Positions 1 to 64,000 of a stretch of DNA of 64,000 nt are shown here, one piece after another (position 1 is the first letter of the stretch; the number at the start of each line of letters is the position of its first letter). Source of the DNA: Aotearoamyces nothofagi. Its lineage: Eukaryota; Ascomycota; Leotiomycetes; Leotiales; Tympanidaceae. The stretch spans positions 687,411 to 751,410 of the forward strand of contig JADDTR010000013.1 in NCBI GenBank assembly GCA_015345905.1, given 5' to 3'. The notes under the pieces were generated by a model. The model saw only the letters and a program-made list of their open reading frames with translations, ran no database searches and was not told where the DNA came from. A program made the translations under genes and the position numbers.

Positions 1-622
1 GCCACTAGAGATGCAGAGAGAATTCAGACTCGCCGTCGGGTTACCTGATGGGGAAATATCCGCGTGGAAATCCCGTCGTCGCGGTCGTGGTTCGATGCGG
101 GGATTCCGCCCCGTCTCCACTCCCCCGCACAACCTTAAATACCCGAGTCTTCGAGTCTCGAGTCTCGAGTCCCGGGTCCTGAGATGTCCCCGCGGCCACG
201 TCAGGACGTGCACCGGATTGCCCAATGCGGGCATCCGGCTGTCAACTTCTGCACCACAGCTCTGCCGCCACGCGTGCTTCTGCTGGCGACGCCCGTCGAA
301 TCCACGATCCGGACGCAATTGCTCGATTTGGAGAGTCGCGGGAATGGGCTGGACAGATGCATGGGATGGCTTCAGACCCGACTGCAACAGGCGTTTTTGC
401 CGGAAGACTCGGTTTTGCGAGGGCGCCGACTTCTGATATGGCCGCTTCTCATGCACGTGCTATCTTGGAGGGGGGGTAATAAGTATGAACCGGCCTGGAA
501 TTTCTTGGTTGTAGGAGACACTTCTTGAGCCATCGCCTCTCACGGAAACTGCTTGATTGCCATCTCTCCCATTTTAACGGTTCTCGCTCTTTCGAAAAGT
601 CGCTTTCTGAACTCGGTCAAGT
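1..622. other. Gene-poor left edge and 5' region of the SDR gene
   Basis: Three overlapping frames stay open in this GC-rich stretch, but none shows a recognisable domain, splice pattern or codon preference, so I call no gene. A short tandem of a TCGAGTC-type heptamer lies near 151-172. The last 100 bp before the ATG at 623 are pyrimidine-rich, as in many fungal promoters. Confidence 0.5.
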
Positions 623-1678
623 ATGCCTGTTGCTGTAAATGGACAGAATGGCTCGGCGCCAAATAGTACAGCTCCAGCAGCGCCGTCTCTAGACGCCCTT
701 CGATCAACGCCATCCTTCAGTCTGGACGGCAAAGTCATTCTGGTATCTGGAGCAGGTCGCGGTTTAGGGTTAACTCAAGCCGAAGCTCTCCTCGAAGCCG
801 GTGCCACTGGTTCGTCTCAATCCGCACTCTATCTCTACCCTCCTAGGCCTCACTGACCTCCCCCGCAGTCTACGCCTTGGACCGACTTGGTACGCCTGAT
901 TTCCCGCCGCAGCCAAAACCCCAGTTCTAGTATTAATTCCTTCGCAGAAGAACCATGCCCCGATTTTCTGCGTGTCCAAAAACGCGCCGTAGCAGACCTC
1001 AACACGGCCCTCCATTACCGCCGCATCGATATCCGCGAGGTCGACGAGCTGAACAGAATCATCGAGGATATCGCGACCGCCCATGGCCGGCTCGATGGGC
1101 TGATCGCTGCCGCTGGCATCCAGCAGGAGACGCCGGCGCTCGAGTATACCGCCAAGGATGCGAATGCCATGTTCGAGATTAACATCACGGGCTCCTTCAT
1201 GACGGCCCAAGCTGCAGCCAAGCAGATGATCCGGTTTGGAAACGGGGGCAGCATCGTAATGATTGCGAGCATGAGCGGGACCATCGCCAACCGAGTAAGT
1301 CCTCCTCTCCCATTTCTATCTACCCACCCGGCGCCGCCTCCGAACCGCGACCTGACTGCTACACAGGGACTTCTCTGCGCGCCATACAACGCCTCGAAAG
1401 CGGGCGTGCTCCAGCTCGGACGCAACCTCGCCAGCGAATGGGGCGTGCACGGCATCCGCGTCAACACCATCTCGCCCGGCTACATCGTGACAAGCATGGT
1501 CGAGGCCCTCTTCGAGCAATACCCCGAACGCAGATCAGAATGGCCGACGCAGAACATGCTGGGCAGACTGAGCAAGGCGGAGGATTACAAGGGCGCAGCG
1601 GTCTTCCTGATCAGCGACGCCAGCTCGTTCATGACGGGCGCCGATTTGAGGATCGATGGCGGGCACGCGGCTTGGTAG
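623..1678 (+). CDS. Short-chain dehydrogenase/reductase (polyol/sorbose-reductase type)
   Basis: Predicted NAD(P)-dependent classical SDR of 288 aa, cytosolic, probably interconverting a sugar alcohol and a ketose. Four exons: 623-809, 869-889, 948-1294, 1367-1678, with introns of 59, 58 and 72 bp; the second exon is only 21 nt and supplies the end of the second beta strand (VYALDRL). Visible motifs are the cofactor loop GAGRGLG (about 43-49), NAAG-like AAAG (123-126), the active-site Asn in FEINITG (148), Ser in IASMSG (177-179) and the Tyr-Lys pair YNASK (192-196), ending with the usual IDGG near the C-terminus. Length is normal for the family. It stands next to the DhaK and DhaL genes and a sugar carrier, which suggests it makes the ketose that they phosphorylate. 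The exact substrate cannot be read from the sequence; sorbose reductase/D-arabinitol dehydrogenase relatives are the closest I recognise. Confidence 0.88.
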
Positions 1679-2137
1679 ATCTTGGGACTTGGCTAGATGA
1701 GATGAGATAGATAGATGGTTGATCTAAGCTATTCTGAGAAATTGCCTCTGCTTATCTGTTTTGGATTTGAATTACGCGGGTTTAGATGTGTAGCTTTGGT
1801 TTCTCTAGATTGCAACGTATATGTGTCAGTGGTTTCTCATTTTGCTATCAATCTTCTATCATATCAGATTTCACAAACTGATGATCATACGTTATACTCG
1901 CAAGGATTGAACGTGTCAAATAGAACATAATCCATTCTAATTAAATGAAGTCTCTTAATATATTTATAACAGTTGTCACTGTCGGTGGTGTTATTCCTTT
2001 GCCGATCTAGCTATAGTGCAATTCCGGCGTATGGATTTAGCAAACAAAACCACATATAACCTCATGACAGCACTCGAAACTATACACTGTACGCATAGTC
2101 CAACTCTATATTTCTCGCATTAATATATAACAATATC
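1679..2137. other. Convergent 3' region between the SDR and DhaK genes
   Basis: AT-rich sequence between two convergent genes. It probably holds both 3' UTRs and polyadenylation signals. No open frame here looks coding. Confidence 0.6.
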
Positions 2138-3573
2138 CTACCGTCTCCACGCCGCAACCTCAACATCCAGATCCCACAACCCTAACGCCTCATCCCGCTT
2201 CAACACCGCGTCTTCCCCTTCGGCCGGCAACCTCCACAGCGTATACGCGAAGCCGCTCATCTTCAAACTCGTAACCAGCGGGCCTAGAAACAAGCGTCTG
2301 ACTTCCACACCCCGCGTCTCCAGCTCCTCAATCGCCAACTCGGCAAAGCGGCCGAGGACCTCGTTCGAGGTGCCGCCGAAGGAGTTCACGAGCAGGATGA
2401 CTTGGTTGGACGAGGGTGGCGTGGTGAAGGGGATGAAGGACCGGTCGCGGTCGCTCATGTCGGTTAGGAGGTCGAGCATGCGTTTGGTTAACGCTTCGGG
2501 AGATGGAGGCGGGGAGAGCTGTTGCAGGCCCGGCTCGCCGTGACAGCCCATCCCGAGCTCGATGGTGTTGGGTGGGAGGGAAGGGAGGTCTGTAATGAGG
2601 CTATTTGGCAGCGCAACTCTGCTTGCGAAATATCAATCAGCCTGGCACGTGTTGATAATAATGCAATGTCTTAACACCTGGGGATGGTCAACTTGCCGGT
2701 CAAAAGCAACTCCTATAGTCCCGACATTCCCTGCGACATATTCCAGCACCTCCCTAACTCTCTCCACCGACTCGCCCCGCTCTGCAAGGGCACAGGCACA
2801 TTTCAACGCGACGAGATGGCCACTCAAGCCCCTCCGTCCAACCTTCCCACCCTTCCTCCTCCCCACCGCCACATCATCGCCCACAGCCACAAAGCTCACA
2901 TCATAGCCGGCCGCCTTGGCCTTCGTGATAGCCAGCCCCGCATTCAAAATATCGCCAGTATAGTTCCCAACCACAAGAACAGTGCCCGGGGATTTCTTGG
3001 CAGGCGAGGACGGCTGGCACATTTTTATGGCTTCGAACATCTGTCGGCCGGTGGGCGAGGCGAAGACGGCTCCCGAGACGGCGGCGGAGAGGAAGTTGCG
3101 CCCTACGAAACCCGAGAACATGGGCTCGCTGTGGGAGATGGTCTGTTAGGATCTTTGCCCGTGAGATTGTGAGATATAATGAGTTCACGGCGCGATGCAT
3201 GCATAGTATAGCCGGTCAAAAAGAACAGGCAAAGAAAACACCAAGATCACGTAGCTGCAGTTGAATCTCTTCGACCAAGAAGAAGGGAGGAAAGAGAGAT
3301 GAAAAGAGAGAGAAGAACAGTAAAGAAAACTCACTGCCCCCCACCCGCACACCCAATAATCGTAACATGCCCATCCCTAAACCCCTCCAAATCCCTCCGA
3401 TACACGATCCTGTGCGCGGCCGCATATGCCAGATTCGCATTCTGCCGTACCAATCCGGACAGGCCTTCATGGATCGCGTCGGCTGGGTTGTTGATGAGGT
3501 GGAAGGTCTCGAGAGACGGCGCCTGTTGCTGCGCGGTTGTTGTTGTTGTTGCTGTTGTTGTTGTTGTTGCCAT
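2138..3573 (-). CDS. Stand-alone DhaK subunit of a dihydroxyacetone-type kinase
   Basis: About 390 aa holding only the DhaK (Dak1) domain, which binds the triose or tetrose ketose. Exons on the minus strand: 3573-3335, 3128-2676 and about 2618-2138; introns are 206 and about 57 bp, and the last acceptor could be 3 nt earlier. The start is a Thr-rich leader (MATTTTT) encoded by a GTT/GCT microsatellite. Motifs: GGGHEPMF with the conserved His at about 80, NYTGD (about 135-139), GDDVAV (about 163-168), GTIGVAF, and GMGCHGEPG with the His (about 257) that forms the covalent hemiaminal with substrate; the C-terminal VNSFGGTSNE and SLKMSGFAYTL also fit. Fungal dihydroxyacetone kinases are normally one ~590-aa chain of DhaK plus DhaL. 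Here the chain stops after DhaK, and a separate DhaL gene follows upstream on the same strand. I infer that the two products work together as a kinase for dihydroxyacetone or a related ketose such as erythrulose. Confidence 0.85.
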
Positions 3574-4311
3574 GATGGATATCTTGTTGGTGTGGATTGG
3601 GGCGGCGGAGGGGAGCCGGTGCCGGAAATGGAGGAGGAGGAGGAGGGGGAGTTGGGGTTATGCGTTATGAGGAATGCGAGGAAGGAGCGCGGAGGGAGCT
3701 GATATGGCGACACGCAGGCTGGAGAACAGGAACCATCTAATCTACACACCGAACAAAGCTCTCGATGTCTCCGTAAGCATTGGCATAACAATAGCTGACA
3801 GACCCCGCCACCAGATGATAAACCTGCGCTGCCTCCTGGTCCCGGATCTGTGGGGGACGACTTTCGCGTCGGGATGTCCTGATTCGGTGATCCGGGAGGA
3901 GAGATGAAGAGTTGGTTTAGGCGTGGCGCTGAGCGGGAAAGATTCTGGATTCTGCTCTGGGGATGTCTTGGCTGCGCTTGGTAGGAACGGGGCCGTTGAG
4001 AGAAAATGATGCCGTCGGGGTGCCGTTTTGGGCGGACTGGGAGGTGGAGGAGGATTGGGATGGAGGAGCATGACTTAGTGGCAAGGGGGGGTGTATAGAA
4101 CGGTTCGCATGGCTTTGAACATTATCTCGCAATTCCACGAATTTGAGCATCTGGAGTATTCTTGGTGATGGGACAGCCGTGTTATAGAACAATAGAATAG
4201 CAGATTCACAGGGTGATATTGCACTATACATTTAGACCACGTCTATTTCGTATGATAAGACCATATATAAAAATCCAAAAAGCCAACATCAAACCTAGCA
4301 GTCAGACATAT
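3574..4311. promoter_or_regulatory. Intergenic region upstream of DhaK, downstream of DhaL
   Basis: 738 bp between two same-strand genes. It should hold the DhaK promoter and the DhaL 3' end. Open frames on the minus strand are Pro/Ser-rich with no domain and overlap each other, so no gene is called. Confidence 0.45.
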
Positions 4312-5965
4312 TCAATCCTTCACATTAACAATCCCCTCCAACAACTTCAACAATCCAAAAGCTCCCGGATCCGGTACACCCCTCGTAGCCCCCTCGTCCA
4401 GATACGCCGATCTCCCAAGCTTGGCTTCCAGCTTCTCCGTGCCCTCGACTCCCTTGGCAGCGTCTCCCAACGCCTCCTCTGCATTCCCAGTCCTCCTATA
4501 CGTCTCCACGAACGGGATCAGCGCGTCAATACACGTCCGATCGCCGAGCCGGGCTTTTGTGTATTTTAGCAAATGCTCTTGCGCGGCGTGCAATGCGTCT
4601 GCGAATGTTGGCTCGGAAACGAGGCTTTGGGCGAGGGAGGAGAGGAATATGCAGTAGAGCGCGCCGCTAGTGCCGCCCATTGTAGATTCGAGGTCGTCGA
4701 CTAGGGCGGTGAGAACTTGAGGGAATGGAAGTAAAGAGGTCTGCCGGTTAATGAAAGATGAGATTTGCTTGGCACCGTCGCGAAGGGTGTAGCCGCAGTC
4801 GCCATCGCCGACGATTGTATCATATCCAGTGATTAGAGGCTCGTTGGTGATGAGGCTGGAGCAGCCTGCTAGAATACGACTGCGGAGTGAGGAGTCTGAG
4901 AGCTGTATCTTGGAGGTTGTGAGGGGAGTGGAATGTATGGGTTTGGCATCTGATGCTTCAGCTGTTTCTGCAGTTTTGGAAATCTGTGGTTGTGCCGAAA
5001 GGAATTCCGAGGGAATAGCGGCGATGGAGATCGCCCATCCGCGTGCAGAGTTTGAGTCTGTGAATATTGTCGATTGGCTAAGGTGAAATGGAAGATGGTG
5101 GCTCTCTATTCGAGCCAGTAAAATATCTCTCAAGAGAGAATGATACTCACCTAGATACTGTGATATTTCATGAGCGAGAAGATAGTTCTCGAGTCTCGAG
5201 AGCCCGTTAATATCAGAATAGTGGACCGAGTATACAGTTGCTTTATTATTGGGTGAAGCAGAGCCAAGTATGCTGTTTAAATCCTCGATAACAGAGTGCT
5301 GTGCGGATTTCACATCCACTGTTGCAGAGGCGTGTTGTCGAGAAGGATAGTCACCATTTTTTGAGGTCTGGAAGGATGATGATACATTTTGAACAGATCT
5401 CAAAAACAATTCGACAAGTTGTGTGGTATCTTTTAGTGATTTTCTTTATACAGTCAGCCAGAGGTAAAGTTAACAATAACGAGACTTACTTCACGTCTGG
5501 TTTGATTGCAGCGAAAAGAGACAATAGATGGTCGAATTCAAGCTTTTCAGTGACTTCCACTTGAAGGATATCCAACCCAGCTCTGGGAATTATTTCTAGC
5601 TTGTTCTCTATAGCTGTGCTCAGGACTACAACTCCATCTCTCCTTCCTAAACCGCATGATTCTAGCACATCCGCAATATCGTGAACTGTTGAGCTATTGG
5701 TCCCGGACTCTTTGACAGCAACAGCAACGACAGAGTCTTCTATTAGAAGCTTGCTGGAAAGATTACTAGCTGGAATAATTGCTGCGACGAGAACATTGTC
5801 GCTAGCTACCAACGCCTTATTGACGAGCACAACACGACCTTTCAGAGTGTTGACTTCTGTATATTTTGGATTAATCAGAGGAAATAGACGCTTCCAGTAG
5901 CTATGAGCTCCTAGCTGGAGCGTGGAACTGGAAAAAGGGAGCGTAGGCTCAACAATGACCGACAT
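4312..5965 (-). CDS. DhaL-domain protein with a long N-terminal extension
   Basis: 504 aa from three minus-strand exons: 5965-5490, 5443-5151, 5057-4312 (introns 46 and 93 bp; the first has a CTGAC branch point). The C-terminal ~190 residues are a DhaL (Dak2) ATP/ADP-binding domain: the three Mg-binding Asp lie in YDTIVGDGDCG (D336, D341, D343), followed by MGGTSGALY, DALIPF and a PDPGA motif near the C-terminus. The stretch VYSVHYSDINGLSRLENYL just before the second intron resembles the VNNLGGxSNLE segment at the end of DhaK domains. The chain therefore looks like a worn-down DhaK remnant followed by DhaL, but the first ~190 residues match nothing I know. The covalent-substrate His is not present in that part. 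The likely role is to donate phosphate from ATP to the substrate held by the neighbouring DhaK protein. DhaL identity is firm; the pairing is inference. Confidence 0.82.
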
Positions 5966-6605
5966 AACGAAGACGCGGTGGAGCGCTGTAGAGATGCGTT
6001 CTTAGGGAATAAAAATGAGGGGAACGATGAGAAAGCGAGAAAATTATACCATTACCGCCGACAACAATCTATATCTAAACCTGAGCAATATTCCACACCC
6101 AGGCTCGCACCCTGGAGCATAAGGCAGTTTGCAGTTGCGAGTAGACAAAGCCAGCTCCCCAGGTGTCGGTTCCCAGATAGGCAATCCCTTCAACCACGAG
6201 GTGAACCTCGGGAATGGGAGGAATGTCGGCAATTGACCCGCATTAATGGACGCGGTTTAAAACCCGCCGCCCAGGATCTCCATCACGACCCTCGACCCGG
6301 AACTGCCGGAAGAGGCCATCCGCTCGAGAGAATTCTGGGGGTGTGGGGACGATGGATGATGGACGATGATGAATCTGGGGGTGGGCGGAGTTCAGACGGT
6401 GTGGAGAAAGGGTCTGCACCTTGGGAGTCAGCTGACATCGGGGTCTTCAAATCCATATAAGATCCCTGGCTTCTTTGTATTTTCTCCATTTGGAAGCCAT
6501 TGTTGGTCGATTGCATGCGTGTCGGCACCATCATCCTCGCAGACGCAGCAGGAATCAATATAGCATCGCACCTCGATCCGCTTCGTATAGTCACGTGCTC
6601 TCATC
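5966..6605. promoter_or_regulatory. Divergent promoter region shared by DhaL and the sugar carrier
   Basis: 640 bp separate the start codons of DhaL (minus) and the MFS carrier (plus). A TATA-like CATATAAGA lies near 6454-6462, about 150 bp before the carrier ATG. The head-to-head arrangement suggests common control by one regulator; no specific operator could be assigned by eye. Confidence 0.5.
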
Positions 6606-8512
6606 ATGGCACGCTTCCCTAGATATTTCGGCCTCCGCGGGAAGAAGCTAGATTTGGCCATTGCGTGTCTAGCCGGGCTTGACTTTCTGTAAGTCCAGCT
6701 GCCAAACCGTGACCAGATCATTACTGACATGTATAGGCTCTTCGGGTACGACCAAGGTGTCATGGGCGGACTCTTGACCCTTCCATCCTTCACAGCAATA
6801 TTCCCCGAAATCGACACGACCAATGTCGATGGACTGACGACCTCGAAAATCAACCACCGCTCTACTATCCAAGGAGCATCAATCGGTGCCTACAACCTCG
6901 GATGCTTTGCTGGCGCCATCGCCACCATCTGGCTTGGTGACATTCTTGGAAGGAGAAAGATGATATTCTCTGGCTCAATCGTCATGATAGTCGGCGCAGC
7001 TCTGCAGTGTTCTGCTTTCTCTCTGGGACACCTCATTGCAGGCCGTATCATTACGGGATTCGGGAACGGCATGAACACGTCGACAGTGAGTGACGCCGGG
7101 AGGTATCCCGCTAATGTCATCATCTAACATTACTCCAGGTCCCGATGTGGCAGTCAGAGACTTCAAAATCCCACCACCGCGGGAAGCTGGTCATGATTGA
7201 AGGTGCGATGATAACTGGTGGCATCTGCCTGTCTTACTGGCTCGACTTTGGATTCTCTTTCCTAGAGCCGAGTACCATATCATGGCGGTTCCCAATCGGA
7301 TTCCAGATCCTCTTCGCAGTCATCATCGTCGCCCTGGTCCTCGAACTCCCAGAATCACCCAGATGGCTTATTCTTAAAGATAAAGAGGAAGAGGCCATGT
7401 CGGTGCTGTCTGCCCTTCGCGATCTTCCACCGGATGATACGAAACTGCACGCCGAATTCACTGAAATCAAAGATACAGTCTTCGAATTAAGCCAATATGG
7501 ATTCAAAGACCTCTTCACGATGGGTCCAGACAGGCATTTCCATCGTGTTGTGCTGGGCTACGTTAACCAAGTCTTTCAGCAAATCAGCGGAATCAATCTT
7601 ATCACTTAGTATGTCTCCTCCTTGGGGGATCAGAACCCAGGCAAGATATACGTCTTGGGGAACGACTCTGTATCCTCAGTATGCTTACTAACTATTTGGC
7701 AGTTACGCCGCTACTATCTATCAGAATGAAATCCACCTAGAGGCCACAACCTCCCGTATTCTTGCCGCAGCCAACGGCACAGAGTATTTCCTCGCCAGCT
7801 TCATCGCTGTCTACACCATCGAACGATTCGGTCGCCGAAGCTTGATGTTATTTGGCGCAGTAGGAATGTCCATCTCAATGGCAATTCTCGCCGCCATGAC
7901 TGCACATGGAGGCACAGCTACTGGCATTGTCGCCGCGACATTCCTATTCATCTTCAATACCTTCTTCGCCATCGGTTGGCTTGGGATGGCATGGCTCTAC
8001 CCGGCCGAGATTGTACCGCTCAGTATCCGCGCTCCATCAAACGCTCTGTCAACATCTGCCAACTGGGTAAGCTTCACTTCTTGCATAGATAAACTGAAAA
8101 AAGCTCTAATACTAATAATTCTCAGATCTTCAACTTCATGGTCGTAATGATAACGCCCATCGCATTCTCCTCCATCCACTACAAAACCTACATAATCTTC
8201 GCCGTCATCAACGCCTTCATCGTCCCCGTCGTCTACTTCTTCTACCCCGAGACCGCCTACCGCTCCCTTGAAGAAATGGACTCCATCTTCCACAAGACCA
8301 AGAGCTGGTTCGGTGCCGTCAGCGTCGCAGACCACGAGCCTAGACGTTATGGCGTGCATGGAGAACTGCTTATTAATTACGAGGAGACGGAAGAACATGT
8401 GGCGAAAACCAGACGGGAGGCGCATCTGAAGACAGAGGTCGAGGGTATCGAGAATGTTGATCAGACGAGCGAGAATAGTGATGGCGTGTTCAGAGGAAAG
8501 GAGATAGCTTGA
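6606..8512 (+). CDS. MFS sugar transporter (hexose/polyol family)
   Basis: 550-aa plasma-membrane sugar/H+ symporter with about 12 helices. Five exons: 6606-6688, 6737-7085, 7139-7608, 7703-8066, 8126-8512; introns are 48, 53, 94 and 59 bp. Family marks seen are the first-helix LFGYDQGVMGG, GRRKM after helix 2, PESPRWL before the central loop, QQISGINLITYYAATI in helix 7, ERFGRRS, and PETAYRSLEEMD at the end of helix 12. The Cys/Glu-rich tail (YEETEEHVAKTRREA) is cytosolic. Normal length and no damage. Its divergent position beside DhaL and near an SDR makes uptake of a polyol or short ketose reasonable, but MFS sequence alone does not define the substrate. Confidence 0.92.
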
Positions 8513-9717
8513 TTGATTCTTACTATAGTCCATGAAAATGCAGGAAAAGGCAGGAAAAGGCATCTGGAATGCCGGTTTTATTTTGATACCAATTTTTGAG
8601 ATGAAGGTTCAACTACTCTGTTCGGTGGCGAAACTTTATCTGTTAGTATTCATTTGCTGTGCCTGGTTAAAAAGTACCCATAGATAAACTTGACCTGCAC
8701 GACCTCGGACAATACATCTAGCAACCTTTCTCATTTCTCTATACGCAAGGCTTATAGTGTCCACCGAGTACCCTCTCGATCAGAATTCGTCAATGTCCAA
8801 CAATATATGTGCTTTCACATTATAAGAAAGCTTGCAATGATACACACCACCGAAGTATCTCTCGTCGTCAATCGTCTTCTCTCGTCGTTAGGATGCCGCT
8901 TACCGTCAAAACGACAGCGACAGCAAGACGCCGAACCGCGAGAACCGAAACGACGACGAGACGAACGACCGCGATAATCGAAACGACGACGAGAATCCCG
9001 CTGCCGACACCAGCAGCCGGATATATACCCAGACTTGAGGGAAGAATCAGCAGAGTTGCACAGAACCCGACTCCCACGGCCATTTCTTTGAACGAGTCAA
9101 ACTCGCAGCTTGTTTGTTTCTGGCTCTGCAGTCTGGAAAGCTGCGGGTTTTATAGGAAGCGTTAGTCGGCCGGCAGGGGAAACGAGGCTGTTTTTCTCTG
9201 CGGTGAATTTCCCGTCGCGAATCGGTGAGAGGCTTTTTGGCCAAGCACGAGTGAGCACACTATGAAGCCGCGAGTCTTGGCCACATAGCATCAATGCCAG
9301 GCATGCGGCAGGAATAGGCGCGTATGCACATAATGACGATGGGGAATGAGCTTTTGCCGTGGGAAATAGGTCGGTGATGCGTCATGAAGTTTTATTGGGA
9401 TACAATGGCTGCCATTTGTAGGTGAATCCCAGTTGTAGTATTGGCTTATTCTGGTGCAAGTGGGATTGTTTCGTTGAATCCTAATCTTTTAGTCTTCGTG
9501 TGAATCTGCTCAAGACGATTCTGGGTTTTCTATTTAAACAGGCTGTTCCTGCGCTTTCTTGGTCTCTTTCCAACACCAGAGCTCTTGCTGTATACAGAGA
9601 GAGTAGATTGTTCGGCCTCACACAGCACATCTAACAACCTTCGCGATTCTCCATATTCAAGGCCAATAGCATCCACCGAGTACCCTTTCGAACCGCCACA
9701 GCAACCCGGAGGGCGCC
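8513..9717. other. Gene-poor region with a duplicated leader-like block
   Basis: No convincing gene. An ACGA-rich low-complexity patch (about 8905-9000) gives open frames on both strands. A block at about 8690-8790 clearly resembles 9590-9690; both contain CATCTARCAACCTT and TCCACCGAGTACCCTYTCGA. Confidence 0.5.
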
Positions 9718-10677
9718 ATGGAATCCCAGGAGGTTGGAAGAACTACCCCCAACACCACCTTAGCATTCAGGACCAGAGGAGAAGTCTGTTCGAGCGATCA
9801 GGTAAAGAACGAGGTTGCAGTGTCAGTTGCCAATCCACCAGCGGATGACAAGGCAGTTGGCTCCCCAAGTATCCTCCTCTGACTGCCAGCCGAATTACGA
9901 ATAATGATGTTCTCGGCATTTACTGAATGGAAGGACATGGACAAACATCCTGCGTTGATCAGAGTCTTGAGAGGATATCGTGATCAAAGATTGTATAGAG
10001 AGGCGCTGCAGGTCTTTAATAAGGGGAGGAGATATGAAGTCGACATTATGACAGCCTATGTGCTGGATAGGCTAACTCCATCCGCGCGAAGCATGATTCA
10101 GGAGATGACCATTCGCTTCAGGTTAGTCAGCCTTCCCTTATACCCCCGTTTCTGAGTTAATTCTTGCAGATGTTTCGAGCTGGGAGCCTTCACGCTGTGC
10201 CTGAAAAGTGTTGCATGCCTGGAATTCAACGTCCAGGATCTTTTGCTAGATTTCAGGTCTCTGAGGTGCTGCGATACCTTCATGCCAGCTTTCCTGCCCA
10301 GGATGAAGGGCCTGAAGAAGGTGACTTTGATGGCATTCATTGACCCGGAGAAAACGCGGGACTTTGCGACTGGAGTGGTGTTCATTGAGAGGCTGAATGC
10401 GGACCTTGCAATGAAGGGTGAGCTTGTTGAGGCAAAGAGGATAGAAGGGGGACGGATACGGGCACAAGTGGAGTGGGTTTGGACAGAAGAGGACTGGTTT
10501 TGGACACAAGAGGAGTGGGTTTGGCAGGCTGAGGAGGGAAAGGCACTGGTGTGGACGGAGGAATGTGTTAGGAGGCAGAGAACAGGAAAAACTCTCAAGG
10601 TACCTGGACTGGTGGGACCGGTCAGAATTTGCTACGGCGTGGTCAGTGGTGTCCCATTCCACTACCTAAATGCTTGA
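9718..10677 (+). pseudogene. F-box-like protein gene interrupted by an in-frame TGA
   Basis: The open frame starting at ATG 9718 and the one from 9883 are in the same reading frame and are separated by a single TGA at 9880-9882. Just after it comes LPAELRIMMF, which looks like the start of a fungal F-box (consensus LPxELRxxIY). Downstream residues (HPALIRVLRGYRDQRLYREALQVFNK, then a 48-bp intron 10122-10169, then exon 10170-10677) resemble fungal F-box-like proteins of ordinary size. A short Trp/Glu-rich repeat (EEWVWQAEE type) lies near the end. No intron of normal length with matching phase removes the TGA. Either the gene is newly broken, it starts at ATG 9904 (241 aa, losing the F-box start), or an unusual intron is used. 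Function would be substrate choice for an SCF ubiquitin ligase, if it still works. Confidence 0.45.
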
Positions 10678-13431
10678 TTTCCATAGCTTGTATAGTTTTG
10701 CATGGATTTGGTAGAGATATCTTAAAGAAAGAAATGTTAGTTAGCAACAAGGAATGAATTGACAGCAGATAGGAAGACGACAACAAGATTGAATGCCAGA
10801 TTGAATATAAGAATAAACTTACTGTTATATTAAATGCCTGGTTCCTTACCTTGTCCGTAGTTGTCCAAGAAAGGTGAGTAGTAGTAGTTTTAGATGAGGG
10901 TAGAGATCTATGTGAAGAGATCTCACCTCTATAGCAATGTACTTGCCTACAAATACATATTTTATTAAGAAGCAGCTATCAGCATATTTGATTGTAGGAT
11001 ATTCCATGCCTCTTATGCTTCTGATAATGTGCACATCCAAACGTGAGGAGAAAGGACTTGATTTGATTATACAGCAGACTAGCGTAGAAGCCCGGTACTT
11101 CAAATATAAGTAGAAAGATCTATCCAACTTGCCGAGACAAGTATATTTAGATACTCTGCATCAGTTTAAAGAGCTGGAAATATCTAAGTACTCAGGTTCA
11201 GTAGAGTTAAGGATAAGAGTCATAGGACTTGATCGCGACGTCGCTTTGCTACTTGCTTTTCCTCGGGCGAAACAGAGCAACAAGATAATCGTCAGCACCG
11301 ACAATTAAATATAGAAGCAAGTCCCGAGTCTCGGGGATCTTGGACACGGTGATACGCAAAAGGAATTAAAGGATTAATGAATACGAAGCTGAGCTGAGCG
11401 GGCTTGGTTTATCCCAGCTTGAGGTAGCACAGGCGAAAAATGATCTGATATAACGCTGTGTTTAGATGGCCGTTAATTCTCCAGTTTTCTGTGCGCTGAT
11501 TCGCAATAAATAAGTACTGAACTGGCCTGCATTGAAGGCAATATAGAGAGACGACAACGAGATATAGAGTGACGGCGAGGAAATCGAGAATCGAGAGTGT
11601 TGAAAGGAGTCTGCGGATGTGGTTGTTGCTTGGAACTCCTGCCTGCCTATGCGAACCCTCGCCTGTCTACACCTCTAAATCTAGCCCTTTCGCACTCCTC
11701 AGGGCTCCATACTCTAAACGACGTCGTCCCCTGTCTTCGTATACAATTCAATAATGGTAATGGCACATCGATTTAAATACGTATATTTGTTGAGTGATTC
11801 CGGGAAGTAGAGCTCAAGCTACATAACTTACCGTATCTCCACTGATTTCACGGGTCTTTAGCATCGTCGGCGCCGGGACGTACGCAGCACTCACCACTCT
11901 ATATCCTTGCCCTCAACAACGTCATCTGAACTTTTCCATCCCGAACCTCGCAGAAGCCCACGTCTGCAATTTTCTCGTATGCTCCCAATCTGGTTCCGTT
12001 GATGCAGCTCGAATAGAATACTTGCTAATCAGAGTTCAGCTAGATGACCGCGCGATAAAGACGACACCTAGAAGGCGGCCGACCGTGGAGGGTACATCAA
12101 GGATATACAGTACAGTGCATACACAGTACAGGAAGTATATAATTCCAAATCCATTGGAACGTCCGGATTTTGCACCAATCATCCCATCTCTATGATTGTC
12201 GCAAGGGGACCTCGGGACGCTGGGCCGTGCGAGCGATATAGATTCCGCCCAACAACGCGCATCTTCGCCGCTCCTTGTCCAGGACAGATTCGGGGCGTGG
12301 CCCGAACTCGCAGCGGCCGACGGTTCAGCTGAACAGCCAGGGTGCGGGCCATCGAGCCGTGTCGAAACTCAATCTGGCGCTTATAGTGACGATGCGACTC
12401 CCCTTCCAGCCTTCTGCCACTCTGTTCCGTCGTCCCAATATGCAACATGTCTGCGGTGGGTGCCACGGGTGTGTGTTGTTTGTTTTGTATTGGTGGATTC
12501 GTCCGAGGTCTTGAGGGTGACGGTCTGAAGTTGAGCTCGGAGAAAAGAAGAGTTGGGATGGAATGCAGCATCTTTCTTCCTGCCCTGTTGCTGGATACCA
12601 TGCCGATTATATTGATTATAGCCCGCTGTCAACGACGGATGGTTCATCATCTCCACCAATTCGCATACGGTCGACTTGACTCGTGCTCGGCGAGCCGTGG
12701 GCACAGCAGCCAGTGCTGCCAGTGCTGTCAGTCCCGTCTTTGCCCTGCCCTGCCCTGGCTGTCACTTCTCAGCTCGCCCTGCCCTGCCCTGTCCTGATGC
12801 CATGCAGTACTGTCTGTGCGCGGCTAGGATCGACACGGATTCCGCAGTCCCACAGCGGCGATCATCCTCGAGTCCTTGTCGTGTCGCTGTCGACATGGCG
12901 ATTTGGCATGTAAATATACCAAATATACCAAATACCCCAAATATACCACTTCTCTGATCGTCCTCGGCGATGAACGTGCCCGATACTTTCCTGCAGCCAT
13001 CGCCACGGCCATGCGACTCTAATCCGTCTCCGTCGTGCTGGAACTGCCCCAATATAAGCCGGTAGTATTATACGATACGACTTGGTCGGTATCATGCGGC
13101 ACGACTCATGCTAGCGATGCATTGATTGCTTTGTGCTATGGCTTGCCAGAACCAAGCCGCGTTCTTATTGATTTTCAAGTGAGGGGGTGCTATGTCCCGT
13201 CGTATCAGGGGAGTGACAGCTTCCACAGTGGCTTCCTTTAGCCTCTCATATCCTTCAACGGCCAGCCTCTCTTCCCGGGGATGCGGCCCTCGACGTGATG
13301 CAATGACAACTAATGAATGAACTCATGCCGGATTTTCTCGTTCTTTAACCTCACTGTTCCGCCTCGCGCGTGCATCCTCACGTTTTCTTCGTCTTTTTTT
13401 TCTTCAAGTTTTGCCAAAGTGAATCTCCAAG
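10678..13431. other. Gene-poor stretch, AT-rich then GC-rich
   Basis: 2.75 kb with no supported gene. The 10.7-12.1 kb part is AT-rich with short open frames of biased composition, as in decayed DNA. The 12.2-13.0 kb part is GC-rich and open in several frames on both strands with no domain. It contains CCCTGCC runs (12739-12800) and a 9-bp tandem repeat at 12912-12947. The last ~150 bp are pyrimidine-rich promoter DNA for the gene at 13432. Confidence 0.5.
12912..12947. repeat. 9-bp tandem repeat, four copies
   Basis: Four consecutive copies of AAATATACC; the third copy reads AAATACCCC. Simple minisatellite in non-coding DNA. Confidence 0.9.
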
Positions 13432-14881
13432 ATGGCGACTTCTGGGTATGAAATTCCAACTAGCTTGCTGCCGTATCTGGTCGGTGACTCTAAGGATTAC
13501 AGCTCCCTGGTTGATACAATCATTAAAATAAACATCATCTTTATACCCCTGGTGGTCGTAGCTACGAGTCTACGATTATTCGTACGCTTTTATATGCTGC
13601 GCGCGCCTGGTCTCGACGATTGTAAGTTCTCTCTGTCTCTTCAATGCCGCAAGTCTAGTAGTTAACAGCCGCAGTCCTTATAATTCTCGCCCTAATAGTT
13701 GCCATAATATTCTTCACAGCCTGCCTCGTCGGAACCCGTTTCGGGCTCGGAAAACACATATGGAATCTCGATGAAAACCTCGTCAACATCCCAGACCGGG
13801 TTGGCAACATCACAAAGACTCTCTATGTAGCCTATATCGCCTACGCGTCTGCCATCAGTCTGGCGAAGCTCTCCATCATGGCTTCATACATTCGAATATT
13901 CCCCAACAAGCCGTTGCGGTGGGTTGTGTATGGAACTGGAGTGATAGTGATGGGATTCTGGATCAGCTCGGTCTTTGCAATCATCTTTACATGTATACCG
14001 GTTCAAGCAGCGTGGGATTATTCGATCCAGGGCGCGAAGTGTATGAATGTGTTGGATTACTTTTACATCTACGCCGCTTTCAATATTGCGACCGATGTGG
14101 TGCTTTGTGTGGCTCCGTTGCCCATATTGTGGGCGTTGAGTATGCCAACATCGCAGAGGGTAGGGTTGTGTGTGTTGTTCAGTATGGGAGCCTTGTAAGT
14201 CATCTTCCATCACATTCTTCTTTTTGTCTATCCTTGGTCCTTCATCCTTCTCATAGTTACAACTGACACGCCAACAGCGCATGCGTAGCCAGCGTACTAC
14301 GCCTTACACAGCTTCACTACCTCACAGGATACGATGTCAGCTGTACGTACCTCCCAATTAGACCCACGAAAAAAACCTTACTAATGTCCCCAGACCAAGC
14401 AGTAGGCTCCCTAGACTGGTCCGTAGCTGAAGTCGGCGTCACAATAATCTGCGCCTCCATCGCCGCCATGCGACCACTGGCCACCAGGATCCTCCCCGCC
14501 ATCTTCCCCAGCCTCCGCACCAACCGCTCGTCCTCCCCCAGCTTCTCCGTCATGGCCACAGCCACCAAGTCCAAATCCGGCCAATCATCCACCTCGACAA
14601 CGACCTTCGTCGGCACCCTGGCCTCCAAGACCGGCACGGTGAGGTCCTCAAAGTCGATGAGCGGGAGCCCCGTACCGGGTCCGGGAATGGGTCAGATACA
14701 CGTGGTGCAGGAATACGATATCGAGATGAGCGATATGCCAGAGGAGTTTACAAAGAATCCGACGATCGTCGGCAATCAGAGTCTGAGGCGGCAGCAGATT
14801 ATCGGATATCCCTTCTCGGGCAGCGCGGAGGAGCTAGTAGAAATCAAAACGGGGACTAGTTCGAGGGCATTTAGAGGGTAG
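13432..14881 (+). CDS. Fungal rhodopsin/PTH11-type seven-helix membrane protein
   Basis: 420 aa, four exons: 13432-13621, 13675-14194, 14278-14342, 14394-14881 (introns 53, 83, 51 bp). Seven hydrophobic helices fill the first ~290 residues. Signs of the fungal rhodopsin-domain family are LRLFVRFYMLRAPGLDD after helix 1, a Gly-rich FGLGKH loop, LAKLSIMASYIRIFP in helix 3, the Cys in FTCIPVQAAWD and GAKCMN, ATDVVLCVAPLPILWAL, and SLDWSVAEVGVTIICASIAAMRPL in helix 7. The remaining ~130 residues are a Ser/Thr-rich cytosolic tail. Members are usually orphan G-protein-coupled-receptor-like sensors at the plasma membrane; ligand and partner are unknown. A CFEM domain is absent. Confidence 0.85.
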
Positions 14882-16441
14882 TGCTTCTATTTTATAAATG
14901 CTAGGATATCAGGCGGGACGGCGCGTCCTGTATTCTTCCGCGGTTTTTGGTGGAGTTTGGGATCGGCGAGCGAGGGAGCAGATCAGAGCGACGGTACATA
15001 TATATGCTCGATCTTGCGAGTCGTATATACGGCATGATTATAATGGAGGTGTTTTCAGATGCGCATAGGGATTGGATGGGGTCTAGGATATAGGCTGGGT
15101 GGTTTTCAGGACATAGGTTAGGCGGTTTCTAGGATATAGGGAATGATTGGATTGGAAGAGAGGGAAGGATGGGATAATAATAGGATAGGCGGGGGATATA
15201 GCCAGTACCTTTTTGATGCGACCCGACCTGGTCTGATTGATACGATACCTTTATATAAGATAGTGAGAAAGATAATGATAATGCCCTTCCTGATCGTTGT
15301 GGTGGTGATATTTTTTATCACTGTTTAGGGACAGTGTTTATATTTGTAGCCTTGCATTGTACCGTGCTTGTATTTCTAGCTTCGTACAGTAATAATCAAC
15401 CCATCAACCCTATATCATCCTACATATACCAATCTACACATCTCCAAACCTTAGCGCCATCAACCTATCAACCTGGTATATAAATACAAATAAACAAATA
15501 TACCACCCCCCATCTCCCAACAAAGACATATAAACCAGGAAACAAGGTGGTGCTTGACGGTCTGGAAAGTACACACCTCCGCCAAGCTAATACTCTCCGC
15601 GCTCTCAAACGAGCTCTCACCTCCGACTCTCCGTCACCGCACGACGCCTCGTCACCGCGCCATGTCTTTGTTGTTGCTGTGGATCTTGTTCGCCGTGCGA
15701 TAGGTTGCTGTTGGTAGAGTGTCGGGTGGAGGGGGAGGGGGAGATGGAGATGTACACTGTAGACGATGGGGATGGAAAGATGGGCTGAGGGGGTAGGTTA
15801 TGTGGCCCTTTTTCTGAGGCAAAGAAGGGGAAACTCCGGTGTGATATTTACGAGTTATAGGATATTGGATATCTACTTCGTCTTTAGAGGCACGTTAAGA
15901 ATCAGTCTCTGTATTACGTTTTTTACTACTATTGAGAGCTTTTTTGGTATTTCTCCAGTAATTCTATACTTATTATAAAATAGCAAGAATTGTATGCTAA
16001 GAATATATCCGAGTTAATTATAACGTTACCTTTATTCAAATAAATATTGGCTTCCGATAATATATCTAAGCAAATTATATCTTCCTAGATTTAATAAAGT
16101 CTTCAGTATCAGCCAGGGCTTCACGTGCTACAGTCTGTAGAGTAATATGGACTATTGAAGCACGTGATGATATTGAGTTTAGATCCAAATTCAACTTAGC
16201 GCAAGATGGATACGAGCGAAGGTTAGAGCGGGAGGGAATTGCGGGGCTGCTTGGCCAATCAAGTATTCTAGGAAGCTTCAACGACGACTCCATCGATTCC
16301 CAGGCGTTCTGTCCTCGAAATGATCTGTAATCAGTAATATCTCTGCTGTCGACACTGGAATCTACCGTTTCCTCGCTCACCATCAGCTCTATATATTGCT
16401 ATCTACGCATTGATGGTTTGCGGAGTACGGGACCTGTGACG
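14882..16441. other. Gene-poor AT-rich stretch
   Basis: No supported gene. It contains imperfect copies of a GGATATAGG-like motif (15060-15200), AT-rich tracts (15880-16080) and the promoter of the Zn2Cys6 gene. A minus-strand frame at 16075-16383 has no domain. Confidence 0.5.
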
Positions 16442-17792
16442 ATGACGGTGCAGTCGCAAGACAGCGCGGAGAACAGCGGTCGTAAACGCAGCAGCCACAA
16501 GAAATCCAGACGAGGCTGTCGGAACTGCAAGCTTCGTAGAGTCAAAGTGATTCACCCCTATATCCGTAAACGCTGCTCCCAAGACTGCATCCTTTACTGA
16601 CATGCTCTAGTGCGATGAGACCAGGCCGGCGTGCAAGAAGTGCACGGCATTTAGAGTTTGCTGTAATTATGATCACAAAACTCCGGATCTCCAGATGTCC
16701 TTGGATGGTACAGAAAGTGCCAAGACTGTGCAGAAGCCGCAGTCGTCGGCCGGTCGACTTGTTCTCAGCATGACCTTGCCTACTTGCCTGTATCCAATTA
16801 TATCAGATGACAATTCAACCTTCCAGCTCGACTGGCAATGTTTGGACCGGCTCTCCAGGTTTGAGAAAAGAACGGTACTTACATTAGGCTCTATCAACTC
16901 GTCCCTTGTCTGCCAGCGCGAAACCACCATCCTGGCCTTGTCGGTAAGGGCGCATGTCGACCAATCTGATATCATCCCTACTAACATTCGCGCTTAGCAT
17001 CCGTTCCTTATGCATATGATCCAGACTGTGACATCGATGCATGACCGTTTTTTATTTTCATCGACCGATTCTATGCCGACAACGACCGAGATCTATCACT
17101 GGTCTCAAGCAGCAGCCTTGTTCAATCAAAAACTGTCTCTACCAGTTCGTCCACAGGATCGTGATGCATTCTGGGCCGCCTGCGCTCTCCTTGGTACCAT
17201 CTCATTCCTCTCAATCGAGGCAAAAACACCAGAAGAAGCATGGCCGCTCCGACAAGCAGAGCCGTCCGATTTCGAATGGCTCAGGATGAGCGAGGGGAAG
17301 ACAGCAATCTGGAATATCGCAAATCCGTCAAGGCCCGACAGCGTTTTCCACCCTCTTATTAAAGACTTTTACGAAAACAGTAGAATGATATCGGCAATCG
17401 GATGTGGAATTGGGGCCCTTCCGCCGTCTTTCATCCAATTATACAATCTCGACAGTTCGTCGACAGCAGAGAATAACCCATATCACGCTGTCGTGTATTT
17501 GTTAGCTCCACTGCTTTGTATAGAGTGTAACCAGACGACGATCATCCCATTCATCACATTCATCAGCCATCTTACTCCGGAATTCAAGATACTGCTGGAA
17601 CAGAAAGATCCGCGGGCGCTGTTGGTTTTATCATATTGGTATGCGAAAGTTAGTCATTCGCTGTGGTGGCTTGAACGCAGGGCCGTGTTGGAATGCCATG
17701 CAATCTCCTTGTATTTGGAGAGATATCATGCTGACGAGACGACGATACTGGAGTTGTTGCAGTTTGCAAAGACGACGTGTAAACCTATTTAA
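16442..17792 (+). CDS. Zn(II)2Cys6 transcription factor (Upc2-like class)
   Basis: 410-aa predicted nuclear regulator. Exons 16442-16546, 16611-16943, 16998-17792 with introns of 64 bp (ACTGAC branch) and 54 bp. The first intron splits the zinc cluster, as is common. The cluster reads C26-x2-C29-x6-C36-x6-C43-x2-C46 and a final Cys at 52 or 53, preceded by a basic KSRRG arm. The C-terminal ~260 residues have the Trp/Phe-rich helical pattern of the sterol-uptake-control/Upc2-like group (WAACALLGTISF, SDFEWLRMSEGK, YHAVVYLLAPLL, SYWYAKVSHSLWWLERRAVLE). I start at ATG 16442; the ATG at 16412 is out of frame and closes at once. Target genes cannot be read from the sequence; neighbours are a membrane sensor and an acid phosphatase. 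Confidence 0.87.
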
Positions 17793-18598
17793 ATAATTGA
17801 TGTGTTATGTGGCGTCCCGGCTTTGATGATGGTTGCAGTTATTTAGAACTGGTGGTTGACGGACATTATACTGTAATAAATAAAACCTCGAGATTAATAA
17901 CTTGTTTTGCCTTGGAGTACTCTCCGATTGTTTTCTGTGGTAAACTCTATTATGGTCAAGATTATCAGTAGCACAGTTTTCTTATCCAGCCATCTCGGCG
18001 GGAGGATTCCAAACTGCCACACACATCATCTTGGCGGCGCCATGACCGTCGCAGACCAAGAGCAGACGCCGTGGTATTATTCCGCCGGGCGAAGAATCCG
18101 GGTATACGCATACAATACCCTGAGACTCACAGTGCGCTTTCTTGCACTGGCATATGTTGCTGGGGCCTCGCGGAAGAGAAGATGCTGGATCTCGCAAAGT
18201 GGGATACACGGCGGGGATGTGGGAGACGTTTGCGGTGAAGCCGGGTAAGGTGGTACCGAGAGATGGGAGCGGGCTCTGGAAATGGGTTCTGGGGAAGTCG
18301 ATGGCGATAGGGGTTGATGAGCTGGCGTGTGTGTGCGATTGTTGACCTTCGTGTTGGTGGTGGGTAGAGGGATGTTTGAAGCAAAGAGATTCTTGGGAGG
18401 GAATAATGGTTGGGTTCTGAGAATGGTAGGTATAGGGGGTTGATTTATATGCTCTGAAAGTTGAGGGAAATTGCACTCTTGGATGATGGGATAGTGAACT
18501 GGAATCAACTTGCTTTGATAGATTAGTTAGGGTGATATTGACTGACACAAGTCGCAAGGTACGTCACCTGATCAGAGGCACATGACGAGACCGTGGGG

Positions 18599-18604
18599 CA
18601 CGTG
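18599..18604. promoter_or_regulatory. CACGTG E-box upstream of the acid phosphatase
   Basis: The palindrome GCACGTGC lies about 720 bp before the acid phosphatase ATG. Pho4/NUC-1-type bHLH factors bind CACGTG upstream of phosphate-starvation genes in fungi. The role here is inference from the gene family; a six-base match can be chance. Confidence 0.35.
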
Positions 18605-19163
18605 CTATGTTGAAGCAACCCCAACTAAGCGAGACTCGTGTACCAACCCATCTCCATGACAATGCCCTCTCTCTGACTGGTTGAGCTTCCGACCAGTGCG
18701 TAATATACAAGGGATCCCAACACCAGCTTCGTTACCTGTACCTGGCAGTACAGAGACACGCTTCCATCATACATTCATGATTGGCGCTCTGATCCCGGGA
18801 CTGAACTCCATATACCATGTATTCCATGCCGCGGACGTTGCCATTCTGGGCTCAAGCTCAACCTCTTATCAGCCAGAATTTATGCCCATCTCTTATCACC
18901 ATGTCGATAACTGCTGCGCGGGTGCCAGGAAGGAAGGTGAAAAAAGCCGACCCAGGTTTTGTATACCTCTAATCCGAAGGATATGTATCTACCTTGTATA
19001 TCATGTCGACGTGCAGCACAATCCTGCTACTCAGCCAGGGATTCGGAACGCTTAGGGCTCTGTGATGGAAGGTTGAGAGGCCTGGCTTCACGGAGTGCAT
19101 TCGCTTTTGGCACGACGGCGATCGTCATGAGCTCCTAGGACCCTCACAAGTGGTATATATACA

Positions 19164-19170
19164 TATATAA
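19164..19170 (+). promoter_or_regulatory. TATA element of the acid phosphatase gene
   Basis: TATATAA within a TA-rich run, about 155 bp before the start codon at 19324 and followed by a pyrimidine-rich stretch. Confidence 0.45.
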
Positions 19171-19323
19171 AGGCATCACCTTCCCCGTCTTTACCCTCGT
19201 TTTCATGGTAAGGCACATTTCCTTCCTACCCTCTTTTTTCAAGTCTCGGTCGTTCAATTCAATCCTCTCCAAGTGCGGCGGTAACACCTTACTTGGTCTG
19301 TCCGTGGCCTCATCACCTAAACA

Positions 19324-21357
19324 ATGAAGGCGACGGCAGCATCGGTGTTGCTTGTTGCGCTGTTATCTGTCCATGTGCATGCGCGGCCCGTCGTCGATGA
19401 GGCATATCCATATACCGGTCCGGCCGTCCCTGTAGGCGACTGGGTTGATGCCACCATCAACGGCAATGGCAAAGGCTTTCCACGTCTTGTTGAGCCTCCT
19501 GCGGTTAAGCCAGCATCGACCAACCCAACCAACAACATTAATGTCATCTCGTTGTCGTACCTTCCGCAGGGAATCAATATTCACTACCAGACTCCGTTTG
19601 GCTTGGGGGCGACTCCGTCCATCAGTTGGGGCACCAGTGCCAGGAACCTGAACCGACGGGCCAGTGGCATCTCTCATACGTATGTCCATAGTAACTGCTA
19701 TATATGCCTAATAATCTGTTGAATAGTATATGGCATGCTGACTTTGAATACGATTTTCAGTTACGACCGTACCCCGCCCTGCTCAATGATAACCGCTGTG
19801 ACGCAATGCAGCCAATTCTTCCACGATGTCCCAATCGACAACTTGCAGCCGGATAAAACCTACTACTACAAGATTCACGCAGCTAATGGCACGACTGCCT
19901 CGGATGTCTTGAGCTTCACTACTGCGCGTGCTGCTGGTGATCCAACCGAGTTTACTGTTGCCGTATTGAATGATATGGGGTACACCAACGCTGCTGGTAC
20001 ATATAAACACCTGTTGCTAGCTGTCGAGGAGGGAGTTGCTTTTGCTTGGCACGGAGGTGACTTGAGTTACGCAGACGACTGGTACTCTGGTATTCTACCC
20101 TGCGCCAGCGACTGGCCTGTCTGCTACAACGGCACCTCTTCTGCGCTCCCGGGCGGAGTAATCGATGACCTCGACTACAATATCCCCCTCCCTGAAGGAG
20201 AGATCCCTAATCAAGGAGGCCCACTTGGAGGTGATATGAGTGTTCTCTACGAATCCAATTGGGATCTCTGGCAACAGTGGATTAACAATATCACCACAAA
20301 GATACCTTACATGGTCCTGGCGGGCAACCACGAGGCGACATGTAGTGAGTTCGATGGTCCCAACAACGAACTGACCGCCTATCTTGTATATGATGAGTCA
20401 AATTCAACTGCGCCTACCTCGGAGCTCACTTACTACAGTTGCCCGCCGTCTCAGAGGTAAGAACTCTGCTCTCAATTTAATAGCACCATTTACGACGGGC
20501 TTATTTTCTAATAATATTAGAAACTTTACAGCCTACCAGAACCGCTTCCAAATGCCAGGAGATGAGACTGGAGGGGTAGGCAATTTCTGGTACTCCTTTG
20601 ACTACGGTCTTGCCCACTTTATCGCCGTGGACGGTGAGACGGACTTTGCCAATAGCCCTGAGTGGCCTTTTGTAGCTGACCTCACGGGTAACGAGACGCA
20701 TCCCACAGAAAAAGAGACTTATGTTACCGATAGTGGTCCATTTGGTGCTATCGATGGCAACTACACAGATAACAAAGCCTATGCTCAGTACAAATGGTTG
20801 GCCAAGGATCTCGCCAGCGTTGACCGTAACAAGACTCCTTGGGTTATTGCCATGAGCCACCGTCCCATGTATAGCTCAAGTGTCGGTTCATACCAAGCAA
20901 ATATTCGAGCTGCTTTCCAAGACCTTATGATTCAAAACGGTGTCGACGTCTACCTCTCTGGGTAAGCTTTAAGCTAATTATTGAACTTCTTCCTCATCCT
21001 GACACTTCTTTCTTCATTAGCCATGTCCACTGGTACGAGCGTCTATTCCCTCTTACAGAAAATGGCACCATCGATTCGGCATCCATTGTTAACAACAACA
21101 CCTACTACACCAACGACGGGGTTTCCATGACGCATATCATTAATGGCATGGCTGGTAACGTTGAAAGCCATAGCGAACTGAGCGATGATGAGGGGGTTCT
21201 GAACATTACGGCTGTCCTCGATGCAACACACTATGGATTCAACAAACTCACTGTCTTCAATGCTACTGCTATCAGATTTCAATTCATCCTTGGTATTGAC
21301 GGATCGGTTGGAGATGAACTTGTTGTGCTCAAGCGACCCGCTCACATCGGGTTATAG
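19324..21357 (+). CDS. Secreted purple acid phosphatase
   Basis: 609 aa, four exons: 19324-19679, 19761-20456, 20521-20961, 21021-21357 (introns 81, 64, 59 bp). A signal peptide of ~20 residues ends at VHA. A fibronectin-like N-terminal domain is followed by the metallophosphoesterase domain with all five metal-binding blocks: DMG (D190), GDLSY (D219, Y222), GNHE (N308, H309), the His of AMSHRP (H464) and GHVHW (H499, H501). Many N-glycosylation sites (NGT, NNT, NET) fit secretion. It hydrolyses phosphate monoesters outside the cell to scavenge phosphate; fungal acid phosphatases of this class are the closest family. An E-box upstream is compatible with phosphate control. All key residues are present and the length is normal. 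Confidence 0.93.
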
Positions 21358-22165
21358 AAGTAGTGAAGGAGTAATATGTTATCAGCCGTGCTAATTATAA
21401 AGGTCATATATAAGTAGTTAGCCTGCTAAATATATTATTCTTTGGTTTATAGGTTATGAGAATAATTCGTGGTCAGATCCGAGTCCAGAGTCCTGAGTCC
21501 TGATGATTAGCGGAGCATCTCTGCGTGCATACAGTCGCCGACCCTCGTCTATACTTGAGGCTTTCTGCTTGCTTGCCAGATATGATGGGCTTCTTTTCAT
21601 CTGGTAAGTGACTGTGTGGAATCGCGTTCATGATGTATCTAATGCATTATTAGGATATCAGTGGTGTACCGTGAGAAAGACTTGAAAACGCGTGATGTCG
21701 CTTGCTGAATGTTGGTGGTGCCACGCTGGAGTACGCGCCATTCGACACCTGCGCGGTTCTGCCAAAGCTCTCAGGACACTGGGAACTCTGTAGGGAATTG
21801 AAATCCTGTTGAATTTTTATCGGGGTATAAAGTATTAAGCTTTCTCTATTTTCTGAATAATATTTCCCCCCCCCATTTTCCCCGTCTCTTGCGGGGGCGG
21901 TTATTGCTATATGGCCGTGATACCTGACCAGAGCTGTGCCCCGCAAGCCCCGCAAGTCCCGCATTAACCACTCCGACGACGATTTCCAAGTTATATATTA
22001 CTGCTCGCCTTGTACGCATATACTGTTGCTGCACTCGCGACCCCTTTCCATCCGATGTTTCTTTTCTCTCTCTGTATTGATTTCCTAAACAGCATTTGCG
22101 CTTGCGGTGGGTGCAATGGTTTAGAGAGCCGGTGCCTGAGTGAGTGCTTCGTCTCGGCCATTTTG
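21358..22165. other. Intergenic region between acid phosphatase and carboxylesterase
   Basis: 808 bp; AT-rich 3' end of the phosphatase gene, then a likely promoter for the esterase. No coding signal was seen. The esterase frame is open back to 22010, but that part lacks a good start or signal peptide. Confidence 0.55.
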
Positions 22166-24265
22166 ATGAACCCGTTCTCGGCTGTTAAGCAGGACAATAT
22201 TATTCTCCTTGGTCTATATGTTCTCATCAGCTTTGTTGTCGCTCCTCTCACGTCGCCTGCATCATCTGGAGTAGCCCGCGGTGTGACGATATTTTTCCAA
22301 AATGACGGCAACTGGACTAGCCATGGCAGCAGGCCCAGCGCACTTTTCATTAATAAACCGTCTTCCTACGACGAAGCTGTAGAGACATGCGCTTCGTACA
22401 ACGAGACTTTGTTGAGCTCTTCTAGCATTCCTGATTTCTATAACCAGTTTACCTATCAGGAATATCTTGGCAACATAGACACCGAAGAGCAGCTTTGGTC
22501 CTCTTCTAGTCCATCTGCTTCTGTTTCTTGGAATGGCTCCGTAGCCAATACTAGGACCAGTTCCGACCGCCTTTCGTTCCTGTGTAGTAACAGCGCCCCT
22601 TTTGTCAGTACCGTCGACACTGACTTTTCGGTCTACCCTCATGTGAATACCACCGCCAATGGCACGACATTTGAGGGCCTTCGAGACCATATGGCTTTCC
22701 GATTTATGGGCATCCCCTTTGCGCAGCCACCTGTTGGTGGTTTGCGCTTCAAGTACGCAGAAGCATGGGATGGATCTTATGTGAACGCAACCAGGTACAG
22801 TGCGGGATGCTTGCAGTATGGCTACTTCGCAGGTAATGCTTTGGGTCTGAATCCGTGGGGCAACAGCGAGGACTGCTTATACCTCAACGTATTCACGCCG
22901 TATATCCCAGACCCTTCCATCAGCTCGACAGCAGCTCTTAAGCCGGTGATGTTCTGGATGCATGGCGGAGGCCACGTCACGGGAACAGGCACCGATCCAA
23001 CATTCGATGGCGATAGTCTCGTCAGTCGCACAGATGTAGTCCTCGTCACCATCAACTACCGGCTGAATATATTTGGCTATCTAACTCTCAACGACGATGC
23101 CGTGCCCGGAAACTATGCACTCACAGACAAGATTGCGGCGCTGGAGTGGGTTAAGAAGTATATATCCGGCTTTGGAGGTAACCCAAATAACATCACCATC
23201 TTCGGCCAGTCTGCTGGTGGAGGCTCCGTCATCGACCTCGTCACATCTCCAAAGGCATCCGGACTTTTCGACGGTGCCATCTCCCAGTCAGGTGGTCGCG
23301 GATTCGTTGAGTACGCGGCCGGTGCAGCTGCTAAAGTAATCCCACATCTCGAGTCGTACTGCAACAGTAGCGGCACAGAGCGCCTCAAGTGCCTCCAAGC
23401 ACTCCCCGCCGAAACACTCCTCAATATCACACATCGTGACGTGATACGCTGGCAGACCACGGTCGACGACATTTATATACCTGATATCCCCATCGCCCAA
23501 GTCGCAAAAGGCCGGCCCTACATCAACGCCGTCAATTTCCTAACCGGCTTCATGCCCGACGAAGCGCAGTCCCTCCTCCAAACCTCCATATCACCAACCG
23601 CGACAAACTTCAGCGCCGCGCTACAGATTCTCGTCTCGACCGGCTTCCTCATCCAAGACCAGGCCGACGCCGTGCTCGCTTCGAGTCTCTGGCTCGTCAC
23701 CAACGACACCGTCACCAACGGCTCCTCCACCTACCCCGACGTCTACAGCGCAGCCATCGACATCGCAGGCGCCTCCCTCCTCACCTGCTTCGGCGCCGCA
23801 TACGTCTCCGTCGCCGCGTCCGTGAGCGCCTTCCCCTCCCTCTGGGTCTACAGCCTCGAACGGGCCTACGGGCTCTCCTACTACAACCCCTACGGGCTCT
23901 GCACCGTCGCCGCCTCCCAGCCCTCGACGCGCTACTACCGCTGCCACTCGGGCGAGCTCTACGCCGTCTTCGGCACCTACCACCTCTTCTCCCTCCCCAT
24001 CCGCGAGGCCGCCGACGTGCACTTCACCAACGCCGTGCAGGACACGTGGGCGGCGTTTGCGCGGCGCGGCGACCCGAACCCCAGCCCGGCGTACCTGAGG
24101 GCGAGGGGCTACGCGGGCACGCTGGGCCTCCTGCGCGGCTGGGAGTGGCCGCGCTTCGAGAGCTGGGATGGCAGGGTTGCCGCGATCGGGTTCCCCAAGG
24201 TGGGATGGACGTCGCTGCCTGGGGGCAGGGGCTGCGCGGTCTTGCTGCCGCTGGCGAGACTGTAG
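22166..24265 (+). CDS. Secreted type-B carboxylesterase with an N-terminal extension
   Basis: Single exon, 699 aa from ATG 22166. I choose this start because it gives a signal-peptide-like N-terminus (hydrophobic NIILLGLYVLISFVV, residues 11-25). The alpha/beta-hydrolase esterase domain begins near residue 165 (FRFMGIPFAQPPVGGLRF) and shows EDCLYLN (235-241), the oxyanion HGGG (266-269), the nucleophile elbow GQSAGG with Ser349, a PDE acid motif near 464-466 and the CHSGEL histidine near 594. The nucleophile motif has Gln where Glu is most common, a known variant. The first ~140 mature residues are an extra domain: YDEAVETCASYNETLL, then SSDRLSFLCSNSA, a pattern that recalls a C-type-lectin-like fold. 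It probably hydrolyses extracellular esters or lipids; the substrate is unknown. Downstream MYND gene is convergent. Confidence 0.9.
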   Translation: MNPFSAVKQDNIILLGLYVLISFVVAPLTSPASSGVARGVTIFFQNDGNWTSHGSRPSALFINKPSSYDEAVETCASYNETLLSSSSIPDFYNQFTYQEYLGNIDTEEQLWSSSSPSASVSWNGSVANTRTSSDRLSFLCSNSAPFVSTVDTDFSVYPHVNTTANGTTFEGLRDHMAFRFMGIPFAQPPVGGLRFKYAEAWDGSYVNATRYSAGCLQYGYFAGNALGLNPWGNSEDCLYLNVFTPYIPDPSISSTAALKPVMFWMHGGGHVTGTGTDPTFDGDSLVSRTDVVLVTINYRLNIFGYLTLNDDAVPGNYALTDKIAALEWVKKYISGFGGNPNNITIFGQSAGGGSVIDLVTSPKASGLFDGAISQSGGRGFVEYAAGAAAKVIPHLESYCNSSGTERLKCLQALPAETLLNITHRDVIRWQTTVDDIYIPDIPIAQVAKGRPYINAVNFLTGFMPDEAQSLLQTSISPTATNFSAALQILVSTGFLIQDQADAVLASSLWLVTNDTVTNGSSTYPDVYSAAIDIAGASLLTCFGAAYVSVAASVSAFPSLWVYSLERAYGLSYYNPYGLCTVAASQPSTRYYRCHSGELYAVFGTYHLFSLPIREAADVHFTNAVQDTWAAFARRGDPNPSPAYLRARGYAGTLGLLRGWEWPRFESWDGRVAAIGFPKVGWTSLPGGRGCAVLLPLARL

Positions 24266-24645
24266 ATGTGGGGCCGAGGCGGGGCTGGGCTGTTCGTGCT
24301 GCGATGTGGCCGGGGCTTTGCTTCCTCGGCGTGGGCTGCTTGTGTGGGCGTTGGAGGTTTATAGGGGATTGGAGGATGGGATGGGATAGGATAGGATGGG
24401 GTGGGGACCGGGCATTCTTCTTTCGGGGAGCGGAGATGGGGGAAATCATGTATAATATAAAGAATACACCGCTCGGCCATTCATACTCCATATATGCATC
24501 ATAGTCCACCCACAGCTCTTGGCTAATGTCAGAAACGCTCCACCGTCGAAGAACTTGCTGCGTGCTTCCAAAGCCGGCGACAAGCGCTCGAGCAGGCCCT
24601 CCCTCCCTCCCCCTCTCTTTCCTCCTCCCTTCCTCCCCCTCCCCC
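24266..24645. other. Convergent 3' region between carboxylesterase and MYND gene
   Basis: 380 bp with GGGATGGGAT-type low-complexity sequence and a pyrimidine-rich run at 24598-24650. No gene seen. Confidence 0.55.
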
Positions 24646-25107
24646 CTACGTATCAAACTGCCACTTCTGCAAGCCGCCCCTGTGCGCGTCCCTCACGACC
24701 CGCTGGCCGGCCCGCACCTCGCCCTGCCTGCCCGACGCCGCGTACGCCTGCGCCAGCGCCGCGCACTCCCTCTTGTGCCGCTTGAAATCCGTCTTCTGGC
24801 AGTCGCGCGCGCAGTACCACGCCGTGTGGCACTTGGCGCACGCCTTGAGCGCCGGGGCGGAGGACGAGGACGAGGACGAGGACGAGGAGGCGCAGGCCGG
24901 GTTGGAGCAGGCGTGGATGGGTTCTGCGGCTGCGGCGGGCGTCAGCGGATGGTAGAGGGGGGGGGAGAAGGAGAGAGGGGGGGGGATGGAGAAAGGGGCC
25001 GGCCGCCTACCTGTGCTGCTGGCCTGCTCCGTGCTGGCGGCTCTCGAGGCCTCGCCCGCCTCGATGGGCGCGTCGCCTTCCGCGTTCTCTTTCTGCGGCT
25101 CGGCCAT
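24646..25107 (-). CDS. Small MYND zinc-finger protein
   Basis: 126 aa from two minus-strand exons, 25107-25011 and 24929-24646, joined across an 81-bp intron with a GCTGAC branch point; reading straight through the intron also stays open but gives Pro/Ser-rich sequence. The second exon holds a MYND finger: CSNPAC, a poly-Ser spacer, then LKACAKCHTAWYCARDCQ and HKREC, supplying eight Cys/His zinc ligands. The N-terminus is acidic and disordered. MYND fingers bind proline-rich partners and are common in fungal regulators; nothing else in this short chain points to a specific task. The poly-Ser run is encoded by a TCC/TCG microsatellite. Confidence 0.78.
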   Translation of the reverse strand: MAEPQKENAEGDAPIEAGEASRAASTEQASSTGRRPAPFSIPPPLSFSPPLYHPLTPAAAAEPIHACSNPACASSSSSSSSSSAPALKACAKCHTAWYCARDCQKTDFKRHKRECAALAQAYAASGRQGEVRAGQRVVRDAHRGGLQKWQFDT

Positions 25108-27159
25108 CGCGGCGTGTCGCGTCGGTCGCGAGGAGTGTGGCTATGGCGGGTGGGAAAGAGAGAGAGAAGAGAGAAGAGCGTGTCTTGCGCAGCGGTCGGT
25201 GCCCGTTGGAACTGGTCGCGGCTTGTATGTGACTGTGCTCGTCGGGAGCACGACGACGGCTTTTATCAAGGCGGTGTGGGGGGAAAGTTCTCTGTTTCTG
25301 CCGGATGTAAACTGCGTCACCGCTTTCCGCTTTCGGGGAGACACGTGAGAGGGAAGAGAGAGAGAGGACGGGCCGTGGGCGCCTTAAGGCAGCCATTTTG
25401 GGTTGTGGGGATTTTTTGCCCGGAGCGGGAACCGGCTCGGCTTGTCCAATGAACGGTCTTCTTTCTGGCTCTGGATCCGACTGTAATTCCTCGGACTCGT
25501 ACTCGAGCGTCAATTATCAGTCAGGTATAGAAGACAGCATAGGACTTTTCTTGGTTGTACTAATAACACCTCATTCTAGATGGAATCTACTGAGAGAAGT
25601 AGGCGAAAGACACATCCGTCTTACGCCTGGCATCCTCTTTCCTTTCGTCTTCTGCGGCCATTACTGATATACAGTCGATATACGATGCCGGTGTGCGGAA
25701 AAAAAAAGGGGTTCGCCAGAAAGTGCAGGGCGCTGGGTAACGAGACTGTGATTGCTGGATAGAATACTCTGACCTCTAGCCGACAGACACCGTTTATTCA
25801 CCCGTAGGGAAGTGAGAAATTTCCGAACGTTCCCTGGCATTTATCTGCGCTCTTCGGCGTATCGATTATGCACTGCTCGGCGCCCCCGACGATCGACGAC
25901 TGGGACCTGTGAGGAGCCGAGGTCTCTCTCTCGCACGACCCGCTTTCTGCGTGGAGCTGCGCACATGGCGGTCTGGGATGCAGAGCAGAGGCCGGTCAGA
26001 GAAGGCGAGATCCCATCGTCATATCGTACTGATCCTGATACTGAGAAGCGAAACCCCGACTCCGGAGATTATTCTTTGGAGAGGGAGTCTTGTAGGTTAG
26101 TACTGGCGTGACCCGCATCAGAATGAATGCTACGGCGGTAGAGCGTTGGAACAGCGGGCAGAGGAGGGTAGCATGGTGTGACTGGCCCTCCTCGAGGAGC
26201 GGGAGCTCTCCTGCCGTGATATGCATGGCGGCGGCGTCGTTTTCAGCTATCGCGGGATGTCAACACTGCTGGGACGTCGATTCGAAGGATATAATGCCAT
26301 GCCTGCAGGTTATCACACCTGTATCCGTGCCACCAGCTCCTCCCTTGCATCTCCCGCTCAGCTGGATTAACATTCTGGCTCAGCTCATGCCCTCGCCCCC
26401 CTCCACCCAGCACCCAGCACCCAAAACATCTTCACTCACAATGCAAGGCACACTGAAGCTTCCCAGCGGTGCCGAACGAAGCAGGGCCGATGTGGGGAAG
26501 TGGACAGATTTAGCCGAGTCGAGGGTTTTTCTCCCAGCAGCGATCTACAGAAGGGTCAGGAATAGTCCTAGCAGCAGAGCAGCTCTCACCACGCCCACCC
26601 GGTCGTATGCGCGCCGATTAGATAAAAGTCCCGAGACTGGAACCGCCGGCACCCTCATCCGGGATCACACAATGCCTCTCCTAATTTGCTCCGGACGCTT
26701 GGCCGCGCTTGATATACGATCGGCGCGGCTATCATGAAACGGCTATGATTTTCTGAGCGAGGCCTGCTAGACTTGTGATGATACAATGCATGTAAAGAGT
26801 GGCTAGTTGGATATGATATACCCCGGTTCGGCCGTCCCATTGGGAGGGAGATTTAGCACTTCTCCAGACTCTGGGACCGGTCGACGAAGGCTCTGGTTTG
26901 GGATAGTTGGCGATACAGAAGTGGCAGCTTTGCCGGCTGCTCAGTGGGAAGAGAACAGGAAGGCAATGATCGGCGCGAGAGGCTCGCTGTTTGGTGCTGG
27001 CTGATGGGAATATGTAGACTGGATGAGGGCACCATGTAGTATTAAGATGGCATCTCTCCCCTCCCACGTCATCCTTAGCCCTGTAGATATTATGCTCGCT
27101 GCCCGCTGCTCTGATATCGAACGCGGGAGAAGTCATCGTTCTTTTTCTGTATAGCCATC
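25108..27159. other. Gene-poor stretch
   Basis: 2.05 kb with no supported gene. The frame at 26108-26737 (plus) lacks domain, signal or homologous feel. Several shorter frames on both strands overlap it. Confidence 0.5.
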
Positions 27160-28432
27160 ATGGTTGTAAATCGTGGTCCCGAGCTTGGTTTGCCCCCCTT
27201 GGCTCCAGCCCCTAAGTATCTGTACTGATTCTTCCAGCCGCCGTCCTCGGACTATTCTTGGGCTTGTCGTGGATTTTTGTTGGCATGCGAGTCTATGTTA
27301 AGACGTTCATTACCAAGAGTTGGGGCGCAGATGACTGGATACTTATTGTTTCGTTGGTAGGTGCTTCGATAGCTCCACCTCGGATGCGGCTGCCAGTGGC
27401 TTACCTCGGATTCAGATATCATTTTCCACATACGCCTCCTGCTCGCTCTCCGGCGTCAAATACGGGACGGGTCGACATGTTGTTGATATCCCCGACGACG
27501 ACATCCCCCGAGCGCTGTATTACTGGTGGCTCTGCGAACTCTTCTATGCTATAACGACAGCCCTCATCCGGCTCTCCATCGCCGTCTTTCTCTTGCGAAT
27601 CTGTGTCAAGCCAATCCAGAGATGGATCATATACGGCACAATGGCAATGGTGATGTCGTTCACCGCCTTCTACTTTTTCCTCGTGATCTTCCAATGTTCT
27701 CCCGTCAGCTATTTCTGGGGTCAGTATGCCGGAGAGCAAGGGTCTTGCATCAACACCGCTGCTATCCCCGACGCAACATTCGCGCACTCTGCGATATCTG
27801 CCACGAGCGATTGGATACTCGGGCTACTTCCAATCGCACTGATTCATAATCTTCAGATGAATATCAGGACCAAGGTCTCGGTTGCCGGTGTTCTATCGCT
27901 GGGCCTTCTCGCTGGTATTGCCACTATCATCCGGATACCGTTCGTAAAAGTTCTCTCCTTGACCCAAGACTTCCTCTTCGCAACGACCGACGTCGCCATC
28001 TGGTCGACAGTCGAGCCGGGCCTCGGAATAATCGCGGCATCAACAGCGACCCTCCGTCCGCTCTTCAGATCCTTCTACTCGCTCTCGTCGCGCGGTACAA
28101 ACCGGTCGCGTACCACTCGCCCAAGCGTCTACCGCAGCAGCCTCGGCATCTATCTTCGTGACAAGATCTTGCCGTCCACTACCTCTGGCCAGCAGACAAA
28201 CGCCTCATCGGAGAGCTCTGCCGAGCTCCAGGACGACGTCGGATATTCCAGAAATGTGGGCCTCATATCGACGATCGTAGGGACCCAGGATGTCGACGAC
28301 GCCCGCTCGAGCGGTGCCGGGAACAAGGCAGAAATGGGACTCCATATAAACAGGACGGTGGAGATTACTCGCACCGAGCACAGTGATCGAGGATTGCTCG
28401 GCAGCGAGACGAAGAGAGATGACATGGTCTAG
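27160..28432 (+). CDS. Second fungal rhodopsin/PTH11-type membrane protein
   Basis: 387 aa in three exons: 27160-27187, 27238-27356, 27416-28432 (introns 50 and 59 bp). The short first exon gives MVVNRGPELA; the RGPELAAV start is typical of the family. Seven helices follow: FLGLSWIFVGMRVYVKTF, ADDWILIVSL, YWWLCELFYAITTALIRLSIAVFLLRI, YGTMAMVMSFTAFYFFLVIFQCSP, SAISATSDWILGLLPIALI, VAGVLSLGLLAGIATIIRIP, and IWSTVEPGLGIIAASTATLRPLF. A Ser/Thr-rich tail of ~110 residues faces the cytosol. It differs in sequence from the copy at 13.4 kb, so it is not a recent duplicate. Likely a surface sensor or small-molecule-binding membrane protein; ligand unknown. Confidence 0.83.
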
Positions 28433-28654
28433 CGGGCTTGGAAACTGGAGTTTGGATATGGTTAGTGGTGGAGGTGGAGGAGCAGCATGCATTTCATGCT
28501 GGTAATGCGCCCATTTTTCAACTCTGTATATATAAATCATTGGATGACCAGATGCCCCCTGCCCGTCCCAATTGTCGCCTTCTCTATCGTGGAGTCTTGC
28601 TTATAGATTGAAGCCAGCTCGCTGCTCCTGCTGCGTTGGGCGGCAGAGCAGCTA

Positions 28655-28794
28655 CAATGCCCATCGGTGGGATTGGGACGGGGCAAAAGAAATGGATACA
28701 GGAAATGGGGCGAAACTGTAGCAATTCATCGAGATTAATGTTCATCTAACTACTTTAATATTCGCCCCCGTCCCAATCCCACCGATGGGCATTG
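28655..28794. mobile_element. 140-bp MITE with perfect 29-bp terminal inverted repeats
   Basis: The left end 28655-28683 begins CAATGCCCATCGGTGGG and the right end 28766-28794 is its exact reverse complement over 29 bp. Both ends are flanked by TA (28653-28654 and 28795-28796), the target-site duplication of Tc1/mariner-type transposons (pogo/Fot1 and relatives in fungi). The 82-bp interior is AT-rich and non-coding, so the element must be moved by a transposase elsewhere. The perfect repeats suggest a fairly young insertion. Confidence 0.85.
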
Positions 28795-29591
28795 TACTGT
28801 ACTAGAGTAACCAAGCGTCTAGGATAATACATATTCAAGTAGGCAACTTAGCACCTTGAAATGAGTCCTCGAAACGTGCTTATAGACGTGATATGCAAAG
28901 GTGATGCCATAGTCGGCGTTGGTGCAAGCCTCAGCTACCAGAGAATAACTCGGACCTGCTGCACACAAGGCTGTCCACAAGGCTACACGCGAGGCTGTAA
29001 GGCAAGGCTACGCGCAAGGCTACGCACGAGGCTGCAACACCAGAACAACCACCCAACCCGTCCCCAAGCAACACCTCGTCTCGCCCTCCACCGCCTCGCT
29101 ACCACCTCGCTAAGCTCTCCCAAAAGAGCACAGAAAGCGAGATATACGCGAGATGCTCCCCAAAAATGGCAAAAAAATATATACAGCAAAGGACCGAAGA
29201 GAAGCAAAAAAAAAAGACAGAGCAACGCTCAATAGAGCAAAAGAGCTGAGACCGAGCCAGACATGATAATACTGAAACTCATCGTCTCGGGGAGAAACTG
29301 CATTGGGGCGAGTACCGAGTGTGGCCTCGGAGGGAACCACTGGGATGTCAAGGTACTGCCTTTCCTTTCTTTGTTTCCTCACTTCACAGCCGCCGCAGGC
29401 CGGGCGGCGTTAGTTACCATGCCATCGGACACCGCAGCGGACTGCTTTGGACTCGTTTGGCTTATCGGCGTATATAAGGGAGGGGGAGCGCGAGTTAATG
29501 GGGCGCTGGATGCGGCTAGGCGGGCTGGGCCGGGTGAATTGGGGTGCCGGAACGGCGAGGGCGGTGAGGAGGGTTAGTTGGGGATATTTCT

Positions 29592-29709
29592 CATGTGGAT
29601 TCATGGTGTATTTGCAGCTACGATGGGATATCAAGACGGTGTATTCAAGACATGTGGATTAATGGTGTATTTGCAGCCACTATGGGATATCAAAGACTGT
29701 GTACACATT
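29592..29709. repeat. Two-copy 59-bp tandem duplication
   Basis: Copies 29592-29650 and 29651-29709 both begin CATGTGGATT and share GGTGTATTTGCAGC and ATGGGATATCAA. A few differences show the duplication is not recent. Confidence 0.85.
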
Positions 29710-30927
29710 CAAGGATTCATCGCTATATATACTCTTCTACGAAAGGGCATACCGACAGTTCTATTCTCTCAACGCTATCCCACATTGCTGAGACCGAGAG
29801 AACGCATAGATCTAGGCCCTTACGGATGCATCTCATAATGATATCTTGTTGCTATAAGACTTAGCTCCAAGCAGTCCATTTACCATTTTCGGAACAAAGC
29901 TAACCCCCAACGCATCAACACACTCTCGTGCCTCGCGGTGATAGAGAGCAATGCAGGCCGGCGAAGGTTCAAAGGCGACGTGATAGGATTTCAAGAGCAG
30001 CATATAATATAAAGAGCGGGATTTTCAAGAGAGAGGGTGATGTTCTAGATCGTTGAAGGTGTCCCTACCTAGAATATATGGCAATGCTGCACACAGGAAT
30101 TGGGTTTGGGCAACGGAGGAGGGAACAGAACCTCATTTGGATACGCGGGAAGAGATGGATTAAGTTTTGGAAGGGCTCACGCTGAACACTGAAGGTTGAG
30201 GGCCTATAATGTAAGTATTGTTAAGATCTAGCTAGCAAGACGAGGCAGCTGCTATGTTGTGGGAAGGAGAGTATGCCCATTACCAGGCTGAAGACGCGAA
30301 CGGGTCTCTCAAGCGGAAACCTACAGTGGCTATCCAAAGCTTGTTATGAGTATAGCATCGTTAGACCTCGAGGAAGCTTCAAGCTGAGTCGTGCAGTCTC
30401 GAAACATGATTGAGATGTTAAGATTCCGGAGTGTACACCTCTGTTCTAGCCAAAGGCAAGATATTTCTCTCCTCGTGTTCAAGAGCCGCATGCCCACGCA
30501 CGCCCTACAATAAATGGCTCTGAACCTGAAATCCCGGGAGGGAAGTCGTTCGATGTCACGTGGAAAGGCCTCAGGCTACGGCGTAGATGATAGTGAACTG
30601 GCCATTGGCACAAGATGCTTATAACCCTTGATGAAGCAGAAAAAGCCAGAGCTTTATGATTTTGGTAAGAACAAGTAATATCGTTCTCGTCGACCTCGGA
30701 TATTGGGGGCAGAAGCATTATTGGGGCTGGCTAAAGCCATATCTTACATTCTCAGGTCAGTCTCAGTCATAATACTGCTCTCAAGGTAGGAAAGGGATAT
30801 TCACAAGCAGGGGCCAACGAAAATAGTTCAGTATTCTCTTATAGATACATAAATACTGCTAGACAGCTTTCAGATCTATTTCTTGTCCAATAGTGATAAA
30901 CGCCGGGAAGTTTATTTTATGATATGC

Positions 30928-30957
30928 TTAGGGTTGGTGTTGTTAGGGTTAGGGTTG
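30928..30957. repeat. Short telomere-like tract
   Basis: Contains TTAGGGTTGG followed by GTTAGGGTTAGGGTTG. TTAGGG is the usual fungal telomere unit; only about three to four units are present, so chance or a small repair insertion are both possible. Confidence 0.55.
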
Positions 30958-32226
30958 ACATATAGCAGAGCCATAACTGTGACTCGAAGTTTAGCCAAGG
31001 ACTCAAGGTCGATGGCATTTAAAACTTTAAAACTCTAGATAAGATGCCGATTTGAGAATAGATTCTACAGTCGTATAGAATATGATATAGTCTTATTTCC
31101 AAAAGACGTCGAAATAAGTAAAAAGAAGCGAGCATACAGCCAAGACACTACAGAGAGAAGTCCGATAGAGACAGAGAGATGAAACCCATCATGTTGAGTG
31201 CAATTGACCTACGCATCAAGAAGAGTTCTCTATCTTATAGAAACAAGCAACAAAGGGGAAGCCGAGTTTACAAGCCGTCGGACTACACGAGACCACACGT
31301 ACAATGTAATATCCACGAGTTACGGGAGTCATCCAGACAACGAGGAATCCAGAAGCCTCGTAGTCTCCTGGCCACCGCCATCTCTTTCTTGTCGCAAGTC
31401 GCTTTCTTTTGCCCATTCCTGCTCCCGCCGAGGCCAAGTACGGCGGATCACCTGACCATTTGCGGATCGAGTTTGACGGCGTTTTCGCATTTCAACCTCA
31501 CGGTGCTGGGCAGAGTAGATGGCGTGCAATAATTAACTCTACGTGGCCTTGGCAGCCACGACGCGTTTTCCCAGAGTTTTCTTAGACTCGAAACAGAGCC
31601 AAGACCGCAACGTGTCCTGCGTTCCACTCCGCCGACCGACTCCCTCGCGGTCAGGCCACGGCAGGTCACGTTACTGCCTCCAAGCGGTTGCCGTGCAGCG
31701 ACTCGGCCGATTATGTCAGCCGCTGTTGGAGCGAGTCGGCACCTGGAATGCAGCGCAGCGTTACAGCGAGAACTGGATGAGAGGAATCAACTGTTCAAGA
31801 AGCATGCAGAAGAGCGCTCTCTGCTGGATATAAAATTCGGATTTCTACCGTTACATAATCTGGATACGCCGTTCCGGAGGCGGCAAAAGCTGAGCGCCGG
31901 GCCAATTAGCGCAGACCAAGGCTTACTCGATAGACTGCTACCGGCTGCAACTTGAGGCTTCGGCCACATCGCAGCATCCCACCGAACAGGCGATGCAACA
32001 GATTAGATCTAGAGTGCCATCTCGGCCTTTCTAGAAAAAACCCCTTTCCCCCTCCAAACATGGTGGAAGTGTATGTATACCGTTCTTGCTCTACAAATAG
32101 TTCATATTTGAGTGTTCATTATTCAAGTATTTCAAGTAACTAACTTGCGATTTGTCCCCTCCAGACACATATTCTGGTCTTAAACCTCCAATCCGAACCA
32201 CCACAACCTTGTATCCCAGCCTCAGC

Positions 32227-33174
32227 ATGGGAATCTTTGTCCTCAACGGCGTCAGCGGGCACCTCGGTGCTGTCGCAGCCGACTTTGCTCTGGAGATTGC
32301 CGGCCCAGATGACGAGCTTGTATTCGCAGCTCCCAACCTCGCCGACATCCCCGCGGAGAACATTCGCAGATGGACAGCCGGTGGAGCCAAGGTCGTCTAC
32401 GCAAGCTACGACGACGTGCCAAGCATGGAAGCTGCCTTCAAGGGCGCCGAGGCCGTCACCATCATCTCGACATGGATGATTGGCGACGAGCGCCGCCGCC
32501 AGCACAAGGCCGCAATCGACGCTGCGAAGACCGCGGGCGCCAAGCGCGTATGTTACACGTCGTTCATCGGAGCCGGACTCGAGAAAGACATCCCCTTCCT
32601 CCCGCAGGACCACAAGTACACCGAGGGCGTCATCTTCGCCTCGGGACTGCAGTACAACATCCAGAGGAATTACTTGTACGGCGACAACCTCTACCAGCTC
32701 TTCCCTCCCACATGGAAGTTCTGCGGCAACAAGTGGTACAACAACAGCAAGAGCACGCCGGCCGCATTCGTTGCGCGAGACGACTGCGCGCGCGTTGCAG
32801 CCGCCCTGCTCCTGGGCCGCGGCGAGCCCAACACCGTGTACAACGTCAGCGGGCCCGAGGCCATCTCCGACAAAGACATGTTCGAGTTCATCTGCAAGGA
32901 GATCGGCTTCAAGGCCGAGATGGTGGAGATGACCGATGCCGAGCTGTACCGGTTCTGGGAGAGCCACGGCCTGCCCAAGGACGTCTACGGCGACTTCTCA
33001 AAGACCCCCCTGACCACGGCCACCTGCTGCGACGATCTGGTCTGCTGCGGCGAGGTCGTCCGCAGGGGCCTCATGAGCGAGGTCACGGATACGGTCGAGA
33101 AGCTGACCGGCCGCAAACCCATGGACGTCAAGCTGCTTCTGCCCAGATTCAGAGACTCGCTTCCAAAGCCGTAG
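32227..33174 (+). CDS. NmrA-like NAD(P)-binding protein (atypical SDR)
   Basis: Single-exon 315-aa protein. The frame extends upstream without an ATG, so the start is 32227. The N-terminus carries the dinucleotide-binding loop NGVSGHLG (7-14), the atypical-SDR form of GxxGxxG. The middle segment AVTIISTWMIGDERRRQHKAAIDAAKTAGAKRVCYTSF follows the NmrA/quinone-reductase-like pattern, and FVARDDCARVAAALLLG with YNVSGPEAISDKDMFEFI matches the conserved second half. Relatives include NmrA itself (redox sensing in nitrogen control) and QorB-like NAD(P)H:quinone reductases. The catalytic Tyr-xxx-Lys of classical SDRs is not evident, so a sensor or quinone reductase role fits better than a classical dehydrogenase. 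Codon use is markedly GC-rich compared with the flanks. Confidence 0.88.
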   Translation: MGIFVLNGVSGHLGAVAADFALEIAGPDDELVFAAPNLADIPAENIRRWTAGGAKVVYASYDDVPSMEAAFKGAEAVTIISTWMIGDERRRQHKAAIDAAKTAGAKRVCYTSFIGAGLEKDIPFLPQDHKYTEGVIFASGLQYNIQRNYLYGDNLYQLFPPTWKFCGNKWYNNSKSTPAAFVARDDCARVAAALLLGRGEPNTVYNVSGPEAISDKDMFEFICKEIGFKAEMVEMTDAELYRFWESHGLPKDVYGDFSKTPLTTATCCDDLVCCGEVVRRGLMSEVTDTVEKLTGRKPMDVKLLLPRFRDSLPKP

Positions 33175-34173
33175 CTCTAAAGGTTTTATATACTGATAGA
33201 TAGATGTAAAGCAAGCAAGCTCTGTTACCAAGATTACTGCATCCCATATGATACTGCCGTGCAGAACGTTTGAATAGACCAAAATTGGATACCCGCACGC
33301 ACTGTATCATCCTCCCATACTAGTATTCAAGCTATCATGTCCACACCCATCAGCACGATCCACACAGCCCACACATTCTCCCCACCCAACATCTAAAGCG
33401 AGGACAGGACGCTTGAAAAAAAACCCCTAACCCGCAAGAGCAGCCCCCGGCCCGATCCCCAGACTGAGCGCCAGACCCCCCCCCCCCCAAGAGTAGCCTG
33501 GGAGAGAGAGAGTACGGGAATGAGTTTGAGATAGAACCAGAACAGCCCAAGGGGGCGCCGATGAGCTCGCGACCTCGTAGGAAGAAAGAAGAAAGGGGGC
33601 CGTGGTTCTGGAGACGCGGGTTTAGGGTCATTGCTGCTGCCTGCGATTACGTAGCCGGCACAAGGATCTACTGTGGCGCTGTTCTCTGTGCTGTGCTGTC
33701 GCCTGCAGAGACGTGGGGTCGGGCGGCGCGGTTACTTCTGTGCCGTGATGATTGTGTTCATTCTTCATCAAGGCGGTATATGGGATGTGAGAAGGGGGGG
33801 GGGGGGGGTGATCGGATATGGCATATGGCAGAGGAGGAATTGTCCGAGTGATTGTGGGAGAGCCGTATTGTTGATATAAAAGGGAATAATTTTCAATCAT
33901 CACCACAACGCCCTCTGGCCTCTGTCTATATACATCTCACCACCCCTCCGCCCCGCACCCCTCTCACTCCGCCCTACGCCCGCAATCGACAAAGGAAAAA
34001 CACAAGAACGCCAGAGACACGCGCGACGACAAACACACGCAAGACACCGAGGCTCGTGGCGGCGGCGAGGCTGCCAACGGCGGCAAGAACACCTCGCGGC
34101 GACAGCACACCCTGATACACGCTGCGTTAGCCATTGAGCACTCGAACGGAAGGCAGAGGAAGGGTACGTACAG
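33175..34173. other. Gene-poor stretch with homopolymer C and G runs
   Basis: No supported gene. Thirteen C at 33476-33488 and fifteen G at 33794-33808; such runs are prone to replication slippage and sequencing error. Confidence 0.55.
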
Positions 34174-34641
34174 TCACACATCCTCCCACTCGTCCCACGT
34201 GCTGGGTCTTATCACGACCTCGTCGGGCGAGACGCTCGCGCGTCTCACCGGTGGGCGAGTACGAGCCTGTGACGCAGAGGAAGTATTAATACCCGTTTCG
34301 TAGAGCGAGAGTGAATATTAAAGCACGCCGAAGGAGAGGGGTGAATTTGTAAATCTCATGCATTACAGTAAGAGTTATCCGGGGGAATTCAAGGTACAAG
34401 CACATACCTCGGCCTTCACCTTTTCGACGGATTTCCACTCCTTCAGAGCTTCCCTGTGGCTTGGGCGCTGCTGCTCTAGGAGGATCCTCTTGGTGGCGAT
34501 CCACAGCTGCTCCAAGCTCACGACCTCGCCATCGGTGGATTGAAAATCCACCACCATTGAAAACTTTTGGAGTAGCTGCTCCATGATGATATTGGAGGCA
34601 GCGAACTTCCGAAGTGATGGCATCGTCTCGTAACAAGCCAT
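34174..34641 (-). CDS. Two-exon 108-aa protein of unknown function
   Basis: Minus strand, exons 34641-34408 and 34266-34174, joined in phase across a 141-bp intron (GTATGT donor, CACAG acceptor). The product begins MACYETMPSLRKFAASNII, continues as amphipathic helix-rich sequence (EQLLQKFSMVV, EVVSLEQLWIATKRILLEQ, ALKEWKSVEKVKAE) and ends in an Arg/Pro segment plus an acidic Trp tail (TWDEWEDV). The frame is open upstream to 34812, but the first good context is the ATG at 34641. I recognise no domain. The tail after the intron is clean coding sequence ending exactly at a TGA, which supports the splice. Confidence 0.5.
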
Positions 34642-35061
34642 CGTTGCTGTTGAGATGGTTGAGTTCTGGTCTGATCGGAGAGAAAGGGAATTGGTCTGCA
34701 GAAGCTCTGGAAGTTGAGTGAAGCGTCGATCTGAGCAAAAGGTCTTCGAGTTTGTGATGGTTGGCGTCCTTCGATGCGTAGGCAGAAAGTACCAGTTGCG
34801 GTAAAAAAGCATTCACACTCGACAGCCTAGCCGGGGAGATCCCTCATGACAATAACAACAAACGAAGCCGCAGTAAAATCGTCAGCCCGTTGTTCACGCG
34901 CTTCTAGCACGAAGGTGCAGTTGTCAAATAATTTTCACAACATCAAGCAGCTGCACTTGTGTTCGGCTTGGAATGCCTTCATACTTGATTGACAGCTAAC
35001 GCCACCTCCTTCCCATGAACGCCCGCTGTGTCTAACATATCCGCGAAATGCGCCTACTCAT
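34642..35061. other. Intergenic region between the 108-aa gene and the WDR70-like gene
   Basis: 420 bp; probably the promoter or 5' UTR of the small gene and the 3' end of the WD40 gene. Nothing else seen. Confidence 0.5.
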
Positions 35062-36861
35062 CTATCTTTTAGTCTTCTTCTTATCAGGTCCATCTTCTTC
35101 GTCATCGCTCAACTCGGCATACTGCGTTTTGGGTTGCGTAGCCTTCCAAGCATTTGTGAACAATGGATCCTTCTCCGCAAGCTCTGCATACTTGAGTAAC
35201 GCTTCTCTTGGGTCTTCATCACGCATGCTACTTAGTGGGATACTGCTGTTGATATGTGCTTCATCTGGCTGACTTCTCATAAAGGGCGTGACAGCTGGTA
35301 TCTGTGGTCGGCGAGGATCACGGCTACGTCCAGACGCAGTCAATCCAACTGTAGGATGTCTTGCAGCGAAGGATGCGGTAGATGCACCTCCGCTTACAAC
35401 GCCCCCAGGAGTAACAATACTATCTCCAGATAGACCTGCTGATTGATCAGTGGTGAAGTTGGGATCATCATCAACATGACGCTTCTTTGGGGCTCTCGAC
35501 ATGACTTCTTTGGCTCCGCGGAAGGAAGTGTTAGGGTTGTACAGAACGTGCACCTCCGAGTTTGCGGATCCAGTGATGATCTGGTTCAGCTTTTCGTGCC
35601 ATTGCACGGTAATAAGGGTGGATCCTGGCGTAACAGGTGTGACCAGTTCTGGCTTCAAGTTGCCAGAGTTAAGGATATGGAGATGACCGGAGGCAGACCC
35701 CGTTATTATGCTGGACGAATTGGGAGAATATCTGATATTCGTCACCGAGTAGTTGTCCGAGGTTGAGGGATGTGATACAGTTACGACAGGGGCCTTGAAT
35801 TTGCGGGTATCCCAGAGCTTAATCAAATCGTCGCCGCCTCTGGTAACTATCATTCGACCATCAGGACTGATATCGACACCTCCTGTCCAGGTATTCGCCT
35901 TGTGAGCTTCTCTTATTTCACCAATTGGCCTAGAATGGGGACCATCACCACTCCACATAACTAGACTACCATCAAAGCCAGCAGCTACGAGTACATTGCT
36001 TCCACCTTGCTTTGGACTTCCCCACGCTACGGCTGTCATCCTGGTTCTTCCAGCAGAACCTGCCGCGCGAGACTTGTGTACAATGATCTCCTTCTGGCTT
36101 CGCTTAAAGTTAACATCCCATATGCGCAAGGTGCTATCGGTTCCAGCTGTTACGCATATGTTTCGGTCCACGGGGTTCCAAGTTCCTGTTGTGATCTCCG
36201 ACACGTGCCCTTGGGTATTGTGCATGTCTCTCAAGTACATATCTCCCTTGACAAACGCTGCCAGGACCTCGCCATCTCTGCTCATAATCTTTGCCTGCGG
36301 GTGGGCTGATATACAGAGGAATTGTCCGCCAGAGTTGGGATTGAACTCGACATGATTGATAGGGTGCGTTTCTGCATTCGCCGAAATCTTGTCCGCGCTC
36401 GGGTCGACGCTTTTGAATGCTCGGAGAGTTGTTGGGGTCATGGAAGCAAAGTCATGCAGCTTCAGTGTACAGTCAGTCGATCCAGAGATCAATCTGGCTC
36501 CGGAAGGATCTAATGTGGTGGTCGTCACCGCGCGCTCATGGGTCTTGAGCACAAGCTCGTGCGAGACTGGGAACTCGTCCTCGTCGTCATCGTCGTCGTC
36601 TGAGTCTGTGTCCTCATCAGAACCGTAATCCTTCGACGCAGGCTCTTGCGCAAGCAACCCTGGCCCCTTCTGTTCGTCTTTGATCTGAGCGACGGCTGCT
36701 GGAGCTTCAGCCTTTTCAGCAACCCTCTTCGTGCGATCGATTTGCGCCGCAACGTCAGTTTCCTTGGCTTTCTTTCCGAATGAGGTGGGAAAGAAGGCTC
36801 TCATGGGATCATCCTCCGCCATATTAGGCATATCCACCTCGAAGTCCTCGTCGCCACTCAT
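35062..36861 (-). CDS. WD40-repeat protein, WDR70 homologue
   Basis: Intronless, 599 aa. The N-terminus is acidic and disordered (PMRAFFPTSFGKK, then a long Asp/Glu run GSDEDTDSDDDDDDEDE). A beta-propeller spans about residues 100-430, with repeats such as ISGSTDCTLKLHDF, VTAGTDSTLRIWD, VAAGFDGSLVMW, VTRGGDDLIKLWDTRKFK and ITGSASGHLHIL. The C-terminal part has the WDR70 marks SFRGAKEVMSRAPKKRH and ITPFMRSQ/VTPFMRSQ-like DPRRPQIPAVTPFMRSQ, then a basic DKKKTKR end. WDR70 proteins are nuclear and have been tied to H2B monoubiquitination and DNA double-strand-break repair in yeast and animals. Housekeeping gene, divergent from the NIPA gene with 367 bp between start codons. Confidence 0.9.
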   Translation of the reverse strand: MSGDEDFEVDMPNMAEDDPMRAFFPTSFGKKAKETDVAAQIDRTKRVAEKAEAPAAVAQIKDEQKGPGLLAQEPASKDYGSDEDTDSDDDDDDEDEFPVSHELVLKTHERAVTTTTLDPSGARLISGSTDCTLKLHDFASMTPTTLRAFKSVDPSADKISANAETHPINHVEFNPNSGGQFLCISAHPQAKIMSRDGEVLAAFVKGDMYLRDMHNTQGHVSEITTGTWNPVDRNICVTAGTDSTLRIWDVNFKRSQKEIIVHKSRAAGSAGRTRMTAVAWGSPKQGGSNVLVAAGFDGSLVMWSGDGPHSRPIGEIREAHKANTWTGGVDISPDGRMIVTRGGDDLIKLWDTRKFKAPVVTVSHPSTSDNYSVTNIRYSPNSSSIITGSASGHLHILNSGNLKPELVTPVTPGSTLITVQWHEKLNQIITGSANSEVHVLYNPNTSFRGAKEVMSRAPKKRHVDDDPNFTTDQSAGLSGDSIVTPGGVVSGGASTASFAARHPTVGLTASGRSRDPRRPQIPAVTPFMRSQPDEAHINSSIPLSSMRDEDPREALLKYAELAEKDPLFTNAWKATQPKTQYAELSDDEEDGPDKKKTKR

Positions 36862-37228
36862 CTTGTCACTTGTCTGTTACGAGGGAAGACAGTCGAGGCT
36901 GAAGAGTAAATTTACGCGAGGCTAGAGGCAAGCTGTCCGGGTAGCCCATCACTATCTCTATCCTCGGAGACCGGCGTCCGAGAATGACGCCGATGCCATC
37001 GTTGTTCAGCAGCCTCGGATCAAGCATGTCAATGAAGTACGACTACGTCGCATCCCATAGAACGCTTTTACTCTGCGCTACGGATTTATCGTGATATTCC
37101 ATCCATGATTGCGCCTTGGACTTGATCTTCGTCGCAGAGCGGTCGTGGCCGGCGTCTGGCACGACGCAGGCTGAATCATCAACTACAATTAGGCAGCTTA
37201 CAGACCCATCCAGCATCGTTCCATTGTC
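36862..37228. promoter_or_regulatory. Bidirectional promoter between WDR70-like and NIPA-like genes
   Basis: 367 bp between divergent start codons. No TATA box is evident, as is usual for housekeeping promoters. No specific site could be assigned. Confidence 0.5.
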
Positions 37229-39431
37229 ATGTATATCTCGGCGCCGAGTATTGCAGTGGCTAGTGCTAGTTTGCTCACGGCCAGTCCTTTGACCAGAGCA
37301 GCTGCTTTGCAAGCATACGAGACGGTTGCTGCGATCGCGAAGGATGGAGACTCGCAGCTTCAACGCTGGTCGTCCTTGATTGGAATTGTCACTGCGATTA
37401 TTGGCAACATTCTTATATCATTTGCGCTCAACATCCAGCGCTATGCGCATATACAATTGAACAAGGAGAGGGAGCACCGGAAGGAGCTGGCTCGGATAGC
37501 AAGACGGGCGAAGAACGGCTATGGAACGATAACTTCAATCGGGGATCGAGAGGAGAGCGCTGAACATGGAGAATCGGATCTCTTGACGAGATCATTTACG
37601 TCGGAAGAGTCCCAGGAATCGGCTTGCTCCAATATCGACCACATACAAGAGACATCGTACCTCAAGTCTCCCTACTGGTGGGCAGGCATTTTACTCATGG
37701 CAGTTGGCGAGACTGGAAACTTCTTAGCATATGGATTTGCGCCAGCTTCGATTGTGTCACCTCTTGGCGTAGTTGCGCTCATATCGAATTGTGTTATAGC
37801 TCCAATAATGTTGAAAGAGAGGTTCCGCTGGCGGGACTTCTGGGGTGTGGTGGTTGCCGTTGCTGGTGCTGTCACGGTAGTTCTAAGTGCGAAACACCAA
37901 GAAAAGAAGCTGGGCCCACATGAGGTGATTGCGGCCATCACGACAACAGCATTTGAGGTGTATATGGGTATTACTATTGCGTTGATTGTGGGCTTAGCTT
38001 GGGCCAGTCCAAGGTACGGCAGTAAAACCATATTGGTTGATCTTGGGCTTGTCGGATTGTTCGGTGAGTAGAATGTGCACCTCGGGAAATTCAAGATGCT
38101 AATGCTATGCAGGTGGTTATACAGCCCTTTCCACGAAGGGCATAGCTTCAATGTTGTCGTCGACTCTATGGAAGGCATTTACAACACCCATCACCTACAT
38201 TCTGTTGGTGGTACTTGCTGGAACCGCCATCATGCAGGTAAAGTATCTCAACAAGGCCTTGCAACGATTTGATTCAACGCAGGTCATTCCTGTTCAGTTT
38301 GTCATGTTCACTCTATCCGTCATTATCGGAAGCGCCGTCCTTTATCGTGACTTCGAGTCCACGAATGCGGAACGAGCTGGGAAATTTATCTTCGGTTGTT
38401 TATTAACATTCTTTGGAGTTTTTCTCATAACAAGTGGACGCCCTCCTCCTAATGAGGACTTAGGAGAGTCTGATGAGGAGGGTGAAGAAAGGATTAGACT
38501 TGCCGAGCAGGATACTATTGGCGAAGACATTTACGACGACGGGGCCCACAAGTATTCTCATGTTGGGAGGCCTCACCGTAGAATTTCGGTCACTGGAGAT
38601 GCGGCGGATGATGAGGATACACCTGATGAATCCCGTAGATCTTCACACGTGGGATTTGCGGCTGACCCTCTACCCCGAACAGCTCTTATTAACTCTAACA
38701 CCTCCCAACCAACAACCAACCACCCATCGTCCACTACAACACCCCAGTCACCTGTTGATGACTCGTTGCCTCTCCTCTCGGATCCTTGGAAGCCAGCGAG
38801 CCAGGAACTTCTAATCTCAGCCACACATCCTGGTATGCATACAACAGCATCATCCCCACAATTACCTACTGAAGCACTCTCACCACACGCCGAATCCGCT
38901 CGCCCATTACATACGAGATCATCGACACAAGCCAATCCACATACACACCCGCATTTTCAACATGCTCCAGCACCACCTCAGGCTGACCCATCAGTTGTGA
39001 GACCTGTGACGCCAGCTCGACATTCGATTTCTCGAAGCATGATTCCTGGACCTTTTATTTCCCCGTTATCATCGTCCCTCAGTGCCGTGGTTGCTGATAC
39101 GCGTCGCCGTGGAGTCGATGCTCCACGAAAAGGGTCCACCAAGCGTCCTAAACTAGGGCTTAGGAGAACGAGGTCAGGATCTCAGCGTTTAAGATCTGAG
39201 TCCGATGCTGAGGGTGGATTGAGCACTTCTCCTCTGAAGCACGGTCAAAGTGCAAGCGAACAAGAGGAAGACGGAGGGCGGTCTGGCTCTCTGATGACAG
39301 AGTCCGAATGGGCCAGGAGAACTAGAGCGAGGAGCTTGAGTAATGCACTTGCTGATTTATTCAGTACCAAAGGGGCAGTGAAAGATAATAGGTACGACGA
39401 AGAACAGGCTGGGTCTAGTAATAGAGAGTAG
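37229..39431 (+). CDS. NIPA-type magnesium transporter
   Basis: 717 aa, exons 37229-38063 and 38113-39431 with one 49-bp intron. The membrane part (about residues 45-410) has nine hydrophobic segments, with family marks SPYWWAGILLMAVGETGNFLAYGFAPASIVSPLGVVAL, APIMLKERFRWRDFWGVV, GGYTALSTKGIASML across the intron, LNKALQRFDSTQVIPVQFVMFTLSVIIGSAVLYRDF and GCLLTFFGVFLITSGR. A loop of ~90 residues between helices 1 and 2 is basic and Ser-rich. The last ~300 residues are a disordered Ser/Pro/Arg-rich cytosolic tail, much longer than in animal NIPA proteins but usual in filamentous fungi. NIPA proteins carry Mg2+ across plasma or endosomal membranes; direct transport in this fungal branch is inference. 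Confidence 0.9.
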
Positions 39432-40060
39432 TCTTTCCCCGTCATCACATAAGCCGCCAAAGTCGCGGCGGGCGTTCTTTTGATGCCTTCATTGGTGGCA
39501 TGGATATTATTTGGAGCATTGGATGGCGGATTATTGATCACAATTCTTGATACCTTAGAGTTTGCTGTAGCCGTCACTGGCAATTTGGCTAAAATTACAC
39601 ATTATTTGTCGAGTATGGTCGTTACCAAGTTCGGCAACAAATCGGGACTTGATATCCCTCATGCGGGCGGGATTGAGCCAAGCTCCATTGCCGTCATGGT
39701 TGGTACCAATTTGCTCTCGACCTGGAAACAGTTCAATGCAGAGATAGCTCCGGAGTAAACAACCGTATATGGCCGACATGTATCCTATTCCCTGTAGCTG
39801 CCACACCAGCCCTCTGACCTTTAAGAACCTTCAGGGCATCCATTCAAAACCTTAATCGCCATGCGCACTCGGGTCATAAACCTCGCCTTTGTATCTTGGT
39901 GGAGAAGGGATTATCCCCTTCTTGCTTCAAGGGCCCATCCGCGTCGAATCCGCAATACGCAGACAGCTATCAAAAGCCAGGCGGTGGCCACACGACCATT
40001 GAAGCAGTGCAACACACTGTGTAGCTTTGGAAAGAGAGAGGCAGGTCTCGGCTGGTCCAT

Positions 40061-40162
40061 TCAGCAGCCAGCACGTATCAGACAGCCACCAAGACACTCG
40101 AGGACAGCGTCCCAGAGCTCGTACACCTCGCGGAAGATGGTGGAGAAGAGGCCGCAAAACAT
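40061..40162 (-). CDS. Possible 33-aa Cys-containing peptide
   Basis: An ATG-to-TGA frame of 34 codons begins MFCGLFSTIFREVYELWDA and ends CLGGCLIRAGC. Four Cys and alternating hydrophobics recall small membrane-associated peptides seen across filamentous fungi, but the match is by eye and weak. Its start lies directly beside a tandem duplication at 40166-40220, which would fall in its 5' leader. It may be a chance frame. Confidence 0.22.
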   Translation of the reverse strand: MFCGLFSTIFREVYELWDAVLECLGGCLIRAGC

Positions 40163-40165
40163 GAT

Positions 40166-40220
40166 GATAGATCCTGTTGATGGCTGGTAGGGGGATAGAT
40201 CCTGTTGATGGCTGGTAGGG
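40166..40220. repeat. 28-bp direct tandem repeat, two copies
   Basis: GATAGATCCTGTTGATGGCT plus GGTAGGG occurs at 40166 and again at 40194, almost identical, suggesting a recent slippage duplication. Confidence 0.9.
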
Positions 40221-40902
40221 GATAGTACAAAGCAGTGTGCTTTGGTGAGAGGTGGGTATGTGATTGTGAGTAGGAGGATTGTATAGATGGGTGTATGTAG
40301 ACAGAGGAAGCAGAATGAGAGAAAGACGGGGCAGATATATGACTGAAATGCTCCTGTCATGTGCGTAGCTGACGAGACACCTGCGCCTCGTCGGGAACGG
40401 CCAATCAAAGCACACCGATGAGGCTGTGCCGCCAGCGGACCAATGGCTGCACGGGGTGGCTCACGAGGCTGCGGTCCCCAGGCTGCTGCCTGGGGTGGAA
40501 TGTGGCCGACGGCTGCCAAGCGCGACAGAAAAGCATCAGATCGGTCATTCGTCCCATTCATCCCCCCCGAACATGTCACCCGCCACTTTCTTGGCCATGC
40601 AGGAGTCACCTGACTCGCCTGCATTACAGCGGAAGAAGCAAAGGGCCAAGAGTCACGTGCCAGCCAAGAGAGGGCGGTGCAGCGGAGCGGGGGGAACGTG
40701 TTCAGCCTTGGGTGTTTGACAAAGGCGCAAACACACAGCTCTAAATTATCTGATGTGTCCTCCGACACCTCAGCGACAGCCTCACAAGGACCAGCGACCG
40801 CAATACAACCTCAACTCCACCTCGAGTCTGACCATCGCAGACCTCCAGTCTATTCGGGAACCTGCAGGTAACGCCGTCAGCAGCCATAGACTCGAGTCCA
40901 TA

Positions 40903-41514
40903 ATGGAGGACCTCGAAACGTTCACGCTCCTTCCCCTGCGTCTCGATCCCTCGTCGAAAGCCGTTGCCGCTACGCACAGCAACTCGCGCGCATTGCAGGA
41001 AGAGCTCAACACCCTAAACCTCCTCCATCGCACCCTCCTCACGCTCGAATCGCCCGTGCCTCCTCCCCCGATTCCCGTGCAGCCAAAGCGCTCCGCCAAC
41101 ATTTCCAAGCTGCGCGAATCCGGGAACGTCGAATTCCGCAAAGGCAAGCATGTCGACGCCATCAAGTACTACACACTCGGTCTCCAAATGGCTCTGACAA
41201 GGCCGCTTTGGGAGCCCAGCGGACTGGTGAGAGACGAGGTGGCAGGACTCTATGCGAATCGTGCGCAGGCGCACATGGCACTTCAGGGATGGGCAGAGGG
41301 TGCGGTGGACGCAGAATCCAGTGTGGAGGCCAAGAAGATCGGGAACGCCAAGGCGTGGTGGAGACGGGGCAGATGTCTGGTAGAGATGGGCAGGATCGAG
41401 GAGGCTAAGGAATGGGTGGGTAGAGGACTCGAGCTCGAAGGCAACGAGGCGGATCTGGTGGGCCTGCTGAAGGAGATCGACGCGAAGCTAGAGAAGACCA
41501 AGATCAAGGCTTGA
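40903..41514 (+). CDS. sec72: Sec72, TPR subunit of the Sec63/Sec62 translocon complex
   Basis: Single exon, 203 aa from ATG 40903. The start gives MEDLETFTLLPLRLDP, the usual short Sec72 N-terminus; the frame is open back to 40753, but that extra stretch is unlike the family. The domain of tetratricopeptide repeats starts at SANISKLRESGNVEFRKGKHVDAIKYYTLGLQMAL, continues with RDEVAGLYANRAQAHMALQGWAEGAVDAESSVEAK and ends NAKAWWRRGRCLVEMGRIEEAKEWVGRGLELEG. Sec72 sits on the cytosolic side of the ER membrane with Sec63 and Sec71 and helps post-translational protein import, docking Hsp70. Length and motifs are normal. Confidence 0.88.
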   Translation: MEDLETFTLLPLRLDPSSKAVAATHSNSRALQEELNTLNLLHRTLLTLESPVPPPPIPVQPKRSANISKLRESGNVEFRKGKHVDAIKYYTLGLQMALTRPLWEPSGLVRDEVAGLYANRAQAHMALQGWAEGAVDAESSVEAKKIGNAKAWWRRGRCLVEMGRIEEAKEWVGRGLELEGNEADLVGLLKEIDAKLEKTKIKA

Positions 41515-43697
41515 TTGTGCATATGACCAGACATTGTATGGAGTTTTGATGGGCGTTTGGAAGCTCTACGGAGCGCTTGTACGAGGATTAGATCAGCTAG
41601 GTGTTTATAAAACGTGATATCCTTCTATGCGAGAACACTTTTCATAAATTTGGAACATATGCTCGTTTATGAGTGCCTATTGACGAGCCGTCTGCAGGAG
41701 TGGTAGTAGCTCGAAGTTAAGAAAGGCCGCTGCTCTTCAGACACGAGAGCAGAGCCGCGAATGAGTTATGAGTGGCTTGACAGAAGAGGGTGAACGGAAG
41801 CGAAGATTGGATGCAGTAAAGATAAACTTCTACACTATTATGGCCAGGAGATTCGTCGTCGTCCAAGCTCGTGTCGTCGTCCATATCCATGCTATGAGCG
41901 AGGAGGTGACATGGCATTTCCTACCAAGGCACTGTCTACCCATACAACAAAGTCTCTTTCGGGGAGCTCTCGGGGATGATTTGGCAGGAGAAGTAAAGTA
42001 TGTCTCTACTGGACAGGTCTGCAGAACAGGATGAGGAATTATGTGGGAGCGGTGCAGCTGACTATCGCAGAGTGAAGCCTGCCCGCAATGTTTCTCAAGT
42101 CCGCTAAGCTGACGCCGTCATCAGAGGCGGCGGAGAGAGATATATATATATAGCAACGACACGGCATTGTCAGACCAGTCGAGTTTTGGACTCGGGGACA
42201 GCGAAGAGCCCTCGCTCGGTCCGCAACGGCGAGCGCGGCGTGTGGAGCTGCGCAAGAAGCACGACCGCGTCGGCGATGTCGCCGGACGCCATCTCTTGGC
42301 CGGCGTCGAGCGCGCAGGAGATGGCACGAGCAAGCTCCCGGCACCTAAGCTCAGCTCAACGTCAACGACCCGCATGGGCGCGTCGGGTCTCTCGTCCTCT
42401 GCGAAATGCGGCAGCGGTGAAGCGTCGTTCGGCCGGTCGTTTGTTCCGCATTGCGCCGCCGGCTGCCATCGCGGACGAGGCTGTGGAGTCGGGATGGCAT
42501 TCGCGGAGGCGCCGAGGTCGACTCCCGCCACATCTCGCCTGCGGTGCTGGGCTTCCTCTGCCCGTCATGATGCGAGGAAGAGAGAGCAGGGCGGAACGGA
42601 CCGGACGGTGCAGGGATCGATCTGTCCGTCGAAAAGATTACCGGTTGGAATATAGAATGTGGACGGGTTTCTATCACGGGGATACTGCTCAGATGATGGA
42701 TGGTCTGGAATTGCAGAGCTAGCCTTGATTCCAGGCTGTATATAGTAGCTAATCTTCATGCTATGTACCGTTTAATCTCATATCCAATTCCTGCTCGTTC
42801 GCTGCACATCTACCTGAAATCAGTGATAGATAATCTTCGCTTTCGACCACCGAAAACCATGCTCCTTACTCCAACTAATCGTCAGTAACTGGCCACCTTT
42901 GGTGAACTGACCACCGGAATCAGTTCACCGACGATGGCCACGTACCGGCAATTCGATGTCGACGCTGGTTTTGACATCTGGGAGATAATGGGATTCTGAT
43001 GGGCCACGTGACGCGTCGGGCTAGCTCCTATCTGTCGGGGCTTGGCCGTCGTGGCCGTGTATATTTCCGATTACCAGGGTTTCCCCCGTCTCTTTCCCCT
43101 TCCGCTTTGCTTAGATGCGCGACATCTGCAGTACATATACCCATGGATGCCCGTGAATGAAGGCTTCACAGCCTTCTTCCTCCTGGATTCCCGATTGCAT
43201 CAACGATAGGAGTTGTCTGCCGCCGAAGTCGCCATGGTATGTAAATGGTGGTTGTACGCAACCGACATGTTTGGATGCAGGATATACCCCGTCGGCCTTT
43301 GACCTTATCTTTTCCGGGGCATCTTGGATTTGTTCCCCGCTCTGGCATCGGCGGCAGGCGCTCGGGCTTTAGCAATCGAGTATGTTACGGCATTGAATGC
43401 TTCTTATCGTCGGATAGATACCATGCGTCCGGAATGTACGCAGAGAAGGTGGATATACCAAGTGGAAAACCAGGATATGATATCCTAAGATCGCCAGACC
43501 TCTGCACAATCGCATAGAGTTCGAGATGTGCCGCGTCGCCCCCCTGGTGCTCTGGTGGCTCAGAGATAAGAAGATCCTCCTTGGCCGACGCCGACGATGT
43601 ATAATAGATCTGTTGAAATATGTATATATGATGGAGCGCCTGATCGTATCGGCTCGACCGAGCTTTCCCATCCGAGCTGCCCCGTCAGACCTTCACA
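41515..43697. other. Gene-poor stretch; coding-like frames near 42.2-42.5 kb
   Basis: No gene is called. On the minus strand, 42178-42350 reads as a helix-like tail (CRELARAISCALDAGQEM, then GDIADAVVLLAQLHTPR), and 42361-42531 reads HFAEDERPDAPMRVVDVEL in another frame. The two frames meet near 42355, which could mean a decayed small gene or chance in GC-rich DNA. The right end is promoter DNA for the carrier at 43698. Confidence 0.4.
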
Positions 43698-45665
43698 ATG
43701 GACATGTCACGCGCTTCGAAAGAGCAGGATATCGAGCAGCATGTTCTGCCGCAGAAACAGGAGCTGGACAAAGTGGATTCGCCGGTCGATGTCGAGGTCG
43801 GAAAGGTCGACAGCTTGAGCTTCGACGCGCTGGACGAGGCCGAGGTCTTTCTCCGCGACAACGGATACGACTGGACCGCCGCTGAAGCCCTTCTGCATGA
43901 TGGTCCTACCGTGAAGCGGCTCGTACGCAAGGTCGACCTGATGATCCTGCCGCTGCTCTGCGGAACATACACGCTGCAGTATATCGACAAGCAAGCCATG
44001 TCATACGGGGCTGTCTTTGATCTGTTCGCCTCAGCAAACATTACCTCTGATCAATATTCGTGGCTAGGCAGTATATTCTATTTCGGTAATCTCTCAAGCC
44101 TCCATGCCTACTAGATCTCTTTCTGATCACCATCCCAGGTTACCTCTTCTGGGAGTATCCAGCTAGCTATATCGCTCAGCGCTACAAGACCGGGAGACTC
44201 GTCTCACTAGCAGTGTAAGTTAGATACGCCTACCTATATAAGCTTATATCATCTGACAGTGGAAACAGGGTATGCTGGGGCTCGATATTGATGATTACTG
44301 CAGCCTGCTCAAGCTTTGCTGGCTTGGGAATCTGTAGATTCCTCCTAGGCTGTTTAGAAGGTAAATGGATATAGGCCTGCTTCCTTTTATGCGAGGACCA
44401 TCTAACATTCCTATTTATCAGCGCCTATTACGCCCTGCTTCATGCTCATCGTCGGAGCCTGGTACGATCGCCAAGACCAGCCATTCAGGGCTGGCTGCTT
44501 CTACTGCTGCAACGGTCTCGGCTCCATACTCGGGAGTCTCCTGAGTTACGGGATCGGCCACCTGGACGACTTCGCGGTCTGGAAGGCGATCTTCCTGATA
44601 TGCGGAGGCCTGACGATATGCTGGGGCTCTCTTCTCCTTTGGTTCCTCCCAAACGACGTCATGTCGGCGAAGCGATTCTCCCTGCAAGAGAAAGTAACCC
44701 TGCTCGCAATTGGGAGGAAAAACCAGACTGTAAGCCGCCCTGTCAAACGCGAGCGACTGGTCTGGTAGTAGTGTGCTGATCTTCTCCAAGGGAATCTACA
44801 ACCGATCTATCAAATGGTATCAGATCAAGGAAGCTCTCATGGATGCACAAGTCTGGATGTGCTTTCTCTTCGCTCTCCTCAACGAGCTCGTCAATGGCGG
44901 CGTGGCAAACGTATGGGCAACCATCACAGTCAAAGCTTAATACATGCTAATATCTCCGCCAGTTTGGAAAACTCATTATCAAAGGTCTGGTCACGGACCC
45001 GCTAAAAACTACTGCATTGGGCCTACCACAAGGCGCTTTCCAGATATTCTTCGTCCTGTCCGGCGGCTACGTCGCGTCGAGGTTCAAGCACGCCAGGTGT
45101 TATACTATGGCCATTTATCTAATCCCTACCATCATCGGATCCGCGCTCCTCTACAAGCTCCCCCGCACAAACACCGTCGGCTTGCTCTTCGGCTACTACA
45201 TTGTGAGAAACCCAGCGACCCCAGACAAGTCGCGCCGAGCTAACGAGATCAGGTCGGAAGCTTCGTCGCGTCGTTGGTCATCGTCTTGCAGATGCCCGTC
45301 TGCAACCTCGGCGGCTACACGAAGCGCGTTACCGGGACCGCATTCGTGTTCCTAGGCTACTGCTTGGGCAACATCATCGGTCCCCACGCATTCCTCTCCT
45401 CTGAAGCGCCCGTCTATGAGACGGGCTGCAAGATGATCCTAGGGTGCGCGCTTTGCCAATTCGCACTGGCGCTCTACTTGAGATTCCACCTGAACCGGCG
45501 CAATATCGCTCGCGATCGAGCCGCTGCTGACATCGGAGCGGAGGCCGGTGAAGATGAAGCTATGTTGGATAAAACCGACTTTGAGGTCTGTGCTGTCTCT
45601 GTGGTAGATGTATACTGGTTGCTGACATCGCGCTGCAGGATCGACGCTTCAGGTATCAACTATAG
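43698..45665 (+). CDS. Dal5-type (allantoate/anion) MFS transporter
   Basis: 527 aa in eight exons: 43698-44085, 44139-44214, 44269-44360, 44422-44729, 44791-44910, 44963-45202, 45253-45585, 45639-45665; the seven introns are 50-61 bp and every phase closes cleanly. Family marks: VRKVDLMILPLLCGTYTLQYIDKQAMSYGAVF in helix 1, GSIFYFGYLFWEYPASYIAQRYKTGR, RFLLGCLEAPITPCFMLIVGAWYDRQDQPFRAG, FALLNELVNGGVANFGKLIIKG, NLGGYTKRVTGTAFVFLGYCLGNIIGPH, and a last exon giving EDRRFRYQL, the usual C-terminal end of the group. It is a plasma-membrane proton symporter for organic anions such as allantoate, vitamins or nicotinate-like acids; substrate not decidable. All helices are present and the gene looks intact. 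Confidence 0.92.
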
Positions 45666-46386
45666 GGGCCTTGTATGTAGGTGTACGATCCAACCACATG
45701 CCGGCGACACTCTACTCCTTTTTTCCATGTTCTGAAAGGGGGGTTTGCGATGCTAGAACTAGATATGACAGGACCTTCTTCAACCGAGCAAGTTGACGCC
45801 GGTCTCACGGCGAACTCTTGTCGCATTTGCTGTGTCGAGTAGTAGTAGTGTAGAGTGCAAGTGACTGGTCCAGTAGCTCGAGCGAATGGACATATCTGCA
45901 TAGCTCCTGCGATAACGTATTTTTGTCACGCGCCGTATATGTTGAAGTGATTTCCGAGAAAGAAAGCAGCCCCGTTTGTGAAGCCCCCTTTGTGAAGCAG
46001 ATGCAGAGCCACTCCGCCATGTGACAGTGTGCTCTACGGTGCCGTTTATCCCCGACACAGGAAGCCGATGGACGGGAAGATTTGACTCCCGCGGCTGCTG
46101 CTTCACAGTTGCGTGTCGTAGTCGTAGCCGTCCCTGGGCGGATGGGGGGGTCTTGAGAAACAGCGACCTCTGGCGTAGATGCCCCATGCCACGACTGAGG
46201 AAGCGTGGATTAATTCGCAGCATACATGCGTGCGTGCGTGCGTCGCGGGCCAAGTCACCAACAGCTGCAGATCTTCCCACCCGTGCGAGCCCCGTCTCCA
46301 GCCCCCGAGTCCCAGGCTGCGGCGGAGTCTCCGGCGGGGGATATGTCGTCGTATTGCCTCGCGCGCGGCTGGCCCCCCCTACCTAC
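45666..46386. other. Convergent intergenic region
   Basis: 721 bp between the Dal5-type carrier and the BAHD-like acyltransferase, both ending here. A GCGT microsatellite lies near 46225-46245. No gene seen. Confidence 0.55.
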
Positions 46387-47925
46387 CTACATGGCCGCGA
46401 GGTCCGCCTCGACGGCCGCCCACGTGCCGGCCCTCAGGGTGCCGGAGAGCCAGTAGTTCCCCGCCGCGTCCTGGCCGAAGATCGGGCACGAGTAGCGGGT
46501 GGAGAAGCCGGTCAGGAAGCCGGAGGCGTGCAGGTACGACGGGCGGCCGAGCGGGTTCGCGCGCGTCGCGGGGGGCGCGCCCTGCGCCTGCTGCGCCTGC
46601 GCCGCGGCCGAGAAGTCGAGCGAGTAGAAGCGCGCCTTGGTCCAGCTGCTGAAGGTGACGAGCTGCGCTGTGGAGTCGCCGAAGATGCAGGGCCAGCCGG
46701 TTGCGGCGGTGGCCTTGCGGTGCAGGGCCGCGAAGGCCTCGACCTGGCCCCGCGTGCCCTGCTCTTGGATCGAGCGCCGGACCGCCGAGGCGGTGAAGCT
46801 GAGGGGCTTGAGGAAGACGTCGCGGACGGGGAGGATGGCGTAGACGCCGAAGACGGCGTTGGAGACGTAGGATGTGCTGCGCGGGAGGAGGTCGCTGCTG
46901 AGCGTGCTGCGGAGGTTGAAGGCGTTCATGATGACCGCGGTTCTTCTGGATGTTGGGCCGAGGTGCCTGAGCGCGAATCGGGAGGCCCAGGCGCAGATGA
47001 CATCGCCGTCGCTCAGGAAGGGTTTCGGATCGGCTGGGTTTTCCGAGGAGAGGTCCTTGATGGCGGACTGCTTCATTGCTTGAAGGTAAGAAGAAGGCAG
47101 ACATATAACGCGGACATCCTCTTTACGCCACCACAGCAGCTCGAAGACATAGCGGATGGTGAAGAGGAGCAGGTGAAGCCCTGCGATCTGATAATTGGCA
47201 AGTACAGACCTCTCCGTCGGCCTGGAGCCAAGAGGAATCAACGGGTCCTCTTGAAAGCCGTGGAAGGGAAGAACTTCATCTTCTCTGCCGTCCAGGACAA
47301 GGAGCCAGGCGTTGAAGAGAGCCGCTGTCCCCATGGCATCGAGGAGGGTGTGAGCCCAGGTCAGCGTCAGCAGGGTCGCGTCTTCAAACGAGACAACGTG
47401 GACAGAGAGCTGGGGCTCGTCCGAGAAGAGGTAATCCTCAGTCTTCTTCGGCGCGCCTGGTCTGCGCGCCAGAGACGAAAATTCCTCTGGGCCGGGATGG
47501 ATCGAGGGACGCTCAGTAGCCCTTGGCAAGCGGCAGGCGAGAGGGTGCTCTGCGATACCCATCTCGAATTTGACGTGCGAGAAGCTGAAGCCCGGCCTCT
47601 CCTCATCATACCGTTCCGGGACGTGGTATTCCAGCTTGCCCGCGTCCTGGTGGTCGGGTCAGTGATTTTCTGCGCTCTGGGGGTGGGAGAGCACAGCTAC
47701 ATTCTCGCGCAATCGCGCCCCTAGCTTCCTCCAGTCCCCCAGCTCCAGCAGCCTCCCCAGGGCCTCGCGGAGCTTCTCGTGGTCCAGGACATCGTCGAAT
47801 CGCAGCGTGAGGTCGAGCACGACCGCGCGGTTGATGGAGCTGTCGTCAAAGTGGTGCAGTGGGATGACGGTATCCGAAGAGATTTTCGCCGGCCGCGCAC
47901 GTTTTTGGCCGAATAGCTTCATCAT
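46387..47925 (-). CDS. BAHD-like acyltransferase (HxxxD transferase family)
   Basis: 494 aa, minus strand, exons 47925-47701 and 47646-46387 with a 54-bp intron that carries an ACTGAC branch point. The conserved HTLLDAMG (H174, D178) is the catalytic HxxxD of BAHD/trichothecene-acetyltransferase-type enzymes that move an acyl group from acyl-CoA to an alcohol or amine. Upstream VIPLHHFDD and RAVVLDLTLRFDDVLDHEKLREALGRLLEL match the fungal family start. The second half has FNLRSTLSSDLLPRSTSYVSNAVFG, the counterpart of the NxxR block, while the DFGWG motif of plant enzymes is not evident, as often in fungi. High-GC third codon positions keep the opposite strand open for 567 codons, which I take as a shadow. 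Acceptor substrate unknown; it may act on a secondary metabolite with neighbouring genes. Confidence 0.86.
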
Positions 47926-48600
47926 CCTTACCAGACAGGTGTCATGGGAGAGCGATGTCTGTAGAAGCAGAAGAGGTCTAGAGAAGTGGCGATGCGGTCG
48001 GGATAGAGTTCCAGCCTCTTGGTTAAGTTCAGTGTGACAACGAGAATTGTATTTTCGCGCGAGACATGGCTGGCAAACGCGATGCGTGCGACTTTGTAGC
48101 GGTGTCGCTGCTTACGGAATCTTAAGAATGACTGCGACTGCTGTGCTTACTGTGCTTACTGTGCATGCTGTGCTGGCAGCCAAGGATCACTTCCTAGAAT
48201 CGGCATATCTTTCTTGCCATTTAAAATGTGGTGGTTTGGTCCTTGGCGTTTCGCGATCTGGGATGTATGCGCCGACGACTCTACGGCGAGAGAAAGTCGC
48301 GATACCCGATACAATGATGATATCTTAGACGACGTCGGCATAGTTTTATTAGGGTGCAAATGCTCTCTAGGAACTCTAACTTGATCTTCCCAATTTACAA
48401 TTATGCAGAGGGGAATAGAGCCGGTCGCAATAGGCCAATGTTCTCCCAAGGCCAGCCACGGTTGACAGCGTGTTTTTTCGCAAGAAAAGACTGAATGAGG
48501 ATATCTCATGAAACACGATTATTTAGGATAGCAGATGGATTTAATGGCCTAATACTGTGTATCCCGCATAGCACCAAAGCCGTCCAGAAGTACTTCTTGA
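47926..48600. other. Intergenic region between BAHD-like and MDR genes
   Basis: 675 bp, same-strand flanking genes; probably the BAHD promoter and the MDR 3' end. A short TGCTTACTGTGCT repeat lies near 48140-48175. No gene seen. Confidence 0.5.
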
Positions 48601-49689
48601 TCAAATCTCAAGCACAAGCTTCGTGCCACTAACTCCCTTTCTCAACTCATCCAGCCCCTTCTGGATCCCGTTCAAGCCGCCCTCAAGGAGTTTAATCTTG
48701 GGACTCGGCACAAACTCGCCGCTGGCCAGCTTCTCCTTCAGCCAGACCCCAAAGACAAAGTGGTAAAACTCTAGCCTATCCTTCACATCTGGCGGTGGTG
48801 CGATGAACTTTGCATCCACGCCCTCTACCTTTGGCGCATCGGCAGGCATAGGAAGTGCTTCCGCCAACCTCGCCGTGCCGTCACCCTTGAGCTCCTTCAA
48901 GATTTCCAAAGACGGCTTCAGCTGGCCGACAGCGTCAAAGCCTACGTCGAATGTCAGGCCTTCCTCTTTCGCTGTCTTGATAATGCTCTCCACCACTCCT
49001 TCGCTCTTATAATCCCAGACTTTGCTTGCCCCGAGGCTCTTCAGATACTCGTGGTGCTTCGAACTGGCTGTAGCATAGACAGTGAACCCGAACGATTTCG
49101 CTACCTGTATGGCAGCGCTGCCAATACTACTCGCGCCGCCCCAGACCAACAAACCTTTCTTGTCTGCAGGTGTATAAGCCGTATCACGTGGCAGGCCGAC
49201 AGTATACCATCCTGACCAAGCCGTCTGAATGGCCATAGGCAGGATAGCCGCCTCATTGAAGCTCAAGCTATCCGGCAGGGTCACAATATTCTCGACAGGT
49301 ACAAGTACGTGCGTTTGGAAGGCACCATAGTCTGGAGCACCTTCGTAGAAGAAACATGGCGCGCCGGCTGCGACACGAGTGCCTGTCTTAAGAGTATCAG
49401 GCGGGATGGAGGAGCCGATGGAAACAACGGTGCCTGCAACATCAAAGCCGAGAACGGCGGGAAAATGTGTAATAGAAGGTAGGCCGTAGGCTCTTTGATA
49501 CCAGTCGATTATATTCAGTGCCACGGACTTCACCTCAATGAGGACCTCGCCAGGGCCTGGGGTTGGGGTTGGGCGGTAGACTACTTCGAGTGGTGCCCCG
49601 ACCGAGGGCAGGATAGCAGCTTGATGTTGGCCCGCTGGAGCGGAGCTACCTGTGACCTCGTCTTTGATCTTGGTGACGATGGAGGCCAT
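48601..49689 (-). CDS. Medium-chain reductase (zinc-independent, enoyl-reductase-like)
   Basis: Single exon, 362 aa. GroES-like N-terminal half: PTPTPGPGEVLIEVKSVALNIIDWYQRAYG and FPAVLGFDVAGTVVSIGSSI. The Rossmann half has VWGGASSIGSAAIQVAKSFGFTVYATAS (about 182-209) in place of the GxGxxG loop, then FDVGFDAVGQ. The zinc-binding Cys/His ligands of alcohol dehydrogenases are missing, so it belongs with quinone-oxidoreductase and trans-enoyl-reductase-like members (for example ToxD-like proteins). It probably uses NADPH to reduce an activated C=C or carbonyl. Same strand as the BAHD-like gene. Intact, normal length. Confidence 0.9.
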   Translation of the reverse strand: MASIVTKIKDEVTGSSAPAGQHQAAILPSVGAPLEVVYRPTPTPGPGEVLIEVKSVALNIIDWYQRAYGLPSITHFPAVLGFDVAGTVVSIGSSIPPDTLKTGTRVAAGAPCFFYEGAPDYGAFQTHVLVPVENIVTLPDSLSFNEAAILPMAIQTAWSGWYTVGLPRDTAYTPADKKGLLVWGGASSIGSAAIQVAKSFGFTVYATASSKHHEYLKSLGASKVWDYKSEGVVESIIKTAKEEGLTFDVGFDAVGQLKPSLEILKELKGDGTARLAEALPMPADAPKVEGVDAKFIAPPPDVKDRLEFYHFVFGVWLKEKLASGEFVPSPKIKLLEGGLNGIQKGLDELRKGVSGTKLVLEI

Positions 49690-52126
49690 GGTATTGGTTG
49701 GTCGTATGCTCGGAGAAGATATAGATGATGTGATTTGGGAAGAGGATGAAAGTACGGTTCAAAATAGATTAATAGAGCACAACGCACAAGCACTATTGGG
49801 TGATGTTTGAATACTGACAAGAAAACCAAGGGAGAGTAGGTGATTTATAGAAGAGAATGCATGATCCTTCTGGTCTATCTCCGCCCCGATTCCAACAGAC
49901 TTACAAAGCATTTGCAGCACCAACTCCGCATTGTCCTATAGCAGGTGTCAAATGTAAGACGTGTTCATAAGCCACCGGATGTCATACATCCCTTATAATA
50001 AGATAATGACATTGAGGGAATAGAGAGATGTTGAAATGTTGAAATGAACTGATAAAGTTCACTCGGCCATTCAGTGCCAACGCAATACGAGACGAGGTTA
50101 GCGCGGGGTGCACGGAATCGGACGAGCTATTCACCCGCATTGTATAGGAAAAGCGACACGTGACGAGGATCTCGGATTTTAGATGAAGTCCGTACGCTTT
50201 TGTGGCAATTTGGCACAAAGTTGTGGGCTGCGGTGTTTTTGTAGTTGATGCTGCTTGCTTGTATACTTAAGGCTTGAGTTTACAGGTTGGTAGGAATACC
50301 ACTTAGGGTGGCTCCCGCTACTACTGCCTCAGGCATTCCTTGACGGACTGACCGGTACTGGCCCTCAGATTTCAACAGCTTTTCTGATGGGAATTCAGGG
50401 TGGGAGAGGCAAGTAATACAGCTCTTGGGCAGGGATAGGATTCTAGTGGCTGGTATGGTTGATGAATGCCATTGGAATCAGTTCTGTTTTTCTTATTATA
50501 CAGTGCTTCCTTGCTTGTAATAAATGTAAGCAGATCCTATCCTTAAATATAAATACGGCCATCTAACAACAAGTCTTGCTCGACTCATCTTTGCAGACTG
50601 TACTCTGCTACCAGTATGCGATCCGTTTTCAAAAAATTATATAATGTAATATGCACAACACAGATCGCACGTCTTTCCTCTCCACACTTAGAAGATACCA
50701 GCCGAACAGGAACAGCCGATTTGGATTGGAGACATGGGGTAATGCCAATGCTGGTAGTATTAATTCAAGCTCTATCTTTGATGTTTGAAATGTCCCTTGT
50801 TGACTTCATTGTTACTGCTGGAGACTCCATAGACTATAGAGAAGTGGCCAATAAGATTGGTGTCATAGGAAGTATGAGATCCGAAGAAATGAAAGCGTGG
50901 TATATTCAACAGTATTTACAGTACAAAATGGCTTGAGAAAGCTAACAACAATAGGTAGTTTGTAGGCTCGCCTTGATCTTCAACTATCCATGGCGAAGTG
51001 TACACTAGTTCTACTGGCTTATCTGTTCCAACAGTATAATACCCAACCCGGTGATTATATCAAGCATTGTATCTTTTGTATTCTATAGCTTTCTACTACT
51101 GTATAAGGAAGTAGCCGTAGCATAAACTGCTTCAGCTGCGAGTCCTATAAGCGATCACGAGGCCAGGCCGTCAAACTCCACAGCAGCGACAGATGGAGAA
51201 GGTACGAGACAGAACCCCCAGGATGACGGCATCATCGTCCGAGATAGAGCTTCTTCACCTTTCTCCCACTGCAGACGTTAGCATTTCCCCGAGGTTTGTT
51301 CACGGGCCCGAGATCATTGGTCGCCAAGTCGCATCCGGGATGATCTTGGGGCATCCATGCGGATAGCGACGCGGACGTGTTGTCCGGGTGGAATCTCCAG
51401 GAATCAGGCAGATTGTCTGTCTTCGAATCTAGATCGGGCATGTTTCGCCGACGACGTCGACCGTGCACAGTATGGGGGCGGAAGGTGTTGATGCGGAGCG
51501 AGTTGGATATGGTGATAGAGGCGGTTGTAATGGCCATGAAGCAGCAGCCTCAGCATCTCGAATTCCCCCCGTCGCCGTCTCTCGGCCATCTCTCGGCCAT
51601 CTCTCGGCGCCTCTCCTAACGCATCTCCTTTTTCTCTCTCACCAAGTCTGTAAAGAGCCATAGAACGGCCGTTGTGCAAACCCCCGGTAACGTGATCCGT
51701 CATCACGTGGCTGCATAACTACCTCGGCTAACTCGGCGGTCCCCTTATCGGCTGTGGCCAATCACGATGCGGCAAAACGGGCACATCGTCGGCATCTTCG
51801 AACGCCGAAAATTCCCTTATCCAATCTCAATTTTCCCTTTCTGGTTAATCTTCACGTGTACTTTCAGAATGAACTAATAGGCGGGACGCGACGTGCTGTG
51901 TTCGCACCCCGCACTTGCTCTGCAGCCTCCCTTCCACCGTCCTTCCCATATAATCCCCAGACGCTGCTCAGTTTCCTCCCTCTCCTCCCTCTTCCTCTTC
52001 TTCTTCTCCCTGTCACTACCCTCCGTCTCTCATCACCAGCCCGGCGGTCTTCCGTGGAGCAGACCCTCATCCCTCGAGCTTTCTGGAGAGCAGTAAAAGC
52101 CGGCATCCTCGGGCTTCACTTCAAAG
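49690..52126. other. Gene-poor stretch, divergent spacing
   Basis: 2.4 kb between the MDR gene and the maltose-type carrier. One possible short gene at 50616-50936 is listed separately. The 51.9-52.1 kb part is strongly pyrimidine-rich (TCCCTCTTCCTCTTC type) and is the carrier's probable core promoter and leader. Confidence 0.5.
50616..50936 (+). CDS. Possible 106-aa protein, unknown
   Basis: ATG-to-TGA frame with a TATA-like AAATATAAATA about 75 bp upstream. The product has one hydrophobic stretch (MPMLVVLIQALSLMF) and a charged helical C-terminus. No family is recognised and codon use is more AT-rich than in neighbouring genes; it may be a chance frame. Confidence 0.28.
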   Translation: MRSVFKKLYNVICTTQIARLSSPHLEDTSRTGTADLDWRHGVMPMLVVLIQALSLMFEMSLVDFIVTAGDSIDYREVANKIGVIGSMRSEEMKAWYIQQYLQYKMA

Positions 52127-53824
52127 ATGCCAAAGATGCCCCGTAAGGATGTTGCCCCTACCGAGGAGGCCATCCGCTTCCCTGAGGAGGACTCGCTCGA
52201 GCAGACGGAATCGATGAAGAACCTCATCAAGAACGCCAGATACGCCACGGATAACGAGCACAATATGACCCTGGTTCAGGGTGTGAAGCTGTACCCGAAA
52301 GCCGTCGCCTGGAGCATTATCATCTCGACATGTATAGCGATGGAGGGATACGACATCTGTCTCATCAACAACTTCTATGCTTTTCCTCAGTTCAACAGAA
52401 AGTACGGCGAGCTGTTGGCAGACGGCTCATATCAGGTTCCCGCCCGCTGGCAATCCGGCCTCAGCAACGGTGCCAACGTTGGAGAGATTATCGGCCTGTT
52501 CCTCAATGGGTTCGTCTCGGAGCGCTTTGGATATCGCTATACCGTCATGGCCTGCCTCGTGCTGATCATCGCCTTCACCTCGATATTCTTCACCGCTCAA
52601 AATGTCGAGACGCTACTGGTTGCCGAGATCTTGTGCGGGATCCCATGGGGAGTGTTCCAAACACTCACCATCACCTACGCCTCTGAAGTCTGCCCCGTCG
52701 CATTGCGTGGCTATCTCACGACCTACGTCAATTTCTGTTGGGGTCTTGGCCAGTTGATAGGTATCGCCGTGATCAAGTCCATGCTGAATCGCGATGACCA
52801 GTGGTCTTACCGTATCCCCTATGCCCTGCAATGGATGTGGCCTGTTCCTCTCCTTATCGGGGTGTTCCTCGCTCCGGAATCTCCTTGGTGGCTTGTGAGG
52901 AAAGGAAGGGTCGCAGATGCCAAGCGTGCTCTTCTTCGGCTGACAAGCTTGAACAGAGACACGGATTTCGACGCTGATCAGACCATCTCCATGATGGTCC
53001 ACACAACCGCTTTAGAGGATAAGATTACAAAAGGAGCCAGCTACCTTGATTGCTTCAAGGGCACGGATAGACGCCGAACGGAGATCGTCTGTATGGTCTG
53101 GGCCATTCAGAACCTGAGTGGAAATTCATTCTCGAATTACTCTACCTATTTCCTAGAGCAAGCTGGCTTGAGTTCATCAGACTCTTACTCTTTTGCCTTG
53201 GGTCAATACGGCATTAACATGGTAGGAGTACTTGGAGCTTGGTTCCTCATGAGCCGCGGGATTGGTCGAAGATCGCTCTACCTGTACGGCTTATGTGGTC
53301 TCTGCGTTATGCTTTTCATCCTCGGTTTCCTCGGGCTTGTGCCAGAATCGCACAAGAAAGAGGCGTCTCTTGCTACCGGCAGCATCATGTTAGTCTGGGC
53401 CTTGTTCTATCAACTATCGGTCGGCACAGTCTGTTATTCATTGGTAGCAGAGCTCTCGACTCGAAGACTTCAGATCAAGACGGTCGTACTTGGACGGAAT
53501 CTTTACAATATCGTAGGCATCGTATGCAGCGTTCTCACGCCATATATGCTCAATCCGAGTGCATGGGGCTGGAGCAACTATGCCGGGTTCTTCTGGGGTG
53601 GTAGCTGCTTCCTCTGTGTTATCTACACCTACTTCCGAGTTCCTGAGCCGCAAGGTCGCTCTTTCGCCGAGCTGGACCTTCTGTTCGAGCGCAAAATCAG
53701 CGCAAGAAAATTTGCATCTACCAAAGTGGACGTGTTCGAGGAGGCCGTTGAAGGCAACGTGGCGAAGCTTTATGGAGAGAAGGTGGGGGTTACTAATTTT
53801 GACAAAGCCGTCGACTCATCTTAA
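52127..53824 (+). CDS. MFS alpha-glucoside (maltose-type) transporter
   Basis: Intronless, 565 aa. Twelve-helix sugar/H+ symporter of the MAL11/AGT1-like group: an N-terminal cytosolic arm with SMKNLIKNARYATDNEHNMT, then YPKAVAWSIIISTCIAMEGYDICLINNFYAFPQF in helix 1, PARWQSGLSNGANVGEIIGL in helix 2, RFGYRYTV loop, VCPVALRGYLTTYVNFCWGLGQLIG in helix 5, APESPWWLVRKGR before the central loop, AIQNLSGNSFSNYSTYFLEQAGL in helix 7 and FRVPEPQGRSFAELDLLFERKISARKF after helix 12. This group takes up maltose, trehalose or other alpha-glucosides; the precise sugar cannot be told. The gene looks complete, and its long pyrimidine-rich leader suggests strong regulated expression. Confidence 0.92.
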   Translation: MPKMPRKDVAPTEEAIRFPEEDSLEQTESMKNLIKNARYATDNEHNMTLVQGVKLYPKAVAWSIIISTCIAMEGYDICLINNFYAFPQFNRKYGELLADGSYQVPARWQSGLSNGANVGEIIGLFLNGFVSERFGYRYTVMACLVLIIAFTSIFFTAQNVETLLVAEILCGIPWGVFQTLTITYASEVCPVALRGYLTTYVNFCWGLGQLIGIAVIKSMLNRDDQWSYRIPYALQWMWPVPLLIGVFLAPESPWWLVRKGRVADAKRALLRLTSLNRDTDFDADQTISMMVHTTALEDKITKGASYLDCFKGTDRRRTEIVCMVWAIQNLSGNSFSNYSTYFLEQAGLSSSDSYSFALGQYGINMVGVLGAWFLMSRGIGRRSLYLYGLCGLCVMLFILGFLGLVPESHKKEASLATGSIMLVWALFYQLSVGTVCYSLVAELSTRRLQIKTVVLGRNLYNIVGIVCSVLTPYMLNPSAWGWSNYAGFFWGGSCFLCVIYTYFRVPEPQGRSFAELDLLFERKISARKFASTKVDVFEEAVEGNVAKLYGEKVGVTNFDKAVDSS

Positions 53825-55079
53825 GCTATCGGCGTGCCTTGGACATCTATCGGGGTATTAGGCGCGCAACGGCAAACACGTACGTCCCGTCTACAGTTGA
53901 AAATATCATTCACAGATGGCTGTTAATATGTCTTGGGAATATACTATTCCCCCAAAACGATGTCGCAAAGAACAGCACCGTAGACTTATGGGATTACTCA
54001 GGGGGAGATGGCGGTGGTGGATGATTGAGGAGCTCTACAGGCAGAGGTATCGCACCTCTGGGCTCTGACGAGAGTATAGTATGGGAGGGCAGAAAGCGAC
54101 GAGATACCAGTCGCTTTCCAGCCCTCGGTACATTGTATAGATAATGATGATGAATGAATGAAGCATTTGGAGGGCACTATCATAGAAGCATAGCGTGGTA
54201 GTTGGTGGACGTTGCAGTGCTGCAACTCTTACATAATTTGTATATTAATAACTTTTATATCTTCTAAATAAAATGAAATTTCAAATAAGCCATCCAGCTA
54301 TTGATGATTCCCATGCGACGATGCCTCATCGATATTCTCACAAGTATACATCAGCTCCAAATCAGCCATCAGCCATTACTAATCGCCCTCATCCCAACCG
54401 CGCAGCCACACGGGCGCCAAACGGCTCTGGCGGTCAAACGGCTCAAAAAGCCCATTACCACACCTGCCATCCCTCGCCCACAGCCCGCAGCCCGCAGGCC
54501 AAAAGAGGAAAAAAGCAAAAACCGCGCGGGGTCCCCGGGAAGGGGGGGGCAAGAAGCCAAGCCAAGCCAGGCCAAGCCAGGGCGTGTGCGCATTCAAAAC
54601 CCGTCCCCGGGCCGCGGAGCGGAGCGAATTACTCTTTCTGGAGACTGGAGACTGGAGACTGAGGATGGGGACTGGGGATGGGCTCGCCTCGGCATGGCAC
54701 GGTATGGTACGAACAGAGTCCAGCCTGTATATCGTGGTCGAGTCGACAGCAGCAACGCAGTGCATGGGGCCGGTGAGCCGGTCAGTCGGTCATAGGCAGC
54801 TCGGCAGTTTCATAAAAGGGAATATGAGAGATGTGATATGTACTTGTACATATATACCAGTAGTAAGTAACCTCATCTAATTCGTTATCTCTATGCAATC
54901 TATAAGTGCTAGTAAATCATGGCTCAATATGGCCTCTAATGCGGTAACGCCCCTTTCGTCGTCGTCGAAAAGCCATCGTCTGGCAAGGGTATATATATAT
55001 ATATATATAGTTTAAAAAACTCCCCACGCAAATTCATGCGATGCCCCAAGGAGAAGAGAGAGGGATGCAAACGATGCTT
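53825..55079. other. Convergent gene-poor stretch with simple repeats
   Basis: No gene seen. It contains a CCAAGCCAGG run (54555-54585), GACTGGAGACTGGAGACTGAG (about 54642-54665) and a TA dinucleotide tract at 54990-55009 close to the 3' end of the fusion gene. Confidence 0.55.
54990..55009. repeat. TA dinucleotide microsatellite
   Basis: About ten TA units 70 bp beyond the stop codon of the dynamin-GT2 gene. Confidence 0.9.
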
Positions 55080-58000
55080 TTACCAAGTAAACATCATCAA
55101 TGCCGGGTTCAGCACCATCGGCAAGAGCAAATGACCCGTAACAATCGTCACAACAGGCCAGATGACTGTGAAGAACCGGATCTGCCAAAGTGGCGGCACG
55201 GCATATGCTCCGCACAGGAGCATGGCTATCGTGCAGATACAGAAGATGTACGAAAACTTGAAGCGCCGGAAGATGCGCGGAAGCTCAATGAAGAAGGTCG
55301 TGTTTTCCGCTTCTTTCGACGTGGCGCCCCACGACATGTCGATCGAGAACAAGTGACAGAGGAGTGCTTGTGACACATGCAGCGAGATGCCGCCCATGAA
55401 GCAGCTGATCAGGAGGATCCACTTGAAGTTTTCTATCACTATCGAGGCATTAGTATCAGTGCGAGTGTTAGGATTACAGAGAAGACGACTTACGTGATCC
55501 AAGGAGGCTTCGATTTTCCACGCGGTATCGAAGGATGGCGAGCGCAACATTTCCCGCTGCCGCGAAGACGATGATAACAGAGAAGTATACCTTGAACGAA
55601 TCGACGTAGTAGTGGTCAAGATAACCGTTCCAGATCCCCACGAGGATATAATTCAATATAACAGCAAACCAGGAGTAGCCAATGGCATAATACGTCCCGA
55701 TATAAGCTAGAATAGTCACTTTCGATCCAACAGGCATCTGTGAAGAGACAAATTTCTTGATCAACGGCGTGAAGGGCCCTCTTTTAAGCCAGTCTTTGAA
55801 GGGATAGAACATCATTTCGTTACAACCATAGGCGTACTTCTCCCAACGTGCCAGTTCGTCGTATACTGTGAGAGACACGCCTTCTTTGAATCCATCGCCA
55901 GCCCATGCAGCAAGTCGGATCAGGTAGCCATCACACTGCAGACGAAGAGCTAGATCAAAATCTTCCGAGACAGAAGTTTCGGACCAGAATTTCTCTTCGC
56001 CTTCTTCGTCAATGAATGACGTTTCTTGCACTGCAGACCAGCGGAGGACTGCATTGTGGCCGACAAAGGGAGAAACATCACCAGCTGCGACAGCAAACCG
56101 AATCGCAGTGTAGATAAGATGTGTGAAAAAACTGGTCGCTGTTAGCACCGTTCGTAATACTTTGAAAGCTATGACTCACGTTATACCGGTCTCAAAGAAC
56201 GAGGTTGTGACATTCATGACACCTGATGAGAATTGCAAGACGCCAACTCTAGGCGCCGACTCCATCTCGCTGGCCGCATCGAGTAAGCAATCAGCTGGCA
56301 CTCGAGTATCCGAATCAATGAGAAGAATATAGTCTCCAACACGAATATCGCCTTCTCCCCATGTTTGGCCTTTGTCCTCTTCGAGAACCTCATCAAAACA
56401 CGTTTGATAAGCCTGTGTTTCTGCGTAATCGTCCCAGAAGTCGTGTCGGTCGACCAGAGCTAGTTTCTGTTCCACTCTGATAGATAACCGTAGAGCGTAG
56501 TTCATGTTTGACGCCTTCTTGAATTTTCCTTTTCGGATGAACTTTGCCTCTCCTGGTCCGGGGTTTGGGTTATGGTTAGGTCGTGATACCCATCCAATGT
56601 TATGGTCCACGTAAAACTCTCGTCTTTTCCGCGCAACTTCGGGTGGAATGACTTGCATGCCGTCGTCGTTGTAAAATAGATTGACGGTGCCACCTTGTTG
56701 TCGGTATGTATCCATAGCTTCCTCAAGAGAGTTGACAGTAGGTACAATGACAGTGTCAAGGCCTTCCTTGTAGACTGGGCATTGAATTGTGATATGTGGA
56801 AGAGGGCCGTTCCTAGGATTCAATCGGATTGGACGGATTGCAGAGTAAAACTTGGAGTTTCTAGTCATGTGGCCGACTGGACCGAACATTTGAAACACGT
56901 CTTGAATTGCAGAGTGTACGAAGAACTTGCAATTTAATGTTAGTTACTGGCTTGGCTCATGGAAGTTCAAAACATACCAGTGCGATAAACATTTGTAGGG
57001 GTGTGATAATAATCAATAACAGTCGAGTGAAGTTATGATCTATTGTACTTTGGTTTGCAAGCGACTTGGCGCCCAATCCCAGTAAGATCATAGTACCAAG
57101 TAATGTTGTAGCAACCATTATACAGCTCAAAAGATTGATCGGCCGCTTCTTCTCGACAACTGCTTCGATATCAGAGCCATCATCGATGTGGTAGCTGTAA
57201 TTATCGTCATCGCCCTTTTCGCCATAGAAGGGAGCATTGAATATTTCATCGCCTGGGTGGTAGCGATTTCCGCCTTCTAACGCTTTCGTCTCTGCCATAT
57301 CAGCCTCTTCCGCCAACAAATTGATTTCACGAACAAGCCCGAAGAGTTCCGAGCGAGCACGAGCATACACTAGTTCTTGCAAGAAAGGCTTGAGATAATC
57401 GATACCGATTTGTTCCCACTCGAGGCCTTCCCATTTCAATCCATTGAAGAATATTCTTTCGTTAATGTTCCGCCCTTCTAGGTCGACACCGTCGGCAATT
57501 TCTTGGTTTGTCCTATTCCTAAATACGAACCATCCATTTGTCATGGGTATTAATTTATTTTGCGCGAGGGCTATTGCTTTTCCCTCTTGCTTCTCTGAGA
57601 GAAGGTCAAATTTGGTGATTACTCCCACTGTACGTTCGCCACTCGGGTCCGCAATCTTCGTTAACGGAATTGCCCTTTGGCTTTCTAAGTCGGTCGTAGC
57701 ATCTACCACCAGTCTACGATTGTCAGATCATGCAATTAAGTGCAAGGGGGCATGCATACATTATAATATTATGAGAGTCCTTCAGGTAATCTCCTGCTAA
57801 GGTGTTTGCCAACTTGATGTCTTTCTGGGATTGATGTGTTGCCGGTGCTGTGTCGTCAAGTTAATATCGGTTTATTATTCCCGGATACAGATGTTCTTAC
57901 ACGAGTGAAGTCCAGGGAGATCAACCACACAGATATCTTCATATTCGGGGCCTGAAACCTCGATCCTGAGTATATCACCGGAAAATCCAGCATATGATAG

Positions 58001-58974
58001 CAACATATTTCTATCCATCTGTTGAAGAAACTAGAATAAGATCAGTACCACGATCTCCGTATTGATGTATGACAGACATACCTTGTCAAATATCTTTGGG
58101 AAATCAACTGTGTCGAATGTTTCCTTGCTTAAAAAGTTTGTTGATTCGATCACGACTTTGGACATTATAAGATCTTCGCCCAAAGAAGTCTTCGAAATTC
58201 TGCTAGCCTTTACTGAAGGGAATTCATCTGGAGAATTCCGAAGGACAACCTCAGTCGCGAAGCGAGTACAGCCTTTGTCGGCGATAGGAAACGACAATCC
58301 TGTCAGCGAGTTCAGCACTGATGACTTGCCGCTCGATTGATTTCCAACGACGACAATCTGTTGAAACTTCATTAGTGACATGTCTAAAGCAGAAGAGACT
58401 ACGCCACGGAACTGCTCACTTTTGGAGGCGCAACATTTTCACTGAGATGTCCAATATCTGTTAGAGCTCTTTGGGTATCTGAAACAACACTTCCTAATCT
58501 CTGGTGGGCATCTGCAACACTTCCTAATCTCTGGTGTATAGAAGTAATACTGTCCCCTCTGTTACTGTCCCCTCTGTGTTGCACAGAGGCAGTACTACCT
58601 TGCCGTTGAGGAATGGAAGCAAAGCTATTACTCCATATTGGAAACTGACTGCTTAAATCTTCTTCGCCATCGTGGGATGGGGTTGATCCGGTACTATTGT
58701 GTCTAGTATCTAATGGCCCAATGCTCATGTTCCTTTCATCGTCTACTTTTGGCGCGTCGGCAACGGCGGATGCTGTGCTGCCACTTTTAACCAAAGAGGA
58801 TTCCGGCTCTGCGGTGTTATAGTCGCTTGGCCAAACATTCGTATTCCGTGCGTGGAGGTGAGATTGGTTGGGTGGGTGAGGGACATACGAAGTAATAGGT
58901 AGCAATTGATTTTCGGGTCTTGCAGAGGTCCTTGTCGCCGTCGGCAATGGCCGAGTTATTTGATCGGACGACAT
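55080..58974 (-). CDS. Dynamin-type GTPase fused to a GT2 membrane glycosyltransferase
   Basis: Predicted 1178 aa from eight minus-strand exons: 58974-58420, 58366-58082, 58030-57901, 57847-57760, 57713-56978, 56925-56180, 56131-55494, 55438-55080. The seven introns are 46-55 bp and all phases close. Residues 1-185 are Ser-rich and disordered, with a doubled HQRLGSV motif. Residues 186-485 are a dynamin GTPase head: P-loop GNQSSGKSS (193-201), GCTRFAT with T219, VVDLPG (D317), TKFD (386-389), then NRTNQEI and the helical end. Instead of the dynamin stalk come two membrane segments (about 545-567, 583-605) and a GT2 domain: QCPVYKEGLD, NDDG (684-687), DSDTR (D802, D804), SEDFD (E903, D904) and ELARW in place of QxxRW (939-943), then several C-terminal helices. 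The closest GT2 relatives I recognise are fungal surface-polysaccharide synthases. A single exon (57713-56978) carries the GTPase end and both first membrane segments, so the fusion is not a gene-prediction artefact at that junction. Function inferred: GTP-controlled polysaccharide synthesis or export at a membrane. Confidence 0.85.
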
Positions 58975-60634
58975 ATCGAGAGACCAAGGACTCGTTGTTG
59001 CATTGTATCATGTAACGGTCGTGTCCCGATGGCAAAAAGTTCTGCGGTATTTAGGATATATCCTCATACATACACTAACTAACAATGCAACGCCCATGGC
59101 ACGTCATGGTGATGGCAGCCCGATATAGGATACATGGCTTGCTTCTGGGAGTAACAGGAGCTCCGAAAAAGCAGAAGGGGGATGAAAACGGACGCACTAA
59201 AGTTGATAAGTCGTTATATACGCCCAACGGTTGTTATAGAAGACACAAGCATCACCCGATATCGTACCACGGACCTATCTAGCCTAGCAGCATAATCGAG
59301 CAAGTCCGCGGTAGAGATTAGGTGTGGCACCAAACGGTAGGCTTGTGGGTCCCGGACGAGGCGGTTGGAATGCTTCGAGCCCAACTTTATCTGTCTCTGG
59401 ATGGGGAGTCGTATAGAAGAGGAGGGGCTCTCGTCTTGACAGAATTCTTATTAGAAGACGCTGGTCTGAAAAGAAACAACAATGCTCCCTGGACCGCCGT
59501 CCTTGAGGTGCATTAGTCACAATGGTATCATCATACTCTACGGCTCTACATTCTATGCATGCCCTCCAGCTCCATCGCGTGGCGGAGATATCATGTCTCC
59601 AGCAAAGCGAACCTCGACGACCAGCCTATAAGCTCTCCAAGGTTCCGCGGCACGAAGTCCCCGATGCAAAGATGGACAGGATAACTGTACCCATATTGCA
59701 AAGGTCGCAATGGAATTGGGCAGACAGACACGCACACAGTATGTACAAGTACAATACAAAGCTGGGCGGGGCCAGCCAAGTAAGTCGGCAGTCTCGATTC
59801 TAGAGTCCAGATGGGCAAGAATGGGATGGATGCGTGGGTGACAAGAAAGCAGTTGGAGTCCATATGGATAACACGTGAGGCATCTTCGGCGAAAGGCGGA
59901 ACAAAAAGCCGAGGAATTTCTGCTATAGCTACAATGCAACATCATTAACCTCCAAACTACATGTCCAACAGAAGAGACCCGGCGGGCAATCTGGAAACTG
60001 TGCTATGCTACAGAATGTCCATATCCTCATCTCGCCCTCATTATCTTCAAAGGTTGATTTATGCCATTGTGGCGTTCACGCCTGCCGTGCCTTTTTTCCG
60101 GTGACGCCCGGAGGCGCTCTACTTTGCGCCTATATAGATAGGTATCTTAGATGATAGGGACACTACATTCCTCACTTCAAGCCACACTCTCCAACGCCCG
60201 CTCTTAATTGCAGCAGGCTGAAGGCACATCTTCGGCTGTCCGAATGCATCTTGTTTGGGCGCCAAGCACATTTTTCCTTTCAATGCTTTCATTTCCGTCC
60301 ATTTTGCAGATCGAACTATGGCATGATTTTCGCCTTCTACCTTTCCTCCGGGTTCCGGGGCACTGGAGAAGATCACCGCAGATGCCAATGTATCCATCTG
60401 GCTCAGTCTCTGGTTCTTCCCCAGCTCCAATCATAGTGAATTCTTTATCGCGGACGTTCATGTTGCTTTCTCTCTAGGTCCTCTTTCCTTATCGGAGCCT
60501 CGGTCTACACGTTTGTTGCCACTCTTGAAACCATCTGCGTCTTGCAGACAATCACTTGCTTGTTGCTGCATGTAGTGCATTGCATTGTCGACAGCGTCAG
60601 AGCTTGTCTTTCGAATCCCTCTCTATTTCTAGTC
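58975..60634. promoter_or_regulatory. Divergent region between the fusion gene and the GH16 gene
   Basis: 1.66 kb between divergent start codons. No coding signal; short frames on both strands lack domains. It should contain both promoters. The 60.5-60.63 kb part is the likely GH16 leader. A frame is open upstream of the chosen GH16 ATG (60542) but is less likely. Confidence 0.5.
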
Positions 60635-62092
60635 ATGGAGCCGACTGAACAGCAGAACACCGAGGAGAGGAGCACGTCGCCAGCAGACTTGCCAGTGTCC
60701 ACTAGAGTGCGACGTGCGACAATCGGCGCTCTCAGACAGACTATTCCCGCTTTCGAAGACGACAACGATGCTGCCCGGCCATCAACCCCAGAGATGCCGT
60801 ATCTGGGCTTGCATCCTAGTACGGCAAGCATTGTACGCCGAAGATACTTTCACTCTCGCCTGATCAAGAAGGGTGAAGTAGATAGACCTGAATTGAGAGA
60901 GAGGGAGCCGATGGAGAGGTGGATAACGATTATTCCCTGGACCGGGTTTCTCCTTGGACTTGGGATGGTTGCGGTTTTTTCATATCTTGGTGTTCACTCC
61001 GTTGTAAAACACAAATACTGCTCAGTACTCTACGATGATTTTTCTATGGGATTCAATCCAGTGGTATGGACTCAGGAAATACAAGTCGGCGGATATGGGT
61101 GAATATTGCATGCCGGAGGTTGGAGTTCCACATCGCTGACACTATGGAACAGGAATAACGAATTCGAGCAGACAACTGGCAATAACACCAATGTTTTTGT
61201 AGAGGACGGCAAACTCATTTTCAGACCGACTCTCCGCACCGAAGAGGAGCTTCTCGAAAGTGATAGCGTCGTAAATCTAACGCTGGATGGGACCTGTACA
61301 TCCACCGTCGTAGCGGACTGCCAATTCAGCAGCAATATCACTGCAGACTACATCATCCCGCCTGTATATTCAGCGCGCATCAACACGAAAAACTCAGTCT
61401 CCATCAAATACGGCAAAATCGAAATAACGGCCAAGCTGGCCAGCGGCGACTGGCTCCTGCCGCAGATCTTCATGCTGTCCGTCAACGACACCTACGGCGC
61501 TTGGCCAAAGTCTGGCGAGATAGATCTCGCGACATCTCGCGGGAACAACTACACATACAAGGCCGGCGGCAACAACGTAATGTCCAGCACACTACATTGG
61601 GGATTAAGCTCAACCCTCGACGGCTGGTGGCGCACAAACGTCAACCAAACGGGATTCCACGCGCCATTCTCCGATTCCTTCCACACATTTGGACTGGAGT
61701 GGAGCGAGAAATACCTGTTCACATACCTTGATACACAAATTGCTCAGGTCCTGTACACGCCATTCAACCAGTTCCAATACACACGGGGTGATTTCGGCAT
61801 GGTGGACGACGAAGGCAACGCCCTCGTGAATCCATGGGCATCGACGGGGCTCTACCAGACGCCGTTTGACCAGGAGTTCTATCTCATCCTGGCGCTGTCT
61901 GTGGGTGGGACTAGTGGGGTGTTCGAGGACGGTGAAGGCGGGAAGGCTTGGGTTGATAGCGAGACGACGACGGCCAGATACGACTTCTTTATGGACAAGG
62001 ATGCATGGTATCCTACGTGGGAAAAGGAGGGTTCCGGGGAGATGGTGATTGACAGGGTTAGGATGTGGCAGCAATGTGATCCGGTCGCTTGA
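60635..62092 (+). CDS. Membrane-anchored GH16 protein with altered catalytic motif
   Basis: 467 aa, exons 60635-61098 and 61153-62092; the 54-bp intron has a GCTGAC branch point. A cytosolic N-terminus of ~95 residues is followed by one membrane helix (about 97-121, IIPWTGFLLGLGMVAVFSYLGV), so the GH16 domain faces outside (type II). Family marks: WTQEIQVGGYG, GNNEFEQTT, LIFRPTL, SARINTKNSVSIKYGKIEITAKL, FHTFGLEWSEKYLFTYLD, FDQEFYLILALSVGGTSG and a C-terminal WPTWEKEGSGEMVIDRVRMWQQ-like end. GH16 enzymes need ExDxxE: nucleophile Glu, then acid/base Glu. Here the motif reads GEIDLATSRG: E277 and D279 are kept, but residue 282, the expected acid/base Glu, is Thr (codon ACA). Insect and fungal glucan-binding relatives that lost catalytic Glu act as lectins, so this may bind beta-1,3-glucan rather than cut it. 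Confidence 0.9.
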
Positions 62093-62286
62093 GCCGGGAG
62101 GCATGGAGTTGTCGGATGGGATACGTATATACGCATATCACGAGGTGGATTGGATTATCTTGCAGCATATAGTACGCGAATACCAAGAGCCACGTCTGAT
62201 GTAATCTTGGTGACTGGAAGAGCTCAGAGAATTAACGTGCCCGTGGATGAGATGGCAAGCCTGCCATGTATCTACGATGTATCTAC

Positions 62287-62315
62287 GATGCAGATGCAGA
62301 TGCAGATGCAGATGC
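62287..62315. repeat. GATGCA hexamer microsatellite
   Basis: Nearly five units of GATGCA; preceded by a doubled GTATCTACGAT. Confidence 0.9.
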
Positions 62316-62884
62316 CTGCTTCGATAAGGTTGAGAGGCTAAACTCCCTTTTGCACATTCCGCGGGTGCGAAGGAGCGCACAACGCTGCATCAGGGAAAGG
62401 CTCTCGACGGCTCCGCTCCATGCAGAATACGAACACGCCCCCATCGCATCGCACGTGTTTCCCATCATCACAACTCTCCACTGGCACACACCGTCCAGGA
62501 ACATTAAATATATCTGCGCCACCTTGTTGCAATGGCCTCCCTGTTCGAGTCCCGCGACGTGCTCGAACTCCCAAAAAAAAACCCAGGCGCTGCGATGCGA
62601 TGCGAGGCGATGCAAATAAGGCTCGCGAGAATGGGGGGGCGCGAGAAAAAGGGCCGAGTACTTTAAGCATATATCCTATCCTGACTGTATCTTCTCCTCC
62701 TCTTCTCATCTCCCGTTGCGGGACACATAACAGGACTGGACTGTACTGGAGTACACTATACACCCCGGTTCGCTAGCTAGCTCGCTAGGAATGAAGCGCT
62801 ACCGACGACCGACCCCCGTTATCAGCGCGTGTCGCTGAGGGAGAATGGATGGGCTGGACGCATTTTTTCTCTTTTCTCGCCCGC

Positions 62885-62910
62885 GCTGCTGCTGCTGCTG
62901 CTGCTGCTGC
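62885..62910. repeat. GCT trinucleotide microsatellite
   Basis: About nine GCT units in non-coding DNA. Confidence 0.9.
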
Positions 62911-63835
62911 TTCAGCACCCGCTGGGAGAGGTGAGAGGGAGATGACGGGGTTTGTTTCTTAACAGACCGTTGCGTTCCGCCGCGCCTTTGCAGATGCGCG
63001 CGCATCGCGCATCGCGCATCGCGCATTCCTTGTCCTGGGCTCCCGAGCAGAGCAGAGCAGAGCACAGCCGATTCCCGCGTTCCCGCGCCGCGACTGACTG
63101 ACTGACTCCCTTGCTGATTTTCGATCCAGACGACGCCCGCGGTGGCCAGGTTGGGGGGGGGGGGGAGGGAAGATTTTACGCGGCCAGAGAGACGGGGTTT
63201 TCGTTCGTCCCGCACGGAAGGAGAAGAGATTTTGCTCTTGCTCGAGCAAAACTCGAGCAAAACAGCTGTTGCTGGCGAGGCTGGGCTGGCAAGGTTCGGC
63301 CGTCGACGGGGGGATTGCCGCATCCGGCCGACGGGGCGACGCACCGCGGATGATGCGCCGCGGAGATCTCTCCGCGTCCCGTGGGTGTCGCCGCGTTCGT
63401 CGCTGGGCGGCCCCCCCCCCCCCCCCGCCGGTCGTCATTGCCTTGGCGGAGCCGCGCACGGTGGAGGGAGAGATGCTGTGGTGCGACATGGAGGCGGAGG
63501 TGCAGAGCGAGGTGCCGTCTGGGGGTGCGAAATTATCACTCCTCGCGAGGGTAGGAGGCTCGAGGAGGCGGCGGGCGGGCGGAGCTCGGGGGAGAGCGCG
63601 GCTGTGGGATGCGGATGGGGCGTTGGTCAAGCTGACGTAGGTGGAGGGGGGGGGGGGTGCAGACTCGGTTTGGAGAATCGATGCGGATCGCGGTGCTGCA
63701 GGTGTCGGTTCTTGCTTGGCAGGGCAGATGCTTCGCTGGTCGGTGGCTGATATGGCGACGTGGAGAGGGCTGTTGTACTCGTCGTCTGGACTTGCTTTTG
63801 CTCGGTGCAGTGGGTGGTGGGTCTAGGAGTTCCAT

Positions 63836-64000
63836 TCTATTCTTCTCTGGTGGTTGTATAGCAGTGTATAAGAGTCCGTCTATTCTTCTCTGGTAGTTAT
63901 ACAGTAGATAGTGAGTCTAAGAGTCCACTCTATTCTTCTCTGGTAATTATACAGTAGATAGTGAGTCTAAGAGTCTACTCTATTCTTCTCTAGTAATTAT
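63836..64000. repeat. 50-bp minisatellite running off the window end
   Basis: Units beginning TCTATTCTTCTCTGG start at 63836, 63879, 63929 and 63979. The last full pair is almost identical with a 50-bp period; the first unit is 43 bp and more diverged. The array continues beyond the window. Confidence 0.92.

Follow-up and report, generated by a model that had tools for sequence, protein, structure and literature searches.

The window analysed here is a 64,000-nucleotide stretch of Aotearoamyces nothofagi DNA, lying on contig C13 of a genome (25.5 Mb, 55 contigs) that was also searched as a whole. It holds a minus-strand gene in which a dynamin-type GTPase is followed by a GT2 synthase and, head to head with it, a gene for a membrane-anchored GH16-like protein. 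The features are as follows, with the basis of each in brackets.

55080..58974, minus strand: dynamin-GT2 fusion gene, eight exons, 1,175 aa (splice model, Pfam, full-length Phlyctema homologue)
58420..58974, minus strand: exon 1, a Ser-rich, poorly conserved N-terminal region, aa 1-185 (splice model, identities)
57248..58428, minus strand: GTPase head and start of the stalk, aa 183-505, spanning introns (Pfam, motifs)
58345-58319, minus strand: G1 (motif position in the fusion)
57922-57911, minus strand: G3 (motif position in the fusion)
57616-57605, minus strand: G4 (motif position in the fusion)
56914..57133, minus strand: first two predicted membrane helices, aa 544-562 and 581-599, spanning intron 5 (hydropathy scan)
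55083..57151, minus strand: part common to standalone fungal GT2 synthases, aa 538-1175, with C-terminal membrane helices (Pfam, comparison, hydropathy)
56331-55642, minus strand: catalytic PF13632 stretch (Pfam)
58975..60634, no strand: head-to-head intergenic region of about 1.66 kb, longest ATG-ORF 130 aa (computed)
60635..62092, plus strand: divergent neighbour, membrane-anchored GH16-like protein, exons 60635-61098 and 61153-62092 (gene model, PF00722, one helix, motif)

The eight exons of the fusion gene (58974-58420, 58357-58082, 58030-57901, 57847-57760, 57713-56978, 56925-56180, 56131-55494 and 55438-55080) splice in frame through GT..AG introns into 1,175 aa and a stop, bearing out the gene model of the original prediction. 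The profile search proposed along with it recovered both domains in the Pfam scan far above their cut-offs, Dynamin_N at aa 186-384 (94.2 bits vs a cut-off of 27) and Glyco_trans_2_3 (PF13632, GT2) at aa 794-1007 (169.2 bits vs 27). The motifs claimed for the two halves are likewise in place, namely G1 GNQSSGKSS, G3 DLPG and G4 TKFD in the GTPase and NDDG, DSD, SED and ExxRW in the GT2 part. Only the switch-I assignment to T219 had to be corrected: residue 219 is Ala, and the switch-I Thr is T216 in CTRFATE, which aligns with what we take to be T65 of dynamin. Exon 57713-56978 encodes aa 350-595, comprising the C-terminal part of the GTPase, a linker, hydrophobic helix 1 and most of helix 2, so that the end of the GTPase and the first membrane segments of the synthase do lie, as expected, in one open exon with no stop or intron between them. 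A hydropathy scan places membrane helices on either side of the PF13632 catalytic part, describing a multi-pass GT2 half. The dynamin-type GTPase and the GT2 synthase form a single real gene with one open gene model.

A second copy, homologues and the origin of the fusion

A second intact fusion gene with the same domain order is found on contig C16 of the same genome (C16:681373-677725, 1,114 aa, seven exons), and its junction also falls inside a single exon. Its identity to the window protein amounts to 40.5% across the GTPase half and 65.5% across the GT2 half; over the alignable residues of aa 1-182, the N-terminal region of the window fusion is 23.4% identical to the C16 copy and 39.1% to the fusion of Phlyctema. 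Searching the genome with a standalone GT2 protein revealed three GT2-family loci, the two fusions (C13, C16) and a DUF7928 form on C8, where the single PF25550 (DUF7928) match of the genome is located. A large-block duplication linking C13 and C16 was considered and rejected, as an ORF comparison of the fetched stretches matched the fusion and its GH16 and otherwise next to nothing; the other matches were two weak ones, between the separate dynamin gene of C13 and the C16 GTPase.

For homologues in other genomes, the 7,999 candidates sharing most words were scored and the best 120 of 3,290 matches were listed, making the spread of the fusion given here a lower bound. According to precomputed Pfam domains, at least 16 homologues, all among these best 120 of 3,290, carry both domains, which answers the proposed search of other proteomes for the same order and extends it over two ascomycete classes. 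The other 104 of the 120 are GT2 proteins of 696 to 923 aa in which Dynamin_N is absent, in agreement with the earlier view that fungal GT2 synthases normally come without a GTPase. The fusions among the matches listed derive from Phlyctema, Coniochaeta, Geosmithia, Cytospora, Ophiostoma, Sporothrix, Sarocladium and several Fusarium. Of the three genera whose labels were checked, Phlyctema is a leotiomycete and Coniochaeta and Geosmithia are sordariomycetes; the remaining genera are presumably Sordariomycetes as well. The Phlyctema fusion is 62% identical over 100% of the searched part (window residues 186-1170), and public models of the fusion carry generic names, e.g., 'Interferon-induced GTP-binding protein Mx2'.

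Misassembly or false joining, named in the original prediction as what might lie behind a fusion lacking homologues in close relatives, is ruled out by the intact gene on C16 and by the homologous fusions in other genera. Judged by sequence, the C16 gene and the Phlyctema protein also place the domain order of the window fusion far beyond chance.

The two halves of the fusion were followed in separate trees. In the careful tree of the GT2 half (45 of 123 rows), one branch splits 12 fusions from 33 standalone rows (support 97/99), and a larger quick tree holds 18 of 18 fusions in one clade with a support of only 0.74. In the careful tree of the GTPase half (41 of 135 rows), 11 fusions are likewise split from 30 other dynamins by one branch (98/94). 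The first dynamin tree, a larger quick one, did not show the fusions as one clade when midpoint-rooted; rooted on any of five non-fusion rows it did, uniting 16 of 16 fusions (0.969), and the careful tree agrees with this single fusion group. The closest partner of the window protein is Phlyctema in either half, and the C16 copy joins next, with the Sordariomycete-type fusions making up the other group. As the sampled fusions group together in the separate trees of the two halves, a single fusion event is the simplest reading and a probable one for the rows sampled; long branches on the GTPase side leave some room for repeated fusion.

This grouping also bears on whether adjacent dynamin and GT2 genes were merely merged by gene prediction. 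The window model was derived from DNA alone, and some Fusarium models of the family, which carry a GH128 N-terminus, resemble annotation joins. However, the junction lies within a single open exon at two loci, full-length models come from independent annotations in other genera, and one fusion group appears in the trees of both halves, making such a merger extremely unlikely.

A GTPase head in the position of DUF7928

In a Pfam scan, the standalone relative P0007 displays DUF7928, followed by the membrane and catalytic part that it shares with the fusion, and the precomputed domains of the other standalone rows among the matches listed include PF25550, whereas Pfam finds no PF25550 in the window protein. 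Starting at the KKRP motif, which immediately precedes membrane helix 1, the fusion retains the GT2 chain to its end, and this part is 57-62% identical to that of the standalone fungal DUF7928-GT2 proteins (PF25550 + PF13632; P0007 and the rows following it, among the matches listed). Aligned in this way, the sequences show the GTPase occupying the position held by DUF7928 in the relatives. A literature search for the DUF7928-GT2 family found no characterised member and no paper on it.

The solved structures matched by the GTPase head are Mx and dynamin heads (best E 1.8e-24), with Mx1 and Mx2 the nearest by sequence and the heads of Dynamin-1 and Vps1 scoring nearly as high. With Mx/dynamin GTPases such as human Mx1 and dynamin-1, the fusion has in common a head with G1, G3 and G4; it differs from them in that most of the stalk is gone and a membrane synthase follows instead. 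The original prediction had remarked that dynamins normally continue into a stalk, and that stalk is indeed mostly missing here: Dynamin_M reaches 28.2 bits, just under the cut-off of 28.5, and covers profile positions 2-93 of 287. The profile is likewise matched over about its first third in the Phlyctema fusion, and five more fusions were scanned with no match at E 0.001. The plain dynamin P0121 is matched at positions 2-286; it can be aligned to the window gene no further than its residue 349, but to the separate dynamin gene on the same contig nearly to its end. No GED match was obtained in the seven fusions scanned, which says little, as P0121 is also without one. Because most of the stalk is missing, membrane wrapping that depends on it would not be expected to work here, while head-to-head dimerisation could remain. 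The missing stalk argues against membrane scission, which we regard as disfavoured, and a near-stalkless head would favour GTP-dependent dimerisation or gating over membrane remodelling.

Of 18 fusions, 15 show the G1 P-loop and three are models without that region; the P-loop Lys is found in all 15 models covering it, and G3, G4 and the four GT2 motifs occur in all 18. GTP binding thus looks conserved across the fusions. As the G1 Gln is found in only two of the 15 fusions with a P-loop, those of the window and Phlyctema, and the switch-I Thr is lost in 2 of 15 (Ser in one, Pro in another), it is doubtful whether much of the family hydrolyses GTP as rapidly as dynamins do, and hydrolysis may differ across it. 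The GTPase half also diverges faster, the window and Phlyctema proteins being 41.1% identical there and 73.4% in the GT2 half, with distances of 2.09 and 0.47 changes per site, respectively, under different models.

Two alternatives build on this divergence. The head may be a GTP-binding or merely structural dimerisation scaffold, a non-hydrolysing relic that took over the scaffold role of DUF7928, which would fit both the fast change of the GTPase half and a G1 Gln lost in 13 of 15 fusions. Yet relics seldom keep motifs such as G3 and G4 in 18 of 18 members and the P-loop Lys in 15 of 15, and we consider a relic improbable. Alternatively, an Mx-like immune GTPase may have been fused to the synthase to act, in conflicts with viruses or with other fungi, as sensor or bait; the fast divergence of the GTPase half and Mx1 and Mx2 as the nearest solved heads speak for it. 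The nearly equal scores of the Dynamin-1 and Vps1 heads speak against this proposal, as does the fact that no conflict-related neighbours were recognised among the ORFs and domains looked at, and it appears very unlikely.

The GH16 and GH128 neighbours

The divergent neighbour of the window fusion matches the GH16 fold (PF00722, 27.7 bits vs a cut-off of 22) and carries one hydrophobic helix, located N-terminally. Searching the genome with the Phlyctema GH16 revealed three substantial loci of this membrane-anchored GH16 subfamily, as well as a weak fragment on C25. A GH16 gene stands head to head with the GT2 gene at three of three loci (C13, C16 and C8), including the standalone DUF7928-GT2 on C8, with a gap of about 1.7 kb on C13 and 2.1 kb on C16; on C8, about 3.5 kb, with ORFs as long as 198 aa, separate the matched parts. 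For Phlyctema, the contig of the fusion and that of the best GH16 match have the same length (4,113,341), and linkage there is read from this length and not from coordinates. Since the arrangement is found at all three GT2 loci, fusion or not, the GT2-GH16 pairing is probably older than the fusion.

The catalytic motif of GH16 we take to be ExDxxE, with the last Glu as acid/base. This site reads EIDLAT in the window GH16, EIDIAR on C16 and EIDIAS in Phlyctema, thus replacing the acid/base Glu by T, R and S, and the metagenomic sister P0318 has I at the same position. The Glu is kept in 118 of 122 aligned GH16 proteins, and the four without it form one clade (0.994). The C8 partner, which is outside the 122, has an intact motif, EIDVAE. 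As the standalone C8 GT2 is also paired, and with an intact GH16, the pairing itself is silent on the GTPase. GH16 partners of Sordariomycete-type fusions were not found, so the alignment shows loss of the acid/base Glu for the window-type fusion branch only. The simplest reading of the window-type GH16 would be a glucan-binding protein that no longer cuts, i.e., a pseudo-GH16. Of what is new here, this neighbour is the most telling.

Past the 3' end of the C16 fusion, at a distance of about 1.1 kb, lies a GH128 gene, and GH128 domains are present on the N-terminus of four Fusarium models among the matches listed, two of which were scanned directly. These Fusarium models look like annotation joins of adjacent genes, because the GH128 part opens with what resembles a secretion leader and the remainder begins like P0046, the fusion of Fusarium oxysporum Fo47. 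By identity, the C16 gene is the nearest to the Fusarium GH128 (55-63%, vs 50% for the GH128 on C22), but the two score about equally, with 309 bits for the C22 GH128 and 282 plus 80 for the C16 gene. On contig C13 of the window, no GH128 match was found. The link between GH128 and the fusion is suggestive only. The GH16 and GH128 neighbours, which were absent from the original prediction, offer the best hint to the product.

Possible product, mechanism and known counterparts

For the GT2 part, no solved relative was found at E 1 in a single-sequence search or at E 0.01 with profiles of 32 and 16 sequences; one GT2 structure match at E 0.79 in the profile search was taken as noise. In a scan covering relatives only, the Phlyctema fusion P0001 (48.5 bits) and P0007 (40.2 bits) matched bacterial MdoH/OpgH weakly in the GT-A core, at most 48.5 bits where the NCBIfam cut-offs start at 328. 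Together with the GH16 and GH128 neighbours, this weak MdoH kinship of the relatives suggests that the product is probably a beta-glucan.

Taken together, we propose a membrane polysaccharide synthase that is GTP-gated in cis, through its clustering or its activity, and paired with a glucan-binding pseudo-GH16, and we give this reading a probability of about 0.5. The N-terminal DUF7928 of a fungal DUF7928-GT2 synthase would have been replaced, probably once, by a near-stalkless head of the Mx/dynamin type. As the predicted membrane-helix pair separates the GTPase from the GT-A domain, both domains should face the cytosol. Binding of GTP would then lead to dimerisation of the heads, as in dynamin heads, and the head dimers may cluster the synthase or switch it on at the membrane. 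The synthase would export a glucan, most likely a beta-glucan, through its own membrane part, and the membrane-anchored GH16 may catch the extracellular chain or direct it, leaving it uncut. It could be speculated further that cycles of head dimerisation gate synthesis or export in a self-contained, GTP-clocked glucan secretion machine, and that its dedicated pseudo-GH16 parted with the acid/base residue as the fusion arose; this extension is possible but less likely than not.

The idea of GTP-controlled glucan synthesis has a counterpart in the beta-1,3-glucan synthase Fks1, which is regulated by Rho1-GTP. The likeness is one of concept, as Rho1 is a separate small GTPase acting in trans and Fks1 belongs to a different synthase family.

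The main rival considers the GTPase a delivery or tethering device that holds synthase vesicles at the growth site without regulating catalysis. A precedent may be seen in the class V/VII chitin synthases, in which an N-terminal myosin motor-like domain is said to hold synthase vesicles at the growth site (PMC12653383). There, too, an NTPase of a mechano-enzyme family is N-terminal to a GT2 polysaccharide synthase, a likeness of design only; neither a myosin head nor a chitin synthase domain is among the Pfam matches of the window protein at E 0.1. Loss of the G1 Gln in most members would fit a binding role as well. On the other side, the Pfam scans recognised nothing, be it a membrane-binding segment or a stalk, with which the protein could act on vesicles, and we consider tethering rather unlikely. 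The trafficking or extrusion role put forward in the original prediction likewise stays a rival.

The domain order is already in public predictions, and a published description was not found. The earlier statement that no described protein has this order therefore stands as far as the literature goes, with no dynamin-GT2 fusion in the titles and abstract starts searched, subscription journals being mostly outside that search; the order itself is not unique, as many predicted copies exist in public proteomes. In the accessible parts of PMC12134995 and PMC11362643, dynamin and GT2, or glycosyltransferases, are named as separate things. From the known NTPase-headed polysaccharide synthase, the fusion differs by its NTPase, its synthase and its pseudo-hydrolase partner.

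If the GTP-gated synthase proposed here is true, fungi would have a second route by which a mechano-enzyme NTPase is put onto a wall synthase, besides the myosin-chitin synthases, and GTP control of glucan synthesis would become testable in one polypeptide. The fusion would also open a first way into DUF7928, as it shows which domain can take its place, and it would tie the GT2 family to a membrane GH16 partner in which the lack of a catalytic residue accompanies the fusion.

Genes around the window fusion

The window fusion, in which a dynamin head precedes a GT2 domain, has a separate dynamin-like gene, with its stalk present, on the same contig (C13), ~8.6 kb from the fusion start. Three further genes lie near the fusion and have no clear link to glucan synthesis.

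C13:754940-757235 (stretch L019, about 3641-5936), separate dynamin-like gene with stalk
Window 52127-53821, sugar transporter (PF00083)
Window 46390-47658, acyl-transferase-like gene (PF02458)
Window 48604-49692, zinc dehydrogenase (PF00107)

GH16 relatives and repeats

Within the N-terminal part of the GH16 on contig C16, GSRQ-type repeats that are nearly identical to one another form a long run, which is missing in the window GH16 copy. Separately, P0318, a metagenomic GH16 relative from a 54.8 kb contig, clusters with the fusion-linked GH16s and likewise lacks the acid/base Glu.

C16:683486-684697 (L036 1-1282; L017 8987-9901), region of the C16 GH16 with the GSRQ-type repeats

Dynamin combinations and the GH128 neighbour

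According to precomputed Pfam annotation, dynamin is also found in other unusual combinations: with PF01794/PF08030, a ferric-reductase-like pair, in P0163 of Aspergillus floccosus, and with numerous repeat-type domains in P0154 of Paramyrothecium foliicola, a protein named WD40 in its source. The second fusion, on C16, is arranged tail-to-tail with a GH128-like gene (one of five GH128 loci in this genome) that lies ~1.1 kb from the fusion's 3' end.

C16:675624-676641 (L017 1125-2142), GH128-like gene (PF11790)

GH128, dynamin and GT2 occur on a single chain in four predicted Fusarium proteins (P0018, P0027, P0035 and P0067), and these models probably reflect annotation that merged two adjacent genes.
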